Shown here piece after piece: positions 1 through 64,000 of a stretch of DNA of 64,000 bases (position 1 is the stretch's first letter; each line of letters starts with the position of its first letter). The notes under the pieces were generated by a model, which was not told where the DNA came from, did no database searches, and worked only from the letters and a program-made list of their open reading frames with translations. Source of the DNA: Thioalkalivibrio sp. ALE14. Its GTDB lineage: Bacteria > Pseudomonadota > Gammaproteobacteria > Ectothiorhodospirales > Ectothiorhodospiraceae. The translations under genes were made by a program, and so were the position numbers. The stretch is from positions 124,001-188,000 of the forward strand of contig NZ_AQXY01000029.1 in NCBI RefSeq assembly GCF_000376845.1, given 5' to 3'.

Positions 1-2
1 TG

Positions 3-1562
3 ATTGTCCCGCTGGGCCAGCACATCGGCGAAGCGGCGGAGCCCTGCGTAGCGGTCGGCGACCACGTCACCAAGGGTCAGCGTATCGGCCAGTCCAAGGG
101 CTACATCGCCGCCCATGTGCACGCGCCCAGTTCCGGCGAAGTGGTCGAGATCGCCCCGCACGCCGTCCCCCACCCCTCCGGTCTCAGCGCCCCCTGCATC
201 GTCATCCAGACCGACGGCCAGGACGACTGGGGCGACAACCGCATGGAGCCGTGGCTCGACTGGGATACCCGCGATCCGCGCAGGCTGCGCCAGCGCATCC
301 GTGATGCCGGCATCGTCGGGCTGGGCGGGGCGGCGTTCCCCACCGCGGTCAAGCTGAACCCGCGTGCGGGCCAGCGCATCCACACCCTGATCGTGAACGG
401 CGCCGAGTGCGAACCCTACATCAGCGCCGACGACATGCTGCTGCGCACGGCCCCGGAGGCGGTCTTCGAGGGCATCCGGATCGTCGCCCATCTGCTGCGC
501 GTGGATCGGGTGCTGTTCGCGGTCGAGGACAACATGCCCGAGGCCATGCGGTCCCTGACCGAGAACCTCCCCGGCGAGCTGCGCGACCTGGTCCAGCTCG
601 TTTCGGTCCCCTCGCTCTATCCCACCGGCGGCGAGCGCCAGCTGATCAAGGTCCTGACCGGCCAGGAGGTCCCCAGTGGCGGCCTGCCGGCGGACCTCGG
701 CATGGTCTGCAACAATCCCGGCACCTTCAAGTCGGTCTGCGACGCCGTCATCCAGGGCCGCCCCTTGCTGTCGCGCATCGTCACCGTCACCGGGCCCGGC
801 GTGCAGCACTCTCGCAACGTCGAGGCCTTGCTCGGGACGCCCTTTGCCGACGTGATCGCCGCGACCGGTGGCTACGCCGAGGGCGTGGACCGCCTGGTGA
901 TGGGCGGCCCGATGATGGGCTTTGCGGTCCACGACGACGCGATCCCGGTGATCAAGGGCACCAACTGCCTGCTCGCCACCCGCCCCCAGGACACCCCGCC
1001 CCCGGGGCCGTTGATGCCCTGCATCCGCTGCGGCGAGTGTGCGGCCGTCTGCCCCGCCCAGCTGCTGCCACAGCAGCTCTACTGGCAGGCGAAGGCCAAG
1101 GATTTCGACGCGATTCAGGACTACGGCCTGTTCGACTGCATCGAATGCGGCTGCTGTGCGCATGTCTGTCCCAGCAATATCCCGCTGGTACAGTACTACC
1201 GCTACGCCAAGAACGAGATCTGGGCGCGGGAGAAGGAACGCCAGAAGTCGGACATCGCGCGCGAACGCTACGAGTTCCGCCAGGAACGCATCGAACGCGA
1301 GGAACGCGAGAAGGCCGAGCGCCTGGCCAAGAAGAAGGCTGCGGTCAAGAAGAAGGAAGGCGAGGAAGGTGGCGACAGCGACAAACAGGCCGCCATCCAG
1401 GCCGCGCTCGAGCGCTCCCGTGCGCGCAAGGCCGCCAGGGCCGGCGGTGCCACCGGAGATGACAAGTCCGAGTCCGCCGATACGGCCCCGACCGATACTG
1501 AAAACGACGCGGGAGCGGCCCGGTCCGGCGAATCCCATTCCACGGACACGGAAAGCCGCTGA
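3..1562 (+). CDS. rnfC: RnfC (RsxC), electron transport complex subunit C, 5' end cut by window edge
   Basis: Peripheral, NADH-side subunit of the membrane Rnf complex, which couples electron transfer between NADH and ferredoxin to Na+ or H+ translocation (family knowledge). The frame is open from base 3, so the true start lies upstream. The barrel-like N-terminal region is followed by the NADH/FMN-binding core and two ferredoxin-type 4Fe-4S motifs, CIRCGECAAVCP (nt 1020-1055) and CIECGCCAHVCP (nt 1137-1172). The last ~130 residues are a Lys/Glu/Arg-rich charged helix and acidic tail, the usual variable RnfC tail. Its stop overlaps the rnfD start by one base (TGATG). rnfA and rnfB are presumably upstream, outside the window. 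Confidence 0.95.
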   Translation: MVPLGQHIGEAAEPCVAVGDHVTKGQRIGQSKGYIAAHVHAPSSGEVVEIAPHAVPHPSGLSAPCIVIQTDGQDDWGDNRMEPWLDWDTRDPRRLRQRIRDAGIVGLGGAAFPTAVKLNPRAGQRIHTLIVNGAECEPYISADDMLLRTAPEAVFEGIRIVAHLLRVDRVLFAVEDNMPEAMRSLTENLPGELRDLVQLVSVPSLYPTGGERQLIKVLTGQEVPSGGLPADLGMVCNNPGTFKSVCDAVIQGRPLLSRIVTVTGPGVQHSRNVEALLGTPFADVIAATGGYAEGVDRLVMGGPMMGFAVHDDAIPVIKGTNCLLATRPQDTPPPGPLMPCIRCGECAAVCPAQLLPQQLYWQAKAKDFDAIQDYGLFDCIECGCCAHVCPSNIPLVQYYRYAKNEIWAREKERQKSDIARERYEFRQERIEREEREKAERLAKKKAAVKKKEGEEGGDSDKQAAIQAALERSRARKAARAGGATGDDKSESADTAPTDTENDAGAARSGESHSTDTESR

Positions 1563-2623
1563 TGCGCTTTCGCACCGAATCCTCCCCGCACATGATCCCG
1601 GCTCACTCCGTGGGCGGGGTGATGCAGCAGGTCCAGATGGCGCTGGTCCCGGGGACCCTGGCGATGGCCTGGTTCTTCGGCTGGGGCGTACTGGTCAATG
1701 TGGTCCTGGCCGTGCTGTTCGCCGTGGCCTTCGAGGCCGCGATCGTGGCCGCCCGCAAGCGCCCGGTCATGACCACCCTCGGCGACAACTCGGCCATCGT
1801 GACCGGCTGGCTGTTTGCCCTGGCCGTACCGCCACTGACCCCCATATGGGTGACCCTGATCGGCATCGCCTTTGCCATCATCGTGGCCAAGCACCTCTAT
1901 GGCGGGCTGGGCTACAACCCGTTCAATCCGGCCATGGTCGGCTACGTGGTCGTGCTGGTCTCCTTCCCGCGGGAGATGGCCCTGTGGCCCGCACCGGACA
2001 CCCTCTCCGACATGTCGCTGGGCCTTGGCCAGACATTGCAGACCGTCCTCACCGGCAGCCTGCCGGCCGCCATGGACTGGGACGCGATCACCCGCGCGAC
2101 GCCCCTGGACGCCATGCGCGAGGGCCTGGGCACCGGCCGCACGGTCAGCGAGATCACGGCAAGCCCGATGTTCGGCAGCTTCAGCGAGAGCAGCTGGGAG
2201 TGGATCGGCAACTTCTTCCTGCTCGGCGGGCTGTACCTGCTGTTCCGGCGCATTATCCACTGGCATATCCCGGTCGCCGTCATCCTGGGCGTGGCGATCC
2301 CGGCCGGCTTCTTCTGGATCCTGGACCCGGATTCCTTCGCCTCCCCCGCATTCCACGTCTTCAGCGGGGCGGTGATCATCGGCGCTTTCTTCATCGCCAC
2401 CGACCCGGTCTCCGCCTCTACCACCCCCCTGGGGCGCATCCTCTACGGGGCCGGCATCGGCTTGTTGATCTTCGTGATCCGCACCTGGGGCGGCTATCCC
2501 GACGCGGTCGCCTTCGCCGTGCTGCTGATGAACATGGTCGCCCCGACCCTGGACCACCTGACGCGCCCGCGCATCTTCGGCCGCTCGCGCCGCGGCCCGC
2601 CGCCGGGGGACGGGCATGCTTGA
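1562..2623 (+). CDS. rnfD: RnfD (RsxD), membrane subunit D of the Rnf complex
   Basis: Integral membrane subunit carrying covalently bound FMN in the Rnf complex (family knowledge). The 353-residue protein is made of about ten hydrophobic segments and has the expected family length. The conserved FFIATDPVSASTT stretch (about residues 276-288) lies in the region associated with flavinylation. The first residues (MRFRTESSPHMIP) resemble the short cytoplasmic N-terminus of RnfD. It is translationally coupled on both sides: a one-base overlap with rnfC and an 8-base overlap with rnfG. Confidence 0.95.
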   Translation: MRFRTESSPHMIPAHSVGGVMQQVQMALVPGTLAMAWFFGWGVLVNVVLAVLFAVAFEAAIVAARKRPVMTTLGDNSAIVTGWLFALAVPPLTPIWVTLIGIAFAIIVAKHLYGGLGYNPFNPAMVGYVVVLVSFPREMALWPAPDTLSDMSLGLGQTLQTVLTGSLPAAMDWDAITRATPLDAMREGLGTGRTVSEITASPMFGSFSESSWEWIGNFFLLGGLYLLFRRIIHWHIPVAVILGVAIPAGFFWILDPDSFASPAFHVFSGAVIIGAFFIATDPVSASTTPLGRILYGAGIGLLIFVIRTWGGYPDAVAFAVLLMNMVAPTLDHLTRPRIFGRSRRGPPPGDGHA

Positions 2624-3311
2624 CCTGAAGCCCCGCGACATCCTGCTGGCCACCGCCCTGCTCGCCGGCTTTGCCGCCGCCGGGGCAGGGATCGTCGCCC
2701 TGGTCCAGAACGCCACCGAGGCGCGTATCGAGGACAACCGCATGGCGGTCAACCGCAACCGCATTGCGGAGCTGACCGGGGAACTCGACTACCGCAACGA
2801 TCCCGTCCACGACACCGCCAACCTGAGCCATGAACTGCTGGGCGGCGACCACCTGCCCGCCTGGTTCGCCCGCGATGCGGACGGCGATGTGGTCGGCATC
2901 GTCTTCTCGGCGGTTGCCCCGGACGGCTACAGTGGCGACATTCACCTGCTGATCGGCTTGGACCGGAACGGCGAACTCCAGGGCGTGCGCGTCTCCGCGC
3001 ATCGCGAGACGCCCGGGCTGGGGGATGCCATCGAGGCCGAGCGCTCCGACTGGATCCACGGCTTCGACGGCCGCTCGCTGGGCAACCCGCCGGCCGAGGA
3101 CTGGCGGGTGCGCAAGGACGGCGGCGTCTTCGACCAGTTCACCGGGGCCACCATCACCCCGCGTGCGGTGGTTCGCGCCGTCTACCGCACCCTGAAATAC
3201 TTCGACCAACACCGCGACGAACTGCTGGCCACCCGGCCCGACGCCAGCGGCTCCGTAGTGGAACCGCTCCCGCAGGCCGAAGCCAGCGGGGATGACGAGG
3301 CAAGCCGATGA
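2616..3311 (+). CDS. rnfG: RnfG (RsxG), FMN-binding periplasmic subunit G
   Basis: Membrane-anchored subunit whose periplasmic FMN-binding domain carries covalently attached FMN (family knowledge). One N-terminal membrane helix (about residues 9-28) is followed by a soluble domain. The flavinylation motif reads F-T-G-A-T at residues 175-179, making Thr179 the expected FMN attachment residue. At 231 residues it is slightly longer than the E. coli protein because of an acidic C-terminal tail. The start overlaps rnfD by 8 bases and the stop overlaps the rnfE start (ATGA), so translation is coupled. Confidence 0.95.
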
Positions 3312-4009
3312 ACCCGACCCTGACCGACATCATTCGCGACGGCCTGTGGCACAACAACCCCGGGCTGGTGCAGCTGCTGGGCCTGTGCCCGCTGCTGGCC
3401 ATCTCCGGCACCATGGTCAACGCGATCGGCCTCGGCATTGCGACCACCCTGACCCTGCTGCTGTCCAACGTGCTGGTCTCGCTGATCCGCAACCACGCGC
3501 GTCCGGAGATCCGCATCCCGGTGTACGTGCTGATTATCGCGTCCATCGTCACCGCGATCGAGCTGGCCATGAACGCCTGGTTCCACGGGCTGTACCTGAT
3601 CCTCGGGATCTTCATCCCGCTGATCGTGACCAACTGCGCCATTATTGGCCGCGCCGAGGCCTTTGCCTCGCGCAATTCGGTCCCGCGCGCGGCGCTCGAC
3701 GGGCTGATGATGGGGCTGGGCTTCACCGGCGTTCTGATCGCCCTGGGCGCCCTTCGCGAGGTCCTCGGCCAGGGCACCCTGATGGCCAATGCGCACCTGC
3801 TGTTCGGCGAGTGGGGGCACGGGATGACCCTGCAGCTCTACCCGTCCGAGCACGGCTTCCTGCTGGCCCTGCTGCCACCGGGCGCCTTCATGGCCATGGG
3901 CCTGCTGATCGCCGCCAAGAACTGGATCGACAGCCAGTTCGAAGCCGAACCCGCGCCCAGTGCCGACGAGAGCGCCACCGAATCCGAAACCGCCCCGGAC
4001 AACGCCTGA
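3308..4009 (+). CDS. rnfE: RnfE (RsxE), membrane subunit E of the Rnf complex
   Basis: Integral membrane subunit paired with RnfA in the ion-translocating core (family knowledge). The 233-residue protein has six hydrophobic helices and the conserved opening with [20 protein letters not shown]. The stretch with [17 protein letters not shown] (about residues 107-123) is the usual cysteine-containing signature shared by RnfA/RnfE. An acidic tail of about 25 residues follows the last helix. The ATG overlaps the rnfG stop. In E. coli rnfE is followed directly by nth; here another gene is inserted first. Confidence 0.95.
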
Positions 4010-4117
4010 ACCCGACCGGCCTTGATTCCTGGCCGTCAGCCGGTAAACTTCCGGCGCCACGAATTCGTTCTACCGGGGCCGCACGCCCCGGACACTCAAA
4101 CGTCCCAGGAGATTGGC

Positions 4118-4555
4118 ATGGCTGGACATTTCCCGTTTGCTGGCAAGCGCGGCACGCGCTACGGCCTCGCCCCGCGCGGCACGATCGCCGCCTTTTTCGA
4201 GAACCACGGGTTCAACGACGACCTGCAGGAGAAGTACTACAAGTGGTGGTACGACTTCGCCAAGGACTTCGTCGAGAAGGACAGCGACCTGTCCTACACC
4301 ATGATCCGCAAGTTCGACAGCTACCCGATGGGGACCCACGCCCATCACGCGTTCCACCTGAACGACAAGTACTGGCCGAGCTGCCTGGACGAGCTGGGTT
4401 CGTTCATCCGGGATGTCATCTTCCCGAAGATGGACGAGAAAGCGATGCACGATCTCGAAGAGAAGCACTCCAAGCTGATCAAGGATCTGGAGAAGGAAGC
4501 CGAGTCCAACCCGCGCGACGCCGCGCCGGATGTCGGTCTTTTCCGCCACGTCTGA
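4118..4555 (+). CDS. conserved-looking hypothetical protein, function unknown
   Basis: A 145-residue soluble protein that I do not recognise. The start at 4118 is chosen because AGGAG (4107-4111) precedes it at good spacing, although the frame stays open further upstream. The protein is rich in aromatic and charged residues (KYYKWWYDFAKDF, then DSYPMGTHAHHAFHLNDKYW), with several histidines in the middle third and a long amphipathic Lys/Glu helix near the C-terminus. No signal peptide or membrane segment is visible. It lies between rnfE and nth, neighbours in E. coli, and is followed by a strong terminator hairpin, so it probably closes the rnf transcript. Confidence 0.8.
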   Translation: MAGHFPFAGKRGTRYGLAPRGTIAAFFENHGFNDDLQEKYYKWWYDFAKDFVEKDSDLSYTMIRKFDSYPMGTHAHHAFHLNDKYWPSCLDELGSFIRDVIFPKMDEKAMHDLEEKHSKLIKDLEKEAESNPRDAAPDVGLFRHV

Positions 4556-4576
4556 GCAACGCCGTTACGCGAGTTG

Positions 4577-4606
4577 CCGGCCCCGCGACGCGGGGCCGGT
4601 TTGTTT
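4577..4606 (+). terminator. Rho-independent terminator after the gene at 4118-4555
   Basis: A perfect 9-bp GC stem (4577-4585 with 4591-4599), a 5-base loop and then TTGTTT form an intrinsic terminator 22 bases after the stop codon. It ends the rnf-linked transcript and argues against an upstream start for nth inside this hairpin. Confidence 0.8.
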
Positions 4607-4621
4607 GGAGCTCCCGCATTC

Positions 4622-5269
4622 ATGAACGCCGCGAAGCGTGAAGCCATCTTCGAGCGCCTGAAGGCGGCGAACCCCGAGCCGACGACCGAGCTCGACTACG
4701 CCACCCCGTTCGAACTGCTGATCGCGGTCATCCTGTCGGCCCAGGCCACGGATGTCGGCGTCAACAAGGCCACGCGCCGCCTCTACCCGGTCGCCAACAC
4801 GCCCGAGGCGATCCTCGAGCTGGGCCTCGACGGCCTCAAGGAACACATCAAGACCATCGGCCTGTATAACGCCAAGGCCGAGAACGTAATGAAGACCTGC
4901 CGCATGCTGGTCGAGCGCCACGGCGGCGAGGTCCCCCGTGACCGCGAATCGCTGGAGGCCCTGCCCGGCGTCGGGCGCAAGACCGCGAACGTCATCCTCA
5001 ACACCGCCTTCGGCGTCCCCACCATCGCGGTGGACACCCACATCTTCCGGGTCGCCAACCGCACCGGCCTGGCCCCGGGCAAGACGGTGCTGGAGGTGGA
5101 GAAGCGCCTGATGCGCCTGACCCCGAAGGCCTACTTGCAGGATGCCCATCACTGGCTGATCCTGCATGGGCGCTACGTCTGCAAGGCGCGCAAGCCGGAG
5201 TGCTGGCGCTGCCCCATCGCCGACCTGTGCGAATACAAGGCCAAGACCCCGCCGCCCGCCGGCATCTGA
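4622..5269 (+). CDS. nth: Nth, endonuclease III
   Basis: Bifunctional DNA glycosylase/AP lyase that removes oxidised pyrimidines in base excision repair. With the start at ATG 4622 the protein is 215 residues and aligns with E. coli Nth without gaps at the key residues: catalytic Lys120 in LPGVGRKTAN, Asp138 in VDTH, and the 4Fe-4S ligands Cys187, Cys194, Cys197 and Cys203 (C-x6-C-x2-C-x5-C). GGAG lies at 4607-4610. An upstream in-frame TTG (4574) would place the start inside the preceding terminator and is rejected. The link to rnf is the same as in enterobacteria. Confidence 0.97.
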   Translation: MNAAKREAIFERLKAANPEPTTELDYATPFELLIAVILSAQATDVGVNKATRRLYPVANTPEAILELGLDGLKEHIKTIGLYNAKAENVMKTCRMLVERHGGEVPRDRESLEALPGVGRKTANVILNTAFGVPTIAVDTHIFRVANRTGLAPGKTVLEVEKRLMRLTPKAYLQDAHHWLILHGRYVCKARKPECWRCPIADLCEYKAKTPPPAGI

Positions 5270-5298
5270 ACGAACCGATCCCCTTCAAGGAACATCCC

Positions 5299-5724
5299 AT
5301 GTACGGCAATCGCGACCAGATCCGCACCCAGTTCGTCGACGCCTGGCAGAAGGCCCAGGCCGGCGAGCCCCTGACCGATCTGGAACAGCAGCTGGTGGAC
5401 GTGATCTCGGAACACCCTGAATACCACGAGTACCTGAAGGACCGCGAGACCGCGCTGACCGGCGAGTTCCCGCCCGAACTCGGCACCTCCAATCCCTTCC
5501 TGCACATGGCGATGCACCTGAGCCTGCGCGACCAGGCCCGCACCGACCGCCCGGCCGGGATCCGCGACCTGCACCAGGGGCTGTGCGCCCGCTTCGGCGT
5601 GATGGACGCCGAGCACCGGATGATGGAATGCCTCGGCCAGACCCTGTGGGAGGCCCAGCGCAGCAACGCCGCGCCGGACGAAAACGCCTACCTCGAGTGC
5701 CTCAAGCGCCTGGCGTCGCGCTAG
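5299..5724 (+). CDS. DUF1841 family protein
   Basis: A 141-residue soluble protein matching the DUF1841 family of proteobacteria, function unknown. Family hallmarks are the N-terminal MYGNRDQIRTQFVDAW, the central ELGTSNPFLHMAMHLSLRDQ and the RMMECLGQTLWEAQRS helix near the C-terminus. Start 5299 is chosen from the conserved N-terminus, with AAGGA about nine bases upstream. It follows nth by 29 bases on the same strand and may be co-transcribed. No signal peptide or membrane segment is present. Confidence 0.88.
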   Translation: MYGNRDQIRTQFVDAWQKAQAGEPLTDLEQQLVDVISEHPEYHEYLKDRETALTGEFPPELGTSNPFLHMAMHLSLRDQARTDRPAGIRDLHQGLCARFGVMDAEHRMMECLGQTLWEAQRSNAAPDENAYLECLKRLASR

Positions 5725-5803
5725 CCTCGCGCTCGACCGCCACCGGTGGCCGATCCAGACCCCAGCGATCCAGCAACAACCTCTAGCGCGACCCGCAACC
5801 GGT

Positions 5804-6295
5804 TCATTGCGCCGAACCGAACAACCGCTGCCACCAGCGCCGGCGGCTACCGGTGGGCGGCACGGCCACTTCCAGGTCCACCGGCGGGACCCGCGAGACG
5901 ACCCAGCCCGGCAGCACGCGCAGGCCGGACGAGCCGCAGCTCGAGCCGAGATTGTTGGGGTCGAAGATCTTCAGGAATTCGGGGTTTTCGCGATCGTCGA
6001 CATAGACGATCCCGCAGTAATCCTCGTCATGGTCGCGGCGCAGCAGGGCATCGACCTCGTCAACAAAGCGCAGGAACGTCTCTTTTGGCGCCGGCCGGGT
6101 CGGCACGGCATCGCCCACGGCGTAGACATACCAGCCATCATCCGCATCCTCACGCAGACGTGCCCACAGCGCGTCCAGCTGTTCCCAGTACAGGATGCCG
6201 GTAGACCCGGCCTCGAAGCGTTGCAGAAAGTCGGGCTCGGGGTGTTCTTGCACGGTGGGCATGGAGTCGTTTCCGGAGTTCGCCAGCGAATCCAT
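5804..6295 (-). CDS. hypothetical protein with C-terminal IFDPNNLG-SSCGSSG motif
   Basis: A 163-residue soluble acidic protein I cannot assign. The first two thirds are acidic and aromatic (DADDGWYVYAVGD, RDHDEDYCGIVYVDD). They are followed by LKIFDPNNLGSSCGSSG and a Pro/Val-rich stretch (LPGWVVSRVPPVDLEV), ending in a basic Arg/Trp cluster. Two starts are possible: ATG at 6295, or ATG at 6262 preceded by GGAA. It is convergent with the DUF1841 gene and divergent from the SRPBCC gene. Codon usage is typical of the neighbourhood, so it is probably real. Confidence 0.75.
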   Translation of the reverse strand: MDSLANSGNDSMPTVQEHPEPDFLQRFEAGSTGILYWEQLDALWARLREDADDGWYVYAVGDAVPTRPAPKETFLRFVDEVDALLRRDHDEDYCGIVYVDDRENPEFLKIFDPNNLGSSCGSSGLRVLPGWVVSRVPPVDLEVAVPPTGSRRRWWQRLFGSAQ

Positions 6296-6477
6296 TCATC
6301 CTAGGGGAAACGCGGATCAATGTGCAGGCATGGCATGGCGACGGGATCGCCCCGCCCGCCCGGGCCGGCGGCGCCCAAAAATCCCGGATCGCTCTTGCAG
6401 GGAACCCCGGAAAGCCGCGAGGCTCTCAGGGAGAGACGGCTTGCCCCTCACCACCTGCCAGCGAAGACGATGCCGCC

Positions 6478-6909
6478 ATGCGAACCATCCGCCATACCAC
6501 CTCCCTGCGCGCCGAACCGGACCGGGTCTTCGAGCTGCTGAGCCACGTCCCCAATTTCGTGGAGCTGTGCGACCACGTGGAGCATATCGAATGTCTCGGG
6601 GACGATTGCTACCGCTGGACCGTTCGGGCCGCCGGGATGCGCATGGACTTCGACGTCGAGGTTTGCAGCGCCATCGCCCCCGAGCACTTCGCCTGGCGCT
6701 CCATCCGGGGCATCCACAACCGTGGCAGCTACCGGCTGAGCCCCGACGGCGAGGGCCACACACGGGTGGAATTCGAGCTGGAGTACAAGCTGAACCCGTT
6801 CCTGGATGCCGCCGTCCGCCGCGCGGCCCAGTCCCTTGTGGAGCGGGTCTCCGGCCAGTTGATGACCCGCGCCCAGCAGCGACTCGACGCCGAGTCGGCG
6901 CGCCCCTGA
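6478..6909 (+). CDS. SRPBCC (START/Coq10-like) superfamily protein
   Basis: A 143-residue protein with the layout of SRPBCC helix-grip proteins: an N-terminal strand (MRTIRHTTSLRAEPDRVFEL) giving helix 1, a beta-rich middle with YRWTVRAAGMRMDFDVEV and HFAWRSI, and a long C-terminal helix starting at NPFLDAAVRRAAQSLV. Such folds bind hydrophobic ligands; the ligand here is unknown. The start at 6478 matches the first strand, though no strong ribosome-binding site precedes it. It is convergent with the yihY-like gene 6 bases away. Confidence 0.8.
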   Translation: MRTIRHTTSLRAEPDRVFELLSHVPNFVELCDHVEHIECLGDDCYRWTVRAAGMRMDFDVEVCSAIAPEHFAWRSIRGIHNRGSYRLSPDGEGHTRVEFELEYKLNPFLDAAVRRAAQSLVERVSGQLMTRAQQRLDAESARP

Positions 6910-6915
6910 ACGACT

Positions 6916-8283
6916 TCAGGCCGAGCCGGCGACCGGTTCGGGGTCAGGCGCGACATTCAGCAGGTCACGCAGGGTGCGCCCGTCCAGGCGCTCGCGGCGC
7001 GCGGAATCGACCTCCTTCAGGGTCGTTTCCACCGCGGTACTGCCGCGCAGGCGGCGGATGGCGTGGTCATCGGTATCCTCGCGCAGGGCCTCCAGGATCT
7101 CCTCCACGCGGATGGCATCGAGATCCCGCGCCGGCACCAGGTGCTGCCCGTCCTCCCCCGCCTTCAGCAGCAACCCGGCCTCTTCCAGCCGCCGCGCTGC
7201 AGCCCCCAGGGCATTGCCCGGCACCGCCAGTGCGCCGGCGACCTCATCCAGCGTGGGCGCCGGATGGCCGTCATGGAAGCGCTGGCCCACCTGCTGCATC
7301 AGGTGCAGGCCCATGCGCTCGCGCGCCGCACCGGACAGGCGCAGACGATGACCGCGCACATTCATGTATTCCGGGTGCTGGACGAAGAAGGCGACATTCG
7401 CCCCGATCAGCAGGATCAGCCAGGCGAGGTAGATCCAGATCAGCAGCATGATCATGATCGCGAAACTGGAGTAGATCGCCGCGTAGCGAGTGGAGCCCGC
7501 CACCATGTTGGCGAACACCCAGCCCACGCTCTGCCACAGGAACCCCGCGACCACCGCGCCGATCAGCGCCGGGAGGATCTTCACCCGGGTGTTCGGCACG
7601 AACACGTAGATAAAGGCAAACGCGGCAATGATCAGGAAGTACGGCGCCAGCCGCGAGATCTGGGTGATCAGCATGCCGAAGGGCTCGACCCCGGCAATCG
7701 CCTGCATCGCGGCCGACGACATCACCGTGGCGGTCAGCCCCAGGGCCGAGACCACCAGCACGGGACCGATCAGGATCACCGACAGGTAATTGGAGAAGCG
7801 CTGGGCCAGGCTGCGGCTGTTCTCCACCCGCCAGATGGTGTTGAAGGCCAGCTCGATCTTCTGCACCAGCGCGATGACCGTGTACACGAGGAACAGCAGG
7901 CCCACGAAGCCGAGCACGCCCACGCGCATGTTGTCGACGAAGTCGAGCACGTTGTGGGCGATCTCCACCCCCTGCTCGCCCAGGGGCTCGAGCACGCCCA
8001 GCAGGAACGGCTCCACCGCGTTGTGGGCGCCGAAGGCCTTGAGCACCGAGAACGACAGCGCCAGCAAAGGCACCATGGACAGCAGCGTGGTGTAGACCAG
8101 GCTCATCGCGCGCAGCGTGAGCTGGCCCTCGGCGACCTCGCGCACCAGACCGAACAGCCCCCGCACGATCCCCAGCGGCACCGCCTTCCACCATGGAAGA
8201 GCCGACAGGTCGGTGTCATTGACCAGTTCGGTCAGCTGACGGCGCCGGGCGTCCAGGCGTTCGGCCCAGGCTAGCCCCGCCAC
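6916..8283 (-). CDS. YihY/BrkB-family inner membrane protein
   Basis: A 455-residue polytopic protein of the YihY/virulence factor BrkB family (older name 'ribonuclease BN', now considered a misassignment). The family signature is visible at LTLRAMSLVYTTLLSMVPLLAL (split here by family convention; about residues 55-76), followed by five further hydrophobic segments, including the YSSFAIMIMLLIWIYLAWL helix. A cytoplasmic C-terminal region (about residues 310-455) looks like a winged-helix domain (TLDEVAGALAVPGNALGAAA), as in the longer members of the family. The molecular function of the family is not established. Confidence 0.9.
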   Translation of the reverse strand: MAGLAWAERLDARRRQLTELVNDTDLSALPWWKAVPLGIVRGLFGLVREVAEGQLTLRAMSLVYTTLLSMVPLLALSFSVLKAFGAHNAVEPFLLGVLEPLGEQGVEIAHNVLDFVDNMRVGVLGFVGLLFLVYTVIALVQKIELAFNTIWRVENSRSLAQRFSNYLSVILIGPVLVVSALGLTATVMSSAAMQAIAGVEPFGMLITQISRLAPYFLIIAAFAFIYVFVPNTRVKILPALIGAVVAGFLWQSVGWVFANMVAGSTRYAAIYSSFAIMIMLLIWIYLAWLILLIGANVAFFVQHPEYMNVRGHRLRLSGAARERMGLHLMQQVGQRFHDGHPAPTLDEVAGALAVPGNALGAAARRLEEAGLLLKAGEDGQHLVPARDLDAIRVEEILEALREDTDDHAIRRLRGSTAVETTLKEVDSARRERLDGRTLRDLLNVAPDPEPVAGSA

Positions 8284-8321
8284 GCATCACTCCCGCAAAT
8301 CGGACGCCTCCTCACGCGGCC

Positions 8322-8948
8322 CTACTTCTGCTGCCACTGGCCGTTGCGGTCCTGGTACCAGTAACCCGCGGGGGCTTCCTCTACCCAGACCCGGGCGAAG
8401 GTCTCGCGGATCTGGCGTTCCCAGTCCGGGCGGTCGTTGGCGCGGGCGATCTCGCGGTAGAGCGAATCACGGTCCGAGTTCTCCTCGCTGATCAGCCGCT
8501 GCACGGTGCTGCGATCCCGCAGCGGCACATCCGAGAGGTCGCGGATTACCACGTCGGCGTTGTTGCCGAAACCGATCGCCCCACTGCGGAAATGCGGCGC
8601 CAGCTGCGGCGCCCGCTCGCGCATCGAGGCCCGGATCCGGTTGATGGCCGGGGTCTCGATCTGCAGGTCCGGGCTCTGGGCGGCGGCCGGGCTCACCAGG
8701 CGTTCCAGCACCCACGCCAGGGCGGGGGTGGCGCCCGCGCTGCCGGCGTGACGCGGCTGCGCCGGCAGCTGCGCCCCGGACTCGGACTCCGGCGCCGCCT
8801 CGGCATCCGGAAGCTGCAACGCGTCTCGCACAATGGCGCGCGCCGCCTCCTCCGCCGCGGCAGTCGGGAAATAGATATTGATGGTCACGCAGCCGGCCAT
8901 CAGGGCCAACACCAGCGCCAGTCCCGGAACACTCCACAAAGCCTTCAT
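8322..8948 (-). CDS. ydbL: YdbL-family (DUF1318) lipoprotein
   Basis: Envelope protein of the YdbL/DUF1318 family. ATG 8948 is preferred over more upstream ATGs because it gives a compact lipoprotein signal (MKALWSVPGLALVLALMAGC) with Cys20 as the lipidation site, and AAGGG lies upstream. After the cysteine comes VTINIYFPTAAAEEAARAIV, then a Pro/Glu-rich linker. The DUF1318 core follows, with INRIRASMRERAPQL and ending GYWYQDRNGQWQQK, which matches the NGQW ending of E. coli YdbL. It lies 88 bases downstream of ydbH. In E. coli the order is ydbH-ynbE-ydbL; no separate ynbE fits in this gap. Confidence 0.85.
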   Translation of the reverse strand: MKALWSVPGLALVLALMAGCVTINIYFPTAAAEEAARAIVRDALQLPDAEAAPESESGAQLPAQPRHAGSAGATPALAWVLERLVSPAAAQSPDLQIETPAINRIRASMRERAPQLAPHFRSGAIGFGNNADVVIRDLSDVPLRDRSTVQRLISEENSDRDSLYREIARANDRPDWERQIRETFARVWVEEAPAGYWYQDRNGQWQQK

Positions 8949-9036
8949 GCCTGTCATCCCTTGTTCGGGCGGGTCCATCCCGCATGTGCCCAATCTACAC
9001 CATGATGCTGAATGGCAACCAAACGCGGCCCCGTCA

Positions 9037-11112
9037 TTACTGGACCACCGGTCCTTCACCGGCCTGGATGACCGCCAGGCGGTTGATCAGCTCCGGCCAG
9101 TCCACCCGCCGGTTGTAGCCGATCACCTGGATCTGCGGCAGCCCGCCGCCCTGCACCAGCACGAAACCGCCATCGGGACGATCCGCGACGCCGGAGGCGG
9201 TGCACACGTCCCCGCGCAGTTCGCACCGAAAGCCCAGGCGGCGATAGCTGAAGTTCTCGAATAAGCGCAGAAAGATCGACGAGGCCGCCGCCTGCAGACC
9301 ACCGCCCAGCTCGGTGATGTTCTCCACCGCGCGCTGGCTGATACGGCGCCGGCCCGGATCGTCCATCGGCGTCATCAGTTCCAGGTCCATGTGGACCGGC
9401 GACCAGTCCACCATCACCAGATCGTTCACGTGGCCCGACAGCCGACCCTGGATACGCCCGACATCGAAGGCGCGCGTGACCAGCTCCAGGTCCAGGCGCT
9501 GGATCTGCGTCGACAGCCCGAGCTCCGGGGCATAGCCGAACAGGTCGTGGATATAGAGATCGCGCAGGATGACCTCGCCGTCGAACACCTGGACCAGCAG
9601 GCGCCCGTCCACGTTCAGGTCGCCGTCCTCCAGGCGCACGCGGGGGATTATTCCCGCTACCTGCCCGGAGAATCGGGGCCATCCCAGCACCTCGGTCAGC
9701 GGCTCCAGGCTGATCGCCCGGATCCCGCCCTGGAACTGCACGTCCGGCCCGGTTTCCGTCTGCTGCACGCTGAAGGCTCCGACCCGCAGGCCACCGTCGA
9801 GGATCGGGATCTCGGTCGCCTCCAGCAACTCCAGCCCCTGCGGTCGCGCGCGTACGCTCGCGCTGAAGGCATCGAGCGGGAGCCCGTAGACATGGGCGGC
9901 ATCCACCTCGATCCGCCCCGCCCCCCCCGGCACCGTGTCCGACCAGTCCAGCTCGCCCCCGGAACCGCTCAGACCGAAGCGTCCGCGCCGGTCCTGAGCC
10001 TCCACCCCGGACCATGCAACGCGAGCGTAGCGTGGCCCCGATGCCTCCAGCTCGATCTCCCCGGCCAGTCGTCCCGCCACGTCCAGTTCACCGAGGGCGG
10101 TCCCCACCAACCAGGGCGACAACAGGGTGTCGTAGATCACCCCCAGCGCCGCAACTTCTCCCTGGATCCGGCCCTCCAGGCCGTGCCCGGAGGCGAACGC
10201 CAGGTCCTGCCCCTGCAGGGCCGCCGCCGCTCCGTATTCCAGCGAGAGCGAATCCGTGCGTACCGAGCCGGCGTCGGCGTCCGCCACTACGCCGCGGGCC
10301 TCAAGCGTGACGGGCCCCTCGGCGTCGAGATCCACGAACCAGGGGTCGACGAACACCACCCCCGCCGTCACGGCCGCCTCCACGTCCCAGCCCCCGCCAT
10401 CCCCGGCGACCCGCAACCGCGCATCCAGCTCCTCGCCCGCCTGGAGCCCGAGGTCGTCGCTGAAGGCGAGGTCATGGACCCGAAGGGTCGCTTCCGCATG
10501 GCCGCGTTCACGCCAGCGCAATACGACATCCGCCGTGCCCTGCCCCAGTTGCACGGGCAGCTCCAGCGGCAGGCGCGGGGAAGCGGTCAGCGCCGTCAGT
10601 TCGATACCCCGCAGGTCGGCCCGGACATCCCAGCCGCGCGAGGCGTCATGCTGCACACGGAAGTCGCCGCGTGCCCCGAACCAGCCGGGCCACGCGCCGG
10701 TCAACTCAAGCCGTCCGGCCTCGCGCCCCCAGCGCAGGCTCACCCGCTCCCCGCGCAGCGCCAGGTCCCCGGCATCCCCCCAGAGCCGCGCCGCGTCGCA
10801 CTGGATACCGGCACGACTGACCCGCAGGTCGTCACATTCCACACGCAGTTGCCTCAGCGTCCCGACCGGGTCAGGCAGCTCGACACGCTCCGCACGGATC
10901 TCCAGCGACAGGCCATCGCGCGTCCATTGCACCCGCGTGCTCAGACCGCGTGCGTCGAGGTCGTCGCGTAACAGGGATTCGATCTGCAGGTCGAGCTGGA
11001 TACCGCCGGATGTCGTCGCTGCATCGGAGGCCATTGGTGCCCCTGCCAGCAGGAAGAGCACCGGCGCGGCCGCCGCGGCCATCCTGCCCGGTGCACCGCG
11101 CAACGCGCGCAT
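9037..11112 (-). CDS. ydbH: YdbH-family AsmA-like intermembrane protein
   Basis: Large beta-rich AsmA-like protein; YdbH with TamB and YhdP has been implicated in lipid transport across the envelope (family knowledge). ATG 11112 is chosen because it overlaps the upstream stop as TGATG. The 691-residue protein has an N-terminal hydrophobic signal/anchor (about residues 11-30), then long repetitive beta-strand sequence. The C-terminal region contains ENITELGGGLQAAASSIFLR and ends with VQGGGLPQIQVIGYNRRVDW, typical of the YdbH 'dicarboxylate transport' Pfam domain. E. coli YdbH is somewhat longer. It is followed by a lipidated YdbL. Confidence 0.85.
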   Translation of the reverse strand: MRALRGAPGRMAAAAAPVLFLLAGAPMASDAATTSGGIQLDLQIESLLRDDLDARGLSTRVQWTRDGLSLEIRAERVELPDPVGTLRQLRVECDDLRVSRAGIQCDAARLWGDAGDLALRGERVSLRWGREAGRLELTGAWPGWFGARGDFRVQHDASRGWDVRADLRGIELTALTASPRLPLELPVQLGQGTADVVLRWRERGHAEATLRVHDLAFSDDLGLQAGEELDARLRVAGDGGGWDVEAAVTAGVVFVDPWFVDLDAEGPVTLEARGVVADADAGSVRTDSLSLEYGAAAALQGQDLAFASGHGLEGRIQGEVAALGVIYDTLLSPWLVGTALGELDVAGRLAGEIELEASGPRYARVAWSGVEAQDRRGRFGLSGSGGELDWSDTVPGGAGRIEVDAAHVYGLPLDAFSASVRARPQGLELLEATEIPILDGGLRVGAFSVQQTETGPDVQFQGGIRAISLEPLTEVLGWPRFSGQVAGIIPRVRLEDGDLNVDGRLLVQVFDGEVILRDLYIHDLFGYAPELGLSTQIQRLDLELVTRAFDVGRIQGRLSGHVNDLVMVDWSPVHMDLELMTPMDDPGRRRISQRAVENITELGGGLQAAASSIFLRLFENFSYRRLGFRCELRGDVCTASGVADRPDGGFVLVQGGGLPQIQVIGYNRRVDWPELINRLAVIQAGEGPVVQ

Positions 11113-11903
11113 CAGGCCGGGTCGCCCCGCTCCGGCAGGCGATCGCGCAGCGGGCGCGCCAGACGCGCCAGCCACTCGCGCAGGGCAAAACGGGAGGTCT
11201 CCAGGGCGTCCAGGCGCGGCAGAAAGTCCTCGACCCGGCGCGGGTCACCGGTGGGGCCGCGGAAGCCGGTCGGGGCCGGTTCGGCGGCCAGTCCGGCGCG
11301 CTCGAAGCAGGCCAGAGCACGCGGCAGGTGCAGCGCCTGGGTCACCACCAGCACCCGCTCCACGTCGCTGTGCTGGAGCCGCTGGCGGGTGTGGGTGGCG
11401 TTCTCGCAGGTGTTGCGCGAGGTGTTCTCCAGCCAGCGCACCGGCACGCCCAGATCGGTCTGCAACGTGGCCGCCATCAGCTCGGCCTCGGAGCGCCGGC
11501 CGGGCAAGGCCCCCGGACGTCCGCCCGAGACGAGGATCGGCAAACCGGTATCACGGTGCAGAAGGGCGGCATGGCGCAAGCGCTCGTGGGTCCGTGGATT
11601 CAGGGCGTCCCGCCCCCCGTCCTCGCCACGGCCGGGCCAGCGCCCTCCGCCCAGCACCACGATGGCATCGGCCCGGCCCACGGCGATCACGGTGTCGCGC
11701 AGGTCCCGCTCGATGCTGTGGGCCAGGGGCTGAGCCACGATGTTCAGGCTCGGCAGCACGAGCGCCAGCAGGCCCACGGCCAGCAACGGGCGCCCACCGC
11801 GCCAGTCCGCGCGCCAGAAGGCGACACCCACCAGAGTCAGCGCGATACCCAGCCCGGGCGGCAGCAGCAGGTGCTCGGCGATCGTCTGCAGGGTGGCGAG
11901 CAC
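11112..11903 (-). CDS. ElyC/SanA/YdcF-family (DUF218) protein
   Basis: A 263-residue membrane-anchored protein. Two N-terminal hydrophobic segments (about residues 14-28 and 40-58) are followed by a DUF218 domain with the hallmark DAIVVLGGGRWPG, LRHAALLHRDTGLPILVSGG, EAELMAATL and RVLVVTQALHLPRALACFERAG motifs. E. coli ElyC of this group affects envelope biogenesis. The stop overlaps the ydbH start by one base, so the two are translationally coupled, which supports an envelope role. The exact substrate is unknown. Confidence 0.88.
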   Translation of the reverse strand: MLATLQTIAEHLLLPPGLGIALTLVGVAFWRADWRGGRPLLAVGLLALVLPSLNIVAQPLAHSIERDLRDTVIAVGRADAIVVLGGGRWPGRGEDGGRDALNPRTHERLRHAALLHRDTGLPILVSGGRPGALPGRRSEAELMAATLQTDLGVPVRWLENTSRNTCENATHTRQRLQHSDVERVLVVTQALHLPRALACFERAGLAAEPAPTGFRGPTGDPRRVEDFLPRLDALETSRFALREWLARLARPLRDRLPERGDPA

Positions 11904-11927
11904 GATGGTCTCCGCCCGCGGCCGGGG

Positions 11928-12410
11928 TTACTTCTTGCCCGGCGAGTAGAGATAGTGGGCGTAGGTGGCGACGTCCTCGGAAACCCGGCGGATCAGGTGA
12001 TCCAGGCTGATGATGGCGAATTCCAGCAGGTTCACCGCGATGTACGGCTGCTCGACGCGCAGGCGGTCGTACATCGAGCGCGACAGCCGCAGCAGGCGGG
12101 TGTTGTCGCTCAGGGCCCGCATGCGCACGCCCCGCGGCACGCGGTCAAAGAACGACATGGACCCGGCCAGTTCGCCGGTCTGCATGCGGCCGACCTCGAT
12201 CTCCTGACTGCCATCGTCGTGGTACAGCGCGGCGGTCCCGCTGACCACGAAGAACAGCGACTCCCCGACCTCGCCGATATCGGCGATCACCTGCTTGTGG
12301 TGCGTCTCCACCACCTCCAGGTACTGGAGCAGGACCTCGACCTCGGCCGGTGTCAGCGACGCGGAGATCGGGTGCTTGGAGAGAAATTCGGTCAGCAGTT
12401 CCTTGGACAT
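11928..12410 (-). CDS. stand-alone cyclic nucleotide-binding-domain protein
   Basis: A 160-residue protein that is essentially one Crp-type cNMP-binding beta-roll: VVETHHKQVIADIGEVGESLFFVVSGTAAL, then a phosphate-cassette-like GRMQTGELAGSMSFFDRVPR and the long C-terminal helix. There is no helix-turn-helix, so it is not a direct DNA-binding regulator. The cassette lacks the canonical Arg-Ser-Ala cAMP-binding residues, so ligand binding is uncertain. It lies 24 bases upstream of the ElyC-like gene on the same strand and is divergent from the gene at 12497. Confidence 0.82.
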   Translation of the reverse strand: MSKELLTEFLSKHPISASLTPAEVEVLLQYLEVVETHHKQVIADIGEVGESLFFVVSGTAALYHDDGSQEIEVGRMQTGELAGSMSFFDRVPRGVRMRALSDNTRLLRLSRSMYDRLRVEQPYIAVNLLEFAIISLDHLIRRVSEDVATYAHYLYSPGKK

Positions 12411-12496
12411 GGAGAGGGTTCCTTCTGACGGGTCCGCAATGGGCTGTGAGAGGCTTTAGAGTATAACGAACGAAGCCCCGAAGCGGGGTCACGAAC

Positions 12497-12973
12497 ATGC
12501 CGAAGGAGGATCATTTGATCGACATCGAGGCCCTGCGCCGCCACCTGCCAAGGCGCCTGCGCGACGGGTGCGCCGTCGTGCTGGTGACCGACGCCGCAAA
12601 CATCGAAAGCCCGCGGGGTGCGGAACTCGAAACGGTGGAAGCGTTTCTCGAGCACCCGCCGGAGGCGCGTGTGCCATTGGTCCTGCTACTGGACACGCTG
12701 AGCGGGCTCGACCTCGCGACCGGTCAGCGGCTACTGGGCGGACTGCGCGATCGCTGGGCCGACGAGGTCCTGATCCTGCACCGGAGGGACGACGAACGCT
12801 GGGACCTGAACGATTTCCTCGCCCTGGGCTTTCGTCATGATCCGGAGGCCGAGACCGCCGCACCGGACCACACGGTCTACCGCACCAGCCTGTACGACTA
12901 CAAGCTGACCCCCGACTGGCTGAACGCCCGCTTCTGGGCCAACCCGGAGATGTGGAACAAGGCGCGCTGGTAG
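12497..12973 (+). CDS. DUF6231-like protein
   Basis: Soluble protein of 152-158 residues resembling the DUF6231 family (assignment from memory of the C-terminal signature, moderate confidence). Visible features are the internal LVLLLDTLSGLDL strand-turn, the EVLILHRRDDERWDLNDFLALGF region and the ending DYKLTPDWLNARFWANPEMW. AAGGAGG (12503-12509) lies inside the ATG-initiated reading. It sits correctly for a TTG start at 12515, so translation may really begin there. Function unknown. Confidence 0.75.
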   Translation: MPKEDHLIDIEALRRHLPRRLRDGCAVVLVTDAANIESPRGAELETVEAFLEHPPEARVPLVLLLDTLSGLDLATGQRLLGGLRDRWADEVLILHRRDDERWDLNDFLALGFRHDPEAETAAPDHTVYRTSLYDYKLTPDWLNARFWANPEMWNKARW

Positions 12974-13011
12974 CGCGCCCCGCGGCCCTCCCCGCCGGCG
13001 CCAGTGGCCGG

Positions 13012-14328
13012 TCAGTCGTCCGGGTTCAACCGCGGGTGGGTCTCCTCGCCCCACCACCAGACCAGGGCCCCGGAGAGAAACATCGCGACCACCACAAACC
13101 AGAAGCCCCACACGACCGAGCCGCCCAGGTGGGCCACGATGCCCAGCCCGAGCGCACCCACGCCGTAGCCGAGATCACGCCAGAAGCGGTAGGTCCCGAT
13201 CGCCGATCCTCGCCAGTTGGGGTGCGCGATATCCGCCACTGCGGCACTCAGGTTCGGGTACAGCAGCGCCATACCGAACCCGGTCACGGCCGCCGCGAAC
13301 GACCACCACAGCACGCCGTCGCCCAGCAGCGTCAGGGCCACCCCGCCACCACAGATCCACATCCCCCAGATGATCGGCTGGCGGCGCCCGATGTGGTCCG
13401 ACAGGCGCCCAGTCATGAACTGCGAGCCACCCCAGACGAAGCCGTAGATTCCGACCACCCAGCCGATCGCCGCCAGGCTGAGCCCCTGCTGGTACAGGAA
13501 CACCGGATAGAACACCCAGACCAGGGCATCCACGAACTTCTCGACCAGCCCGGCCTGGCTGAATGCGGCCATACGCCGGTCGCGCCAGGACATCAGGGTA
13601 AACACCTCCCAGGTGGTGGGCGTGTCGGCGATGTTCTTCGGATAACGCGGAACCGGACCGGTGGACTGACCGGCCGCATGCCGCGCACCCTCTGCCTTGG
13701 CCCACTCCAGCGTCTCGCGCACGAACACCGCGGTCATCACGATCGCCAGCGCAATCACCACCAGGCCGAAGATCAGCAGGCCCATGCGCGGGCCGAACGC
13801 GGCCGCCATGTAGCCGGTCACGATCCCCGCGACAGCGACCCCGACATACCCGGAGAACTCGTTCATCCCCATGGTGAAGCCGCGCTCGTCGGCACGGGTG
13901 ATGTCCATCTTCGCAGTCTGGGTCATCGACCACGCGAGCCCCTGGTTCACGCCCAGCAGCACGGTCGCCGCCACGATCCAGCTCCAGGACGGGGCGTAGA
14001 GGATCATGAACGGGATCGGAATCGCCGCAATCCAGCCCAGCATGAGGACCGTCTTGCGCCCCAGCCGCTCGGACAGGCGCCCGGCGACGAAATTGAGCGC
14101 GCCTTTCACCACCCCGAAGGCGACCACAAACGCGGTCAGCAGCATGAACGAGCCCTCGGCCACGCCGAACTCGCTCTCCGCCAGCGCCGGCACGACCGTG
14201 CGCATCATGCCGATCGTCAAGCCGACGAAGAAGACCTGGATCAACTGCTGCCCGAACTGTCCGAGATTCTCGCGGATGCCGTGCGTCAGGTGGGCATAGG
14301 CCTCCGCGGCCTTGTGATGGTCTGTCAC
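13012..14328 (-). CDS. MFS transporter in the ArsR-rhodanese operon
   Basis: A 438-residue major facilitator superfamily permease with about twelve hydrophobic helices and the loop 2-3 signature GRLSERLGRKTVLM, echoed in the second half by GRLSDHIGRRQPII. GTG 14328 is chosen because it overlaps the stop of the upstream ArsR-rhodanese gene (GTGA). The substrate is unknown. Co-expression with a rhodanese-fused regulator suggests a sulfur or metalloid compound, which is inference only. Confidence 0.88.
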   Translation of the reverse strand: MTDHHKAAEAYAHLTHGIRENLGQFGQQLIQVFFVGLTIGMMRTVVPALAESEFGVAEGSFMLLTAFVVAFGVVKGALNFVAGRLSERLGRKTVLMLGWIAAIPIPFMILYAPSWSWIVAATVLLGVNQGLAWSMTQTAKMDITRADERGFTMGMNEFSGYVGVAVAGIVTGYMAAAFGPRMGLLIFGLVVIALAIVMTAVFVRETLEWAKAEGARHAAGQSTGPVPRYPKNIADTPTTWEVFTLMSWRDRRMAAFSQAGLVEKFVDALVWVFYPVFLYQQGLSLAAIGWVVGIYGFVWGGSQFMTGRLSDHIGRRQPIIWGMWICGGGVALTLLGDGVLWWSFAAAVTGFGMALLYPNLSAAVADIAHPNWRGSAIGTYRFWRDLGYGVGALGLGIVAHLGGSVVWGFWFVVVAMFLSGALVWWWGEETHPRLNPDD

Positions 14329-15014
14329 GTCGTGCGCTCCGTGTCGTTGTGATCCACCGTTTCCAGGGGCAGCCCCTGGTAGCGCCACTCGGCAACGCCG
14401 TCCTCGAGCCGGGTCGCGTGAAAGCCGTACTGGCCCAGGACCTCCACGGCCTCGCTCGCCATCAGGCAGTACGGGCCTCGGCAGTACGCCACCACCGGCC
14501 GATCCGCCGGCAACTCGCCCAGCCGGTCGCGCAGTTCATGGACCGGGATGGAGCGGGCATAGGGAAGATGGGCATTCGCGTATTCCATACCCGGCCGCAC
14601 ATCCAGCACGATGACCTCGCCACGGCGGGCCTGTTCCAGCAGCTCGGGCCCGGCCATCGGGGCCAGCTCGCCCGGGCCTTCGGCGAGCTCGCGGGTAGCG
14701 GCCTGTAGCTCCAGCAGACGCTCCTCCGCCAGACCGCGCAGCATCACCCAGAAATCGGCAACATGCCGGTCCACCAGGCGATAGAACATGCGCCGACCCT
14801 CACGCCGGGCCTCCACCAGCCGCGCCTGGCGCAGTTCCTTCAGGTGGGCGCTGGTCAGCTTCACGCTGATCTCCGCATCGGCTGCCAGTTGCTCGACGCT
14901 CTTTTCCCCCTGCACCAGGACTTCGATCAACTCCAGCCGCTTCGGACTGGCCGCAGCCCGGGCAATGCGGGCCACCTGCTCGTACAGCAAATTCTTGAGG
15001 TCTCTACCCGACAT
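14325..15014 (-). CDS. ArsR-family regulator fused to a rhodanese domain
   Basis: A 229-residue two-domain regulator. Residues ~1-100 form an ArsR winged helix (RIARAAASPKRLELIEVL, then the recognition region DAEISVKLTSAHLKEL and wing EARREGRRMFYRL). Residues ~125-220 form a rhodanese domain with VIVLDVRPGMEYANAHLPYA and an active-site loop YCRGPYC, so two cysteines flank the loop. The ArsR domain has no cysteine, so any sulfur or metalloid sensing must use the rhodanese. ATG 15014 has GGAA eight bases upstream. Start and ribosome-binding site both lie inside a perfect palindrome (15013-15050). It is translationally coupled to the MFS gene. Confidence 0.88.
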   Translation of the reverse strand: MSGRDLKNLLYEQVARIARAAASPKRLELIEVLVQGEKSVEQLAADAEISVKLTSAHLKELRQARLVEARREGRRMFYRLVDRHVADFWVMLRGLAEERLLELQAATRELAEGPGELAPMAGPELLEQARRGEVIVLDVRPGMEYANAHLPYARSIPVHELRDRLGELPADRPVVAYCRGPYCLMASEAVEVLGQYGFHATRLEDGVAEWRYQGLPLETVDHNDTERTT

Positions 15015-15050
15015 AGCGTTCATTCCAATATTCGTTGGAATGAACGCTAT
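15013..15050. promoter_or_regulatory. perfect 16-bp inverted repeat, probable operator over the arsR-rhodanese start
   Basis: Arms 15013-15028 and 15035-15050 are exact reverse complements with a 6-base spacer. The site covers the start codon and ribosome-binding site of the ArsR-rhodanese gene and faces the divergent SOR-like gene. Its inner ATTC...GAAT arrangement is typical of ArsR-family operators. Autorepression is inferred. Confidence 0.7.
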
Positions 15051-15190
15051 AGGATCCGGCGACCTCACGCAATCCCCTGGTCAGGCTGCCCTTCCCCTCT
15101 GCGGCGCGCGCATTCCGGCGCACCCATTCCGACAGGGCACCCACGATCGGGCCCTCCGGTTTTTGGGTGATTTTGGGAGGAAGATTAATT

Positions 15191-15226
15191 CCTGAGTAAT
15201 CTACTCGGGAACTTCGATTAGAAGTT
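15191..15226. promoter_or_regulatory. two adjacent inverted repeats upstream of the SOR-like gene
   Basis: CCTGAGTA/TACTCGGG (15191-15198 and 15202-15209, one mismatch) is followed directly by AACTTC/GAAGTT (15210-15215 and 15221-15226, perfect). They lie in an unusually AT-rich stretch (about 15160-15250), probably the promoter region of the gene at 15290. No confident -35/-10 pair was found. Confidence 0.45.
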
Positions 15227-15289
15227 GCTTACTAACTGAATGACTATCCCGTGCCCACGGGCACCCTTCCCCTGCAAAAGGAGGACGTC

Positions 15290-15739
15290 ATGAGCCAGCT
15301 GATCAACAACTTCCCGGCCGACGGCGTGGTCACCATCAATCGCGTGATCCTAAAGCCGGAATACACCATCGACGACCTGCAGGAGCGTGTCGCGGTCCTC
15401 TGCGAGAACGTGAAGACCTATCACTCGGATACCGGGTTCGTGGGCGGCTTTGTGGCCCTGAACTCCGGCGCGGTCTCCAACGAGGGCTCGACGATCGGCC
15501 AGGCGGTCGAGAGCCCGATGAAGGACAAGGAAGCGCTGATCATTACCTTCTGGAACAGCTTCGAGGAACACGAGGCGTCGCATCAGAGCGAGACCTTCCA
15601 GCCCCTGTTCCAGCAGGTCCTGGAACTGTGCGAGAACGGGAACGAGGAGATCGCCTACGAGATGCTCTGGTCCGGCGCGGCCTACGACCCGGAACAGGCC
15701 AAGGCCGCCCGCGAGGCCAAGGAAACCCACGCGGCCTGA
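15290..15739 (+). CDS. small SOR-like / ABM-fold protein
   Basis: A 149-residue protein with a strong ribosome-binding site (AAAAGGAGG, 15277-15285) before ATG 15290. It has the strand-helix layout of dimeric alpha+beta barrel (ABM-like) proteins and resembles the N-terminal half of sulfur oxygenase reductase (SOR). Cys38 precedes a GFVG motif (50-52), as active-site Cys31 does in Acidianus SOR. TFWNSFEEHEASH (86-98) gives His94-x3-His98, like iron ligands His86 and His90, and Glu119/120/124 lies near the position of Glu114. SOR is about 310 residues, so this is half-length. A generic ABM monooxygenase is the alternative. It is divergent from the ArsR-rhodanese gene and ends at a strong terminator. 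Confidence 0.8.
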   Translation: MSQLINNFPADGVVTINRVILKPEYTIDDLQERVAVLCENVKTYHSDTGFVGGFVALNSGAVSNEGSTIGQAVESPMKDKEALIITFWNSFEEHEASHQSETFQPLFQQVLELCENGNEEIAYEMLWSGAAYDPEQAKAAREAKETHAA

Positions 15740-15803
15740 CGGCTGCATGCCGGGAGCGATCCCGGAACAAGGAACTGTCGTCTCTCCAACGACTGTACCC
15801 ATT

Positions 15804-15830
15804 GCCGGGGCCTAACGCCCCGGCTTTTTT
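15804..15830 (+). terminator. Rho-independent terminator of the SOR-like gene
   Basis: A perfect 8-bp GC stem (15804-15811 with 15817-15824) with a CTAAC loop, followed by six T residues, lies 64 bases after the stop. The SOR-like gene is therefore probably monocistronic. Confidence 0.92.
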
Positions 15831-15867
15831 GTCGGCCGCCCTGGTCGCGCCTCCATAGCGCCCTGCA

Positions 15868-15943
15868 GGAGCCTGTTTGCAGGCGAATTCCCCTGACCAC
15901 GTCTGACTTTGGCAGGGGCTTCGCCTGCGAGCAGGCTCCTACG
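15868..15943. repeat. REP-like inverted repeat, copy 1
   Basis: Two inverted modules, GGAGCCTGTTTGCAGGCGAA (15868-15887) and its near-complement (15920-15943), each form a small hairpin and together a larger cruciform. The same module recurs at 29492-29570 and 36188-36247. The rest of the gene-free stretch 15740-16154 holds only this repeat, the terminator before it and the mrp terminator. Confidence 0.85.
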
Positions 15944-16104
15944 ATGTTTGGGGTGTGCTGAACCGGGGGTCATCTCAAGCATCCGGGCTCTTTCTGACGC
16001 CGGAGATCCCGGCTCTGCGCTTCACCCCGGCCGGGTGACCGCATGGCCTCCGAACGCAGATGGGTGTCCTCTCGCCCCGGCCGCGCCGGCCCCAAACGAA
16101 CGAA

Positions 16105-16125
16105 CCCCGCGGCATGGCCACGGGG
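16105..16125 (-). terminator. probable terminator of the mrp operon
   Basis: Read on the minus strand, a GC-rich hairpin made by 16105-16113 and 16116-16125 is followed by TTCGTTCGTTT. It lies about 30 bases past the mrpG stop. The T-tract is interrupted, so strength is uncertain. Confidence 0.5.
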
Positions 16126-16154
16126 CTCGCTGGGTATACCGAAAAGCATCGGTC

Positions 16155-16550
16155 TCAGCGCGATGCGTCGTCCTGATCCTCGGGCTCGTGCATCTCCGGC
16201 GGCGAAGACAGGGTGTGAGTCTTCTCGTCGTAGCGTCCCTTCAGCTCGTCGGTCTTGCTGTGTTCCCACAGCGGCACACCGACGAAATAGCCGGCGCGTC
16301 CGATCGCGTGCGCGGCCACCGGAGCAGTCAACAACAGGAAACCGATCACCGCCACGGCCCGGGTCGTCACGCCACCGTCGCCGAAGTACACCGCTACCCC
16401 GACCATCATCAGGCCAGCGCCCAGCACCCCCGCCTTGGTCGTGGCATGCAAGCGCATCGGGAGGTCCGGCATGCGTACCAGGCCCAGCGCCGCCACCACC
16501 ATGAACGCGGCACCCACCACCAGAAACAGCCCCGTGAAGAACTCAGTCAT
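16155..16550 (-). CDS. mnhG: MrpG/MnhG, Na+/H+ antiporter subunit G
   Basis: Small membrane subunit of the multisubunit Mrp Na+/H+ antiporter, needed for assembly of the hetero-oligomeric complex. The 131-residue protein has three hydrophobic helices and the family motif MRLHATTKAGVLGAGLMM. The start MTEFFTGLFL (16550) overlaps the mrpF end by 8 bases. The hydrophilic acidic C-terminal tail (about 35 residues) is longer than in short MnhG proteins. Last gene of the operon. Confidence 0.93.
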   Translation of the reverse strand: MTEFFTGLFLVVGAAFMVVAALGLVRMPDLPMRLHATTKAGVLGAGLMMVGVAVYFGDGGVTTRAVAVIGFLLLTAPVAAHAIGRAGYFVGVPLWEHSKTDELKGRYDEKTHTLSSPPEMHEPEDQDDASR

Positions 16551-16818
16551 CGTCCCGGTGCCCCCCTTTCTCCAGATAGCGGGCAAACCCGACCGCCGCG
16601 AGGAACGCGGTCAGCGCCAGCACCATGGCCACATCAATGAACGGGGTGCGCCCGCTGGAGATCACGTACACCGCGATGAAGCCGATCGTCAGCGATGCGA
16701 TCAGTTCCAGCGCGACCACGCGATCGGGCAGCGTCGGCCCCAGGTACAGCCGCCAGAACCCCAGCAGTAGCGCGATGCTCAGCAGGACGTTGGCAGCGAT
16801 GATGGCGATATCGAACAT
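16543..16818 (-). CDS. mnhF: MrpF/MnhF, Na+/H+ antiporter subunit F
   Basis: A 91-residue subunit with three hydrophobic helices and the conserved LGPTLPDRVVALELIA loop, matching family length. The start codon directly abuts the mrpE stop and the end overlaps mrpG. It works only as part of the Mrp complex, which exchanges cytoplasmic Na+ for H+ and helps keep cytoplasmic pH neutral under alkaline conditions. Confidence 0.93.
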   Translation of the reverse strand: MFDIAIIAANVLLSIALLLGFWRLYLGPTLPDRVVALELIASLTIGFIAVYVISSGRTPFIDVAMVLALTAFLAAVGFARYLEKGGHRDDD

Positions 16819-17292
16819 CTAGCGCAGGACCTCCAGGGCCCGATGTTCCAGGTACTTGATCGAGCGGATCACCTCTTCCCGATCCTCGATATACATCACG
16901 TGGATATAGAGCACCTTCTTGTCGGTGGACACGTCGAGGCTCAGCGTCCCCGGGGTCAGCGAGATCAGGTTGGCGACAATGGTGATCTCGCCATCGGTCT
17001 CGGCATCCAGCGGGAATGCGATCACGCCCGGCACCATGTGGTGGGTCGGCGTCATCACGTCGTAGGCCACCTTCAGGTTGGACAGGAACAGCTCCCACAG
17101 GAAGTAGCCAATAAAGGCGATGAACTTCGGCACCCGCCGCGCGTAACTCGAAAACCCGGGCTTGTCGCGCAGCGCAAACGCCAGCAGCACGTAGCCGAGG
17201 AAGAAGCCTACCAGCAGGTTCCCGGTCGTAAACGTCCCGGTCAAAAAGACCCAGATCAGGGCCAGCGCGATATTCCAGGTCAGCGCGATCAT
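16819..17292 (-). CDS. mnhE: MrpE/MnhE, Na+/H+ antiporter subunit E
   Basis: A 157-residue membrane subunit with N-terminal hydrophobic helices and the cytoplasmic domain characteristic of MnhE: VPGVIAFPLDAETDGEITI, then LTPGTLSLDVSTDKKVLYIH. The start overlaps the mrpD stop (ATGA). Required for assembly and activity of the Mrp complex. Confidence 0.93.
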   Translation of the reverse strand: MIALTWNIALALIWVFLTGTFTTGNLLVGFFLGYVLLAFALRDKPGFSSYARRVPKFIAFIGYFLWELFLSNLKVAYDVMTPTHHMVPGVIAFPLDAETDGEITIVANLISLTPGTLSLDVSTDKKVLYIHVMYIEDREEVIRSIKYLEHRALEVLR

Positions 17293-18788
17293 GGGCGACT
17301 CTCCCCGAGGACCGCTTCAATATACTGCGACGGATCCAGCAGTTGTTCGGCCGACATCAAAGCCATCTGGTAGATCGGCTCGCCGTACAGGCCGATGGCC
17401 ACGGTCATCAGTGCCAGCATGATCACCGGGATCCACATCCAGATCATCGGACCGGAGGTCACGTCATCGGTCTCCACGCCCTCCGGCTGCGCCTTCCAGA
17501 ACACCTCGGCCCAGATCTTGATCATCGAGTACAGGGTCAGCAGCCCCACCACCAGCGCGACCGCCACCACCCAGTACGCCTCGGCCTCGATGCCGGCGCG
17601 GATGATGATGAACTTGGCGAAAAAGCCGGACAGCGGCGGCAGCCCCGCCAGCGACAGCGCCGGAATCAGGAACAGGACGCCCAGCATCGGGTTCGTGCGG
17701 TAGATCCCGCCCATCTGCTTCAGCTCGTGGGTCCCCTTCATCACGAAGGTGATCCCGCTGATCAGGAACAGATTCGCCTTCACGATGATGTGGTGCATGA
17801 TGTAGAACACCCCGCCGACCAGCGCCAGCGGCGTGAACAGCGCCAGCCCCATAATCATGTAGCCGATCTGGCTGATGATGTGGAACGACAGGATGCGCCG
17901 GAATTCGTAGTGCGCCGCCGCCCCGAGCACGCCGGTCAGCATGGTGGCGGCCGCCACCCACAGCAGGATCTCGTGGGTATAGTCCACGTCCTGATTGAAG
18001 ATCAGCGTGAACACGCGATACAGCGCGTACACCCCGACCTTGGTCAGCAGGCCCGCGAACAGCGCGGAGACCGCGACCTTGGGCGTGTGATAGGAGGCCG
18101 GCAGCCAGAAGAAGAACGGGAACGCCGCCGCCTTCACCCCGAACGCGACCAGGTACAGCATCGCGATCACGGTGATCAGACCGGTGTCCTCCACCGTGGC
18201 CAGCTTGTCCGCGATGTCCGCCATGTTCAGCGTACCGGTCAGCCCGTAGGTCAGGCCGATCGCGGTCAGGAAGATCATCGACGACAGCAGGTTCAGGGTG
18301 ACGTACTTGATCGCCCCCTCCATCTGCGCGCGCTCCCCGCCCAGGATCAGCAGCGCGAAGGAGGCGACCAGCATCACCTCGAACCACACGTAGAGGTTGA
18401 AGATGTCGCCGGTCAGGAAGGCGCCGTTCACCCCCGCCAGCAGCAGATGGAGCAGCGGGTAGTAGCCGAACTTCTCCGACATCTTGCCGATGCCGGAGAG
18501 CGAATAGAGCGCGGTGGCAAAGCCGATGATCCCGGTCAGCACCACCATGATCGCGGCCAGCATGTCGGAGACCAGCACGATCCCGAACGGAGCGGGCCAG
18601 GAGCCCATCTCCATCACCACATGGCCGTGCTCCCAGGTATCCGCCAGCAGCCAGACGGAGACCGCCAGCATTGCGCCGGTGCCCAGCACACCAAGCGAGC
18701 GCTGTGCGAAGTGCGAGCGCCAGAACATCACCGACAGCGCGCCGAACAGCAGCGGCAGCACGACCGGAAGGGCCACCGACATCATCAT
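17289..18788 (-). CDS. mnhD: MrpD/MnhD, antiporter subunit homologous to NuoM/N
   Basis: A 499-residue proton-conducting membrane subunit related to the NuoL/M/N antiporter-like subunits of complex I. About fourteen hydrophobic helices are visible, with the conserved [15 protein letters not shown] region holding the key glutamate. [20 protein letters not shown] carries the lysine/proline-broken helix, and the [10 protein letters not shown] segment the conserved histidines and lysine. Coupled by ATGA overlaps to mrpC and mrpE. Confidence 0.95.
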
Positions 18789-19132
18789 CGATCAGTGTCC
18801 TTCATCTGGTCCATGTCATCGGCCTGAACCACCTCGTAGGCGCGGTGAATCAGCACCACGGCAAACGCCAGCACCCCGAAGCCAATGACGATCGCGGTCA
18901 GCACCACGGCCTGGGCCAGCGGATCGGCGGATATCCCCTCGGGCACAGTGTCGCCCGGCGCGATCAGCGGCGGCGCACCGGAGGTCATGCCCGCTACGGT
19001 AAAGATCAGCAGATTGGCCGCATTCGACAGCAGCACCAGCCCGATTACCAGCTTCACGATCGAGCGGCGCAGCATCATGTAGATGGCCGCGGCATACAGG
19101 CCGCCCACCACAAAGGCCATGACGACTTCCAT
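18785..19132 (-). CDS. mnhC: MrpC/MnhC, Na+/H+ antiporter subunit C
   Basis: A 115-residue homologue of NuoK with three hydrophobic helices; [16 protein letters not shown] and [16 protein letters not shown] are the diagnostic motifs. ATG 19132 overlaps the mrpB stop as TGATG, which fixes the start, although the frame is open further upstream inside mrpB. An extended acidic C-terminus ([11 protein letters not shown]) follows the last helix. Confidence 0.93.
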
Positions 19133-19557
19133 CAGTCTTCCGCCTCCGCGAGGTTCAGCATGATGGTCAGCACGGACCCGATTACCACCAGGTACACCCC
19201 GATATCGAAGATCAGCACAGTGGAGAGCTTCATCTCGCCGAACAGCGGCGCGGTGAACTCCCACCACTGGGCGGTGAAGAAGGCCTCCCCGCGGAACACC
19301 CCGGGGATCGCGCTGATCACGGCCAGCACCATGCCAACGCCCAGCACGTCGCGCGGGTCCACGCGCAGCACCTTGCGCGCCGACTGGATATCCATCGAGA
19401 ACAGGTACAGCACGATCGCCGCGGCCGCGACCAGACCGCCGATGAAGCCGCCGCCCGGTTCGTCATGACCGCGCAGCAGCAGGAACACGGAGAACAGCAG
19501 CAGCAGCGGCAGCAGGAAATGCCCCGCGGTGCGCAGGATCAGGGAATGCATGTTCAT
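19132..19557 (-). CDS. mnhB: MrpB/MnhB, Na+/H+ antiporter subunit B
   Basis: A 141-residue subunit with four hydrophobic helices and the MnhB signature [17 protein letters not shown] 19557 overlaps the mrpA stop (ATGA). The frame continues open far upstream through mrpA, but only this part is the gene. Ends in a short acidic tail. Confidence 0.93.
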
Positions 19558-21854
19558 CGGCGGTCCTCCGCGCGGAAACGCAGCATCGCGTACACCCCGA
19601 TCGCCGCCAGCGCCAGCACGAAGATCTCGCCCAGCGTGTCCAGCGCACGGAAGTCCACCAGGACCACGTTGACGATATTGCGGCCGTAACCGGAGGGCAC
19701 CGACTCGTCGATGAAGTACTGCGAGATCGACGGGAACAGGCGCGCATCCAGGGTGCTCAGGATCAGCAGCGTGATCATGCCACCCATCACCAGCGCGATA
19801 CCGGCATCGCGTACGCGCAGCGCCGTGGACGACAGGTTCAGGAAGCCCGGCAGGCGGAACAGTACCAGCACCAGCAGGATCACGGTCAGGGTCTCGACCA
19901 GCACCTGGGTGATGCCGACATCCGCCGCGCTGTAGAGCACGTAGACCAGGGCCACGGTAAAGCCCAGCGAGCCCAGCGCCGCCACCGCGCCCAGTCGCGA
20001 GCGGGTCAGCACCGCGAACAGCATGGACGCCACCAGGATCGCCAGGATCGCGACCTCGTGGATCTGCAGCGCGGCCCAGTCGAGGCCGCCCACACCGACG
20101 CCGAACAGCTGCGCCGTCACCCCGACCAGACCCGCGGTCATCGCGACGATCACAATCACGTAATAGCGCAGGTAGCCGTTCTGCAGCACGCGGGTCTGCC
20201 ATTCGGACAGCGCCACCAGGCCGTCCATCATCTTGAAGTAGCCCTTCTCCGGGCCGTATTCGGCGGCACGGTCCACCCACGCCAGCGCGCGGCGCGCCTG
20301 CTCCCAGCGCCAGTACAGCACGCCACCGGCGACCAGGCTGAACGCGGAGATCGCCAGTGGCCAGTTGACCCCGTGCCACAGCGCCAGGTAGCCGTCCACC
20401 GGCGCGCCCTGCACGCTGGCCGCCGCGGCGTTGATCAGGCCTTCGTCCGCCAGCCCCGGGCCGAGACCGAAGATCAGGCCCAGGCTCGCGAGCACCGCCG
20501 GGCCGGCGAGCATGGCCACCGGGGCGTCATGGTGCGGCGTCTTCGGCGTCTCCACCTTGGGTCCGAACCAGGGGCGGATACCCACGATCGCGGCCACCGC
20601 GACCCCGAGGATCGCGGTCAGCACCGCCAGCAGGGCGAGGATGCCGCCCAGGCTCGGCGCATCGAGCACCGCCTCCAGCATCAGTTCCTTGGCGACGAAG
20701 CCGAACAGCGGGATCACGCCCCCCAGCGACAGTGCCGCGAGGATCGCGAACGCCGCCGTCACCGGCAGCGCGCTGCGCAGCCCCCCGGTCTGCAGGAAGT
20801 CCTTCGCCCCGGCCTCGTGGTCGAGAATGCCGGCGACCATAAACAGCGCGCCCTTGTACAGCGAATGCGCCAGCAGGAAGGCCATCGCCGCCATCAGCGC
20901 GGTCTCGGTACCAATGCCGATCAGCATGGTCAGCGTGCCCAGTGCCATCACGGTGGAGTACGCCAGCACCTTCTTCACGCCGGTCGAGCGGAACGCCAGG
21001 AAGACCCCGGTGAACATGGTCACCGCGCCGAACAGCGCCAGCGTGGTGAACCAGATGTCGGTGCCGCCCAGCGACGGATTCAGGCGCGCCAGCAGGTACA
21101 CGCCGGCCTTCACCATGGTGGCGGAGTGCAAGTAGGCGGAAACCGGCGTCGGCGCCGCCATCGCGCGCGGCAGCCAGAAGTGGAACGGGACCTGCGCCGA
21201 CTTGGTGAATGCCCCGAGCAGGATCAGCATCAGCAATGGCAGGTAGAGCGCATGCTCGCGCACCACGTCGCCATTGTTGAGGATCTCGGACAGCTCCCAG
21301 GAACCACCGGCCATCGCCAGCATGATGATCCCGGCCAGCAGCGCCAGGCCGCCGCCCACGGTGACGAACAGGCCCTGCAGGGCGTATTTCCGGGCGTCCG
21401 CGTTCTCGTGGTTGTAACCGATCAGCAGGTAGGACGTGATGCTGGTCAGTTCCCAGAACACGAACATCGCGACCAGGTTGTCCGCCAGCACCAGCCCCAG
21501 CATGGAGCCCATGAAGGCGAGGATGATCACGTAGAAACGCCCGAGGTCGCGATCCCCCTCGAGGTAGCGCCCGGCATAGGTGACGATGAAGAAGCCGATG
21601 CCCGAGATCAGCAGCGCAAACAGCAGCGACAGACCATCCACCAGGAACGAGAGCTGGATATCCAGCCCCGGCAGCCACGGCCAGGCGAGCACGATGGACT
21701 CGCCGCTGGAGACCGCCGGCAGGAAACTGAGGAAATAGACGAACAGCGCGGCCGGCAACAGGCCCAGCACCCAGCCGCTGGCACGGCCGGTCAGGCGGTG
21801 GACCGCGGGGGCGATCGCCGCGACCAAGAACGTTGACAGAATCGCGTAGAGCAT
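19554..21854 (-). CDS. mnhA: MrpA/MnhA, large antiporter subunit homologous to NuoL
   Basis: A 766-residue first gene of the mrp operon. Residues ~1-500 are NuoL-like, with [19 protein letters not shown] containing the conserved Glu, [17 protein letters not shown] with the key Lys and broken helix, and [18 protein letters not shown] with the conserved His/Lys. Residues ~600-766 form the MrpA-specific C-terminal domain related to the MrpB N-terminus ([20 protein letters not shown]). Mrp complexes confer Na+ resistance and alkaliphily. The 205-base upstream gap should hold the promoter, but no clear consensus is visible. Confidence 0.95.
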
Positions 21855-22060
21855 CCGGCCAGCTCAGTCCTTTTGGTTCCGGGCCAAGGGCGCGGCCGGT
21901 GGCCACGCATGAAGAATCGTTCCGTCGTACAGAATTCGGACAGGCTTGGGTATCGCGTGCCGGTCTCGAACGGTCGCGGAAGCCTACTGACTTGGGTGGG
22001 ACCGCGCAAGAAACGCGATGTTCCTCACGACGATCCCTTGCCGGAGGGCCGAAATCCCGA

Positions 22061-22729
22061 TCAGACCCAGTCGCTGCGGCGCCGGCGCGTCGGGATACGG
22101 GTCAGGATGATACCCAGGATCACCGAACCCACGGTGACCAGGGCGCCGGTCATGAACCACTTGCGCTGGCTGTCCGCCTGCATCACCTCGACCTGTCGAC
22201 GATAGTCGTCGGCCGAGTCGCGGGCCTCGATCAGCTCCTGCTCCAGCCGCCGGTTCTCGCGCTGGATCTCCTGCGGGCGCGACGCGATATCCCGCAGTTC
22301 TTCCAGTTCCGACTCCATGTCCGCGATCCGGGCCTGGAGTTCGTCGCGCTCGGTGGTCAGTTCGTTGCGCCGGTCCAGCAGCTCCGCGATCCGACCCTCC
22401 TGGTCGTCGGCGCCGGAACGGATCTCGGCCAGCTCGGCCTCGACCTCGGCCAGGCGTTCGCGGGAATGCGGCTCGTCCTGCAGGTAGCGCGTCAGGATCC
22501 ACGCCTCGTTGCCGCTGGGCAGGCGCACCCGACTCCAGCCATCGCCGGAGGCTTCCAGCACCGTCAAGGGCTGCCCCGCCCGCACGGCACTCACAATGCG
22601 GTTCTGGGTGGAGGGACCACCACGCACCCCCACTTCCAGTTCCTCACTCACGTACCGCGTCTGCTGAGCGGCCGCGCCGCTCCAGGCCACCATCAGCAGT
22701 CCGCCCAGGATCAGCATCATCGCGCGCAT
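22061..22729 (-). CDS. SH3-domain protein, YgiM/TIGR04211-like
   Basis: Envelope protein of ~222 residues. The signal sequence MRAMMLILGGLLMVAWSGAAA supports the ATG at 22729; longer in-frame starts exist at 22774 and 22795. The bacterial SH3 domain follows (YVSEELEVGVRGGPSTQNRI, then GWSRVRLPSGNEAWILTRYL), then a coiled coil of ~90 residues rich in Glu/Arg/Leu. A C-terminal membrane helix (WFMTGALVTVGSVILGIIL) and basic tail complete the typical YgiM layout. The role is unknown; SH3b domains often bind cell-wall components. Confidence 0.87.
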   Translation of the reverse strand: MRAMMLILGGLLMVAWSGAAAQQTRYVSEELEVGVRGGPSTQNRIVSAVRAGQPLTVLEASGDGWSRVRLPSGNEAWILTRYLQDEPHSRERLAEVEAELAEIRSGADDQEGRIAELLDRRNELTTERDELQARIADMESELEELRDIASRPQEIQRENRRLEQELIEARDSADDYRRQVEVMQADSQRKWFMTGALVTVGSVILGIILTRIPTRRRRSDWV

Positions 22730-22861
22730 CGGCCACCCACTCATCGTCATGTCTGCTGCCATCTCTTGATTCATCAGGGAACAACCGCGCCGCATTCTAC
22801 AGCGGCACAGACCGGGCGCGCGCCACGTCGCACCAGGGGTTGATCGAGTTCACATAACGCC

Positions 22862-24211
22862 TCACATGAATCGCTCGCGCACCACTCGCGCGGGGAACGT
22901 GAGCAGATCAAAGGCCACGGGCACCAGTCGCCGGACCTGCGCCGCCGTAACCGCCAGCAGGTACAGGATTCCGGCGAGCACCGCGAGCAGCAGACTGACG
23001 AGCCCGCCCAGCATCACGCGCGTCGCCTGAAGAACACTCACCAGCCAGATCGGTGCCAGCGCCACAATCAAGGGAATGACGAGGCCGAGGATCGCCCCCA
23101 CGGACTGTTCGAACAGATCCAGCGTCGCCGGAGGCGCCGCATCCCCCGCCAGCAGGGTGTCCAGCAGTTCCTGCCGATACACCACCCACTCCAGATGAAA
23201 CCCGCCAAAGCCCGACACCAGCGCCACTGCAGCCAGCGTGACCGCAGCCACCAGCACCAGGGCACGGCGTACGCCTTCGCTCCCGTCCATCAGGGCCTGC
23301 GGCAGGAGTCGCGAAACGCCCCGGGCCTCGGCCAGCAACCAGCCGCAGACCGCCGCGCCCCCGAGCAGAAGTGCGACCACCAGGTCCGGGAAGGCCATAC
23401 CACCGGTCTCCATCGACCCCGGAAACTGCGCACTCAGGGCCGGATCGAACAACCGCTGGTACACCACCACCGCGACGCCGGTCAGCACCAGCCCGGCCGC
23501 GCCCAGCAGCCACTGACTACCGGCCTGGGCATACGCCGGCAAATGACGCTGCGCCGGATGGTCGCGGCTCTCGAAGCGAGTCAAACCGTTATCCAGACGT
23601 TCGCCCTGGCGCTGCAGATCCGCCAGCCGCCGATGCACCTGCTCCAGTCGCCCGGTGAGCTCCTGCAAAGGGGCCTCCAGACGCCGGCGGGCCGACAACA
23701 AGCCCCGCGCTGTCTGCCGGTGCTCCTCCATGCCCAGACGGGCAATCCGTAGCACCGTTTCCTGCATGTCCTGCGCCAGGCGCTGCCCCTGCGGGCTGTC
23801 ACTCACCGGCGTACTGACGAGCGCCTCCAGCCGGCTGACCCACCCCGGCTCGGCGGACAGGCGCCCCTCGTCGCGGACATAGGCATCTTCCAACTCTCGC
23901 AGCGTCTCGTGGACCTGCTGGCGCAGATCGGGGATCTCGGCCAGGTCATGGCCCACCAGACGGGCGTAACGCCGCTCCAGGGCATGGACCGCCACATGAA
24001 CGCGTTCGGCCTCCAGCCGGGCCAGATGTGCGTGATGCCAGCGCTGGGTCGCGTCGCGCAGGTGCAACACCTGACGCCGCAGGGCGCAAACCAGGCGGGT
24101 TACCCCGCCCGTGAGCCCCACCAGCAAGCGCCGCAAGGGCCGCCGTGCCAGGTCCAGCACCACGATTGCGACCACAACCCCCAGCACCCACAGCAAAACA
24201 GTGACGGCCAC
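22862..24211 (-). CDS. coiled-coil polytopic membrane protein, unrecognised
   Basis: A 449-residue protein I cannot assign. An N-terminal membrane helix (about residues 3-20) is followed by ~190 residues of helical, His/Arg/Glu-rich sequence with heptad character (LARLEAERVHVAVHALERR, ELTGRLEQVHRRLADLQRQ). The C-terminal half has about six hydrophobic helices. The layout recalls mechanosensing or envelope-spanning proteins with a cytoplasmic or periplasmic coiled coil, but no specific family motif was found. It is 66 bases downstream of no same-strand partner and appears to be a single gene. Confidence 0.78.
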   Translation of the reverse strand: MAVTVLLWVLGVVVAIVVLDLARRPLRRLLVGLTGGVTRLVCALRRQVLHLRDATQRWHHAHLARLEAERVHVAVHALERRYARLVGHDLAEIPDLRQQVHETLRELEDAYVRDEGRLSAEPGWVSRLEALVSTPVSDSPQGQRLAQDMQETVLRIARLGMEEHRQTARGLLSARRRLEAPLQELTGRLEQVHRRLADLQRQGERLDNGLTRFESRDHPAQRHLPAYAQAGSQWLLGAAGLVLTGVAVVVYQRLFDPALSAQFPGSMETGGMAFPDLVVALLLGGAAVCGWLLAEARGVSRLLPQALMDGSEGVRRALVLVAAVTLAAVALVSGFGGFHLEWVVYRQELLDTLLAGDAAPPATLDLFEQSVGAILGLVIPLIVALAPIWLVSVLQATRVMLGGLVSLLLAVLAGILYLLAVTAAQVRRLVPVAFDLLTFPARVVRERFM

Positions 24212-24400
24212 GACTCCCCCTCGTTTGTTGTTCTTTCAGGCATGGTCCGTGCCCGCCACCTCGCGCGCAACTCCGGGCCCCACCAACCGGTTGCCTGATT
24301 ATGTCGAATCGTTCCGGTTCTCGCCTCCACGCCGGGCCGATCACGCTCAAGTTTGCCTCGTCCGCGCCGATACCCGGATTAAATCCCCGGAGACCTCGCG

Positions 24401-24715
24401 ATGCTCAGCCTCGACCTCATGCCGGCACCCGAACCGGCACGCAGCGAGAACCCCGCCTGGCTGGACGCCGGCTTCACGGCCGGCTGGCTCCCGGCCTTCC
24501 GCCACCGGCGCACCGGCGAGGTCCACGCCAGTCACCTGGAAGACGGGCGCCTGGCCTGCACCCATATCCTGGATACGGTCCCCACCCCCTGGGTCGCCGA
24601 ACGCGACGACCAGGGCCGTCCCGGTGCACTGATCGCCGAAATCCAGGCCGGCTATCTCAGGGGCGATCGCTTCTTCACCCTCGCGGAACTGCTACGGTAT
24701 CCATCCGACGCCTGA
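24401..24715 (+). CDS. small hypothetical protein
   Basis: A 104-residue soluble protein without a recognised domain. GGAG (24389-24392) precedes ATG 24401 at good spacing. It is Pro/Arg-rich at the N-terminus, with the run [20 protein letters not shown], and ends in a Leu-rich helix. No signal peptide. It lies upstream of fabA on the same strand (94 bases apart) and might share its transcript. Confidence 0.68.
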
Positions 24716-24809
24716 GACACGGTCATCAGCGCGCCGTCGAACCCCGCCGCAATTGCTTTTGCGCGCGGGTTTCGGTCCAATACCGGCCTTTTCCCCGAGC
24801 GGCGCTCCC

Positions 24810-25322
24810 ATGCAGAAGAACCAGTACGATCGCGACGAACTCCTGGCCTGTGGCTACGGCAACATGTTCGGCCCGGGCAACGCCCAGTTGCCGGTCCCCA
24901 ACATGCTGATGATGGACCGGGTCACGGAGATCAACAGCGACGGGGGCCAGTACGGCAAGGGTGAAATGATCGCCGAGCTGGATATCAACCCCGACCTCTG
25001 GTTTTTCGCCTGCCACTTTCCCGGCGACCCGGTGATGCCCGGCTGCCTCGGCCTCGACGCGATGTGGCAGCTGGTCGGTTTCTACCTGGCCTGGCTCGGC
25101 AACCCGGGCCGCGGCCGCGCCCTCGGCGTCGGCGAGGTCAAGTTCACCGGCCAGGTCCTGCCCACCGCGAAGAAGGTCACCTACCATATCGACATGAAAC
25201 GGGTGATCTCGCGCAAGCTGGTCCTCGGCATCGGCGACGGCATCGTCAAGGTCGACGGCCGCCCGATCTACGAGGCCCACGACCTCCGCGTCGGCCTGTT
25301 CACCTCCACCGAAAACTTCTAG
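24810..25322 (+). CDS. fabA: FabA, 3-hydroxydecanoyl-ACP dehydratase/isomerase
   Basis: Cytoplasmic enzyme that dehydrates 3-hydroxyacyl-ACP and isomerises trans-2-decenoyl-ACP to the cis-3 form, the branch point of anaerobic unsaturated fatty acid synthesis. With start 24810 the protein is 170 residues (E. coli 172). The hot-dog fold catalytic residues are His69 in [13 protein letters not shown] and Asp83 in [11 protein letters not shown]. An in-frame upstream ATG (24753) would add 19 residues absent from the family. fabB, its usual partner, is not adjacent. Confidence 0.96.
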
Positions 25323-25326
25323 CCCG

Positions 25327-25366
25327 ACCGGCTTTCGCCGCCGCTGGCTCGGGAGCCGGTTTTCTT
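25327..25366 (+). terminator. probable terminator after fabA
   Basis: ACCGGCT (25327-25333) pairs with AGCCGGT (25354-25360), followed by TTTTCTT, a few bases after the fabA stop. The loop is long (20 bases) but can pair partly within itself. Confidence 0.55.
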
Positions 25367-25369
25367 CAC

Positions 25370-26350
25370 CCTCGCACGTTTCCGTGCCTTCGACCTGCCG
25401 CCTCCCTTGTTGTGGCTGGTCCCGGTTAATCCTCCGGTGTTTGCGTGCTTTCGGTCCGGCGTCCCGCCCGGGAATGGCTGGACCTGGATCCGGCGTTCGT
25501 GTTTATGGTGGCTTTGCCCCGGCGTCCTGCCAGGCGCTCACTCGCGAGCGCGCCGCGAGTTACTTCTTTGCTTGTGCAAAGAAGTAACCAAGAAACACAC
25601 CCGACTGTCGCGACCCCGGCCCGCTGCGCGGGCCGGGGTTTCCCTCGCTCCGAGGGCTTTCGCGGGCGGCGCCGAACTCGCTACGCCTTCGGCTCCGCTC
25701 AGACATGCGGCGCCTTGTTTCCCGCGAAAGCCCTCTCCACTCGGCGCGACAAACGGGGGCGCGAAGGTCAAGACAATTACAGGCCGAAAGGCAGTGCCTG
25801 TGGCCGTGAACCGGGTGTTCTGGCCTCATCGGCACGCTGGGCCTTTGGCCCTCGCGTGCCGCGCCCGCGTGGCGGGCGCCGGGGGGTGTTCTCGCCACCG
25901 GGGACGACTCTTGGGCACAAGGGTTCGGGCACCGCTGGTTTTGACCTTATCCCCCCGTTTATTCGCCCCTTGCGGAGGGCGTGGCAGGCCGGGAGAAGGC
26001 GCCGCATGTCTGAGCGAAGCCGAAGGCGCAGCGAGTTCGGCGCCGCCGGCCTGACGCGTCCTCCGCAAGGTTCCCGGGCGAATAGTCGGGTGCCCTTCTT
26101 TGGGTACTTTCTTGGGCAAGCAAGAAAGTACCTCGGGGTGCGCTGGCGAGTCAGCGCCGGGCAGTATGCGGGCCGAAGGCACGTAAACACCGAAGCCGAA
26201 CCAGGACCAGCCACCACAAGGCAGGTGGCCGGGGCGAGGCCACCGCAAACACCGGATGACGAACGACGCCTAGCCACAGCAGGGCAGGTGGCCAGCCGAA
26301 GCCACTGCGTAAACCGGATGCAGAATCAAGGTCGTGGTAGGGCCGGACAG
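25370..26350. repeat. composite inverted repeat filling a ~1.06-kb gene-free gap
   Basis: The stretch 25323-26383 has no credible gene. It contains two inverted copies of a complex module. Left: a hairpin with perfect 13-bp arms (25559-25571 and 25576-25588) and a core bounded by GGCGCC (25668-25714). Right: a core bounded by GGCGCC (25998-26044), reading as the reverse complement of the left core, and a hairpin with 11-bp arms (26104-26114 and 26121-26131). Outside each hairpin, degenerate ACAAGG/CAGGTGGCC-type units also appear in inverted orientation. Similar sequence blocks are, to my recollection, scattered in other gammaproteobacterial genomes without an assigned function. Confidence 0.75.
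26160..26345. repeat. degenerate tandem repeat, about three units of ~60-70 bp
   Basis: Units share the pattern (G)TAAACACCG..., then CCAC(A/C)GCAGG, CAGGTGGCC and a closing GCCAC. They begin near 26188, 26249 and 26310 and diverge towards the right. They lie just outside the right arm of the composite inverted repeat, with a related inverted version on the left side (about 25385-25545). Confidence 0.5.
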
Positions 26351-26383
26351 CTAGAACGCTCCACCGGCGGCAAAAAGGCGGAG

Positions 26384-27991
26384 TCACCCATCTACATTGG
26401 AGGACGCGCCGAAGGCATCGCGCATCCAGCCCCGAAGGGCGTCGAAGCCGTAGTCGGCGTGTTCGCCTGGCGGCTGCATGCCGGGAACGAAACCACGCTC
26501 GAGGAACGGCTCGAGTAGCGCGGGATCACCCGATATCACGTGCACCGGAACCGCCCAGCTCGTGTCCTGGCCAGTGACCAGGGCGGCCGGCTGATGATCG
26601 CCGAGCATGAAGAACAGCGTCTGGTCATCGACATGGCGCGCCGCATAGGCTCCGGTGACCTCCAGCGAATAGCGCACCGACTCCGCGTAGTACTCGCGCA
26701 CCCGATCAAAGTCCCGCCACAAGCGCTCCGGGGGCGGCCCCTTCCCGGCCCATTCGTGAAACACCCCACCGTCGCCGATCGTGTCCCAGTCTTCCATCAC
26801 GGGGAGGATCGGCGTCCACGGTGCATGCGAACTCACCAGCGCCAGCATGGCGAAGATCGGCGCATCGCTCGACGCCCGCACCTGTTCCTCGAAGAACGAC
26901 CAGGTGTACTGGTCCGGCATCGTCACCCAGAAAAATGGTGGGCCCGCGTAGTCGAAGTCGTGCTTGTCGACGATCCGATCCCAGCCGAACCAGCGCCCCT
27001 CCGGCCAGTCGAGCTGGATCGCCGGGGCGAGCATGGCCGTCCGATGCCCGGTAGCCTGGAAGTCCTGTACGAGCGTATCACGCGGTTCGGCTTGTAGCGC
27101 GTCGTAATGCCCCGCGTACCGGACCTGCAGGCCGGACAGCAGCGAGGCGTGCGCCAGCCAGGACTGCCCACCGGCGATCGGGGCCTCCAGTACACCGGTC
27201 ACCACGTGCAATCCAGCCGCCTCCAGGTCGTCGCCGACCTGGTCGAGGACGGGCACGATCACCGGCGCGTAGCGCTCGTCGAACACCGTGGAGACCCCGT
27301 AGGACTCCACCAGCCCCAGGATCACATCGATGCCATCGAGACCCGGGAACGGCCGCCCTTGGGCCTGCTCGCGGGTCGCCTCCAGCTGCGTACGAAAGCG
27401 CCGGTTCTCGGCAATGGCCGCCTGCCCCGCCATGACCTGCTGCTGAACCAGGCCAAAACCCGGCGCCGCCGTCGCCGGTGGGGCCACCCCGCGCATGGCG
27501 GCCAGCGTACCCGCCAGCCCCACAAGAAGCAGTCCGAGGGCCACGAATGACGGAACCCGGGGATGCCCGCGATGATCCGGCGCTGTTCTTGCGAGTGCGT
27601 GCAGCCCGCGGCTCGCACCCCAGACGACCGTTACCAGCCCCACTGCCAGCACCAGTCCCAGCAGCCCCGTGGTGAATGCCCCGAGATTGCCGGTCACCAG
27701 TCGGTACACCGCATCCAGCAGCACCCAGTCCTGCACCACATTCAACGGCCGGGTCAGGCTCGCGCGCGTCAGGGCATCGAACAACGCCAGGACCACCAGA
27801 GCCAGGAGTACTGCACCGATCAGCCAGGCCAGGCTCCGGGCGAGCCTTCCAGCCGGCAGCAGGGCGAACAGGCCAACCAGCAACACGGCCTCCCAGGCCA
27901 GCCCGTACGGGCCGAGCCCCGCATGGCGCGGGATCTCCAGGGCAAGCAGCACCGCATTCAGCGCAACCAGCGTCAGCAGCAGTCGGGTCAT
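26384..27991 (-). CDS. membrane-anchored sulfatase-like hydrolase (LTA synthase/phosphoethanolamine transferase type)
   Basis: A 535-residue inner membrane protein of the alkaline phosphatase superfamily. About five N-terminal hydrophobic helices (residues ~1-190) precede a periplasmic catalytic domain. Visible elements are the nucleophile region VILGLVESYGVSTVFDERY, LALVSSHAPWTPI (conserved His) and FFMLGDHQPAAL, which carries metal-ligand Asp/His. Relatives transfer phosphoglycerol or phosphoethanolamine to envelope glycolipids or glucans; which one applies here is unknown. The start is 13 bases after the cytochrome b561 stop, so the two are probably co-transcribed. Confidence 0.85.
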   Translation of the reverse strand: MTRLLLTLVALNAVLLALEIPRHAGLGPYGLAWEAVLLVGLFALLPAGRLARSLAWLIGAVLLALVVLALFDALTRASLTRPLNVVQDWVLLDAVYRLVTGNLGAFTTGLLGLVLAVGLVTVVWGASRGLHALARTAPDHRGHPRVPSFVALGLLLVGLAGTLAAMRGVAPPATAAPGFGLVQQQVMAGQAAIAENRRFRTQLEATREQAQGRPFPGLDGIDVILGLVESYGVSTVFDERYAPVIVPVLDQVGDDLEAAGLHVVTGVLEAPIAGGQSWLAHASLLSGLQVRYAGHYDALQAEPRDTLVQDFQATGHRTAMLAPAIQLDWPEGRWFGWDRIVDKHDFDYAGPPFFWVTMPDQYTWSFFEEQVRASSDAPIFAMLALVSSHAPWTPILPVMEDWDTIGDGGVFHEWAGKGPPPERLWRDFDRVREYYAESVRYSLEVTGAYAARHVDDQTLFFMLGDHQPAALVTGQDTSWAVPVHVISGDPALLEPFLERGFVPGMQPPGEHADYGFDALRGWMRDAFGASSNVDG

Positions 27992-28004
27992 TCAGGCCCC
28001 GGGC

Positions 28005-28589
28005 TCAGTGTCGGGTCCGGCCGAAGGTCATGCGCTGCATCACCCCGTCACGGCGCACACGCCAGTGGTACAGCGCGGCCGCCACGTGTCCCACGACCAG
28101 GATCAAGGTCACCCTTCCCAGGGCCTGATGCCAGGCAAACAGGGTCTCCGAAAGCGCCTCGTTCTCCGGGAACAGCCCCGGAAGGATCAATGGCCCCAGC
28201 TGCACCGGATACCCCCCGGCCGCGGTTCCCCACCACCCGATCACCGGCATCGCGATCAGCAACACGTAGAGCAGCCCGTGCACCGCCTCCGACCCGACTC
28301 GCTGCCACCGGGCAAGGTCCACCGCATAGCCGGGCTTGCCGCGCCGGATCCGCAGTCCGATCCGCACCAGCATCAAGGCCAGGATCAGCACCCCGAAGCT
28401 CTTGTGCCAGGTGTAGATGGTGTTGGTCGTCGCCTCGCCGAAGCGCGCCTGCAGGCCCTCGAAGCCGAACCAGCCGATCGTCCCGCCAAGGCCCACTGCC
28501 CCCAGCACCAGCACCGCCACCAGCCAGTGCAACACCCGCTGCGCCAGGCCGTAGCGGGGCCAGACCATCGAATCGCTCTCGTTGCGCAT
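28005..28589 (-). CDS. cytochrome b561 family protein
   Basis: A 194-residue inner membrane dihaem cytochrome b (CybB/b561 type) with four hydrophobic helices. Candidate haem-ligating histidines are visible in AQRVLHWLVAV, TWHKSFGVLIL, VHGLLYVLLI and FAWHQALGRV, one per helix as expected. It probably passes electrons between quinol and a periplasmic acceptor. An AGGAGG ribosome-binding site nine bases upstream fixes the start at 28589. It is divergent from the YigB-like gene (130-base gap). Confidence 0.92.
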   Translation of the reverse strand: MRNESDSMVWPRYGLAQRVLHWLVAVLVLGAVGLGGTIGWFGFEGLQARFGEATTNTIYTWHKSFGVLILALMLVRIGLRIRRGKPGYAVDLARWQRVGSEAVHGLLYVLLIAMPVIGWWGTAAGGYPVQLGPLILPGLFPENEALSETLFAWHQALGRVTLILVVGHVAAALYHWRVRRDGVMQRMTFGRTRH

Positions 28590-28719
28590 CCCGAACCACC
28601 TCCTCGACCCGAATCACTTGGTACCCCCTCACCCTATCAAGCCGACTCGAACAGAGGGCTCGAGTACCCCCAGCGTCGTTATCCGAATATCCGATGCAAC
28701 CCGGCCCCACGCTACTCTT

Positions 28720-29472
28720 ATGCTAATGAATCATTCCATTGCAAGCGGACCACGCGGACCCGCGCCCCTCGATCCGGACCGTATCCGCTGCCTGACGTTC
28801 GACCTCGACGACACCCTGTGGCCGGTGATGCCGGTCATCCACCACGCCGAGGCGCGCTTCTATGCCTGGCTGCGCGAGCATGCCCCGGCGGTCTGCGAAC
28901 GCTTTGATCCAGACGACCTGATCCAGGAGCGCACGGCATTCATGCGCGCGGCCCCCGACCACGAGCGCCACGACCTGACCCGCCTGCGCAAGCGCTGGCT
29001 GCGCGAACTGGCCGATTCCTGTGGCTGCTGTCCGGACCACCTTTCGAGCGAAGGCTTCCAGGTGTTCTGGGAGGCACGCAACGAGGTCACGCCCTATCCC
29101 GAAGCCGAAAGTGTGCTGACGACGCTGTCGCGTCACTTCCGCCTGGGCGCGATCAGCAACGGCAATGCCGATGTCTTCCGCACGCCCCTCGGGCAGTACT
29201 TCGACTTCGCCATCGCCGCCGGCGAAGCGGGTGCGGCCAAGCCCGATCCGCATATCTTCGACCAGGCCCGCAAGCATGCGGGGATGGCGCCCGACGCCAT
29301 CCTGCACGTCGGGGACGACAGCACGGCGGACGTCCTCGGCGCGCTCCAGGCCGGCTTCCGCGCCGCCTGGTTCAACCCGCAATCTCTCCCCTGGGAACAC
29401 GGTCACCCCCGCCCCTGCCTGACCCTCGGCCGCCTCGGCCAGCTACCCCGCCACCTCGGCATCGACACCTGA
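28720..29472 (+). CDS. yigB: YigB-like HAD phosphatase
   Basis: HAD-superfamily phosphatase resembling E. coli YigB, which can dephosphorylate flavin mononucleotide and the riboflavin precursor. Motif I is LTFDLDDTLWPV, motif II is AISNGNADVF, motif III is the KPDPHIFDQA lysine, and motif IV is ILHVGDDSTADVLGA. The 250-residue size fits. Two ATGs (28720, 28726) are possible, neither with a clear ribosome-binding site; TACTCT at 28713-28718 could be a -10 of a nearly leaderless transcript. Substrate inferred from similarity only. Confidence 0.82.
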   Translation: MLMNHSIASGPRGPAPLDPDRIRCLTFDLDDTLWPVMPVIHHAEARFYAWLREHAPAVCERFDPDDLIQERTAFMRAAPDHERHDLTRLRKRWLRELADSCGCCPDHLSSEGFQVFWEARNEVTPYPEAESVLTTLSRHFRLGAISNGNADVFRTPLGQYFDFAIAAGEAGAAKPDPHIFDQARKHAGMAPDAILHVGDDSTADVLGALQAGFRAAWFNPQSLPWEHGHPRPCLTLGRLGQLPRHLGIDT

Positions 29473-29491
29473 CTCGGCGCACCACCACACC

Positions 29492-29570
29492 GGTGGGAGC
29501 CTGCTTGCAGGCGAAGCCCCCGCCCGCGTCCGACTCTGGCAGGGGCTTCGCCTGCAAGCAGGCTCCCACC
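29492..29570. repeat. REP-like inverted repeat, copy 2 (29-bp perfect arms)
   Basis: Arms 29492-29520 and 29542-29570 are exact 29-base reverse complements separated by 21 bases. Each arm carries the GGGAGCCTGCTTGCAGGCGAAG module found at 15868 and 36188. It lies between the yigB-like stop and the yhaO-like start and could form a very stable cruciform or RNA hairpin. Confidence 0.92.
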
Positions 29571-29670
29571 GGGCAGAACCGATGAAGGGGCCCATCCCAT
29601 GTTCCGGGATTGGCTTTGGTCCGCGATTCTTCCAAACTGCGCCCATGATCCCGACCACCTCCCCGCGTCC

Positions 29671-30951
29671 ATGAAGCTCCTGTGCGTGGGCGATATCCAT
29701 CTGGGCCGACAGCCCTCGCGCATCCCGCCCGCGGTGGACGAGGCGCTCGGCATCGCAAACCTCGGCCCGGCCGCTGCGTGGCGCCGCAGCGTCGACTACG
29801 CCGTCGAACAAGGCATCGACGCAGTGCTGCTGGCCGGCGACGTGGTCGAACAGGAGGACGACTTCTACGAGGCCTACCGCGACCTGAGGGCGGGTGTCGA
29901 ACGCCTGACCGAGGCGGGCATCCGGGTCCTCGGTGTCGCCGGCAACCATGACGTCCAGGTCCTGCCACGACTGGCCGAATCCCTGCCGGCCTTCGAGCTG
30001 CTGGGGGCCGGCGGGCAGTGGGAAACCCGCGAGCTGCGCGGCCATGCTGAACAGCGCCTGCGGATTGCGGGCTGGTCGTTCCCCGAAGCGCGCGTAACCA
30101 CCAGCCCGCTGGAAGGCGATTTTCCCGCCCCCACAGACTGCCCCACCGTCGGGCTGCTGCACTGCGACCGTGACCAGTCGCGCAGCCCGCACGCCCCCGT
30201 GCGCAGCAGCGACCTGGAAGCGGCCCCGGTCGAGGCCTGGCTGCTGGGCCATATCCACCGCCCCGATCCGCTCGCCGCGCCCCGCCCGATGGGCTATCTG
30301 GGCTCCCTGAGCGGCATGGACCCGGGCGAGCCCGGCCGCCATGGCCCATGGTGTCTCGAGATTACCCCGGGCGGCGACCTCGCGATCGCGCAGATTCCCC
30401 TGGCACCGTTGTACTGGCATACCCTCGAAATCGCCGTGGATGGCCTGCAGGAAGCGGCCGATATCCACCGGCGGGTGACCGAGGCCCTGGAAGCCCTCCA
30501 TACCGAGCTGGAGACCTGGAGCCACAGACCTGCGGCCGTCGGCTGCCGCCTGCGCTTTACCGGGCGCAGCGATCAGCGCCACGCGCTGGAGCGCAGCCTG
30601 CACGCCGACGACCCGCGCACCACACCGCAGGACCTCGGCGGCCGTTTGTATTTCGTCCACGACTGGCGCCTGGAGGCCCTGCCCGCCCTGGATCTGGCGG
30701 AACTCGCCGCGGGCAGCGACCCCGCCGCCTTGCTGGCCCGCAAGCTCCAGTTGCTGCAAGGCCCGGACAACGCGGCCCGCCGCGAACTCCTGGACAAGGC
30801 CCGCGATCCGCTCGCCCAGATAATTCATGACCCGCGTTATCGCGCCCTCGCCCCCGACGTCCCGGATGACGAGGCGATCGCCCGCCACCTGGAAGCGGCC
30901 GCCCTGCACGCCCTTGACCAGCTGCTGCTCCAGCGCGAGCGCGAAGCGTGA
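29671..30951 (+). CDS. YhaO/SbcD-like metallophosphoesterase
   Basis: A 426-residue calcineurin-type phosphoesterase of the SbcD/Mre11/YhaO group. Metal-binding motifs are GDIHLGR (Asp8, His10), LLAGDVVEQED, VAGNHDVQ, GLLHCD and LLGHIHRPD. The C-terminal ~180 residues form the family cap/adaptor region that binds the ATPase partner. ATG 29671 opens directly on the catalytic strand MKLLCVGDIH; an upstream ATG at 29599 would add unrelated residues. The SMC-like partner gene starts 7 bases downstream. The pair likely forms a DNA-end-processing nuclease complex. Confidence 0.9.
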   Translation: MKLLCVGDIHLGRQPSRIPPAVDEALGIANLGPAAAWRRSVDYAVEQGIDAVLLAGDVVEQEDDFYEAYRDLRAGVERLTEAGIRVLGVAGNHDVQVLPRLAESLPAFELLGAGGQWETRELRGHAEQRLRIAGWSFPEARVTTSPLEGDFPAPTDCPTVGLLHCDRDQSRSPHAPVRSSDLEAAPVEAWLLGHIHRPDPLAAPRPMGYLGSLSGMDPGEPGRHGPWCLEITPGGDLAIAQIPLAPLYWHTLEIAVDGLQEAADIHRRVTEALEALHTELETWSHRPAAVGCRLRFTGRSDQRHALERSLHADDPRTTPQDLGGRLYFVHDWRLEALPALDLAELAAGSDPAALLARKLQLLQGPDNAARRELLDKARDPLAQIIHDPRYRALAPDVPDDEAIARHLEAAALHALDQLLLQREREA

Positions 30952-30958
30952 GGGCCGC

Positions 30959-33900
30959 ATGAGACTGGACTCACTGGATATCGTCCGCCTGCCGGGCATC
31001 CATCCGGGCTTCCGTCTGGATGCCCTGGGGCCGGGCGTGAACGTGGCGGTCGGACCCAACGCTTCGGGAAAATCGAGCCTTGTGCGCGCCTTGCGGGCCG
31101 TCCTGTATACCCAGGAACTGCGCCAGACCGGAGTCCAAATCGAGGCGACCTTCGTCGATGCCCAGGGCCCGTTGCAGGCCCATCGGCTGGGGACCGACCT
31201 GACCTGGTCGCGCAACGGCGAACGCGTCGAGGCGCCCCCGCTGCCGGATCATCGCTTCATCGACTGCTACACCCTGCGCATCGAGGACCTGCTGAACGCC
31301 GACCACGGCACCGAGCAGGAGATCGGCCTGCGCCTGGCCCGCGAGCTGGCCGGTGGCTACGACCTGCCCGCCTTGCGCGAAGACCTGACCCTGAAGTCGA
31401 CCCATGCCCGTAGCGAGTCTCAGGCGCTGACGGCCGCGGAACAGGAACTGCGCGAACGCCGCCAGCAGCAACGCGGCCTGCAGCACGACGAACAGCGCCT
31501 GACCGAGCTGAAGGCGCAACGCCAGCAGACCCAGCGCGCCGCCCACGAGGCCGATCAGTACGAACGCGCCCTGGACCTGCTGGGGGCCCGACGCGAACAC
31601 CGGGATCTGGAGACCCGGATGGCGGCCTTGCCTCCCGGTCTGGACCGGCTGCGCGGCGACGAACTGCAACGCCTCGCCCCGCTCCAGGACGAGTTGCGGC
31701 GCCTGGAACACGAACAACAACAGGCCCGTGAACGCCTGGAGGACGCCCGTCAGCGCCGCGAGGAAGCTGGCCTGGCGGACTCCGAGCTGCATACGGATTC
31801 CGTGGACGATCAACGCCCCGTGGCACGCAGGCTGCTGGAGCTGGAGAGGGGGCTGGAACAGGCGACGAGCGAGCTGCACGAGGCGCAGGCAACACTGCGC
31901 CAGGCAACCGAAGAACTGGGGGGCACGCCAGAGGCGGCTCCAGCCCTGGACCCCGCCACGCTCCACGGGGTGGAACAGTCCCTGGAGACCCTGCGCGGGC
32001 TGCAGGCCGGCATCACGCAACGGGAAGACGAACTCGCCTCCCTGCCTCCGACCGAGGACGCCCTGCCCACCCCCGACACACTGCGCCGCGGCCGCGACGA
32101 GCTGCTGCACTGGCTGGGGTCCCCGCGTCCCGCCCCCTGGACCGGCCTGCGCCGGGTCGCCGCCGGGATCGCCCTGCTCGCGGCGAGCGGCGCCATTGGC
32201 ACCGCGGCGGTGCTGGTACACCCCGCCTTCGCCGTACTCGCGCTGCCGGTCGCCTGGGGCGCCTACATCGCCGCTCGCCCGGCGACCGACCGCATACCCC
32301 GCGAGGCGGCCAAGGCACGCTTCCGCGATACCGGTCTGGAGCCGCCCACGGACTGGGAGACCGACGCGGTCCGCGAGCGCCTGGCCCACCTGGAGCGCGA
32401 CCTGGAAGCTGCGGAGGCCGCGCGACGAACGGCGGAGCGCCGCGCTCGACTCGAACGCGAACTGCAAGAGCGGCGCGCCGCCCGCGAGCAGGAACAGGAG
32501 CGCCTGAAGGATATTGCCCGGCAGGTCGGCTTCGACCCCGACTGCATCAATGCCTCGCTGCAGCGCTGGATCCACCTGACCGCGAATCATGACCGGGCCC
32601 GCCAGGCCGTTAGTGCGGCCCGGGCAGAGCAGGAGCGCCTGACAGCCGAGCTGGAGGCGACCCGGGCGCCCATCATGGCCTTTCTCGCCCAGTATTCATT
32701 GGTCCCCCAGGACCCCAACCCGTCGGCGGATGCCCTGGCTCAGCGCCTGGACCGTCTCGCCGCGCGACTGCAGGCACGGGACACCGCGCAGCGCGAGGAA
32801 AAGGCCGCCCAGCGCGAACTCGAACGCCTGCAAGCGGACACGAACCGCACGCGAGAGCAGATCGCCGCGCTGTACGCAGCCGCCGGCCTGGAGAATGGCG
32901 ATGAATCGACCCTGCGCGAGAGGCTGCGGCTATGGCCCGACTGGCAGGAACTGAGCGTGCAACTGGGTAATGTGCGCGAACGCGAGCGCGAACGCCGCCG
33001 CCACCTCGAGGACCGCCCGGACCTGCTGGAGGCGGTCGAGGCCGATGCCGCGGAGCCCCTGGAATCGCAACTTCAGACCCTGCGCGACCAGGCGGGGGAA
33101 CGCGACCGGCTGAGCGAGGAGGTCGCCCGCATCGAAGCGGCCATCGACCGCGCCGGCCATGAACGCCAGCTGGAATCGGCCCGCGCCCGCCGCGAACTCG
33201 CCCGCGACGCCCTGAGCGAGCGCCTCGACCAGGCCCTGTTTGCCACGGCCGGAAACTTTCTGCTGGACCAGGTCGAGATGGAACACGAACAGGCGGTGCA
33301 GCCTGCGGCCCTGCGTCAGGCCCGGGAGTGGTTCCAGCGCTTCACTCGCCATCAATACGAACTTCAGTTCTCGCCCCATGCCACGGCCCGATTCAGCGCC
33401 CGCGAGACCGCCAGCGGGGCGACCCGCGCGCTCACCGAACTCTCCAGCGGGACGCGGATGCAGCTTCTGCTCGCCGTACGCATCGCCTTTGCGCTGGAGG
33501 CCGAGCGCGGCCGCAGCGCGCTCCCGCTCATCCTCGACGAGGCGCTGGGCACGGCGGACCCGGACCGCTTCCGGGCGGTGGCCGAAAGCCTGCAAGCACT
33601 GGCCCACGAGGCCGGCCGCCAGGTCTTCTACCTGACCGCCCAGCCCGAAGATGCCCGTTACTGGCAGGCACAGGACTCCAGCGTCGAGATCATCGACCTG
33701 GCCGCACGCCGCTGGGGACAGCAAACGCTGGGGAGCCCCGAACAGCTGACCCTTCCGGAAACCGAACCGGTACCCGCCCCCGGCAACGATTCGCCCGAGG
33801 ACTACGCCCAGCGGATCGGAGGCGTCCCGCTGATCGCCCCCTGGCAGGACCCGGCCGGTATCCATCTGTTTCACCTGCTGCGGGACCGTCTGGAGCTGTT

Positions 33901-34405
33901 GCAGCGCCTGCTGGAGCTGGGAGTGGATCGCCTGGGCGCGCTGGAGTCCCTGCTGCAAGGCCCCGCCGACTCCCTGCTGGACCACGCGGAACGCCAGATG
34001 CTTCAGGCCCGTAGCGAGGCCGCCCGCGCCTGGATTCGCGCCTGGCGCCAGGGTCGCGGCCGCCCGGTAGACCGCGCGGCCCTGGAGGCCTCCGAGGCCG
34101 TCAGTGCGACCTTCATCGACGCCGTCTCCGACCTGGCGAGCCAGCTGAATGGCGACGGCGAAAAGCTCCTTGCCGAACTGGAAAACGGTACGGTCAAGCG
34201 CTTCCAGAGCAGCGCCCGCGAACGGCTGTCCGAATGGCTCACCGACAACGGCTATATCGACCCGAACCCGGTCCTGACCGAAACCGAACTCGAACACCGC
34301 GCCATCGCGACCCTGAAACCACACCACACCACACCGGAGCAGGCCGTCACCGAAGGCCAGGCCCTGGCCCGCGCCCTGCAAGCCGGCTTGCACCCGCCCG
34401 CCTGA
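30959..34405 (+). CDS. YhaN-like SMC/Rad50-type ATPase
   Basis: A 1148-residue AAA ATPase (AAA_27/YhaN group). Walker A GPNASGKSS is at residues 32-40, long coiled-coil arms fill ~190-800, the ABC signature LSSGT is at 828-832, and Walker B LPLILDEALG has Asp860/Glu861. A hydrophobic hairpin (about 395-445) interrupts the coiled coil, as in membrane-associated YhaN proteins. Unusually, ~240 residues follow the ATPase core (about 905-1148), largely helical, with an acidic/Pro linker. ATG 30959 follows the metallophosphoesterase stop by 7 bases. Partner in a probable SbcCD-like complex. Confidence 0.9.
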   Translation: MRLDSLDIVRLPGIHPGFRLDALGPGVNVAVGPNASGKSSLVRALRAVLYTQELRQTGVQIEATFVDAQGPLQAHRLGTDLTWSRNGERVEAPPLPDHRFIDCYTLRIEDLLNADHGTEQEIGLRLARELAGGYDLPALREDLTLKSTHARSESQALTAAEQELRERRQQQRGLQHDEQRLTELKAQRQQTQRAAHEADQYERALDLLGARREHRDLETRMAALPPGLDRLRGDELQRLAPLQDELRRLEHEQQQARERLEDARQRREEAGLADSELHTDSVDDQRPVARRLLELERGLEQATSELHEAQATLRQATEELGGTPEAAPALDPATLHGVEQSLETLRGLQAGITQREDELASLPPTEDALPTPDTLRRGRDELLHWLGSPRPAPWTGLRRVAAGIALLAASGAIGTAAVLVHPAFAVLALPVAWGAYIAARPATDRIPREAAKARFRDTGLEPPTDWETDAVRERLAHLERDLEAAEAARRTAERRARLERELQERRAAREQEQERLKDIARQVGFDPDCINASLQRWIHLTANHDRARQAVSAARAEQERLTAELEATRAPIMAFLAQYSLVPQDPNPSADALAQRLDRLAARLQARDTAQREEKAAQRELERLQADTNRTREQIAALYAAAGLENGDESTLRERLRLWPDWQELSVQLGNVRERERERRRHLEDRPDLLEAVEADAAEPLESQLQTLRDQAGERDRLSEEVARIEAAIDRAGHERQLESARARRELARDALSERLDQALFATAGNFLLDQVEMEHEQAVQPAALRQAREWFQRFTRHQYELQFSPHATARFSARETASGATRALTELSSGTRMQLLLAVRIAFALEAERGRSALPLILDEALGTADPDRFRAVAESLQALAHEAGRQVFYLTAQPEDARYWQAQDSSVEIIDLAARRWGQQTLGSPEQLTLPETEPVPAPGNDSPEDYAQRIGGVPLIAPWQDPAGIHLFHLLRDRLELLQRLLELGVDRLGALESLLQGPADSLLDHAERQMLQARSEAARAWIRAWRQGRGRPVDRAALEASEAVSATFIDAVSDLASQLNGDGEKLLAELENGTVKRFQSSARERLSEWLTDNGYIDPNPVLTETELEHRAIATLKPHHTTPEQAVTEGQALARALQAGLHPPA

Positions 34406-34658
34406 GTAGTGCAACGACGGAAGCCCGAAAACCGTTGACAGGAAGATACGAAGACTGGAAGTAAAATAATGGTGGTAGCGCTTGGAACCACCCGGTCATC
34501 CCATCAAGAACCTTCTTACGCTTCTTGTCTTCCTGTTGCCGGCCCCTGACCTTCAATGTGCGCTCGCCCCTGCGGCGATGTTTCGGTGCTATTGTGGAGA
34601 GACCACGCTTCGTGACCCCGCCTCGCTGGCGACACCCCGATGGAGACCCTGCTGCCCT

Positions 34659-34814
34659 ATGGCCAAACCGAACTACCAATACGAAAAGCGCCAGCGCGAG
34701 CTGAAAAAAGCCGCCAAGCAGGAAGAAAAACGCCAGCAGAAACGGGCACGCAATCAGCCGGATGACCCATCCGGCGCCCCGGAGGACCCACCCCATGAAG
34801 AGCATGGATCGTAA
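34659..34814 (+). CDS. small Lys/Arg/Gln-rich protein
   Basis: A 51-residue highly charged protein starting MAKPNYQYEKRQRELKKAAK, a recognisable small family in proteobacteria (opening MAKxNYxxEKRQRELxKK from memory), function unknown. The second half is Pro/Asp/Glu-rich. The frame is open upstream to 34482, but family similarity begins at this ATG. Its 3' end overlaps the next small gene (34795) by 20 bases. Confidence 0.72.
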   Translation: MAKPNYQYEKRQRELKKAAKQEEKRQQKRARNQPDDPSGAPEDPPHEEHGS

Positions 34815-35176
34815 GCGCGACAGCAAGAAGAAGGCCGAAAAGAACCTAAGGCAACACTGATCAATGTACACGTTCGCGCTCGAGTCGCTTTTGAGTGCGA
34901 ACAAGGCGCGGTGACTGCCGTGCAGTCACTCTGCACAAGGGAGCCGCAACGCCGTGCGCGCTCAAAAGCGGCCGAGCCCCTTCGGGGTTGGTACCCCAGG
35001 TTCCCCGATTCTGCGTTGCACCGCTTGGCCGTAGGATGGCTACGGCTCTGCGCGGCGCGCCTTGTCTCGGAAAACCGGGGGCACCAACGCGAACGTGTAC
35101 ATTGATCAGTGTTGCCTTAATGGAGAAACGCACCGCCAAGGCGGAGAAGCGAAAGCCCAAGATCTTTCTGCCCTGA
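34795..35176 (+). pseudogene. small Lys-rich gene split by a MITE-like insertion
   Basis: GGAGG (34781-34785) precedes ATG 34795. The frame reads MKSMDRKRDSKKKAEKNL up to 34848 and then runs into the element's terminal repeat, where it stops at 34858-34860. Removing the element together with one copy of the flanking TA joins codon CTA directly in frame to 35120, giving MEKRTAKAEKRKPKIFLP and a stop at 35174-35176. The restored protein would be 36 residues, Lys/Arg-rich throughout. The truncated 21-residue product (ending RQH) may still be made. Frame and composition support a genuine interrupted gene; no function is known. Confidence 0.7.
34847..35119. mobile_element. MITE-like element, copy 1, 32-bp perfect terminal inverted repeats
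   Basis: Bases 34847-34878 and 35088-35119 are exact 32-base reverse complements. The outermost TA on each side is best read as a TA target duplication, leaving a 269-bp element starting AGGCAACACTGATC. It has no coding capacity. Internal sequence is GC-rich with hairpins, including GAGCCCCTTCGGGG near 34974. A second copy lies at 57482-57763. TA targeting would suggest mobilisation by an IS630/Tc1-mariner-type transposase encoded elsewhere. Confidence 0.85.
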
Positions 35177-35197
35177 CCCAACCGTTTTGGAACGCAC

Positions 35198-35241
35198 GAC
35201 GCCGGCCTCCGGGGTTCTCCCCGGGTCGGCGTCTTTCGTTT
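35198..35241 (+). terminator. Rho-independent terminator before the RIO kinase gene
   Basis: GACGCCG (35198-35204) pairs with CGGCGTC (35227-35233), with an inner CCGGGG/CCCCGG stem, followed by TTTCGTTT. It lies 20 bases after the stop of the interrupted small gene and ends that transcript. Confidence 0.8.
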
Positions 35242-35261
35242 CACTAACCCCGTACCCGCTC

Positions 35262-36122
35262 ATGAAAACCCCCAAGATGCTCCAGCCGCTGATCGAAGAC
35301 GGCGTCATTGATACCGTCCTCGGGCAACTGCAAAGCGGCAAGGAGGCCAACATCTACCTCGTCCGCAGCGGGGGCGCGACACGCTGTGCCAAGGCATACA
35401 AGGAAGCCAAGCATCGCGGCTTCCACAAACTGGCCGAGTACCAGGAAGGCCGCAAGGTCCGCGGCAGCCGGGATGCGCGGGCCATGGCCCGACGGGGACG
35501 TCACGGCCGCGAGGTCGAGGAGACCCAGTGGAAGAACGCCGAGGTCGAGGCGCTCTACCGCCTGGCCGACGCGGGCGTGCGCGTGCCTGTCCCCTACGGC
35601 GTATTCGACCGCGTCCTGCTGATGGAACTGGTGCTGGACGCCGACGGAAACACCGCGCCCCAGCTGCACGAAGTCGAACTGGACCCCGAGACGGCGCGCG
35701 AGTGGTTCGTATTCATGATCCGCCAAATCCAGCGCATGCTGTGCGCCGGCCTGATCCATGGCGACCTCTCCGAGTACAACGTGCTGGTGGACGCGCACGG
35801 ACCCGTCATCATCGACCTGCCCCAGGCCGTCGACGCCGCCGGCAACAACAACGCATTCCGCATGCTGCAGCGTGACGTGAACAACATGCGCGCAACCTTC
35901 GGCCGCGCGGACCCTGCGCTGCTGGAGACGCAGTACGCGCACGAGATGTGGGATCTGTTCGCCAACGGCGACCTGACTCCGGACACACCCCTGACCGGGC
36001 ACTTCGAGCACAGCGAAGAGATCGCCGATGTCGATGGCGTGCTCGACGAGATCGAGGATGCGCGACTGGAACACGAGGCCTTGCTGGCCGCCCTCGACCC
36101 GACCCACCCCGACAACCAGTAA
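35262..36122 (+). CDS. RIO-family protein kinase
   Basis: A 286-residue RIO1-like atypical kinase. The P-loop-like SGKEANIYLV (about residues 25-34) and RCAKAYK with the ATP-anchoring lysine (about 44) are followed by the catalytic loop LIHGDLSEYNVLV (Asp168, Asn173) and the metal-binding IIDLPQ (Asp185). In archaea and eukaryotes RIO kinases act in ribosome maturation; the bacterial role is poorly known. The start at 35262 matches the conserved beginning of the fold; the next downstream feature is a REP-like repeat. Confidence 0.9.
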   Translation: MKTPKMLQPLIEDGVIDTVLGQLQSGKEANIYLVRSGGATRCAKAYKEAKHRGFHKLAEYQEGRKVRGSRDARAMARRGRHGREVEETQWKNAEVEALYRLADAGVRVPVPYGVFDRVLLMELVLDADGNTAPQLHEVELDPETAREWFVFMIRQIQRMLCAGLIHGDLSEYNVLVDAHGPVIIDLPQAVDAAGNNNAFRMLQRDVNNMRATFGRADPALLETQYAHEMWDLFANGDLTPDTPLTGHFEHSEEIADVDGVLDEIEDARLEHEALLAALDPTHPDNQ

Positions 36123-36187
36123 ACGGCTGTCCGGGCGATCCTGCCTGGCCTGGCCTGGTCAGGATCGAAGCTCTTTGGCGGGGGCCC

Positions 36188-36247
36188 TTCGCCTGCAAGC
36201 AGGCTCCTACGAGGGCAAGACCCGGTAGGAGCCTGCTGGCAGGCGAA
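36188..36247. repeat. REP-like inverted repeat, copy 3 (opposite orientation)
   Basis: Modules TTCGCCTGCAAGCAGGCTCC... (36188-36210) and GTAGGAGCCTGCTGGCAGGC... (36225-36247) are near-perfect reverse complements with one mismatch. Module order is inverted relative to copies 1 and 2. It separates the convergent RIO kinase and kdsB genes. Confidence 0.87.
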
Positions 36248-36322
36248 CCATCCGGCGGCTCGGAAGCGCCCAGGGGGTTCTGGCCCGCGAAGGATGGGGC
36301 CAGTCAGAAGCCCGATTGCGCG

Positions 36323-37090
36323 TTACGCGCGGGCCGTGCCCGAGAGAAACGCGTCCACGCGGTCCAGGTCCTCGGGGGTATCGACGCCGGGCGGGTGCGC
36401 CTCGGTCCTCCTCCCCACCTGAATCCAGGCGCCCATTGCCAGAGCCCGCAGCTGTTCCAGTTGCTCGAGCTGTTCCAAGGCGGCGGGCGGCTCGGCACTC
36501 ATGCGGCGCAGGAACCCGGCACGATAGGCATACAGGCCCAGGTGGCGGGTCGCCTGCTCCACTGCGGGTGTCTGCCCGGCGCGATGGGCCTCGCGATCCC
36601 AAGGGATGGGGGCGCGGGAGAAGTACAGGGCCCGTCCGTTGCGGTCGGTCACCAGCTTGACCTGATTGGGATCGGCCAGATCCTGCGCGCAGCGGATCGG
36701 CACGCCGAGGGTGGCCATATCCGCCTGCGGAGTCTGCTCCAGCAGGGCCGCCAGGTCGTCCAGCAACGGGCCTGGCGTCAGCGGTTCATCTCCCTGCAGA
36801 TTGACCACGATCGACTCGTCGCCCCAGCCCTCGGCCGCGGCGACCGCGGCGATACGGTCGGTGCCCGAGGGGAGCGCGGGATCGGTCAGGAAGGCCTCGG
36901 CCCCGCACTGGCGGGCCACGTCGAGGATGCGCTCGTCATCCCCGGCCACGATCACCCGTCGCGCGGCGCTCTCCTGCGCCCGACTGATGACGTGGGCGAT
37001 CAGCGGGCGCCCGGCCACCGCGGCGAGCGGCTTGTCCGGCAGGCGGCTGGAGGCCATGCGGGCCGGGATAACGACGACGAAGCCCGTCAT
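36323..37090 (-). CDS. kdsB: KdsB, CMP-Kdo synthetase
   Basis: Cytoplasmic 3-deoxy-manno-octulosonate cytidylyltransferase that activates Kdo with CTP for lipopolysaccharide core synthesis. The 255-residue protein has the nucleotide-binding N-terminus VVIPARMASSRLPDKPLA, then LPSGTDRIA, VVNLQGDEPL and FSRAPIPWDR, all diagnostic. It is the last gene of the lipid A/Kdo run, 8 bases after ycaR. The stretch ALEQLEQLEQLRALA shows a short in-frame repeat. Confidence 0.96.
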   Translation of the reverse strand: MTGFVVVIPARMASSRLPDKPLAAVAGRPLIAHVISRAQESAARRVIVAGDDERILDVARQCGAEAFLTDPALPSGTDRIAAVAAAEGWGDESIVVNLQGDEPLTPGPLLDDLAALLEQTPQADMATLGVPIRCAQDLADPNQVKLVTDRNGRALYFSRAPIPWDREAHRAGQTPAVEQATRHLGLYAYRAGFLRRMSAEPPAALEQLEQLEQLRALAMGAWIQVGRRTEAHPPGVDTPEDLDRVDAFLSGTARA

Positions 37091-37098
37091 GCGGCGAC

Positions 37099-37293
37099 TC
37101 AGGCCGCGCGCCAGCGTTCCTTCTCGTCCTCGGAGAGGGCCCGCGCCTCGTCCTCGAGCATCACCGGGATGTCATCGCGGATCGGATAGGCGAGACCGGC
37201 GGAGACGGAGATCAGCTCCTGGTTCTCGCGATCGTACTTGAGCGGCCCCTTGGTGACCGGGCAGACCAGAATATCGAGCAGACGCTTGTCCAT
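37099..37293 (-). CDS. ycaR: YcaR/Trm112-family small protein
   Basis: A 64-residue Trm112-like protein with [20 protein letters not shown] and [13 protein letters not shown], the family signatures. Only one cysteine of the usual zinc-ribbon set (Cys11) remains, as in many proteobacterial YcaR proteins. It sits between lpxK and kdsB exactly as in E. coli (3- and 8-base gaps). The molecular role in bacteria is unclear. Confidence 0.93.
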
Positions 37294-37296
37294 GCA

Positions 37297-38319
37297 TTAC
37301 CCCAGGTGTTTGAGCCGACTGATGGTCTCCAGACGCGCGAGCAGCGCCGGCTCGAAAGTGGTTGGCAACCGGGCCGCGATCGGCCAGTACCAGTGATTGT
37401 CCTGCGCAAACGACCGGCATTTTACGGCATCCTTCTCCGTCATCAGAACCGGCAGTTCATCGTCGAACCGGATCTGGTGCGGCAGGAAGCGATGATGGTC
37501 CGGGAACGGATGCCGAATGATACCGATCTTCGCGGCCTCCAGGGTACGGAAGAAGCGCTCCGGGTCCGCGATGCCCGCAATGGCGTGGGCATCGCGCCGG
37601 GCAAAGCGGTGGGGCTTGCGCGCCTCCTCCGCCCCGTCGACCCGCTGCAGGCGACTGGCGGGGACCAGCTCCATCGCGATCTCGCCGGGCTCCGGCTCGC
37701 CACCGGTCACGATCACGAAGTCGGCCCGCTCGCGCGCCCGCTTGGGCTCCCGCAGCGGCCCCGCCGGCAGGCAGAGCCCGTTGCCGAAGCGGCGCTTGCC
37801 GTCGACCATCAGGATGGTGATGTCGCGCGGCAGGCGGTGATGCTGCATGCCGTCGTCGGCGATCACCACATCCACGCCCTGATCCGTCAGGGCCCGCGCA
37901 CCACGGACCCGGTCACGGTCCACCTGAACCGGCACGCCGGTGCGCCGCGCGATCAGCAGCGGCTCGTCGCCCACCACGACCGGGTCGGAATCGGCCGTCA
38001 CGGCGATCCCGGCGACGTCCCCACGACCGCCATAGCCGCGACTGACGATCCCCGGGCGGTAGCCGGCTGCGCGCAGGCGCTTGGCCAGCCAGACCGTCAT
38101 CGGGGTCTTCCCGCTGCCCCCCAGCGTCAGATTGCCCACCACGATCACGGCCCTGGCGGGGATGGTGATCTCGCGGCGCATTTGCTCCTGGCGCTGGCGA
38201 TTCCACTCCGCCAGGCCGGCATACACGAGCGACAGGGGGAACATGGCGGCCGCGAACGGGCCGCGCTGGCTCCACTGATCCCAAAGCCGGGCCCCCAGCC
38301 ATGCCTGTAGCGAACCCAT
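37297..38319 (-). CDS. lpxK: LpxK, tetraacyldisaccharide 4'-kinase
   Basis: Membrane-associated kinase that phosphorylates the 4' position of the lipid A disaccharide. The 340-residue protein has an N-terminal hydrophobic patch (FAAAMFPLSLVYAGL) and the P-loop VGNLTLGGSGKTPMTVWLA, then GYGGR and VIADDGMQHHRLPRD, typical of LpxK. Two bases separate it from the WaaA-like gene, and it shares the msbA-lpxK arrangement known from E. coli. Confidence 0.96.
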   Translation of the reverse strand: MGSLQAWLGARLWDQWSQRGPFAAAMFPLSLVYAGLAEWNRQRQEQMRREITIPARAVIVVGNLTLGGSGKTPMTVWLAKRLRAAGYRPGIVSRGYGGRGDVAGIAVTADSDPVVVGDEPLLIARRTGVPVQVDRDRVRGARALTDQGVDVVIADDGMQHHRLPRDITILMVDGKRRFGNGLCLPAGPLREPKRARERADFVIVTGGEPEPGEIAMELVPASRLQRVDGAEEARKPHRFARRDAHAIAGIADPERFFRTLEAAKIGIIRHPFPDHHRFLPHQIRFDDELPVLMTEKDAVKCRSFAQDNHWYWPIAARLPTTFEPALLARLETISRLKHLG

Positions 38320-38321
38320 GA

Positions 38322-39458
38322 CTACCAGTCCCAGACCTGCTGCAGTACGGCGTCAAAATTTGCATCCACCTGGCGCCGCTCGTCCCAGAAGCGCCGGCGT
38401 GCCGCATCCCCCTGCTGGCGTCGCGCCGCCGGGTCATCGCGCAGGCCCTGCCAGGCCTCCAGTACCGCGCCAGGTTCGCCCAGCAGCGGACAGGGCACCG
38501 CTGCGGCCGTCGTCTCGCCCAGACTCACCGCGGCGCCGCCGGCCAGGCCCTGCCACAGGGCCTGACGATCCGGCGTGGCCAGATGCACCGCATGGGCCGC
38601 GCTGGCCGCGGCGGCAAACCAGCGCCGGTCGTCCAGGTGCAAAATGGTTCCGGGCGCCAGCGCCGAACGGTCCCATTGCGACACCGCCAGATCGGCAGCG
38701 GCCAGTCCGCCGTCGTCCGTCTCCCCGTGCTGACTGGCCAGCAGGATATCGGTCCGTCCCCAGCCGGAGGCCTCCCAGGCCGCTCGCCACGCCGGCCACT
38801 GATCCTTCGTGCCATGCCACCACCACAGGCGCTCCACCTCGCCCCCGACCAGCGAGCGCAGGACCACATCCGCCTGGGCCTCGACGAAGCGCGCCTGCGG
38901 ATCGGCTGGCACCAGCGCCTCGGCGTACGCATTTTCAGGCCACGTCGCCGCGGCACCGGTGTCGACCGGCCAGTAGCGAACCACCGGGGGCACAGTCCGC
39001 ACCGGCGGGGCCGTATTGACGGCAATCACCGGCGTCTCGGCCGCCTGCAGCAGATTCGCCGGGGCCTGACCGCCGGCCAGCAGGATGCCGTGGGGCTGGA
39101 AGCGCTGAAGCACCCGACGCACCACCCGCGGGCGATCGCAGGGGCCATAGCCCACGCCCACCTTGCGAAAAGGCTGCATATGGCGCTCGAAGAGTTCCGG
39201 GTAGTCCTGCTCGAAGGTCAGGACAATGCGCACATCGTGGCGCTTGTCGCGTACCGCGCCGAGAAATTCGATCCCCAGGCGCACGTCCTCGGGGCTGCCT
39301 CCGGCCTTGATCCAGATCAGCCGCCCGCGATCCTCCGGCGGCGTGAGAAACCCCCGCCGGGCCCGCGCCCGGCTGCCATCGCCCCGCCGGTAGTCCCGCC
39401 AGGTCGCACGCCAGACCGGGAACGGGCGATCCCCGTACCCCCTGACATCAAGCCCCAT
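38322..39458 (-). CDS. WaaA/KdtA-like glycosyltransferase-fold protein lacking the catalytic motif
   Basis: A 378-residue protein resembling Kdo transferase (WaaA) without the N-terminal membrane anchor. RGRLIWIKAGGSPEDVRLG and the YGPCDRPRVVRRVLQRFQP stretch align with the WaaA N-lobe (LPYD region). Where WaaA has the catalytic ETELWPN, this protein reads AGGQAPAN, so the active-site Glu is missing. The C-terminal ~70 residues keep a glycosyltransferase-B-like end. ATG 39458 overlaps msbA by 11 bases. A non-catalytic or divergent role in Kdo/lipid A assembly is inferred from context; a true waaA must lie elsewhere. Confidence 0.7.
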   Translation of the reverse strand: MGLDVRGYGDRPFPVWRATWRDYRRGDGSRARARRGFLTPPEDRGRLIWIKAGGSPEDVRLGIEFLGAVRDKRHDVRIVLTFEQDYPELFERHMQPFRKVGVGYGPCDRPRVVRRVLQRFQPHGILLAGGQAPANLLQAAETPVIAVNTAPPVRTVPPVVRYWPVDTGAAATWPENAYAEALVPADPQARFVEAQADVVLRSLVGGEVERLWWWHGTKDQWPAWRAAWEASGWGRTDILLASQHGETDDGGLAAADLAVSQWDRSALAPGTILHLDDRRWFAAAASAAHAVHLATPDRQALWQGLAGGAAVSLGETTAAAVPCPLLGEPGAVLEAWQGLRDDPAARRQQGDAARRRFWDERRQVDANFDAVLQQVWDW

Positions 39459-41229
39459 CCCCCGCCTCCTCGCGGAACTGGAGCCGGTGCAGATGCGTGT
39501 ACACCCCGCCACGGGCAATCAGTTCATCGTGGCGGCCGCTCTCTACAACCCGGCCGTTATCCATCACCAGGATGCGGTCGGCGCCTTCGACGGTGGACAG
39601 ACGGTGGGCAATCACCAGCGTCGTGCGGGTACTCACCAGCGCCTCCAGTGCGGCCTGCACCTGGCGCTCGGACTCGTTGTCCAGCGCCGAGGTCGCCTCG
39701 TCCAGGATCAGGATCGGGGCATCCCGCAGCAGCGCGCGGGCGATCGCCAGGCGCTGGCGCTGTCCACCGGAGAGCCGGGTTCCGTTTTCGCCCACCAGGG
39801 TCTGCATCCCCTGCGGCAGCCGGTCGATGAACTCCAGCGCATGCGCTGCACGCGCCGCCTCGCGGATCTCCGCCTCGGTGGCCTCCGGCCGCCCGTAGGC
39901 GATATTGGCCGCGACGCTATCCGCGAACAGCGTGACATTCTGGCCGACATAAGCGATCTGTCGCCTCAGATCGCGCAGGCGGATGGTCTCGAGGTCGTGG
40001 CCATCCAGCAGGATGCGCCCCTCGGTGGGGTGGTAGAAACGCGGCAGCAGGTTGACCAGCGTGGTCTTGCCACTGCCCGAGCGCCCCACCAGGGCCACGT
40101 TCTCGCCCGGCTTCACCTCGAAGGAGATGGCCTTCAGCACGTCCGGGCCCTCCGGACCGTAGCGAAACGCCACGTCCTCGAAGGCCAGCTGCCCCTCGGC
40201 CCGGTCCAGCGGTACATGCCCGGTATCGCGCTCCGGGGTCTCGTCCAGCACCGCGAAGATGTTCTGCCCCGCCGCGATACCGCGCTGCAGGGTCGCATTG
40301 ATCATCGACAGCCGGCGGATCGGGCTCAACAGGAGCAGCATGGCGGTCAGGAACGAGACGAAGGTACCGGCCGTGACGGTGTCGTCGCCGAAATCCGAGG
40401 TCGCGACCCAGATCACGAAGGCCAGAACCGCCGCCACCAGGAACTGGATGGTCGGGGTATACGCGGCCTTGATGCCTTCCATGCGCATGTGCAGCCGGCG
40501 GTTACGCTCGTTGATATCCTCGAAACGCCCGCGCTCGTAGGTCTCGCCGCCGAAGATACGCACCACCCGGTGCCCCTCGATCACCTCCTGCGTCACATGG
40601 GTCACGTCGCCCATGTTGTACTGCAGGCGGTGCGAGATGCGCCGGAAGTGCTTGGTCACCACTCGCACCAGGATCGCCATCAACGGCGCGATGATCAGGA
40701 TGGTGAGCGTCAGGGTCGGCGTCAGCCAGAACATCCACGCCAGCAGCGCGATGATCGTGAGCGTGTCCCGGACCAGGGTGCTGAATCCGTCGGTCGCGGC
40801 CGTGGCCACCTGCTCGACGTTGTAGGTCACCCGCGAGATCAGTTCGCCGCTGCTCTGCTCCTGGAAGCGCTGCACCGGCATGTGCAGCAGGCGCTCGAAC
40901 AACTCCTCGCGCAGGCGCTTCACTACCTGCCGCCCGACGTAGCGCATCGCGTAAACGGAGCCGAACTCGGCCACGCCCCGGATCAGGAACAGCCCGATCA
41001 GCGCGACCGGGATCCACGGCACCATCGGATGTGATTCACCCTCGGCGAAGGATTCGTCCATCAGCGGCTTCATCAGCGCGGCGAAGCCGGCCTCGGTGGC
41101 CGCCATGCCCAGCATCGCGACTGTGGCGATCGCCAGCAGTGGCCAGTACACAAAGGCGTAGCTCAGCAGGCGGCGATAGACCGTCCAGCCCGAATCGAAG
41201 TGCTGCGGGTGCTGCTCCTCAGTCGTCAT
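39448..41229 (-). CDS. msbA: MsbA, lipid A export ABC transporter
   Basis: Homodimeric ABC exporter that flips core-lipid A across the inner membrane. The 593-residue half-transporter has six N-terminal helices and a C-terminal nucleotide-binding domain: Walker A VGRSGSGKTT, Q-loop YVGQNVTLF, signature LSGGQRQRLAIA, Walker B ILILDEATSALD and the H-loop AHRLST. ATG 41229 overlaps the exbD end by 11 bases; longer in-frame starts fall inside exbD. Flanked by exbBD upstream and lpxK downstream. Confidence 0.95.
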   Translation of the reverse strand: MTTEEQHPQHFDSGWTVYRRLLSYAFVYWPLLAIATVAMLGMAATEAGFAALMKPLMDESFAEGESHPMVPWIPVALIGLFLIRGVAEFGSVYAMRYVGRQVVKRLREELFERLLHMPVQRFQEQSSGELISRVTYNVEQVATAATDGFSTLVRDTLTIIALLAWMFWLTPTLTLTILIIAPLMAILVRVVTKHFRRISHRLQYNMGDVTHVTQEVIEGHRVVRIFGGETYERGRFEDINERNRRLHMRMEGIKAAYTPTIQFLVAAVLAFVIWVATSDFGDDTVTAGTFVSFLTAMLLLLSPIRRLSMINATLQRGIAAGQNIFAVLDETPERDTGHVPLDRAEGQLAFEDVAFRYGPEGPDVLKAISFEVKPGENVALVGRSGSGKTTLVNLLPRFYHPTEGRILLDGHDLETIRLRDLRRQIAYVGQNVTLFADSVAANIAYGRPEATEAEIREAARAAHALEFIDRLPQGMQTLVGENGTRLSGGQRQRLAIARALLRDAPILILDEATSALDNESERQVQAALEALVSTRTTLVIAHRLSTVEGADRILVMDNGRVVESGRHDELIARGGVYTHLHRLQFREEAGDGA

Positions 41230-41647
41230 CGGCGGCTTCACCCAGGGTGGCGATGGAGACCGAGGTGATGCCCAGGCGGCCGACCACGTCCAGCACGCGC
41301 ACCACGGACTGGTGGCTGGCATTGGCGTCGGCGCGGATCAGGACCGGATCGTCCTCGCGGCCCTCGCGGGCCTCGGACAGCACACGCTCCAGGGTCTCGG
41401 CGCGGCGATTGATCAGCTCCTGGCCGTTGATGAAGTAGTTGCCGTTGGCATCCACGATTATGTCGATCCACGCGCGCTCAACGGCCTCGGCCTCGCGGTC
41501 GGCCGAAGGCAGGGTCAGCTCGATGTCCGCGTGCTGGTCGAAGGTCGTGGAGACCATGAAGAAGATCAGCAGCAGGAAGACGACATCGATCAGTGGCGTC
41601 AGGTTGACGCCGGGTTCTTCCTGGCGGCGGGGCGTGCGGAAGTTCAC
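41219..41647 (-). CDS. exbD: ExbD/TolR-family biopolymer transport protein
   Basis: A 142-residue membrane protein with a single N-terminal helix carrying the proton-conducting Asp in VNLTPLIDVVFLLLIFFMV, followed by a periplasmic domain. It energises TonB- or Tol-type systems together with ExbB. The start overlaps the exbB stop (ATGA). Placement directly before msbA recurs in several gammaproteobacteria (from memory), suggesting an envelope-lipid role as well as classical TonB energisation. Confidence 0.94.
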   Translation of the reverse strand: MNFRTPRRQEEPGVNLTPLIDVVFLLLIFFMVSTTFDQHADIELTLPSADREAEAVERAWIDIIVDANGNYFINGQELINRRAETLERVLSEAREGREDDPVLIRADANASHQSVVRVLDVVGRLGITSVSIATLGEAADDD

Positions 41648-42282
41648 GCCTTCGCCCCGCCCTCGGCCGCGCCGGCCTCGCGCTCGCCGTGGATCACCTC
41701 GACCAGCTTGGTGGCCTCCTGCTCCATCTCCAGCACCAGCTCGTCGATATGCCCGCGGAAGTAGCGATGGAAGGCGAGTGCCGGAATGGCCACGCCGATG
41801 CCGGTGGCGGTGGTGATCAGGGCCTGGGAGATGCCCCCGGCCAGATCACGCGGGCTGCCGACGCCGATCTCGGTGATCACGGTAAACACCTCGATCATGC
41901 CGACCACGGTGCCCAGCAGGCCCAGCAGCGGGGTGATCATCGCGATCGTGCCCAGGGTATTCATGTAGCGCTCGAGTTCGTGGGCCACGCGGCGGCCGGC
42001 CTCCTCGATGCTCTCCTGGGTAATCTGACGGGCGCGGTCGTGGGTCGCCAGGCCCGCGGCCAGGATCGCGCCCAGCGGAGAACCGGCGCGCAGGCGCTGG
42101 ATGTCGTCCAGCTTCAGCCCCTGGGTACGCATCTGCTCCCACACCGAGGTCAGCAGCCGCGGCGGCACCACGCGCGAACGGCGCAGCGTCCACAGCCGCT
42201 CCAGGACGATGGCGACGGCCAGTACGGAACACAGCAGGATCGGCAGCATCAGCCACCCGCCCGCTTGTACGATCTCCAGCAT
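41644..42282 (-). CDS. exbB: ExbB/MotA/TolQ-family proton channel
   Basis: A 212-residue membrane protein with three helices: LPILLCSVLAVAIVLERLW near the N-terminus, then the conserved MITPLLGLLGTVVGMIEVF (residues ~115-135) and GISQALITTATGIGVAIPAL. These are the ExbB/TolQ/MotA family signatures. GAGGGGAA lies upstream of ATG 42282. Forms the proton channel with ExbD. It is 27 bases downstream of rlmD and may be on the same transcript. Confidence 0.94.
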   Translation of the reverse strand: MLEIVQAGGWLMLPILLCSVLAVAIVLERLWTLRRSRVVPPRLLTSVWEQMRTQGLKLDDIQRLRAGSPLGAILAAGLATHDRARQITQESIEEAGRRVAHELERYMNTLGTIAMITPLLGLLGTVVGMIEVFTVITEIGVGSPRDLAGGISQALITTATGIGVAIPALAFHRYFRGHIDELVLEMEQEATKLVEVIHGEREAGAAEGGAKA

Positions 42283-42309
42283 GCAATTCCCCTCGGATAT
42301 CGGTGCGCC

Positions 42310-43638
42310 TCAGGCGCGCCGGAATACGGCCATGGATTCCACGTGTGCGGTGTGCGGGAACATGTCCATGATCCCCGCCCGCTCCAGGCGATAGCCATGA
42401 TGATGCACCAGGCGCTCGGCGTCACGGGCGAGCGTGGCCGGGTTGCAGGACACGTAGACCATGCGCTCGATGCGCTGCGGCGCCAGGGCCTCGATCACCG
42501 CGGCCGCGCCCGTACGCGGCGGGTCCAGCAGCACTCGGTCATAGCGCTCGCCCAGCCAGCCCGCATTCTTCAGCGCCTCGATGTCGTCCAGATCGGCGCG
42601 CTCGTAGCAGGTGTTGGCGATGCCCTGATCACGGGCGTTCGCACGCGCCCGCGCCAGCATCGCGTCGTCCACCTCGACGCCGACAACTTCGCCCTCGGTC
42701 ACGGTCCGTGCCAGCGGCAGGGTGAAGTTGCCCAGCCCGCAGAACAGGTCCAACACGCGCTGTCCCGGTTGCAGGTCCAGCGCCTCCAGGGCCTGCGGCA
42801 CCATCTGGCGGTTGATCTGGGCGTGCACCTGGATGAAATCGGTGGGCATAAACGGCACCGACACGCCGTAGTCCGGGTGGCGATAGACCAGCGGCTCGAT
42901 CGGCCCGGCCAGCGGCTCCACCGTCTCCGGCCCGCCCGGCTGCAGGTACACCTGGATGCCCTCGGCCTCGGCCCAGTCGGACAGGCGCCGGGTATCCGCC
43001 TCGGACAACGGATCAAGATTGCGGAAGATCAACGCCACGCGTTCGTCGTCATCCACCGCGACCTCGATCTGCGGCAGGCGGTCGCGCGCCTCGAGCCCGT
43101 CCAACAGCTCGCGCAGCGCCCGGATGCGTTGGCCGACCGCCGGGTGCAACACCTCGCAGTGGTCCATCTCGGCCAGGTAGGGGCTGCCGCGCTCGCGGAA
43201 GCCGACCAGTACCCCGCCCTTTTTCGGCACGTATTTCGCGCCCAGGCGCGCGGTGCGGCGATAGCCCTGGGTGTCGGCGGTCAGCAGCTCGAAGCGCGCC
43301 TCCGGCGTCACGTGGCCGATGCGTTCCAGCGCATCGAACAGGGCCTGTTCCTTGATGGCCCGCTGGGTCTCGATGGAGGCGTGCTGCAGCTTGCAGCCGC
43401 CGCACAGGCCGAAGAACTCGCAGGGCGGCTCGACCCGGCCCGGGGCCGGCTCCAGCACCTCGACCACCTCGGCGCTGTCGAATCGGCGCTTGCGACCGGT
43501 CTGCACCGCCATCACGCGCTCGCCCTTCAGCGCGCCGTGGATGAAGCAGGCCTTGCCATCGCGGCGGATCACGCCCTGGCCGTCCAGGGTGACCTCCTCG
43601 ATCGTGGCCTCGAACGGGGTCTTGTCGATGCGTGCCAT
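42310..43638 (-). CDS. rlmD: RlmD, 23S rRNA m5U1939 methyltransferase
   Basis: SAM-dependent enzyme methylating U1939 of 23S rRNA. The 442-residue protein has an N-terminal TRAM domain (FEATIEEVTLDGQGVIRRDG), a 4Fe-4S cluster site (CEFFGLCGGCKLQH plus a distal Cys in DHCEV), the SAM motif LDLFCGLGNFTLPLA, and the catalytic LLDPPRTGA and VSCNPATLARD with the nucleophile Cys. ATG 43638 overlaps the upstream stop as TGATG. The open frame further upstream is noise. Confidence 0.95.
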   Translation of the reverse strand: MARIDKTPFEATIEEVTLDGQGVIRRDGKACFIHGALKGERVMAVQTGRKRRFDSAEVVEVLEPAPGRVEPPCEFFGLCGGCKLQHASIETQRAIKEQALFDALERIGHVTPEARFELLTADTQGYRRTARLGAKYVPKKGGVLVGFRERGSPYLAEMDHCEVLHPAVGQRIRALRELLDGLEARDRLPQIEVAVDDDERVALIFRNLDPLSEADTRRLSDWAEAEGIQVYLQPGGPETVEPLAGPIEPLVYRHPDYGVSVPFMPTDFIQVHAQINRQMVPQALEALDLQPGQRVLDLFCGLGNFTLPLARTVTEGEVVGVEVDDAMLARARANARDQGIANTCYERADLDDIEALKNAGWLGERYDRVLLDPPRTGAAAVIEALAPQRIERMVYVSCNPATLARDAERLVHHHGYRLERAGIMDMFPHTAHVESMAVFRRA

Positions 43639-44444
43639 CAGTCCGCGCGACCGGCCGGCTGCCAGGCGTCGAGGAATTCCCGGTGGTGGGCCGCACCCGA
43701 GCCGTCCAGGTATTCGGCCAGTTGCTGTTGCCGGCTGGCCAGGGCGGCGTCGGTCAGGTTGCCGCGCATGTACTCGAAGCGCAGCCAGACCAGATAGGTG
43801 TTGAGCACGTCGTGCTCGACGTAGTCGTGGATCTCGGCCTGACGCCCGTCGCGCCAGGCCGGCCAGACCTTGGAGCCGTCCATGCCCAGCTTGCCGGGGA
43901 AGCCGAGCAGGCTCGCCATCATGTCCAGGCTGGTGACCGCGCGGCCCTGGAATCCGGCCAGCACGTCCATCAGGTCCACATGCCGCCAGTGGAAGCGCGA
44001 CAGGTAGTTGTTGTAGCGAAACTCGCGGTCGTCGTCGCCCTGCTCCCAGTAGCGCGGGGCCTGCACGCCGTTGACCAGGGCACGGTAGTGCAGCACCGGC
44101 AGGTCGAAGCCGCCGCCGTTCCAGCTGACGAGCGTCGGGGTGCGCTTGTCGATCACGTCGAAGAACTGGCGCAGAAGTTCCACCTCGGTCGGCGCCTGAC
44201 CATCCTCGCCCTCGCGGCCGAAGGCGGAGAGCTTCAGGGCATCGCCACCCTGATAGAGCACACCGATGGACACGATGCGATGCAGCGGATGCTTGAGAAA
44301 ATCGGAGCCTGTCTGGGCACGGCGCAGCGCAAACATCGCCTCGGCGACCTCGTGATCGCTCAGGCCCTCGAAGTCGTGCAGGCGCCGCGCGCCCTCGATG
44401 TCCGGGACGGTCTCGAGATCGAAGATCAGGACCGGGGCGCTCAT
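43638..44444 (-). CDS. predicted 3'-5' exonuclease (DNA polymerase B exonuclease-like)
   Basis: A 268-residue DEDD-type exonuclease related to the 'PolB-like predicted 3'-5' exonuclease' family. Motif I is VLIFDLETVPD, motif II is TLVSWNGGGFDLPVLHYRA, and motif III contains YVEHDVLNTYLVWLRFEY. It probably trims single-stranded DNA or RNA; the physiological role is not known. The start overlaps the cysM stop and the end overlaps rlmD, so it is embedded in a tightly coupled run. Confidence 0.9.
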   Translation of the reverse strand: MSAPVLIFDLETVPDIEGARRLHDFEGLSDHEVAEAMFALRRAQTGSDFLKHPLHRIVSIGVLYQGGDALKLSAFGREGEDGQAPTEVELLRQFFDVIDKRTPTLVSWNGGGFDLPVLHYRALVNGVQAPRYWEQGDDDREFRYNNYLSRFHWRHVDLMDVLAGFQGRAVTSLDMMASLLGFPGKLGMDGSKVWPAWRDGRQAEIHDYVEHDVLNTYLVWLRFEYMRGNLTDAALASRQQQLAEYLDGSGAAHHREFLDAWQPAGRAD

Positions 44445-45352
44445 GACGGGAACACGCCGGTGGAGATGTAGCGGTCGCCGCGGTCACAGATGATCGCGAC
44501 GAACGTCCCGCCCTCGGTCTCGGCCGCCAGCTTCAGGGCCGCGGCCACCGAACCGCCGGAAGAGACCCCGGCGAAGATGCCCTCCTCGGCGGCCAGCCGG
44601 CGCATGGTGTCCTCGGCCTCCTCCTGGGTCACGTCCACGGTCTGGTCGACCCGCGAGGCCTCGAAGATGGTCGGCAGGTAGGCCTCCGGCCAGCGTCGAA
44701 TGCCGGGGATGGAGGAGCCTTCAGTCGGCTGCACGCCGACGATCTGCACCTCCGGGTCGCGTTCCTTGAGATAGCGCGACACGCCCATGATGGTCCCGGT
44801 GGTCCCCATCGCAGAGACGAAGTGGGTGACCGTGCCCTCGGTGTCGCGCCAGATCTCCGGACCGGTGCCGAGGTAGTGGGCATCCGGGTTGTCCGGGTTG
44901 CCGAACTGGTTCAGCACCCGCCCCTTGCCCTCGGCTTCCATGCGGTCCGCCAGGTCGCGCGCGCCCTCCATGCTCTCCTCGCGCGAGACCAGCACCAGCT
45001 CGGCGCCGAAGGCCTTCATCGAGGCGCGGCGCTCGGCCGACATGTTGTCCGGCATCACCAGGATCATCCGGTAGCCCTTCATCGCCGCGACCATCGCCAG
45101 CGCAATGCCGGTGTTGCCGCTGGTGGCCTCGATCAGGGTGTCGCCAGGCTGGATGTCGCCACGGCGCTCGGCCGCCTGGATCATGTTCAGCGCGGGCCGG
45201 TCCTTGACCGAACCGGCGGGGTTGTTGCCCTCGAGCTTGACCAGCACGGTGGACGGCAGATCCGCCGCCATGCGCTGCAGGCGCACCAGCGGCGTGTTGC
45301 CGACGAAGTGCTCGAGGGTCGGGAAGGATTCCGGATGCAGTCGTTTCTTCAT
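44441..45352 (-). CDS. cysM: CysM, cysteine synthase B
   Basis: PLP-dependent enzyme making cysteine (or S-sulfocysteine from thiosulfate) from O-acetylserine. The 303-residue protein has the PLP-lysine motif NNPAGSVKDRPALNM, the substrate loop EATSGNTGIALAM and the PLP phosphate-binding SAMGTTGTIMG. CysM-type length and the short loop pattern fit CysM rather than CysK. ATG 45352 matches the family N-terminus. Thiosulfate use would suit a sulfur oxidiser (inference). First gene of the ten-gene minus-strand run. Confidence 0.93.
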   Translation of the reverse strand: MKKRLHPESFPTLEHFVGNTPLVRLQRMAADLPSTVLVKLEGNNPAGSVKDRPALNMIQAAERRGDIQPGDTLIEATSGNTGIALAMVAAMKGYRMILVMPDNMSAERRASMKAFGAELVLVSREESMEGARDLADRMEAEGKGRVLNQFGNPDNPDAHYLGTGPEIWRDTEGTVTHFVSAMGTTGTIMGVSRYLKERDPEVQIVGVQPTEGSSIPGIRRWPEAYLPTIFEASRVDQTVDVTQEEAEDTMRRLAAEEGIFAGVSSGGSVAAALKLAAETEGGTFVAIICDRGDRYISTGVFPS

Positions 45353-45498
45353 GCGCGCAGAGTATAACGACCGGGCCCCGTCCCTGCCCACGCGCCTCTC
45401 ACTGCCGCACGAGGCTCCCCGGCACTGAGAGCCGTCCATTCACCGCCATGGCACCCGTGCCCCTCGCAACGACACACGTTCCGGCCTAAGCTCGGGTC

Positions 45499-46206
45499 AT
45501 GCTCGTGCTACTGGAATACCTGGTCGTCACCTTCCTTGCGGTGTTCGTGATCGTGAACCCGCTGACCACTGCCTTCATCTTCATGGCGATGCTGCCGCGC
45601 GCATCGGAGGAGAAGCGCCGGGCGATCGCGCTGCGCTCGGTGAAGGTGGCCACCTCCCTGCTGTTCGCCTTCGCCCTGCTGGGCGGGGTGATCTTCCAGC
45701 TGTTCGGGATCACCCTGGCGGCGTTTCGTATTGCCGGCGGCATCATCCTGTTCGGGATCGCCATCGGCATGATCCGGCAGAAGGGCGCGACCGAGAAGGA
45801 AACGGCCGAGGAGGTCAAGGCCGACAAGGGACACGTGACCGAGGACATCTCGGTGATCCCGCTGGCCATCCCGTTCATGAGCGGTCCGGGGGCGATCGCC
45901 ACGGTGATGATCCTGACCAGCGAGGCGCCGACGGTCTATCACACGGGGCTGGTGTTCCTCGCCGTGCTGGCCTGCATGGTCGCCTGCTACTACGCGATGG
46001 TGTACTCGCGCTTGATCGTGAAGTACCTCGGGGACACCGGGAAGGACATCCTGACCAAGGTCTTCGGCCTGATCCTCGCGGTGCTGGCCGTGCAGTTCGT
46101 AATCAACGGCGTCAGCGATGCCGCCGTCGGCTTCATGCTGGACACGCAAATGCTTGACGAGACCGAGGTCGAGGATCCGCGCGTTCCCCCGCGCGAACTC
46201 GACTGA
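45499..46206 (+). CDS. MarC-family (UPF0056) inner membrane protein
   Basis: A 235-residue polytopic protein with six hydrophobic helices, the family motif FVIVNPLTTAFIFMAMLP near the N-terminus and IPLAIPFMSGPGAIATVM at the centre. Family members (MarC, YchE, YhgN) have no firmly established function; the early link to antibiotic resistance was not upheld. A hydrophilic acidic C-terminal tail follows. Divergent from cysM with a 146-base gap. Confidence 0.92.
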   Translation: MLVLLEYLVVTFLAVFVIVNPLTTAFIFMAMLPRASEEKRRAIALRSVKVATSLLFAFALLGGVIFQLFGITLAAFRIAGGIILFGIAIGMIRQKGATEKETAEEVKADKGHVTEDISVIPLAIPFMSGPGAIATVMILTSEAPTVYHTGLVFLAVLACMVACYYAMVYSRLIVKYLGDTGKDILTKVFGLILAVLAVQFVINGVSDAAVGFMLDTQMLDETEVEDPRVPPRELD

Positions 46207-46227
46207 AGCCGCTGGGGGCCGTGCCCG

Positions 46228-46995
46228 CTAGCGGGCCCCGGCGAGCCAGGCGCGCAGCGTGGCCACGTCGACCACCGGCCCCCGCAGTTCGGGCCCGGCC
46301 AGCACCGTCGCCGGCTGATCCGGCTCGCCGAACCCGTCCAGCACGGCCAGGGCACCTTTGAAATCCTGATCGCGGGTGTAGTCATTGGTGGTGACGACGA
46401 CCTCCAGTCCGGCGCCGCGCGCCGAACGCACCCCGTTGTCGGAATCCTCCAGCGCCAGACAGGCCTCTGCGGGCAGGTTCATCGCCTCCAGTGCGTGGGT
46501 GAAGATGTCCGGGGCCGGCTTCTTGGCCGGGACCACGTCACCGGCGGAGATCACCTCGAAGCGGTACGGACCCTCGCTGCCCAGCGTGGCCTCCAGCAGG
46601 GCGGTGACATTCTCCGGCGTAGTGGTCGTCGCGATCGCCAGACGCAGCCCTTCGGCTTCGGCCTCGTCCAGCAGGCGGCGAACCCCCGGGCGCAATGGAA
46701 TCGAGCCGGTCTCCAGCAGGGCTACATAGTGGCGGGTCTTGGCCGCGTGCAGCTCGCGAATGCGGTCGTCGATCCCCGGCTCCTCGAGGATTTCGGGATG
46801 ATCTTCGGAGAGGTACTGGCGAATACGCTCCTTGCCGCCCGTTACCCGCAGCAGTTCGCCATAGCGCGCGACACTCCATTCCCAGTCCAGGCCGGCCTCC
46901 GCGAACGCCTTGTTGAACGCGACCCGGTGACCATCGCGTTCGGTGTCCGCCAGCGTGCCGTCCACGTCGAAGATCAATGCCTGCAGTTCCTTCAT
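46228..46995 (-). CDS. cbbY: CbbY-like HAD phosphatase (xylulose-1,5-bisphosphate phosphatase)
   Basis: A 255-residue HAD-superfamily phosphatase. MKELQALIFDVDGTLADTER, followed by HRVAFNKAFAEAGLDWEW and LLRVTGGKERIRQYL, matches CbbY of Rhodobacter, which removes the Rubisco inhibitor xylulose-1,5-bisphosphate. Motifs II (IATTTTPENV), III (AKKPAPDIF) and IV (LALEDSDNGVRSARGAG) are present. It is not next to Rubisco genes in this window. ATG 46995 is chosen from the family N-terminus. It indicates a Calvin cycle. Confidence 0.88.
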   Translation of the reverse strand: MKELQALIFDVDGTLADTERDGHRVAFNKAFAEAGLDWEWSVARYGELLRVTGGKERIRQYLSEDHPEILEEPGIDDRIRELHAAKTRHYVALLETGSIPLRPGVRRLLDEAEAEGLRLAIATTTTPENVTALLEATLGSEGPYRFEVISAGDVVPAKKPAPDIFTHALEAMNLPAEACLALEDSDNGVRSARGAGLEVVVTTNDYTRDQDFKGALAVLDGFGEPDQPATVLAGPELRGPVVDVATLRAWLAGAR

Positions 46996-47100
46996 CCGTA
47001 TTTCCCTGCCTCGCCCTGTATCTCGCTGATATCGCACGCCGCGCGGCCCGATTCACCAACGGGCGGGTGGGGTCGCGCGCAAACTGTTATGGCACGGGAC

Positions 47101-47129
47101 TTGCCCGCCCCGTCCGACTCTGGTACTAA
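47101..47129 (+). promoter_or_regulatory. candidate sigma-70-type promoter for dksA
   Basis: TTGCCC (47101-47106) and TACTAA (47124-47129) are 17 bases apart and about 35 bases upstream of dksA. The -10 matches consensus poorly, so this is only a candidate. Confidence 0.3.
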
Positions 47130-47163
47130 GTGCGCCTCATTTTTCCAGCCGGAGAAAGCCCGC

Positions 47164-47616
47164 ATGGCTGCAGACGAAAACACCGACAAGCCCTCCACCC
47201 AGCATATGGTCGCCGGGGGGATTGCGCCCTACGTGCCAAAGCCGGACGAAGAGTACATGAACCCGGATCAGCTGGAACATTTCCGCAGCCTGCTGCGGGC
47301 ATGGCGCCAGGAGCTGGCCGAGGAAGTCGATCGCACCGTGGGGCACATGCGTCAGGACGCGGCCAACTTCGCCGATCCGGCCGACCGCGCCACGCAGGAA
47401 GAGGAATTCGGACTGGAACTGCGTGCCCGGGATCGCGAACGCAAGCTGTCGAAGAAGATCGACGAAGCCCTGCGCAAGATCGAGACCCACGACTACGGCT
47501 ACTGCGAGACCTGCGGCGTGGAGATCGGCATCCGTCGCCTGGAGGCCCGCCCCACGGCCACCATGTGCATCGACTGCAAGCAGCTCGACGAGATCAAGGA
47601 AAAGCAGCGCGCCTGA
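47164..47616 (+). CDS. dksA: DksA, RNA polymerase-binding transcription factor
   Basis: A 150-residue secondary-channel factor that with ppGpp adjusts transcription during starvation. The coiled coil with FADPADRATQEEEFGLELR carries the conserved Asp-x-x-Asp-Arg-Ala tip. The zinc finger is CETCG...CIDCK (C-x2-C-x17-C-x2-C). ATG 47164 gives almost exactly the E. coli length. Followed 13 bases later by gluQ, the same pairing as in E. coli. Confidence 0.96.
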   Translation: MAADENTDKPSTQHMVAGGIAPYVPKPDEEYMNPDQLEHFRSLLRAWRQELAEEVDRTVGHMRQDAANFADPADRATQEEEFGLELRARDRERKLSKKIDEALRKIETHDYGYCETCGVEIGIRRLEARPTATMCIDCKQLDEIKEKQRA

Positions 47617-47629
47617 TCACGACCGGGCC

Positions 47630-48577
47630 GTGACCATCACGCCCGAACGGATTGCCCCGGCCGACGGCTATGTCGGCCGGTTCGCCCCTACCCCTTCGGG
47701 CCCGCTCCACGCGGGCTCGCTGCTGGCCGCCGTCATCTCCTGGCTGGATGCCCGGAGCGCTGACGGGCGCTGGCATCTGCGTATCGACGACATCGACGCC
47801 CCCCGGGTTCGTCCGGGGGCGGCCGATGCCATTCTCCACACGCTGGAGGTCTTCGGCCTGGGATGGGATGGCCCGGTCACCTGGCAAAGCCGGCATGGAC
47901 CGGCCTACCAGCACGCCCTGGATACCCTGCTGGACACGGACCGCGCCTTCCCCTGCGGGTGCACCCGCAAGGACCTGGCTGCCCACGGCCGGACCGGTTG
48001 GGAAGGCCCCGTCTATCCGGGCACCTGCCGCCATGGCCTGCCACCCGGCCGCGAGCCCCGGGCCCTGCGCGCCCGCGCCACCACCCGCTACTGGACGATC
48101 GAGGATCGCTTTCTCGGCGCGGTCGCCTTCGACCTGGAGGCCCTGGGCAGCGACTTTGTCATCCGCCGCGCCGACGGCCTCGTGGCCTATCAGCTCGCGA
48201 CGGTGGTGGACGACATGGCCCTGGGCGTGAACCAGGTGGTGCGCGGGATCGACCTGCTGGGCTCCACGCCGCGCCAGATGCAGCTGTACCAGGGACTGGG
48301 CGCCACCCCGCCGGCGTATGCCCATCACCCGGTCCTGGTCGCCCTCGGGGGCGACAAGCTCGCCAAGGCGACCGGGGCCGCCGCCATCAATCCGGACATC
48401 GCCCGGCGCGAGCTGGCCCGCACCCTCGCGCGGGCCGGCCTGCCACCCAGCGACCCGCAGACACCGGACACCCCGGCGACCCAGCTGAACGAGGCCCTGG
48501 AGCACCTGCGGCGACGCGACCTCGCCGACTGCCTGCCCGTGGAATCGGCACTGCCCGGAGACCTGCACGCGGTGTAG
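47630..48577 (+). CDS. gluQ: GluQ-RS, glutamyl-queuosine tRNA(Asp) synthetase
   Basis: A truncated glutamyl-tRNA synthetase paralogue that attaches glutamate to queuosine in tRNA(Asp). The 315-residue protein has the HIGH-like FAPTPSGPLHAGSLLAAV and the KMSKS-like GGDKLAKATGA, and lacks the anticodon-binding domain. Zinc ligands are visible in CGCTRKDL and CRHG. GTG 47630 is the likeliest start, immediately after dksA. The dksA-gluQ link is conserved in gammaproteobacteria. Confidence 0.93.
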   Translation: MTITPERIAPADGYVGRFAPTPSGPLHAGSLLAAVISWLDARSADGRWHLRIDDIDAPRVRPGAADAILHTLEVFGLGWDGPVTWQSRHGPAYQHALDTLLDTDRAFPCGCTRKDLAAHGRTGWEGPVYPGTCRHGLPPGREPRALRARATTRYWTIEDRFLGAVAFDLEALGSDFVIRRADGLVAYQLATVVDDMALGVNQVVRGIDLLGSTPRQMQLYQGLGATPPAYAHHPVLVALGGDKLAKATGAAAINPDIARRELARTLARAGLPPSDPQTPDTPATQLNEALEHLRRRDLADCLPVESALPGDLHAV

Positions 48578-48669
48578 ACTCGCCGCATGCCTTCCCTTCG
48601 CGCGCCAACCCGGACGGCCCCGCAGGCGCACCCGCCTGTGCGCACGCCAGTGGCGACACACGCCGGCTC

Positions 48670-48843
48670 ATGAATGCCCCGCGCGCCATCCTGATCGCCC
48701 TACTGGGCGTGCTGCTGTTCCTGAGCCCTCTGGTCATCTGGGTCGCCCACCTGAGCCCCGCCTGGTGGTGGCCGTTTGCGGCCTGGGGGCTGTTCATCCT
48801 GGCCATTGCGGCGCTGACCCGGAGGGAGCGCCGTGACCCTTAG
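48670..48843 (+). CDS. small membrane protein upstream of the histidine kinase
   Basis: A 57-residue protein with two hydrophobic helices (about residues 6-26 and 32-50) ending in a basic tail RRERRDP. It overlaps the start of the histidine kinase by 11 bases, so it is probably translated with it. It resembles the small membrane proteins found next to symporter-type sensor kinases, but no family is recognised with certainty. Confidence 0.62.
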   Translation: MNAPRAILIALLGVLLFLSPLVIWVAHLSPAWWWPFAAWGLFILAIAALTRRERRDP

Positions 48844-51760
48844 CCTCGGCCTGCTCTACGCCGTCGGGGTGGCGTACCTGGCGTTGCTGTTCGGCATCGC
48901 CTTCCTGGCCGACCGGGTACCCCGGGTCGGTCGACTGGCGGCCAACGGCTGGATCTTCAGCCTGTCCCTGGGGGTCTACGCGACCTCCTGGACCTTCTAC
49001 GGCAACCTCGGCTTCCTCGCCGATCAGGGCTATCTGTACCTGACCATCTACCTGGGCGTGACCCTGGCATTCGCCGCCACGCCCTGGCTGCTGCGCCCCA
49101 TCCTGCGCCTGACCCGCGAGCAGCAGCTGACCTCGCTGGCTGACCTGTTCGCCTTTCGCTACCGCAGCCGGTTCACCGGGCCGGTGGTGGCGCTGTTCAT
49201 GCTGGCCGGCGTGCTCCCCTACATCGCCCTGCAGATCAAGGCCGTGGCCGAGTCCGCCGCGGTCCTGACGGCAGAGACCCCGCCGCACTTGCTCGCCCTG
49301 ACCTTCAGCGCCACCATCGCGCTATTCGCCATCCTGTTCGGCGCGCGGCACATCGCCCCGCGCGAGAAGCACGCCGGGCTGGTCCTGGCCATCGCCTTCG
49401 AATCCATCGTCAAGCTGATCGCCATCCTCGGCATCGCGGGCGTGGCGCTGTATGCCGTGTTCGGTGGTTTCGGCGGCCTCAACAACTGGCTGGCTGAACA
49501 TCCCGAGGCGGTCGACGCGCTATACGCGCCGGTCCGCGAGGGTGGCTGGTTCGCGATGATGATCCTCGCCTTCGCCGCCGCCTTCCTGCTGCCGCGCCAG
49601 TTCCACATGCTGTTCACCGAGAACATCAACCCGCAGGCCCTGAACACCGCCGCCTGGGCCTTCCCCGCCTTCCTGCTCCTGCTGAACCTGCCGATGCCGG
49701 TGCTCTACTGGGCCGGCGAGGCCGTCGGGCTCGGCATCTCGCCCAACTACTACGCAATCGGGATCGCCGGGCTGCTGGAGTCGCCCAGCCTGGCCCTTCT
49801 GGTCTTCGTCGGCGGGCTGTCCGCGGCCAGCGCAATGATGATCGTGACCACCCTCGCGCTCGCCCACATGGGCACCAACTACCTGTCGCCGCTGACCCGG
49901 CTGCACGAGGAGGAGCGCAGCGCCAACCTCTACACCCGCCTGCTGTGGGGCCGGCGCATCTGGATTGTCTTCATCATCGGTCTGGGCTACGCCTTCTACG
50001 GACTCCTCCAGGTGGTCGAAGGCCTGGCGCAACTGGGCCTGATCTCCTTCGCGGCGGTCGCCCAGCTCCTGCCGGGCCTGATCGGCCTGATGCTGTGGAA
50101 ACAGGCGACCCGCGTCGGCTTCCTGCTGGGGCTGGCGGCGGGCATCGCCGGCTGGACCTTTACCCTGGTCATGCCCCTGCTGTCGGATGCCGGCATCGCC
50201 ACGGGCCTGCCGGATCCGCAACGCCTGCTGCAAGCCGAGATGCTGGACCCCTGGACCTTCGCCCTGATGCTGAGCCTGGGCACCAATGCCGTGCTGTTCG
50301 TGGTCGGCTCGCTGCTGACCCGTCCCAACCGCGAGGAGGCCGAGGCCGGGCGTGCCTGCTGCCCCAACGAATCCCCCGGTTCCGGCGCGGGGCTCCCCCT
50401 GGCCGGCGACGTGACCGAGATGGAGACCGCTCTGGCGGCCACTCTGGGCCCAGGTGCGGCACGCCACGAGGTCCAGCGCGCCCTGGACGAGCTCGGCCTG
50501 CCGCGCCACACGCGCTCGCGCGGCGACCTGCGCCACCTGCGCGAGCGGATCGAACGCAACCTGTCCGGCCTGCTCGGCCCGGTGCTGGCACGGATGATCG
50601 TCGACCAGCACCTGCGCCTGGATGCCGCAGGACGCCACACCCTCAGCGAGAGCCTGCGCCGAATCGAGGAACAGCTGGAGACCCGCTCCCTGCCGCTTTC
50701 CGGCTTGGCGGCCGAACTGGATGCCCTGCGCCGCTTCCACCGCCAGATCCTGCACGAGCTGCCCCTGGGGGTCGCCAGCCTGACCAACACCGGCGAGATC
50801 ACCGGCTGGAACCAGGCCCTGGCGCAGCTCACGCAGGTCGCCACGGAGGATGCGGTGGGTCAGAACATCGGCCAGCTCGACAGCCCCTGGAGCGGTCTGC
50901 TGACGGCCTTTCTCGAGAGTCCTGACCGTCAGTGGTACAAGCTGAACGTGGACCTGCCCGCCGGCAATCGCCGCCTGAACCTGCACCGCTCCGAGCTGCA
51001 GGATGCCCAGGGTCAGGTGGAGGGCCGCGTGGTCCTGATCGAAGACGTGACCGAGCGCGCGCAGCTTGAATCCGAGATCGCCCACGGCGACCGCCTCGCC
51101 TCCATCGGCCGCTTTGCCGCTGGGGTCGCCCACGAGATCGGCAACCCACTGACCGGTATCGCCTCGCTGGCGCAGACCCTGCCCCTGGAGGACGACCCGG
51201 AGGAGATCCGCGGTATTGCCGACGACATCCTCGCCCAGACCCGGCGGATCAACGCGATTGTCCAGTCGCTGATCACCTTCGCCCATGCCGACGAGGGGCC
51301 CTCGGCCGGGCACTTCGAGACCATCGCGCTGGACGATCTGCTGGCCGAAGCCATCCGCCTGACACGACTGGCCGGGCGCAAGGACCTCCAGTTCACCGCC
51401 ACCGGCCTGGAAGGGCTGCATGTCCGCGGCTCCCACGCCACCCTGCTGCAGGTCTTCATCAACCTGCTGACCAACGCCGAGCAGGCCTCGCCCGAAGGCT
51501 CAACGGTCGCCATCGCCGCCCGGCTGCATGGCCGCCACATCCAGATCACCATCGACGACGCCGGGCCCGGGATCGACGAAGCCAGCCTGGAGCGCCTGTT
51601 CGAGCCGTTCTTCACCACCAAGCCGGCTGGTCAGGGCACCGGCCTCGGCCTGCCGGTGGCCTACAGCATCGTGCGCGACCACGGTGGTACCCTGATGGCC
51701 GCCAACCGCCCCGAGGGCGGGGCCCGGTTCTTGCTCACTCTGCCACACGACGACTCATGA
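48833..51760 (+). CDS. sodium:solute symporter-fused sensor histidine kinase (CbrA-like)
   Basis: A 975-residue sensor. Residues ~1-500 are a sodium:solute symporter (SSS/PutP) domain of about thirteen helices. A linker and PAS domain follow (about 630-735, LGVASLTNTGEITGWN), then HisKA with phospho-acceptor His767 in GVAHEIGNPLTGI and an ATPase domain (INLLTNAEQAS, GTGLGLPVAYSIV). GTG 48833 has GGAGGG about seven bases upstream. The stop overlaps the regulator gene (ATGA). CbrA relatives sense nutrient state or carbon/nitrogen balance; the ligand here is unknown. Confidence 0.92.
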   Translation: MTLSLGLLYAVGVAYLALLFGIAFLADRVPRVGRLAANGWIFSLSLGVYATSWTFYGNLGFLADQGYLYLTIYLGVTLAFAATPWLLRPILRLTREQQLTSLADLFAFRYRSRFTGPVVALFMLAGVLPYIALQIKAVAESAAVLTAETPPHLLALTFSATIALFAILFGARHIAPREKHAGLVLAIAFESIVKLIAILGIAGVALYAVFGGFGGLNNWLAEHPEAVDALYAPVREGGWFAMMILAFAAAFLLPRQFHMLFTENINPQALNTAAWAFPAFLLLLNLPMPVLYWAGEAVGLGISPNYYAIGIAGLLESPSLALLVFVGGLSAASAMMIVTTLALAHMGTNYLSPLTRLHEEERSANLYTRLLWGRRIWIVFIIGLGYAFYGLLQVVEGLAQLGLISFAAVAQLLPGLIGLMLWKQATRVGFLLGLAAGIAGWTFTLVMPLLSDAGIATGLPDPQRLLQAEMLDPWTFALMLSLGTNAVLFVVGSLLTRPNREEAEAGRACCPNESPGSGAGLPLAGDVTEMETALAATLGPGAARHEVQRALDELGLPRHTRSRGDLRHLRERIERNLSGLLGPVLARMIVDQHLRLDAAGRHTLSESLRRIEEQLETRSLPLSGLAAELDALRRFHRQILHELPLGVASLTNTGEITGWNQALAQLTQVATEDAVGQNIGQLDSPWSGLLTAFLESPDRQWYKLNVDLPAGNRRLNLHRSELQDAQGQVEGRVVLIEDVTERAQLESEIAHGDRLASIGRFAAGVAHEIGNPLTGIASLAQTLPLEDDPEEIRGIADDILAQTRRINAIVQSLITFAHADEGPSAGHFETIALDDLLAEAIRLTRLAGRKDLQFTATGLEGLHVRGSHATLLQVFINLLTNAEQASPEGSTVAIAARLHGRHIQITIDDAGPGIDEASLERLFEPFFTTKPAGQGTGLGLPVAYSIVRDHGGTLMAANRPEGGARFLLTLPHDDS

Positions 51761-53121
51761 CCCGCATCCTGCTCGTTGACGACGAAGCCCCGATCCGCCG
51801 CGCCGTGCGCCGGTTCCTGGAGCATCACGGCTTCGAGGTCGGTGTCGCCGAGAACCTGGCCGAGGCGCGGGCCCTGGCGGCCGCCGACCCCTACGACCTG
51901 CAGCTGGTGGATCTGCGCCTGCCGGACGGCGAGGGGATCGAACTGCTGCCGGAGTTCACCCGCTCGCCCACGGTGATCATGACCAGCTATGCCTCGGTCC
52001 CCTCGGCCGTGAACGCCATAAAAGAGGGCGCGGCCGACTACATCGCCAAGCCCTTCGATCACGACGCCCTGCTGCTGACCCTGCGCGCCGCCCTGCGCGA
52101 ACGCGAGGAACGCGAGCGGCCCACGCCCGCCACGCCGGAGGAGGCGACCGAAGCACGGACCCACCCGGGGCTGGGGCTGGTGGGCGACAGCCCCGCCATG
52201 CAGCAGCTGCGCGACCAGATCCGGCGGGTCGCCGCCACGCATTCCACTGTGCTCCTGCGTGGCGAGTCCGGTACCGGCAAGGAGCTCGCCGCGCGCGCCC
52301 TGCACGAACTGAGCCCGCGTGCCGGCGGCCCGTTCGTCGCGGTCAACTGCGCCACCATCCCCGAGGGCCTGGTCGAGGCCGAACTGTTCGGCCATGCCCA
52401 GGGCGCCTATACCGGCGCGGTCAAGGCCCGCACCGGCCTGATCCAGAGCGCCCACGGCGGCACCCTGTTCCTGGACGAGATCGGCGAACTCGCCCCCGCC
52501 GCCCAGGCGCGCCTGCTGCGTGTCCTGCAGGACGGCGAGATCCGCCCGGTCGGGGCCAACGAGAACCTGAAGGTAGACGTGCGCCTGCTGGCCGCGACCC
52601 ACCGCGACCTCGAGGCGATGATCGAGGAGCAGGCCTTTCGCGCCGACCTGTACTACCGCCTGCGGGTGCTGGAACTGGCCATTCCGCCTCTGCGCGAGCG
52701 GCGCGAGGACATCCTGCCGCTGGCACAGCACTTCCTCGAGGGCCTGGCCGGAGCAGGATCAGTTCCCCGCCTGACCCAGGCCGCGAAGGACGCGCTGGAG
52801 GCCCAGGACTGGCCCGGAAACGTGCGCGAGCTGGCCAACGCCCTGGAGCGCGGCTGGGTCTTGAGCCCGGACGGACACATCGGGCCGGAACACATGGGCC
52901 TGGACACCCGCGATGCCGGCGGCAGCGACGACCTCCCGAACCCGGCCTTCCCCACACGGCGCAAGGGCGCCGGCGCGAGCCTGAACGAATACTTCCGCCA
53001 GTTCGTGCAGGAGCACCAGGAGCAGATGACCGAGACGGAGCTCGCCCGGGCACTGGGCATCAGCCGCAAGACCCTGTGGGAACGCCGGCAGCGCGAGAAC
53101 CTGCCGCGGCCGCGTAACTGA
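51757..53121 (+). CDS. NtrC-family sigma-54-dependent response regulator
   Basis: A 454-residue regulator. The receiver has phospho-acceptor Asp52 (VDLRLPDG) and conserved DDE at the N-terminus. The AAA+ domain has Walker A GESGTGKE, the sigma-54 contact loop GAYTGA (216-221; GAFTGA variant) and Walker B TLFLDEIGEL. The C-terminal Fis-type helix-turn-helix is ELARALGISRKTLWERRQ. Cognate of the symporter-kinase just upstream. Targets should have -24/-12 promoters; none was identified here. Confidence 0.93.
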   Translation: MTRILLVDDEAPIRRAVRRFLEHHGFEVGVAENLAEARALAAADPYDLQLVDLRLPDGEGIELLPEFTRSPTVIMTSYASVPSAVNAIKEGAADYIAKPFDHDALLLTLRAALREREERERPTPATPEEATEARTHPGLGLVGDSPAMQQLRDQIRRVAATHSTVLLRGESGTGKELAARALHELSPRAGGPFVAVNCATIPEGLVEAELFGHAQGAYTGAVKARTGLIQSAHGGTLFLDEIGELAPAAQARLLRVLQDGEIRPVGANENLKVDVRLLAATHRDLEAMIEEQAFRADLYYRLRVLELAIPPLRERREDILPLAQHFLEGLAGAGSVPRLTQAAKDALEAQDWPGNVRELANALERGWVLSPDGHIGPEHMGLDTRDAGGSDDLPNPAFPTRRKGAGASLNEYFRQFVQEHQEQMTETELARALGISRKTLWERRQRENLPRPRN

Positions 53122-53131
53122 ACACCTCGCC

Positions 53132-53653
53132 ATGGGGGAGCAGCCCGCTGTCCGGCGTGTCTTCCTGGCCCTGTGGCCCGACGAGCAGACACGCGAGATG
53201 CTGGACCGACTGGGACGCGGGCTGGACGGCCCCGGTCGGCCGGTCCCGCGCGAGCACCTGCATCTGACACTGGCCTTCGCCGGTACGATTCCCGCCGGCC
53301 AGGCCGATTGCCTGTCCGATCGCATCGAGGCACTGGCGTGCCCCCCGCTGGACCTGACCCTGGACCACCTCGGCCACTTCGCGCGGCCGCGCATCACCTG
53401 GATCGGACCCAGCGAACCACCGGCGGCCCTCCTCGCCCTCGCCGACCGGGCTCAGGCCCTGTGCCGGGAGTGCGGCATCGACACCGGCCCACCACGCCCC
53501 TTCCGACCTCACGTGTCCCTGCGCCGCCACGCGGCACCGCCGGTCCACGAACGTATTGAGACGCCGCTGCACTGGGCAGCAGACACGATTGTCCTGATCG
53601 AATCCGGCCGCGACGGACATCCAGGGTCCTACCGCATCCTCGCCCGGACGTAG
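53132..53653 (+). CDS. thpR: ThpR, RNA 2',3'-cyclic phosphodiesterase
   Basis: A 173-residue 2H phosphoesterase superfamily protein. The two signature motifs are HLHLTLAF and RPHVSLRR, each holding a catalytic His; the fold and the RVFLALWPDE start are characteristic (older name LigT, 2'-5' RNA ligase). It can open 2',3'-cyclic phosphates; the cellular role is uncertain. It follows the regulator gene by 10 bases. A hairpin (53685-53704) without a T-tract lies just past the stop. Confidence 0.9.
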   Translation: MGEQPAVRRVFLALWPDEQTREMLDRLGRGLDGPGRPVPREHLHLTLAFAGTIPAGQADCLSDRIEALACPPLDLTLDHLGHFARPRITWIGPSEPPAALLALADRAQALCRECGIDTGPPRPFRPHVSLRRHAAPPVHERIETPLHWAADTIVLIESGRDGHPGSYRILART

Positions 53654-53730
53654 GCGGCATCGCTTCTGCAGCGCGCCACTGCAACCGGGAGGAAATCCTC
53701 CCGGGCGAGAGGGACACCCCTTGGCAGTGA

Positions 53731-54309
53731 TCAGTCCACAGGGGGGAGATTGCCCGTTTCAGCCGGATCCGCCGGCGATGCCGGGTCCGCGGGATCTGCC
53801 GGCTCGGCCGGGCGGTTACCGGTGTCAGGCCACGTCGGGGTTCGATCACCCAGCGGAGGGGCATCCTCGCCTCGGGGCTGACGCTGCTGGCCCAGCGGCG
53901 GCGCGTCCTGGGGCTGGCCCTGTCCCTGCGGTTGCCCCTGACCACCCGGTGGCTGGCCCTGCCCCCGGGGCGCGGTCGGCGCGCCACCCTGGCCGGGGGC
54001 CGGCTGACCGCCGCGCTCCATCTGGCCCCGGGGCTGTTGCCCCTGACCCGGTGGCTGGCCGGGGGCCTGCTGACGCTGTTCCGGGGGCATACCCTGACCG
54101 CGGTGTTCCTGCCCCTGGCCGCGCGGCATTCCGCCCTGGCCCGGCACGTCTTGTCCACCGGCCGGCGGGGCACCCCGCTCGGCGGGCGGCATGCCCTGAC
54201 CCATGCCATCCTGCTGCCCCCCCTGCTGCGGGGCCTGGGCATGGGCCGAACCCGCGGCGAAGAGGGAGCCGAGGGCGATGATCAGTGCCGTACTGCGGAA
54301 TCTCGTCAT
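53731..54309 (-). CDS. Pro/Gln/Gly-rich secreted protein
   Basis: A 192-residue protein of low complexity. AAGGAG and a six-base spacer fix ATG 54309. A Sec signal peptide (MTRFRSTALIIALGSLFAAG, cleaved near SAHA-Q) is followed by ~170 residues almost wholly of Gln, Gly, Pro, Arg and Glu in loose PGQGQ-type repeats, with a final PADPADPASPADP run. Intrinsically disordered, probably periplasmic or surface. The protein at 56490 is a smaller relative of the same style. Function unknown. Confidence 0.72.
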   Translation of the reverse strand: MTRFRSTALIIALGSLFAAGSAHAQAPQQGGQQDGMGQGMPPAERGAPPAGGQDVPGQGGMPRGQGQEHRGQGMPPEQRQQAPGQPPGQGQQPRGQMERGGQPAPGQGGAPTAPRGQGQPPGGQGQPQGQGQPQDAPPLGQQRQPRGEDAPPLGDRTPTWPDTGNRPAEPADPADPASPADPAETGNLPPVD

Positions 54310-54450
54310 GGGGAACTCCTTGAAACGTTGAAGCCATTGGTTCACGCCCCGGAGATAGCAGCCAGCGGAGGTTGTCCCAAGGCCTGTGAACGAGTTCCCC
54401 GGATTTTCGTGAAGTCCTTCACTTCAAGGAACGAGAAACACACCAGCCGA

Positions 54451-54741
54451 TCAATTCTTCAGGGCGACCGGCATGGTGAACATCAGCAACCCGTAGTCGG
54501 ACTCGTACTGTTCCTTGAACCGGGCCGCGATCCGGTCGCACAAATCGGCCGAAGCCACGACCTCCAGCTTGATGTTGCCCCCGGCCCGCCAGTTGCCCCG
54601 ACGCTTGCCATGCCGGCCCCAGCCGCGCGCATCGGTGACGGTGTAACCGGCGGCACCCATGGCGCGTACCTCGTCGATCAGCATCTCTTCCAGGATCGCC
54701 TCGGCCACCACGGTCAGCAGGTACATATCATCGCCTTGCAT
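54451..54741 (-). CDS. sbtB: SbtB-like PII-type regulator of bicarbonate transport
   Basis: A 96-residue PII-fold protein with YLLTVVAEAILEEMLIDEVR and a basic T-loop region (RGWGRHGKRRGNWRAGGN), ending in FTMPVALKN. In cyanobacteria SbtB binds adenylates and controls the adjacent transporter SbtA. GGAGG lies eight bases before ATG 54741, itself four bases after the sbtA stop, so the pair is one transcription unit. Assignment rests on context plus fold features. Confidence 0.87.
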   Translation of the reverse strand: MQGDDMYLLTVVAEAILEEMLIDEVRAMGAAGYTVTDARGWGRHGKRRGNWRAGGNIKLEVVASADLCDRIAARFKEQYESDYGLLMFTMPVALKN

Positions 54742-54745
54742 CGAA

Positions 54746-55693
54746 CTAGCCTCCCAGCGAATAGAGGGTCTGGGCCATCCAGAAATAGAGCGGCACCCCC
54801 ACGAAGATGTTGAACGGGAACGTGATACCCAGCGAGGCGCCGATCGAAAGCGCCGGATTGGCCTGTGGGACGGCAATGCGCATCGCCGCCGGCGCCGCGA
54901 TGTATGACGCGCTGGCGTACAGGGTGGCGAGCAACAGCGTACCGCCCACCGACATCCCCAGCGCATATCCCAGCAGCATCCCCAGCACGGCCGAGACGAT
55001 CGGCATCACGATCGCGAAGGCCACCAGAAAGAACCCGTACTGGCGCACGTCCGCGATGCGGCTGGAGGCGACCAGGCCCATCTCCAGCAGGAACAGCGCC
55101 AGCACCCCCTTGAACAGATCGAAGAACATCGGCTCCAGCGGCTCGATGTGTACCGGACCGGCAATGAAACCGATCACCAGACCACCGGCCAGCAGGAAGA
55201 TACTCTTGCCAAAGAAGACCTCGTGCAGGGTCTTGCCCCAGCGGGTCGGCCCCTTGCTGCCCATGCGCGCCAGCAGGATGCCGATGATCAGGGCCGGCAT
55301 CTCCAGCAGCACCAGGAACACCACCATGTGCCCCTCGTAGTCGATCCCGCGCGAGGCCAGCAGCGCCACCGCGACCGAGAAGGTCACCACCGACACCGAG
55401 CCGTAGTGCGCCGCGATCGAGGCCGAATCCGCCAGCGGCATGCGCCCCAACCAGCGCAGCACCGGGAACGCAATCAGCGGGATCAGCGAACCCACGGCCA
55501 GCACCGCCAGGCCGGGCAGCAACAGCGGGAGCAGTTCGCTTTCCGCCAGTTTCACCCCGCCCATCAGGCCGATCGCCAGCAACAGGTAGATCGACAGCGC
55601 CTCATAGATCGCCATCGGGATCTTCAGATCCGACTTGGCGAGCCCGGCAATCGCGCCCAGCAGGAAGAACAGTACGACCGGATCGAACGCCAT
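54746..55693 (-). CDS. sbtA: SbtA-like Na+-dependent bicarbonate transporter
   Basis: A 315-residue inner membrane protein of the sodium-dependent bicarbonate transport (SBT) family. About ten helices fall in two inverted halves: FDPVVLFFLLGAIAGLAKSD opens the first, and the second has ALFLLEMGLVASSRI. The SASIAAHYGSVSVVTF and LYASASYIAAPAA stretches are the helix-breaking cross-over regions typical of these transporters. GGAGGTGAG before ATG 55693 supports the start. It raises internal bicarbonate at the expense of the Na+ gradient, which Mrp/Rnf can maintain (inference). Confidence 0.92.
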   Translation of the reverse strand: MAFDPVVLFFLLGAIAGLAKSDLKIPMAIYEALSIYLLLAIGLMGGVKLAESELLPLLLPGLAVLAVGSLIPLIAFPVLRWLGRMPLADSASIAAHYGSVSVVTFSVAVALLASRGIDYEGHMVVFLVLLEMPALIIGILLARMGSKGPTRWGKTLHEVFFGKSIFLLAGGLVIGFIAGPVHIEPLEPMFFDLFKGVLALFLLEMGLVASSRIADVRQYGFFLVAFAIVMPIVSAVLGMLLGYALGMSVGGTLLLATLYASASYIAAPAAMRIAVPQANPALSIGASLGITFPFNIFVGVPLYFWMAQTLYSLGG

Positions 55694-55900
55694 CTCACCT
55701 CCACCTGCCCTGACCAAAAAAACCGTATGCGAATCGGTTCAGTATCGTAGGCGAGACCGGGAGCGGAGGAAACCGCGGCGAAGCCGCGCGAGCCCGCATC
55801 GTGGTGGCTCCGGTATCACGGGCATCCGTCACCCCCCCCACCTGCGGGGTCCGCTGATCTACGCTCGGAGGAAGGGCCCCGTTTTCACGAGGACAGCCGC

Positions 55901-56479
55901 ATGACCCGAATCCTGATCCTGCAGGGCCACCCGGACCCGGCCGGGGGTCACCTGGACCACGCGCTCGCCAACGCCTATCGCGAGGGGGCCGAACAAGCCG
56001 GCCTCGCCGTGGACACCTACACCATCGCCCATCGCGACTTCCCGCTGCTCAAGAGCCAGGCCGAATTCCTCGACGAGACGGTGCCGCCGGCCATCCTGGA
56101 GGCCCAGGAACTGATCGAGACCGCCCATCATCTGGTCCTCGTCTACCCCCTCTGGCTGGGCGACATGCCCGCCCTGGTGAAGGGGTTCCTCGAACAGACC
56201 CTGCGACCCTCATTTGTCGCCGATGGCGACATGAACCGCCTGCGCCACACGCGGCTGAAGGGCCGGTCGGTTCGCATCGTCGTCACCATGGGAATGCCCG
56301 CCCTCGCCTACCGCTGGTGGTTCGGCGCCCACAGTCTGAAGAGCCTGGAACGCAACGTGCTGCGCTTCTGCGGCTTCGGCCCGGTCCGGCACACCCTGAT
56401 TGGCCGGAACGGCGGCGACACCGCAGCCCGCGAACGCTGGCTCCACCACCTTCGCGAACTCGGCCGCCAGGCGAAATAG
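55901..56479 (+). CDS. NAD(P)H-dependent flavodoxin-fold oxidoreductase
   Basis: A 192-residue flavodoxin-like (KefF/MdaB type) FMN reductase: RILILQGHPDPAGGHLDHAL forms the FMN phosphate loop, VLVYPLWLGDMPALVKGF the second flavin-contact motif, and IVVTMGMPALAYRWWFGA a third conserved region. Members reduce quinones using NAD(P)H. Divergent from sbtA and convergent with the Pro-rich gene at 56490. Confidence 0.88.
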   Translation: MTRILILQGHPDPAGGHLDHALANAYREGAEQAGLAVDTYTIAHRDFPLLKSQAEFLDETVPPAILEAQELIETAHHLVLVYPLWLGDMPALVKGFLEQTLRPSFVADGDMNRLRHTRLKGRSVRIVVTMGMPALAYRWWFGAHSLKSLERNVLRFCGFGPVRHTLIGRNGGDTAARERWLHHLRELGRQAK

Positions 56480-56489
56480 CTCCCCTGAG

Positions 56490-56816
56490 TCAGCCCGGCA
56501 GGTCGGGCGTCGGTGGCGCTGGCGGTTGCGGGAGATCGGACGGGTCCGGCAACGGCGCATCATCCGGGGACGGTGGCGAGGAAGGCTCCGGGGCCCGCGG
56601 GAGATCGGGACGCTGATCCGGACGCGGGTCGCCACGGCGCTGCCCGGGCGGGGTGCCGCCATGGCCGGGCGGCAGGTCACCCGCAGCCGGCGTGCCTCCA
56701 CTGGCCCCCGGGGCGCCCGTCGGCGGGCCGCCCGCCGGCTGCGCCTGGGCACTGCCGAACGCCAGGAGGGCGCTCACGAACGAGGCCTGCATCAGGGAAC
56801 GAAAGGGGGTCTTCAT
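56490..56816 (-). CDS. short Pro-rich secreted protein
   Basis: A 108-residue protein with a signal peptide (MKTPFRSLMQASFVSALLAF, cleavage near AQA-Q), then a Pro/Gly/Asp-rich disordered body ending PPAPPTPDLPG. AAAAGGAG sits about eight bases before ATG 56816. It is similar in style to the protein at 53731-54309, with which it brackets sbtAB and the oxidoreductase. Function unknown. Confidence 0.68.
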   Translation of the reverse strand: MKTPFRSLMQASFVSALLAFGSAQAQPAGGPPTGAPGASGGTPAAGDLPPGHGGTPPGQRRGDPRPDQRPDLPRAPEPSSPPSPDDAPLPDPSDLPQPPAPPTPDLPG

Positions 56817-56925
56817 GCCACACACTCCTTTTGTGGTTGCCTGCCCCTGAGGCGGTCGTGCGGGCCCATGGTTCACGGCGGCATTCGACTCTGCCAAGGC
56901 CGTCACACCATGGACCGGCGTTTCG

Positions 56926-57447
56926 CTATCCCTGTACCACCAGCTGCTGGAACAACCCGCCGAGGATCACCAGGGCGAAGCCCGCGTACAGGCCGGCGAC
57001 CACGTCGTCCATCATGATCCCGTGGCCGTCCTGCCACTTGTGATCGAAGTAGTTCGCCGGCCAGGGCTTGAGGATGTCGAAGATCCGGAACAGCAGGAAG
57101 CCGACGACCACCCACATCAGCCCCGCCGGGGCAAAGGCGAGCGTGATCAGCATGCCCGCCCATTCGTCCCAGACGATGCCGGGGTGGTCGTGCACCCCCA
57201 GTTTGCGAGCACTCTCGCCACAGATATGGAAGCCGGCCATCACCACGATCACGGTGATCGCGATATAGGCCCATTCGGGGAAATTCATGATCGCGAAGTA
57301 CAGCACCAGAGCACCCAGCGAGCCTGTGGTCCCCGGCGCCCAGCGCGACAGACCACTGCCGAAGCCGAAGGCCAGCAGGTGGATCGGATCGCCGAAGACG
57401 GTCTTCACCGACGGCATCTGCGGTTTGCGGTTCTTCTGCTCCGACAT
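56926..57447 (-). CDS. pgpA: PgpA, phosphatidylglycerophosphatase A
   Basis: Membrane enzyme that dephosphorylates phosphatidylglycerophosphate to phosphatidylglycerol. The 173-residue protein has the PgpA signatures APGTTGSLGAL, HDHPGIVWDEWAGM and FRIFDILKPWPANYFD, with four hydrophobic helices. ATG 57447 is chosen; the longer open frame upstream runs through the MITE-like element. In E. coli pgpA follows nusB-thiL directly; here the element separates it from thiL. Confidence 0.95.
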   Translation of the reverse strand: MSEQKNRKPQMPSVKTVFGDPIHLLAFGFGSGLSRWAPGTTGSLGALVLYFAIMNFPEWAYIAITVIVVMAGFHICGESARKLGVHDHPGIVWDEWAGMLITLAFAPAGLMWVVVGFLLFRIFDILKPWPANYFDHKWQDGHGIMMDDVVAGLYAGFALVILGGLFQQLVVQG

Positions 57448-57481
57448 GTCCGGTGTGGCTCCCCTGTCCCTAGTGTTCCTT

Positions 57482-57763
57482 GGGAAACACTGATCAATGT
57501 ACACGCTCGCGCTCGAGTCGCTTTTGCGTGCGAACAAGGCGCGGCGACGGCCGTGCAGCATTCTGCACAAGGGAGCCGCAACGCCGTGCGCGCGCCCGTT
57601 TTTGATAACAACGGGCGGCCGAGCCCCTTCGGGGCTGGTACCCCAGGTTCCCCGATCCTGCGTTGCGGCCCTTGCCGGTAGAACCACTACCGGCTGCGCA
57701 CCGCGCCTTGTCTCGGAAAACCTGGGGTACCAACGCGAGTGTGTACATTAATCAGTGTTTCCC
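57482..57763. mobile_element. MITE-like element, copy 2
   Basis: A 282-bp second copy of the element at 34847. Terminal repeats GGGAAACACTGATCAATG... and its near-complement (57738-57763) differ at two positions. The interior shares long blocks with copy 1, such as the GTACCCCAGGTTCCCCGAT stretch, but has an insertion near 57597-57615. No target duplication is evident here. It lies between thiL and pgpA, and its right end supplies the thiL stop codon. Confidence 0.82.
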
Positions 57764-58761
57764 ATGTTGTCCGCGAAATGATCGTGGCCCGCCCGCGCCA
57801 CGTCCAGTCGCTGCCCGTCCGCGTCCTCGACGACCACGGCGTCACCCTCGGTGCACTCGCCAATCACGGTCAGCGGCACGTCCACGCTGAACGCCAGAAG
57901 GTCCAGCGATTCCCCGGCCGGGAGGGCGAACAGCAGCTCGTAGTCCTCGCCACCGCCGAGCGCGTAGTCACGCGCCTGCGCGTCCGGAATCTGCGCCAGC
58001 AACGGGTCCCGGGGAACGGTGGGCCAGTCGATCCGCGCGCCACAGCCCGAGGCGGCACACAGATGCCCCAGGTCCGCCAGCAGGCCGTCGGAGATGTCGA
58101 TCGCCGCCCGGGCCCGGTTGCGCAGGCCCCGGCCCAGCGCCAGGCGCGCTCGGGGCCAGAACAGGCGCTCGCAGGCCGGCTCGCCGGCATTGGCGGGCGG
58201 CATGCCACTCGTAGCGCCCCGTGCCCGCCGGGCGGTCTCGTGCGCCAGCCCGAAGGCCGCCCCGCCGAGCGCACCGGACACCACCAGGCGATCGCCGGGC
58301 CGGGCCCCGTCGCGCCGCAGGGCCTGGCCCGCGGGCACGGCGCCCAGTACGGTCACGCTGATGGCCAGCGGGCCACGGTTGGTGTCCCCGCCGACCAGCG
58401 GGATCCCGGCCTCTTTGGCCAGCGCCAGGAAGCCCTGGCTGAAACCCGCCAGCCAGTCATGGTCCACCCGTGGCAAGGTAAGCGACAGCACGGCGCCCAG
58501 CGGCTCGGCCCCCATCGCGGCCAGGTCACTGAGGTTGGAGGCCAGGGCCTTGTGGCCGACGCTCGCCGGCGGATGGTCGGGAAAGAAATGGGTACCTTCG
58601 ACCAGGGTGTCGACAGTGACAACCAGCTCGTGCCCCCCCGGCACGGCCAGCAGGGCGGCATCGTCCCCGATGCCCAGCCGGACGCCTTCGGCAGACGCGG
58701 CCGCCGCCGGCGCACCGAAGTAGCGCTGGATCAGGTCGAATTCGGAATCGGGGCCGGCCAT
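57748..58761 (-). CDS. thiL: ThiL, thiamine-monophosphate kinase
   Basis: Phosphorylates thiamine monophosphate to the active diphosphate. The 337-residue protein has the family opening SEFDLIQRYFG, the nucleotide site LGIGDDAALLAVP, KALASNLSDLAAMGAEP, VGGDTNRGPLAIS and IDISDGLLADLGHLC. The normal protein ends soon after AGHDHF; here the last few residues (GNTD) and the stop are encoded by the MITE-like element's terminal repeat. Part of the conserved ribH-nusB-thiL-pgpA order. Confidence 0.95.
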   Translation of the reverse strand: MAGPDSEFDLIQRYFGAPAAAASAEGVRLGIGDDAALLAVPGGHELVVTVDTLVEGTHFFPDHPPASVGHKALASNLSDLAAMGAEPLGAVLSLTLPRVDHDWLAGFSQGFLALAKEAGIPLVGGDTNRGPLAISVTVLGAVPAGQALRRDGARPGDRLVVSGALGGAAFGLAHETARRARGATSGMPPANAGEPACERLFWPRARLALGRGLRNRARAAIDISDGLLADLGHLCAASGCGARIDWPTVPRDPLLAQIPDAQARDYALGGGEDYELLFALPAGESLDLLAFSVDVPLTVIGECTEGDAVVVEDADGQRLDVARAGHDHFADNMGNTD

Positions 58762-58786
58762 GGCCGTGTTGCTGACCCGCGCGGGG

Positions 58787-59308
58787 TCAGCGCGGCGCGG
58801 GGCGTTCGGGACCGCGCAGGTCGGCGGAGAGCCGGTCCAGCACGCCGTTGATGTAGCGATGCGACTGCTCGGCGCCGTAGCGCTTGGCGAGATCCACGGC
58901 CTCGTTGATCACCACGCGGTAGGGCACCTCGAAGCGCTCGGCCAGCTCCCACTGCCCCAGCCACAGCAGGGCATGTTCCACCGGATCGAGCTGATCCAGC
59001 GGACGGCCAAGATACGGTTCCATGCGGGCATCCAGCGCCTCGCGGTCGCGGGTCACGCCGATCAGGAGCTCGCGGAAGTACTCGGCATCGGCCTTGGCGT
59101 GTTCCTCGTCGTCGCGGAACTCGGCCAGGATGTCTTTCGGGTGGGCTCCGGTCATCTGCCAGGAGTACAGGGCCTGCATGGCCCGCCGCCGCGCGAACGA
59201 GCGCGCATGCCGCGCCCGCTGCTCGGGCGTGCTGCGCGGACGCTTGCCGCGCGCGGCGCCCTTGGCGGCCGGACGGTCGGATTGAGAGGGGTTGCCGGGT
59301 TCGGTCAC
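58787..59308 (-). CDS. nusB: NusB, transcription antitermination factor
   Basis: RNA-binding helical protein that with NusE binds boxA and helps rRNA transcription and folding. The core has FARRRAMQALYSWQMTGA, the helical EYFRELLIGVTRDREALDA and the C-terminal YRVVINEAVDLAKRYGAEQS plus FINGVLD-like YINGVLDRL. A basic Ala/Arg-rich extension precedes the core. GTG 59308 is used; a TTG at 59335 overlapping the ribH stop is an alternative. Followed by thiL. Confidence 0.93.
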   Translation of the reverse strand: MTEPGNPSQSDRPAAKGAARGKRPRSTPEQRARHARSFARRRAMQALYSWQMTGAHPKDILAEFRDDEEHAKADAEYFRELLIGVTRDREALDARMEPYLGRPLDQLDPVEHALLWLGQWELAERFEVPYRVVINEAVDLAKRYGAEQSHRYINGVLDRLSADLRGPERPAPR

Positions 59309-59331
59309 GTCGGTTTCGTGCTCGTGGTCGC

Positions 59332-59814
59332 TCAAGCGCCGCGCAGCTGGCGCATCAGGCTGACCATCTCGATCGCGCCCATTGCGGCATCCGCGCCCTT
59401 GTTGCCGGCCTTGGTGCCGGCGCGCTCGATGGCCTGCTCGATGGAGTCGGTGGTCAGCACGCCGAAGCTGATCGGCAGGTCTTCGGCCATCTGCACCTGA
59501 GCCAGGCCCTTGGCCGCCTCGCCGGCGACATAGTCGAAATGCGGGGTCGAGCCGCGGATCACGCAGCCCAGCGCGATCACGCCGTCGTACTGCCCGGAGC
59601 GCGCCATGGCCTGCGCCGCCAGCGGCAGTTCGTAGGCACCCGGAACGCGGACGATGGTCAGGTTCTTTTCCTGCGCCCCGTGGCGTTTCAGGGTATCCAC
59701 CGCGCCTTCCAGCAGGCGCTCGACGATCAGGCTGTTGAATCGCGCCAGCAGCAGGCCATAACGGTGATCGGCAACGTCGATGAAGTCGCCTTCCAGGGTC
59801 TTGATCTCGGACAT
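59332..59814 (-). CDS. ribH: RibH, lumazine synthase
   Basis: Condenses the ribityl-pyrimidine with dihydroxybutanone phosphate to lumazine, the penultimate step to riboflavin. The 160-residue protein has the active-site signatures [47 protein letters not shown] and [17 protein letters not shown]. First gene of the ribH-nusB-thiL unit. Confidence 0.96.
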
Positions 59815-60023
59815 GGTGTGATTCCGGTTGGGACAAGGCCGGGCCGCACGCCCGGGATGGTGGATACAGGACGCCCTGAACGAATCGCGCGTTCGCGGGG
59901 ATCCCTCAATGTTTCAACGCGCGACATCGGCTCGGGCGTGATCGTGCGATGGGTTCAGAGCCGCCCTAGTGTAGCGCACCCGGACCCGGCATCGTAGGAC
60001 CCGGGCGCGACAACCCGGCGCGA

Positions 60024-60350
60024 TCACCCCTTGAACTTCACCAGCCGGCTGACCTGGATATCCGAGATGAACACCACGCCGCTGTGCTTGTTGAAGAACG
60101 GGGTAAAGCCCTCGAGGATCGGCTCCACCAATTCCTCGGGCACGGCGGCGATGATCATGATCAGTACCTCGTCCTCGTTGAACATCAGGTGCCCCTCGTG
60201 GAACCCCTGGCTCCCCTTTCCGGAGAGGTTGCCGATGATGGTGTAGCCCTTGACGCCGGCCCGGTCGAGCAGATCGGTGGCAAAGGCCTGGTGCTCACCC
60301 TCCAGGATGATCTCGAGCTTTTTCAGTGGATTGAGATTCAAGTCGTTCAT
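60024..60350 (-). CDS. PII-like protein encoded with DabA
   Basis: A 108-residue PII-fold protein (LKKLEIILEGEHQAFATDLL, GYTIIGNLSGKGSQGFHEGH, GVVFISDIQVSRLVKF). It resembles CPII-type PII-like proteins found beside inorganic-carbon transporters and carboxysome genes, which bind adenine nucleotides and bicarbonate (family knowledge). Its ATG overlaps the dabA stop (ATGA), so translation is coupled. Likely a regulator of the DAB transporter. Confidence 0.85.
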   Translation of the reverse strand: MNDLNLNPLKKLEIILEGEHQAFATDLLDRAGVKGYTIIGNLSGKGSQGFHEGHLMFNEDEVLIMIIAAVPEELVEPILEGFTPFFNKHSGVVFISDIQVSRLVKFKG

Positions 60351-63300
60351 GAAGGGGCCCCCTCCGCAGCAGATTCGTCAGTTGCATCGTGCCCGGCATC
60401 CGGCAGGGCTTCCTCGCGCCACTCGCCCTCCACGAACCGGTATACCCGATCCGTCGCGGGATCCAGGATCATGACCAGAATCCAGCCATTGACGACCAGG
60501 CTCCTGACCTTGGCGACACCCTCGATCGCCGCGCGGGCATGTTCGAAAGGGGCCTCGATCAGGGTCAGCAGGCGCACCGGGTCATGGTAGGGCCACCCAT
60601 CCTGCAACACCGTTTGCGAGGGGAGTCCGGTACGCAGGTCACTGAGGTTCCCGGTGATGACGCCAAGCCGGCAGGCCACGTTGTGGTACACCTTGCTGCC
60701 GCTGCCGTAGCGTTCATTGTCGACCGCCGAGAAGTAGTGCTCCATGTTGATCCACTGGGCGACCACCAGCGGGCCGGTCAGGATGCTCTCGAGCAGGCGT
60801 CCCCGGGGGTCGAGCCGGTAGTCGTAGGAATGCAGGAAGGCACGGCCCTCGAGGTCCGAGGCCTCGGTCAGGTGGCGACGCCCGATGATGAAGCCGGCGT
60901 TGCGCGCCAGTCCCCATTCCGGGCGCACCTGCGCCCAGTCCACGGTGTTGCGTTCGGCGATGCGCGCAGCCCCGATCGGGTCGAGCGCCGGCGAACCCTC
61001 CGGCAGGAGCGTCGGAACCCGCTCGGCGGCGGACCGCCGCTTCGCCGCCTGCAGCCCGTTGCGCAGACGCTCCAGGTAGACCAGGTGGCTGGCCGGCAGC
61101 AGGTCCAGGTCGTGTAACTGGATCTGGTCGGAGGTGGTGTTATGGAACGCCGGCAGAAACCACGCATCGTCCGGAATATGGATACCTTGTTGTCGTATGC
61201 GGCGACGCACCGCCGGCTTGTTGGCCATATGCGCCAGCACACGGGCACTCACGAGCCCGTGGCTGCCGCCACAAGCACCACAATCGAGCGCCGACTCGTA
61301 GGGATTGTTGTGCGAATGGCTGCCATGGCCGGTGAGGATCACAAAGCGCGAGAACCCTTCGGTCAGACCGATCGAGCGCAGTGCCTGGGCCACGAAGTAG
61401 GTCTGTTCCTCGAGCGAGAAGCCGATCCGGCCCAGGCGCTCTAGCTGCATTTGCGCATAGGAACGGTTGATGCGGTAGTCGGCCTGCAGCGTGCGGATGA
61501 ACCTGGATTCGGCAGTCTCGCTCAGGGCGAAGTCACGAGCGAATTGGGTCTGGCCGGCATGATTTTCCATCGCCGCCTCGCGCAGTTCGCGAATGATCGA
61601 GTCGGTAATCGCCTCGCGCTCAATACCGAATTCCTTGTGGATCGCCTCGACGATGATGACCCGCTGGAGCGCACGAACCACCGAATCCGCCTGTTCCCGA
61701 GTGAGCTTGTCGACCAGCAGCCGCGTCGAGGGCTTGTCGTTCTCGATCTTGTGACGCCAGCGATTGTAGGCGCGCGGGGCGATGGTCTTGCCGACCAGGT
61801 CGAACCCGAACAACAGACCGATCGCCTCCACCGTGAAGTAGGGCGAGAGCACCGAGTGCTTGAGGTCGTGCAGAAGATGCTCGGCCGACGAATACAGGTC
61901 GGTATCCAGCTTTTCGGCGCCCGTGCTCACCTCCAGCACCAGATTCTTCGGCGTGACCACCACGGGGCAGAGATGGTCCTCGCTCCCCTTGCCGAGCGCG
62001 ATGAAGCTGACCGGAACGCCGAAGAACCCGGCAATGCCGTAGGTCTGGTAATCCCCGATGGTCTCGAGCTGGCGGCGGATCCGTTCGGAGCGCACATCGA
62101 TACAGAACAGCAGTTGGGCGAACGGGCGCTTTGCGCGTGGTGCGGGTGACCCGCGACGCAACCGCGCGAGCAGCGAACGCCGATAACCCGCCTCCATGGC
62201 CTCCAGCCAGACCATGCCCTCGCGCTGTTCGAACGCGGCCAGCTCCTTCAGCACCCGGCCCAAATGCTCCCGATCCAGCTGGTGGAACACCTCCGGCATG
62301 CCGGCATGTTCCGCCAGATCGTCGAGTGCCCGGGCCTGGCGCTGACTCTCGGCGTTCCGCCGGGCCGGGATATACCGGCTGAGCAATGTGGCGACCTCGT
62401 CGGGTCGACCGCGGGCGACGACATCCTCGACGTGTTCTGCCTGCGCCGGAAGCACTGCACCGGTGAACAACTCGTGGCGCAGGTAGCACTCGGCCGGGCA
62501 CTCGGTGAGCAAAGCCTCCAGCTCGGTCCGGTTTGCGGGCATCCGCCAGCGCAACGCATGCTCGCGGACGAGCGCCAGCGCGAGAACCAGGCGAATGGCC
62601 AGAAAGTCCACCAGATCGGCGGGGTACGCGCGGGCCCAGTGGTAGTGACTGGCCGTCGAACGCCAGCGGATGAAGCCCGCCCAGCCACGCATGTGCGTCA
62701 GTTCCCGCACAATCAAGTCCGGCCAGGCCTCCTCGGGGATACCCAGTTCGTCGAGGATGAAGGCGATGACCCCCTCGGGCGAATCGGCCTGCGCGACGAT
62801 CTTTTGCACGTGCAGCCCACGCAGGAACAACCGCAGATTGCGCCGGGCCAGGCGACTCCAGGCTGCAAACAGCCCCTTCTCCCGACCAGGCATCTGCCAG
62901 GCAGACTGGCCCTCGTCGAAGAAATCCAGGCAGGTCTTGATCAACAGCTCGTCGAGGGTCTCCCCTGCCCGAGTCCCGTAAAGTGCGTCCAGGGCCTCGT
63001 AAAACGGGCGTTCGGGCGGGAATTCGCCGCGCAGGTGATCCGCGAGCGCTTCGACATTCACGGCGTCCGGTGCGGCGTGCGGTGTCTTGCCGGCAAGGGC
63101 TGCTGCGACGTCATCGAGGCGGGCGACCTTGCGTTGACAGATGACCGGGTCGCGCCGGCGAGTCAGCAGGGCATGGACCAGCGCGCCACCCGCGATCGAT
63201 TGCAGCGTCGGGTATTCGCCAAGGGCCGAGTGGATGCTGGCCTCCAGCGAATCGCGATCGATCCGCCCATCGGCAAGCCACCGCTGGTAGTCGGCGCGCC

Positions 63301-63487
63301 TGAGGAACCCGCGACCATGGAACAGCGCTTCGCCGCGCGCGACCGCTTGGGGAAATGGCAGCTCCTCCAGCCCGTGCAGCGGGTTGTGGTGAATGAACGT
63401 GCGCATTGGCCAGAAGTTCGGGATCGGCTCGGCGGCCATGTGCACCATCGACCGAATCTTCAATCGGCGTCCGAGGGAAAGGGTCAC
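60347..63487 (-). CDS. dabA: DabA, inorganic carbon transporter subunit (DUF2309)
   Basis: Large cytoplasmic-face subunit of the DAB energy-coupled CO2/bicarbonate uptake system, with a beta-carbonic-anhydrase-like zinc site. GTG 63487 overlaps the dabB stop (GTGA), giving 1046 residues. The zinc/active-site residues align with those of Halothiobacillus DabA: Cys462 and Asp464 (FCIDVRSER), His721 and Cys736 (LTGHGSHSHNN and ALDCGACGG), with the same 15-residue His-Cys spacing. It needs DabB and the membrane potential or cation gradient (family knowledge). Followed by a coupled PII-like gene. Confidence 0.95.
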   Translation of the reverse strand: MTLSLGRRLKIRSMVHMAAEPIPNFWPMRTFIHHNPLHGLEELPFPQAVARGEALFHGRGFLRRADYQRWLADGRIDRDSLEASIHSALGEYPTLQSIAGGALVHALLTRRRDPVICQRKVARLDDVAAALAGKTPHAAPDAVNVEALADHLRGEFPPERPFYEALDALYGTRAGETLDELLIKTCLDFFDEGQSAWQMPGREKGLFAAWSRLARRNLRLFLRGLHVQKIVAQADSPEGVIAFILDELGIPEEAWPDLIVRELTHMRGWAGFIRWRSTASHYHWARAYPADLVDFLAIRLVLALALVREHALRWRMPANRTELEALLTECPAECYLRHELFTGAVLPAQAEHVEDVVARGRPDEVATLLSRYIPARRNAESQRQARALDDLAEHAGMPEVFHQLDREHLGRVLKELAAFEQREGMVWLEAMEAGYRRSLLARLRRGSPAPRAKRPFAQLLFCIDVRSERIRRQLETIGDYQTYGIAGFFGVPVSFIALGKGSEDHLCPVVVTPKNLVLEVSTGAEKLDTDLYSSAEHLLHDLKHSVLSPYFTVEAIGLLFGFDLVGKTIAPRAYNRWRHKIENDKPSTRLLVDKLTREQADSVVRALQRVIIVEAIHKEFGIEREAITDSIIRELREAAMENHAGQTQFARDFALSETAESRFIRTLQADYRINRSYAQMQLERLGRIGFSLEEQTYFVAQALRSIGLTEGFSRFVILTGHGSHSHNNPYESALDCGACGGSHGLVSARVLAHMANKPAVRRRIRQQGIHIPDDAWFLPAFHNTTSDQIQLHDLDLLPASHLVYLERLRNGLQAAKRRSAAERVPTLLPEGSPALDPIGAARIAERNTVDWAQVRPEWGLARNAGFIIGRRHLTEASDLEGRAFLHSYDYRLDPRGRLLESILTGPLVVAQWINMEHYFSAVDNERYGSGSKVYHNVACRLGVITGNLSDLRTGLPSQTVLQDGWPYHDPVRLLTLIEAPFEHARAAIEGVAKVRSLVVNGWILVMILDPATDRVYRFVEGEWREEALPDAGHDATDESAAEGAPS

Positions 63488-64000
63488 AGGGCACCTCCGG
63501 TCCAGACCAGGCCGGCGGCCACGATCAAACCGATCAGCAAGGCCGCCCACCAGGCCGCAAAAGCGGACAAATCCGGCGCGACGGGGCCGCTGCGCGGACC
63601 GAACACCGTGCCCTCCAGCAGACGCGCACCTGCCCAGCTCCACAGCAGCCAGGTCAGCAGGATGCCGATCGCCACCCATAGGGTCGCCCCACTCAGCACG
63701 GCGAGCAGGGCGAAGAATCCCGGGAACAGCGGCAGGGCCATTGCCGCCAGCGTCGTCACCACAATCAACCCCGACAGCCGCGGCAGGTCCCGTGCCAGTC
63801 CGCCGTGCAGGCCCGTGTACGCGGCCTCGAGGCGGCTTGCGAGGGCCGCACGCACCACCAGTATCAGCACGGGGGCGGCCGTCAGCGCCAGGGTGAAGGC
63901 AACGAGACTCGGCGCGGTCGGGGCCTGCAGGGCATACAGCCACGCCAACGGCCAGGCGGAACTCGCCAGCATGGCGCTCCAGCGGCCTACCTCACGCACG
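63484..64000 (-). CDS. dabB: DabB, NuoL-like membrane subunit, 5' part outside window
   Basis: C-terminal ~171 residues of a NuoL/MrpA-related proton-conducting membrane protein, cut by the right window edge. Four hydrophobic helices are visible, including FFALLAVLSGATLWVAIGIL and the last, AAWWAALLIGLIVAAGLVW. Position directly before dabA with a GTGA overlap, as in other dabBA operons, identifies it. It is expected to couple cation influx to DabA. Confidence 0.88.
   Translation of the reverse strand, partial: VREVGRWSAMLASSAWPLAWLYALQAPTAPSLVAFTLALTAAPVLILVVRAALASRLEAAYTGLHGGLARDLPRLSGLIVVTTLAAMALPLFPGFFALLAVLSGATLWVAIGILLTWLLWSWAGARLLEGTVFGPRSGPVAPDLSAFAAWWAALLIGLIVAAGLVWTGGAL

Follow-up and report, generated by a model that had tools for sequence, protein, structure and literature searches.

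The question raised by this locus is whether a protein of half the length of sulfur oxygenase reductase (SOR) can be a relative of that enzyme, and what such a protein would do in a sulfur-oxidizing bacterium. In the window, by which we mean the whole stretch of 64,000 nucleotides from Thioalkalivibrio sp. ALE14 that was analyzed, the gene in question encodes 149 residues. We use the name half-SOR for this protein (P0001) and its relatives. The features of the locus discussed below are:

13012..14388, minus strand: MFS transporter gene, on the same strand as the ArsR-rhodanese gene and overlapping its end
14325..15068, minus strand: ArsR-rhodanese fusion gene, divergent from half-SOR, likely true start near 15014
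15013..15050, no strand assigned: perfect palindrome, arms of 16 bp, located where the ArsR-rhodanese gene starts
15188..15212, no strand assigned: predicted IscR type-1 operator ATTCCTGAGTAATCTACTCGGGAAC, matching 19/25 consensus positions, 78-102 bp 5′ of the ATG
15278..15284, plus strand: ribosome-binding site AAGGAGG, preceding the ATG at 15290
15290..15739, plus strand: half-SOR gene, 149 aa, with the SOR-like residues Cys38, His94, His98 and Glu120
15804..15830 (15804-15824 plus T6), plus strand: intrinsic terminator with an 8-bp GC stem and a 5-nt loop

The half-SOR gene and its relation to SOR

The half-SOR gene is real. Translation of 15290-15739 agrees with the ORF described in an earlier note on this DNA, and the residues named there are confirmed: Cys38, GFVG at 49-52, TFWNSFEEHEASH at 86-98, His94, His98, Cys114 and Glu119/Glu120. 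The view that it is not a fragment also holds, with a start, a stop, AAGGAGG and an intrinsic terminator of its own. A degenerate SOR fragment was ruled out, since 126 of the 128 homologues read from loci are 120-165 aa long. The genome of this strain also has no PF07682 match and half-SOR coexists with full SOR elsewhere, both of which argue against such a fragment.

The earlier note had placed the protein with the N-terminal half of SOR, and profile searches support this part of the claim, though P0001 as a single sequence falls below the curated cut-offs of both PF07682 (15.1 bits, cut-off 25; E 0.01) and NF047630 (17.4 bits, cut-off 400; E 0.0017). When 28 family members were searched, the Pfam SOR model was matched by 21 (best E 2.8e-4) and the NCBIfam SOR model by 17 (best E 6.8e-5); some ABM signal is present too, with Pfam ABM touched by 11 (best E 0.0058) and the related-looking Monooxy_af470-like model by four (best E 9.8e-4). 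SOR 6m35 ranked first with two profiles searched against PDB sequences (E 7.8e-5 and 4.2e-4), and the alignment at E 7.8e-5 puts His94/His98/Glu120 on SOR H86/H90/E114. Matches to triosephosphate isomerase (TIM) in the PDB sequence searches, once second after SOR at E 0.004, came from one short stretch and were taken as chance.

Direct comparison by hhalign, in which each E-value refers to one comparison, gave a probability of 58% for half-SOR against the SORs of seven relatives (E 9.6e-5; 97 columns, stopping before Glu120) vs. 5% against ABM (E 0.008), while the C-terminal half of SOR reached 44% against ABM (E 2.4e-4). Against those same seven SORs the half-SOR profile is weak by database standards, with a best E of about 0.1. 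When SORs were cut in two, the profile matched N-terminal halves or whole chains with weak scores, and no C-terminal half was listed. In a small test, 3/8 ABM proteins scored like the weaker SORs with the half-SOR profile.

Half-SOR shares with SOR (PF07682, NF047630; PDB 2CB2, 6M35) the order and nearly the same spacing of an Asn, the essential Cys, Gly-Phe, Thr-x-Trp, His-Glu-x2-His and a Glu. Full SOR is an enzyme of oxygen-dependent sulfur disproportionation that assembles as a hollow sphere of 24 subunits. Unlike SOR, which has about 310 aa in two halves, half-SOR has 149 aa and lacks the C-terminal half, and the pocket Cys101 and Cys104 of SOR are answered by the single, non-invariant Cys114. 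Judged by length, by the missing second pocket Cys and by scores below the curated cut-offs, half-SOR is not itself a SOR.

In the alignments, from which two short fragments (L127, L128) were left out, Cys38, His94, His98 and Glu120 are identical in all 139 distinct sequences and correspond to SOR Cys31, His86, His90 and Glu114. Invariant positions in this set include Asn17, Cys38, Lys42, Trp88, His94, Glu95, His98 and Glu120; Cys38 is the only invariant Cys, and His94 and His98 are the only invariant His residues. The Asn and Trp corresponding to Asn17 and Trp88 are found in SOR too. The earlier note put a Cys and several Glu at about the positions of Cys101/104 and Glu114. Of the Glu residues, Glu120 is invariant and falls on Glu114; only one Cys is present, Cys114, in 136 of 140 alignment rows. 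According to PMC7398979, StSOR activity was not detected in C31A, H86A, H90A and E114A and was about tenfold weaker in C101A and C104A.

The AF2 model built with 52 sequences, from the window and from related loci (pLDDT 90.5, pTM 0.80; an earlier model with 39 close sequences reached pLDDT 77.5) has both His residues in helix 91-98 and Glu120 in strand 119-124. ABM/DABB-type folds, IsdG/IsdI included, were among the 50 Foldseek matches listed, with a TM-score over target of up to 0.88, and no SOR was among these 50. BFVD yielded one structure at E<=0.001, and this is an ABM protein from a Hyperionvirus. The model thus predicts an ABM/DABB fold of the ferredoxin-like dimeric barrel type, shared with the ABM/DABB superfamily (PF03992; SnoaB, IsdG, YE0340). 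Half-SOR differs from that superfamily in that P0001 has no match to Pfam ABM at E<=10 and in its Cys/His/His/Glu set, which is specific to the half-SOR family. Taken together, alignments and model point to a strongly conserved single-domain family of ABM/DABB fold, related to the catalytic N-terminal half of SOR and likely to have a SOR-like active site.

Carriers, neighboring genes and promoters

Half-SOR was detected in 57 of the 144 relative genomes searched, including 25 of 30 in the same genus, where the five genomes lacking it are 58%–80% complete. A genome_contigs search returned 404 stretches encoding relatives; the best 80 of these 404 are 79-99% identical and include Thioalkalivibrio, Thiobacillus, Sedimenticola, Thiohalophilus, Halochromatium and others, with Thioalkalivibrio supplying the nearest named relatives. 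A second, distant bacterial branch is 32-42% identical. In a phylum-wide set, 9 of 398 genomes carry half-SOR, five of the 9 outside the class. The P0001 query gave no match in plasmid records.

Carriage is linked to genes of sulfur oxidation. Using soxB and dsrA sets compiled by hand, which include long fragments below the cut-off, soxB and/or dsrA were found in 57/57 carriers (one of them, G113, known from a contig-edge fragment) vs. 28/87 non-carriers (Fisher p 4e-19). With one genome per family (97 genomes), the counts are 24/24 carriers vs. 17/73 others (p 4e-12). Since dsrA was found in 35 of the 57 carriers and the genome of this strain has none over the cut-off, half-SOR goes with sulfur oxidation in a broad sense. 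A tie to reverse dsr was rejected, as 22/57 carriers, this strain among them, have no dsrA. The occurrence of soxB/dsrA in 28 of the 87 genomes without half-SOR also means that sulfur oxidation in itself does not require half-SOR.

The neighbors of half-SOR vary from lineage to lineage. The divergent gene in the window does encode an ArsR domain (E 1.6e-10) and a rhodanese domain (E 1.3e-10), and the earlier note proposed that this regulator controls half-SOR. This gene is a neighbor in only 13/97 loci, the palindrome at 15013-15050 sits at the ArsR gene's own start and was not seen in three aligned Thioalkalivibrio promoters (L037-L039), and the half-SOR promoter has an IscR-type site of its own. 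Control by the ArsR-rhodanese protein was therefore rejected as a general explanation. The palindrome is probably the operator of the ArsR-rhodanese gene itself. That gene is a lineage-specific neighbor, and the link to a rhodanese regulator is only a local one.

No IscU or IscA was found in the bacterial half-SOR flanks, which were examined out to about 6 kb. Several other neighbors were recorded, mostly by eye. In two loci (L042, L044) half-SOR is followed on its own strand by a sat gene for ATP sulfurylase; a SoeA-like molybdoenzyme is encoded beyond it. Hsp20-, DnaJ/CbpA- and/or DegP-type protease-like genes lie upstream in several lineages (L091, L118, L119, L120). In the window, 16155-21854 on the minus strand, downstream of half-SOR, resembles an Mrp/Mnh gene cluster for a multisubunit Na+/H+ antiporter, as expected in a haloalkaliphile. 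Thiobacillus-type loci have a gene for a small S24-peptidase-domain protein upstream on the same strand (L103:5487-5849 and similar; 26 loci in all), and several of these S24-like genes carry a separate IscR-like site, about 38 bp 5′ of the start.

Promoters of Thioalkalivibrio half-SOR genes contain a conserved palindromic block, about 80-106 bp 5′ of the ATG, that resembles an IscR type-1 box. The type-1 consensus ATASYYGACTRWWWYAGTCRRSTAT stands verbatim in PMC6599224, in which two P. aeruginosa sites, A and B, are at 68% and 76% of consensus. The window site has six mismatches (19/25, 76%) and is the only one with <=6 in the 64 kb; a site this good arose in 3 out of 2000 mononucleotide-shuffled versions of the 250-bp half-SOR promoter. 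At <=3 mismatches the strict consensus finds no site in the window. Among 96 bacterial half-SOR promoters, in which one locus is counted twice (L053/L126) and seven distant-branch loci are included, 41 have <=4 mismatches of 25, 65 have <=6 and 31 have >=7, vs. an average of about 9 in mononucleotide shuffles; many of the 96 come from close relatives and so are not independent. A count with other start points placed the site in 37/96 half-SOR promoters vs. 10/802 other ORFs, and by position six of these ten reflect the same site viewed from the divergent gene and four the linked S24-like gene. For comparison, promoters of iscR-family genes in relatives show <=4 mismatches in 4/30 and <=6 in 22/30.

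Genome-wide scans gave few sites. In T. denitrificans RG, a Thiobacillus-adapted pattern, itself derived from Thiobacillus half-SOR promoters, finds four sites at <=2 mismatches, of which the half-SOR site is best with no mismatch; the other three belong to an iscR gene, a cysE-like gene before that iscR, and a TrpD-like/Rieske pair. With the unaltered consensus at <=3 mismatches there are eight sites in T. denitrificans, among which the half-SOR site, with two mismatches, shares the top rank. A pattern drawn from the iscR and half-SOR sites of the window's own genome (3.02 Mb) finds these two and no others; recovery of both is by construction, and the informative part is solely the lack of any further site in the 3.02 Mb. 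In ten chosen genomes the unaltered consensus gives 45 sites in about 28 Mb, with one for a backwards control; these genomes were picked for a good half-SOR site, and 10/10 there is thus not a frequency.

Fourteen non-half-SOR sites were examined by eye. Behind three of them lie genes resembling iscR, a monothiol glutaredoxin and SodB; another three have a TrpD-like gene, four have either a thioredoxin-like/ankyrin pair or an ankyrin gene, and the remaining four have other genes. To the eye, 11 of the 14 thus stand before genes without an evident function in Fe-S metabolism, and some of the loci end at a contig edge. No recognized sox or dsr gene lies behind any of the 14. As separate observations, a gene of the TrpD-like glycosyltransferase family follows an IscR type-1-like site in several genomes (L236:1558-2981, L244, L252, L255), with a Rieske ferredoxin gene after it in L236, and in several Thiobacillus-type genomes (L242, L245, L256) such a palindrome is common to a divergent pair of thioredoxin-like (DUF255/YyaL-like by eye) and ankyrin-repeat genes.

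The operator is well supported as a sequence, and we infer that IscR binds it in the hosts. Many half-SOR promoters have a type-1 operator, as do iscR, cysE, glutaredoxin and SodB-like genes. Unlike described members of the IscR regulon, half-SOR was not found as one in the literature searched. IscR control of half-SOR in beta- and gammaproteobacterial sulfur oxidizers is strongly predicted. A good IscR site is absent from 6/7 distant-branch loci and most viral loci, and the five other-class loci (L198-L202) have 8-10 mismatches to the type-1 consensus.

Viral half-SOR

A divergent form of half-SOR occurs on 29 IMG/VR contigs, encoding 24 distinct proteins with starts assigned by script. In the tree, the window's branch stands apart from the viral and distant bacterial branch (100/100). 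BLAST with marker proteins linked 16 of the 29 viral loci to phage proteins of a named type (ssDNA-binding protein, DNA end protector, tail tube, baseplate hub, tail protein, endolysin or tape measure); six of the others have only an exonuclease-like or ribonucleotide reductase protein and seven have none. The marker set is that of T4-like phages. One viral half-SOR query gave no match in 50,697 phage records.

Close to half-SOR, six of the 29 viral loci encode IscU and/or an A-type carrier (L166, L167, L169, L190, L192, L193), L169 and L190 encoding an identical half-SOR protein. The IscU neighbors match NifU_N at E 3e-53 and 2e-51. The phage character of these contigs varies. L192 has baseplate hub and tape-measure matches, and the L169 contig, which has iscU and was examined over 10 kb on both sides, gave matches to virion-structural, tail-fiber, helicase and reductase proteins. 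Among the proteins tested, L166, L167 and L193 show no virion protein; L166 and L167 do have phage-type kinase, ATPase and nucleotide genes. By eye, half-SOR in L193 (3488-5698) lies between two A-type-carrier-like ORFs, directly after a gene like that of a Rieske-type oxygenase subunit, and L166, a putative viral contig with half-SOR, iscU and an A-type carrier, also encodes a caspase-like protein at 2432-3466.

The part of PMC5332604 available describes marine phages that carry iscU and A-type carriers; the six viral loci with iscU or an A-type carrier resemble that case, but half-SOR is not mentioned in that part. Likewise, the excerpt of PMC8190135 names dsrA, dsrC/tusE, soxC, soxD and soxYZ as sulfur AMGs. 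Half-SOR is a candidate phage sulfur/iron auxiliary gene, one that would go unnoticed in searches based on dsr, sox or full-length SOR.

Possible function in Fe-S homeostasis

Predicted IscR control leads to a role of half-SOR in Fe-S homeostasis, which we consider fairly probable. It was the IscR-type operators, together with a viral form that in some cases lies near iscU or an A-type carrier, that shifted the functional reading in this direction. The more specific proposal is that half-SOR has a SOR-like mononuclear iron, handles persulfide and in this way contributes to Fe-S homeostasis in sulfur oxidizers; we consider it about as likely as not. Half-SOR would be a single-domain, probably dimeric DABB-fold protein with the pocket of the catalytic SOR N-terminal half, in which His94, His98 and Glu120 would hold a mononuclear iron and Cys38 would bear a persulfide. 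As a member of the IscR regulon in beta- and gammaproteobacterial sulfur oxidizers, it would be repressed by [2Fe-2S]-IscR, and its expression would rise upon Fe-S shortage. It may then act at the iron on sulfane sulfur or a persulfide, either supplying usable sulfide/persulfide to the ISC machinery or clearing excess damaging persulfide. Uncultured phages carry the divergent form, sometimes beside iscU or an A-type carrier.

The same residues and distribution could instead belong to a mini sulfur oxygenase or persulfide dioxygenase analogue in sulfur oxidation or detoxification, with IscR control following iron need or oxidative stress. The SOR-like residues, the strict co-occurrence with sox/dsr, and the sat and SoeA-like genes (named by eye) that follow half-SOR in L042/L044 fit such an enzyme. 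It is unlikely, however, given that neighbors vary by lineage, that carriers occur with or without dsrA (35/57 with), that the operator type is common to iscR, cysE, glutaredoxin and SodB-like genes with 0/14 other sites before a recognized sox or dsr gene, and that iscU adjoins some viral copies. If IscR-type operators and the viral iscU neighbors are given most weight, half-SOR might be an iron donor, iron sensor or ISC scaffold partner without redox catalysis, its His/Glu site holding Fe(II) and Cys38 taking a persulfide from IscS; the 79-99% identity in the best 80 of 404 relatives would also suggest a binding surface. The invariant core of Asn17, Lys42, Trp88 and Glu95 looks like an enzyme pocket, however, and ISC is general whereas all carriers have sulfur-oxidation genes, so that we regard a purely non-catalytic partner as quite improbable.

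The fold itself invites two further explanations. Invariant Asn17, Trp88 and His98 fall at the positions of the Asn-Trp-His triad of IsdG, and an IsdG-like heme-degrading monooxygenase that frees iron under iron shortage would agree with the Foldseek matches to IsdG/IsdI, with 3/28 members touching the NCBIfam heme oxygenase model (best E 0.0051) and with an operator of the iron type. Yet the PDB-sequence profile searches had SOR first and no IsdG entry at E<=10, the Asn and Trp are present in SOR as well, and Cys38, His94, Glu120 and the restriction to genomes with sulfur-oxidation genes are left unexplained, which makes this reading very unlikely. Finally, half-SOR could be a generic ABM-fold protein of unrelated function with a convergent SOR-like pattern, as the ABM/DABB-type folds among the Foldseek matches listed, the members touching Pfam ABM (11/28, best 0.0058) and the Monooxy_af470-like model (four, best 9.8e-4), and the 3/8 ABM proteins that score like weaker SORs might suggest. 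Against this, P0001 has no ABM match at E<=10, SOR is ahead in the PDB profile searches, the member searches (Pfam, NCBIfam) and hhalign, and all four catalytic positions are invariant; we therefore give convergence hardly any credence.

For the favored Fe-S homeostasis reading, it is important that cells full of sulfane sulfur must still control sulfur for Fe-S clusters. Half-SOR is a concrete, testable candidate for this task, based on the SOR-like active site, the IscR-type operator and the restriction to genomes with sulfur-oxidation genes, and it points to an unrecognized part of iron and sulfur handling in sulfur-oxidizing bacteria. No description of the half-SOR family was found in the literature searched on SOR, IscR in sulfur oxidizers, AMGs, ABM and gene duplication, judged by titles and the opening lines of abstracts; in the part of PMC7692377 available, SOR appears only in the reference list. 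A bolder version, which we offer tentatively and with considerable doubt, would make half-SOR an extra component of Fe-S biogenesis in sulfur-oxidizing Proteobacteria: a homodimer using mononuclear iron and a Cys persulfide to convert sulfane sulfur to sulfide/persulfide independently of cysteine desulfurase, induced through IscR, captured by phages (some with iscU), and perhaps similar to the precursor that gave rise to SOR by fusion with an ABM-like half.

Half-SOR also offers a single-domain relative for considering the origin of the two-half SOR, whose N-terminal half resembles half-SOR and whose C-terminal half resembles ABM in the hhalign comparisons, at modest scores. Half-SOR and full SOR occur together in 13 of the 15 SOR-bearing relatives, the other two genomes being 77%–79% complete. 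The part of PMC6382920 available, a survey of Thioalkalivibrio sulfur genes, gives SOR in three strains only. Among our 144 genomes, drafts included, PF07682 matches were seen in 15, 12 of these in the same genus as grouped here, and the SORs of the relatives (L129-L150) form two subfamilies that are about 32% identical.
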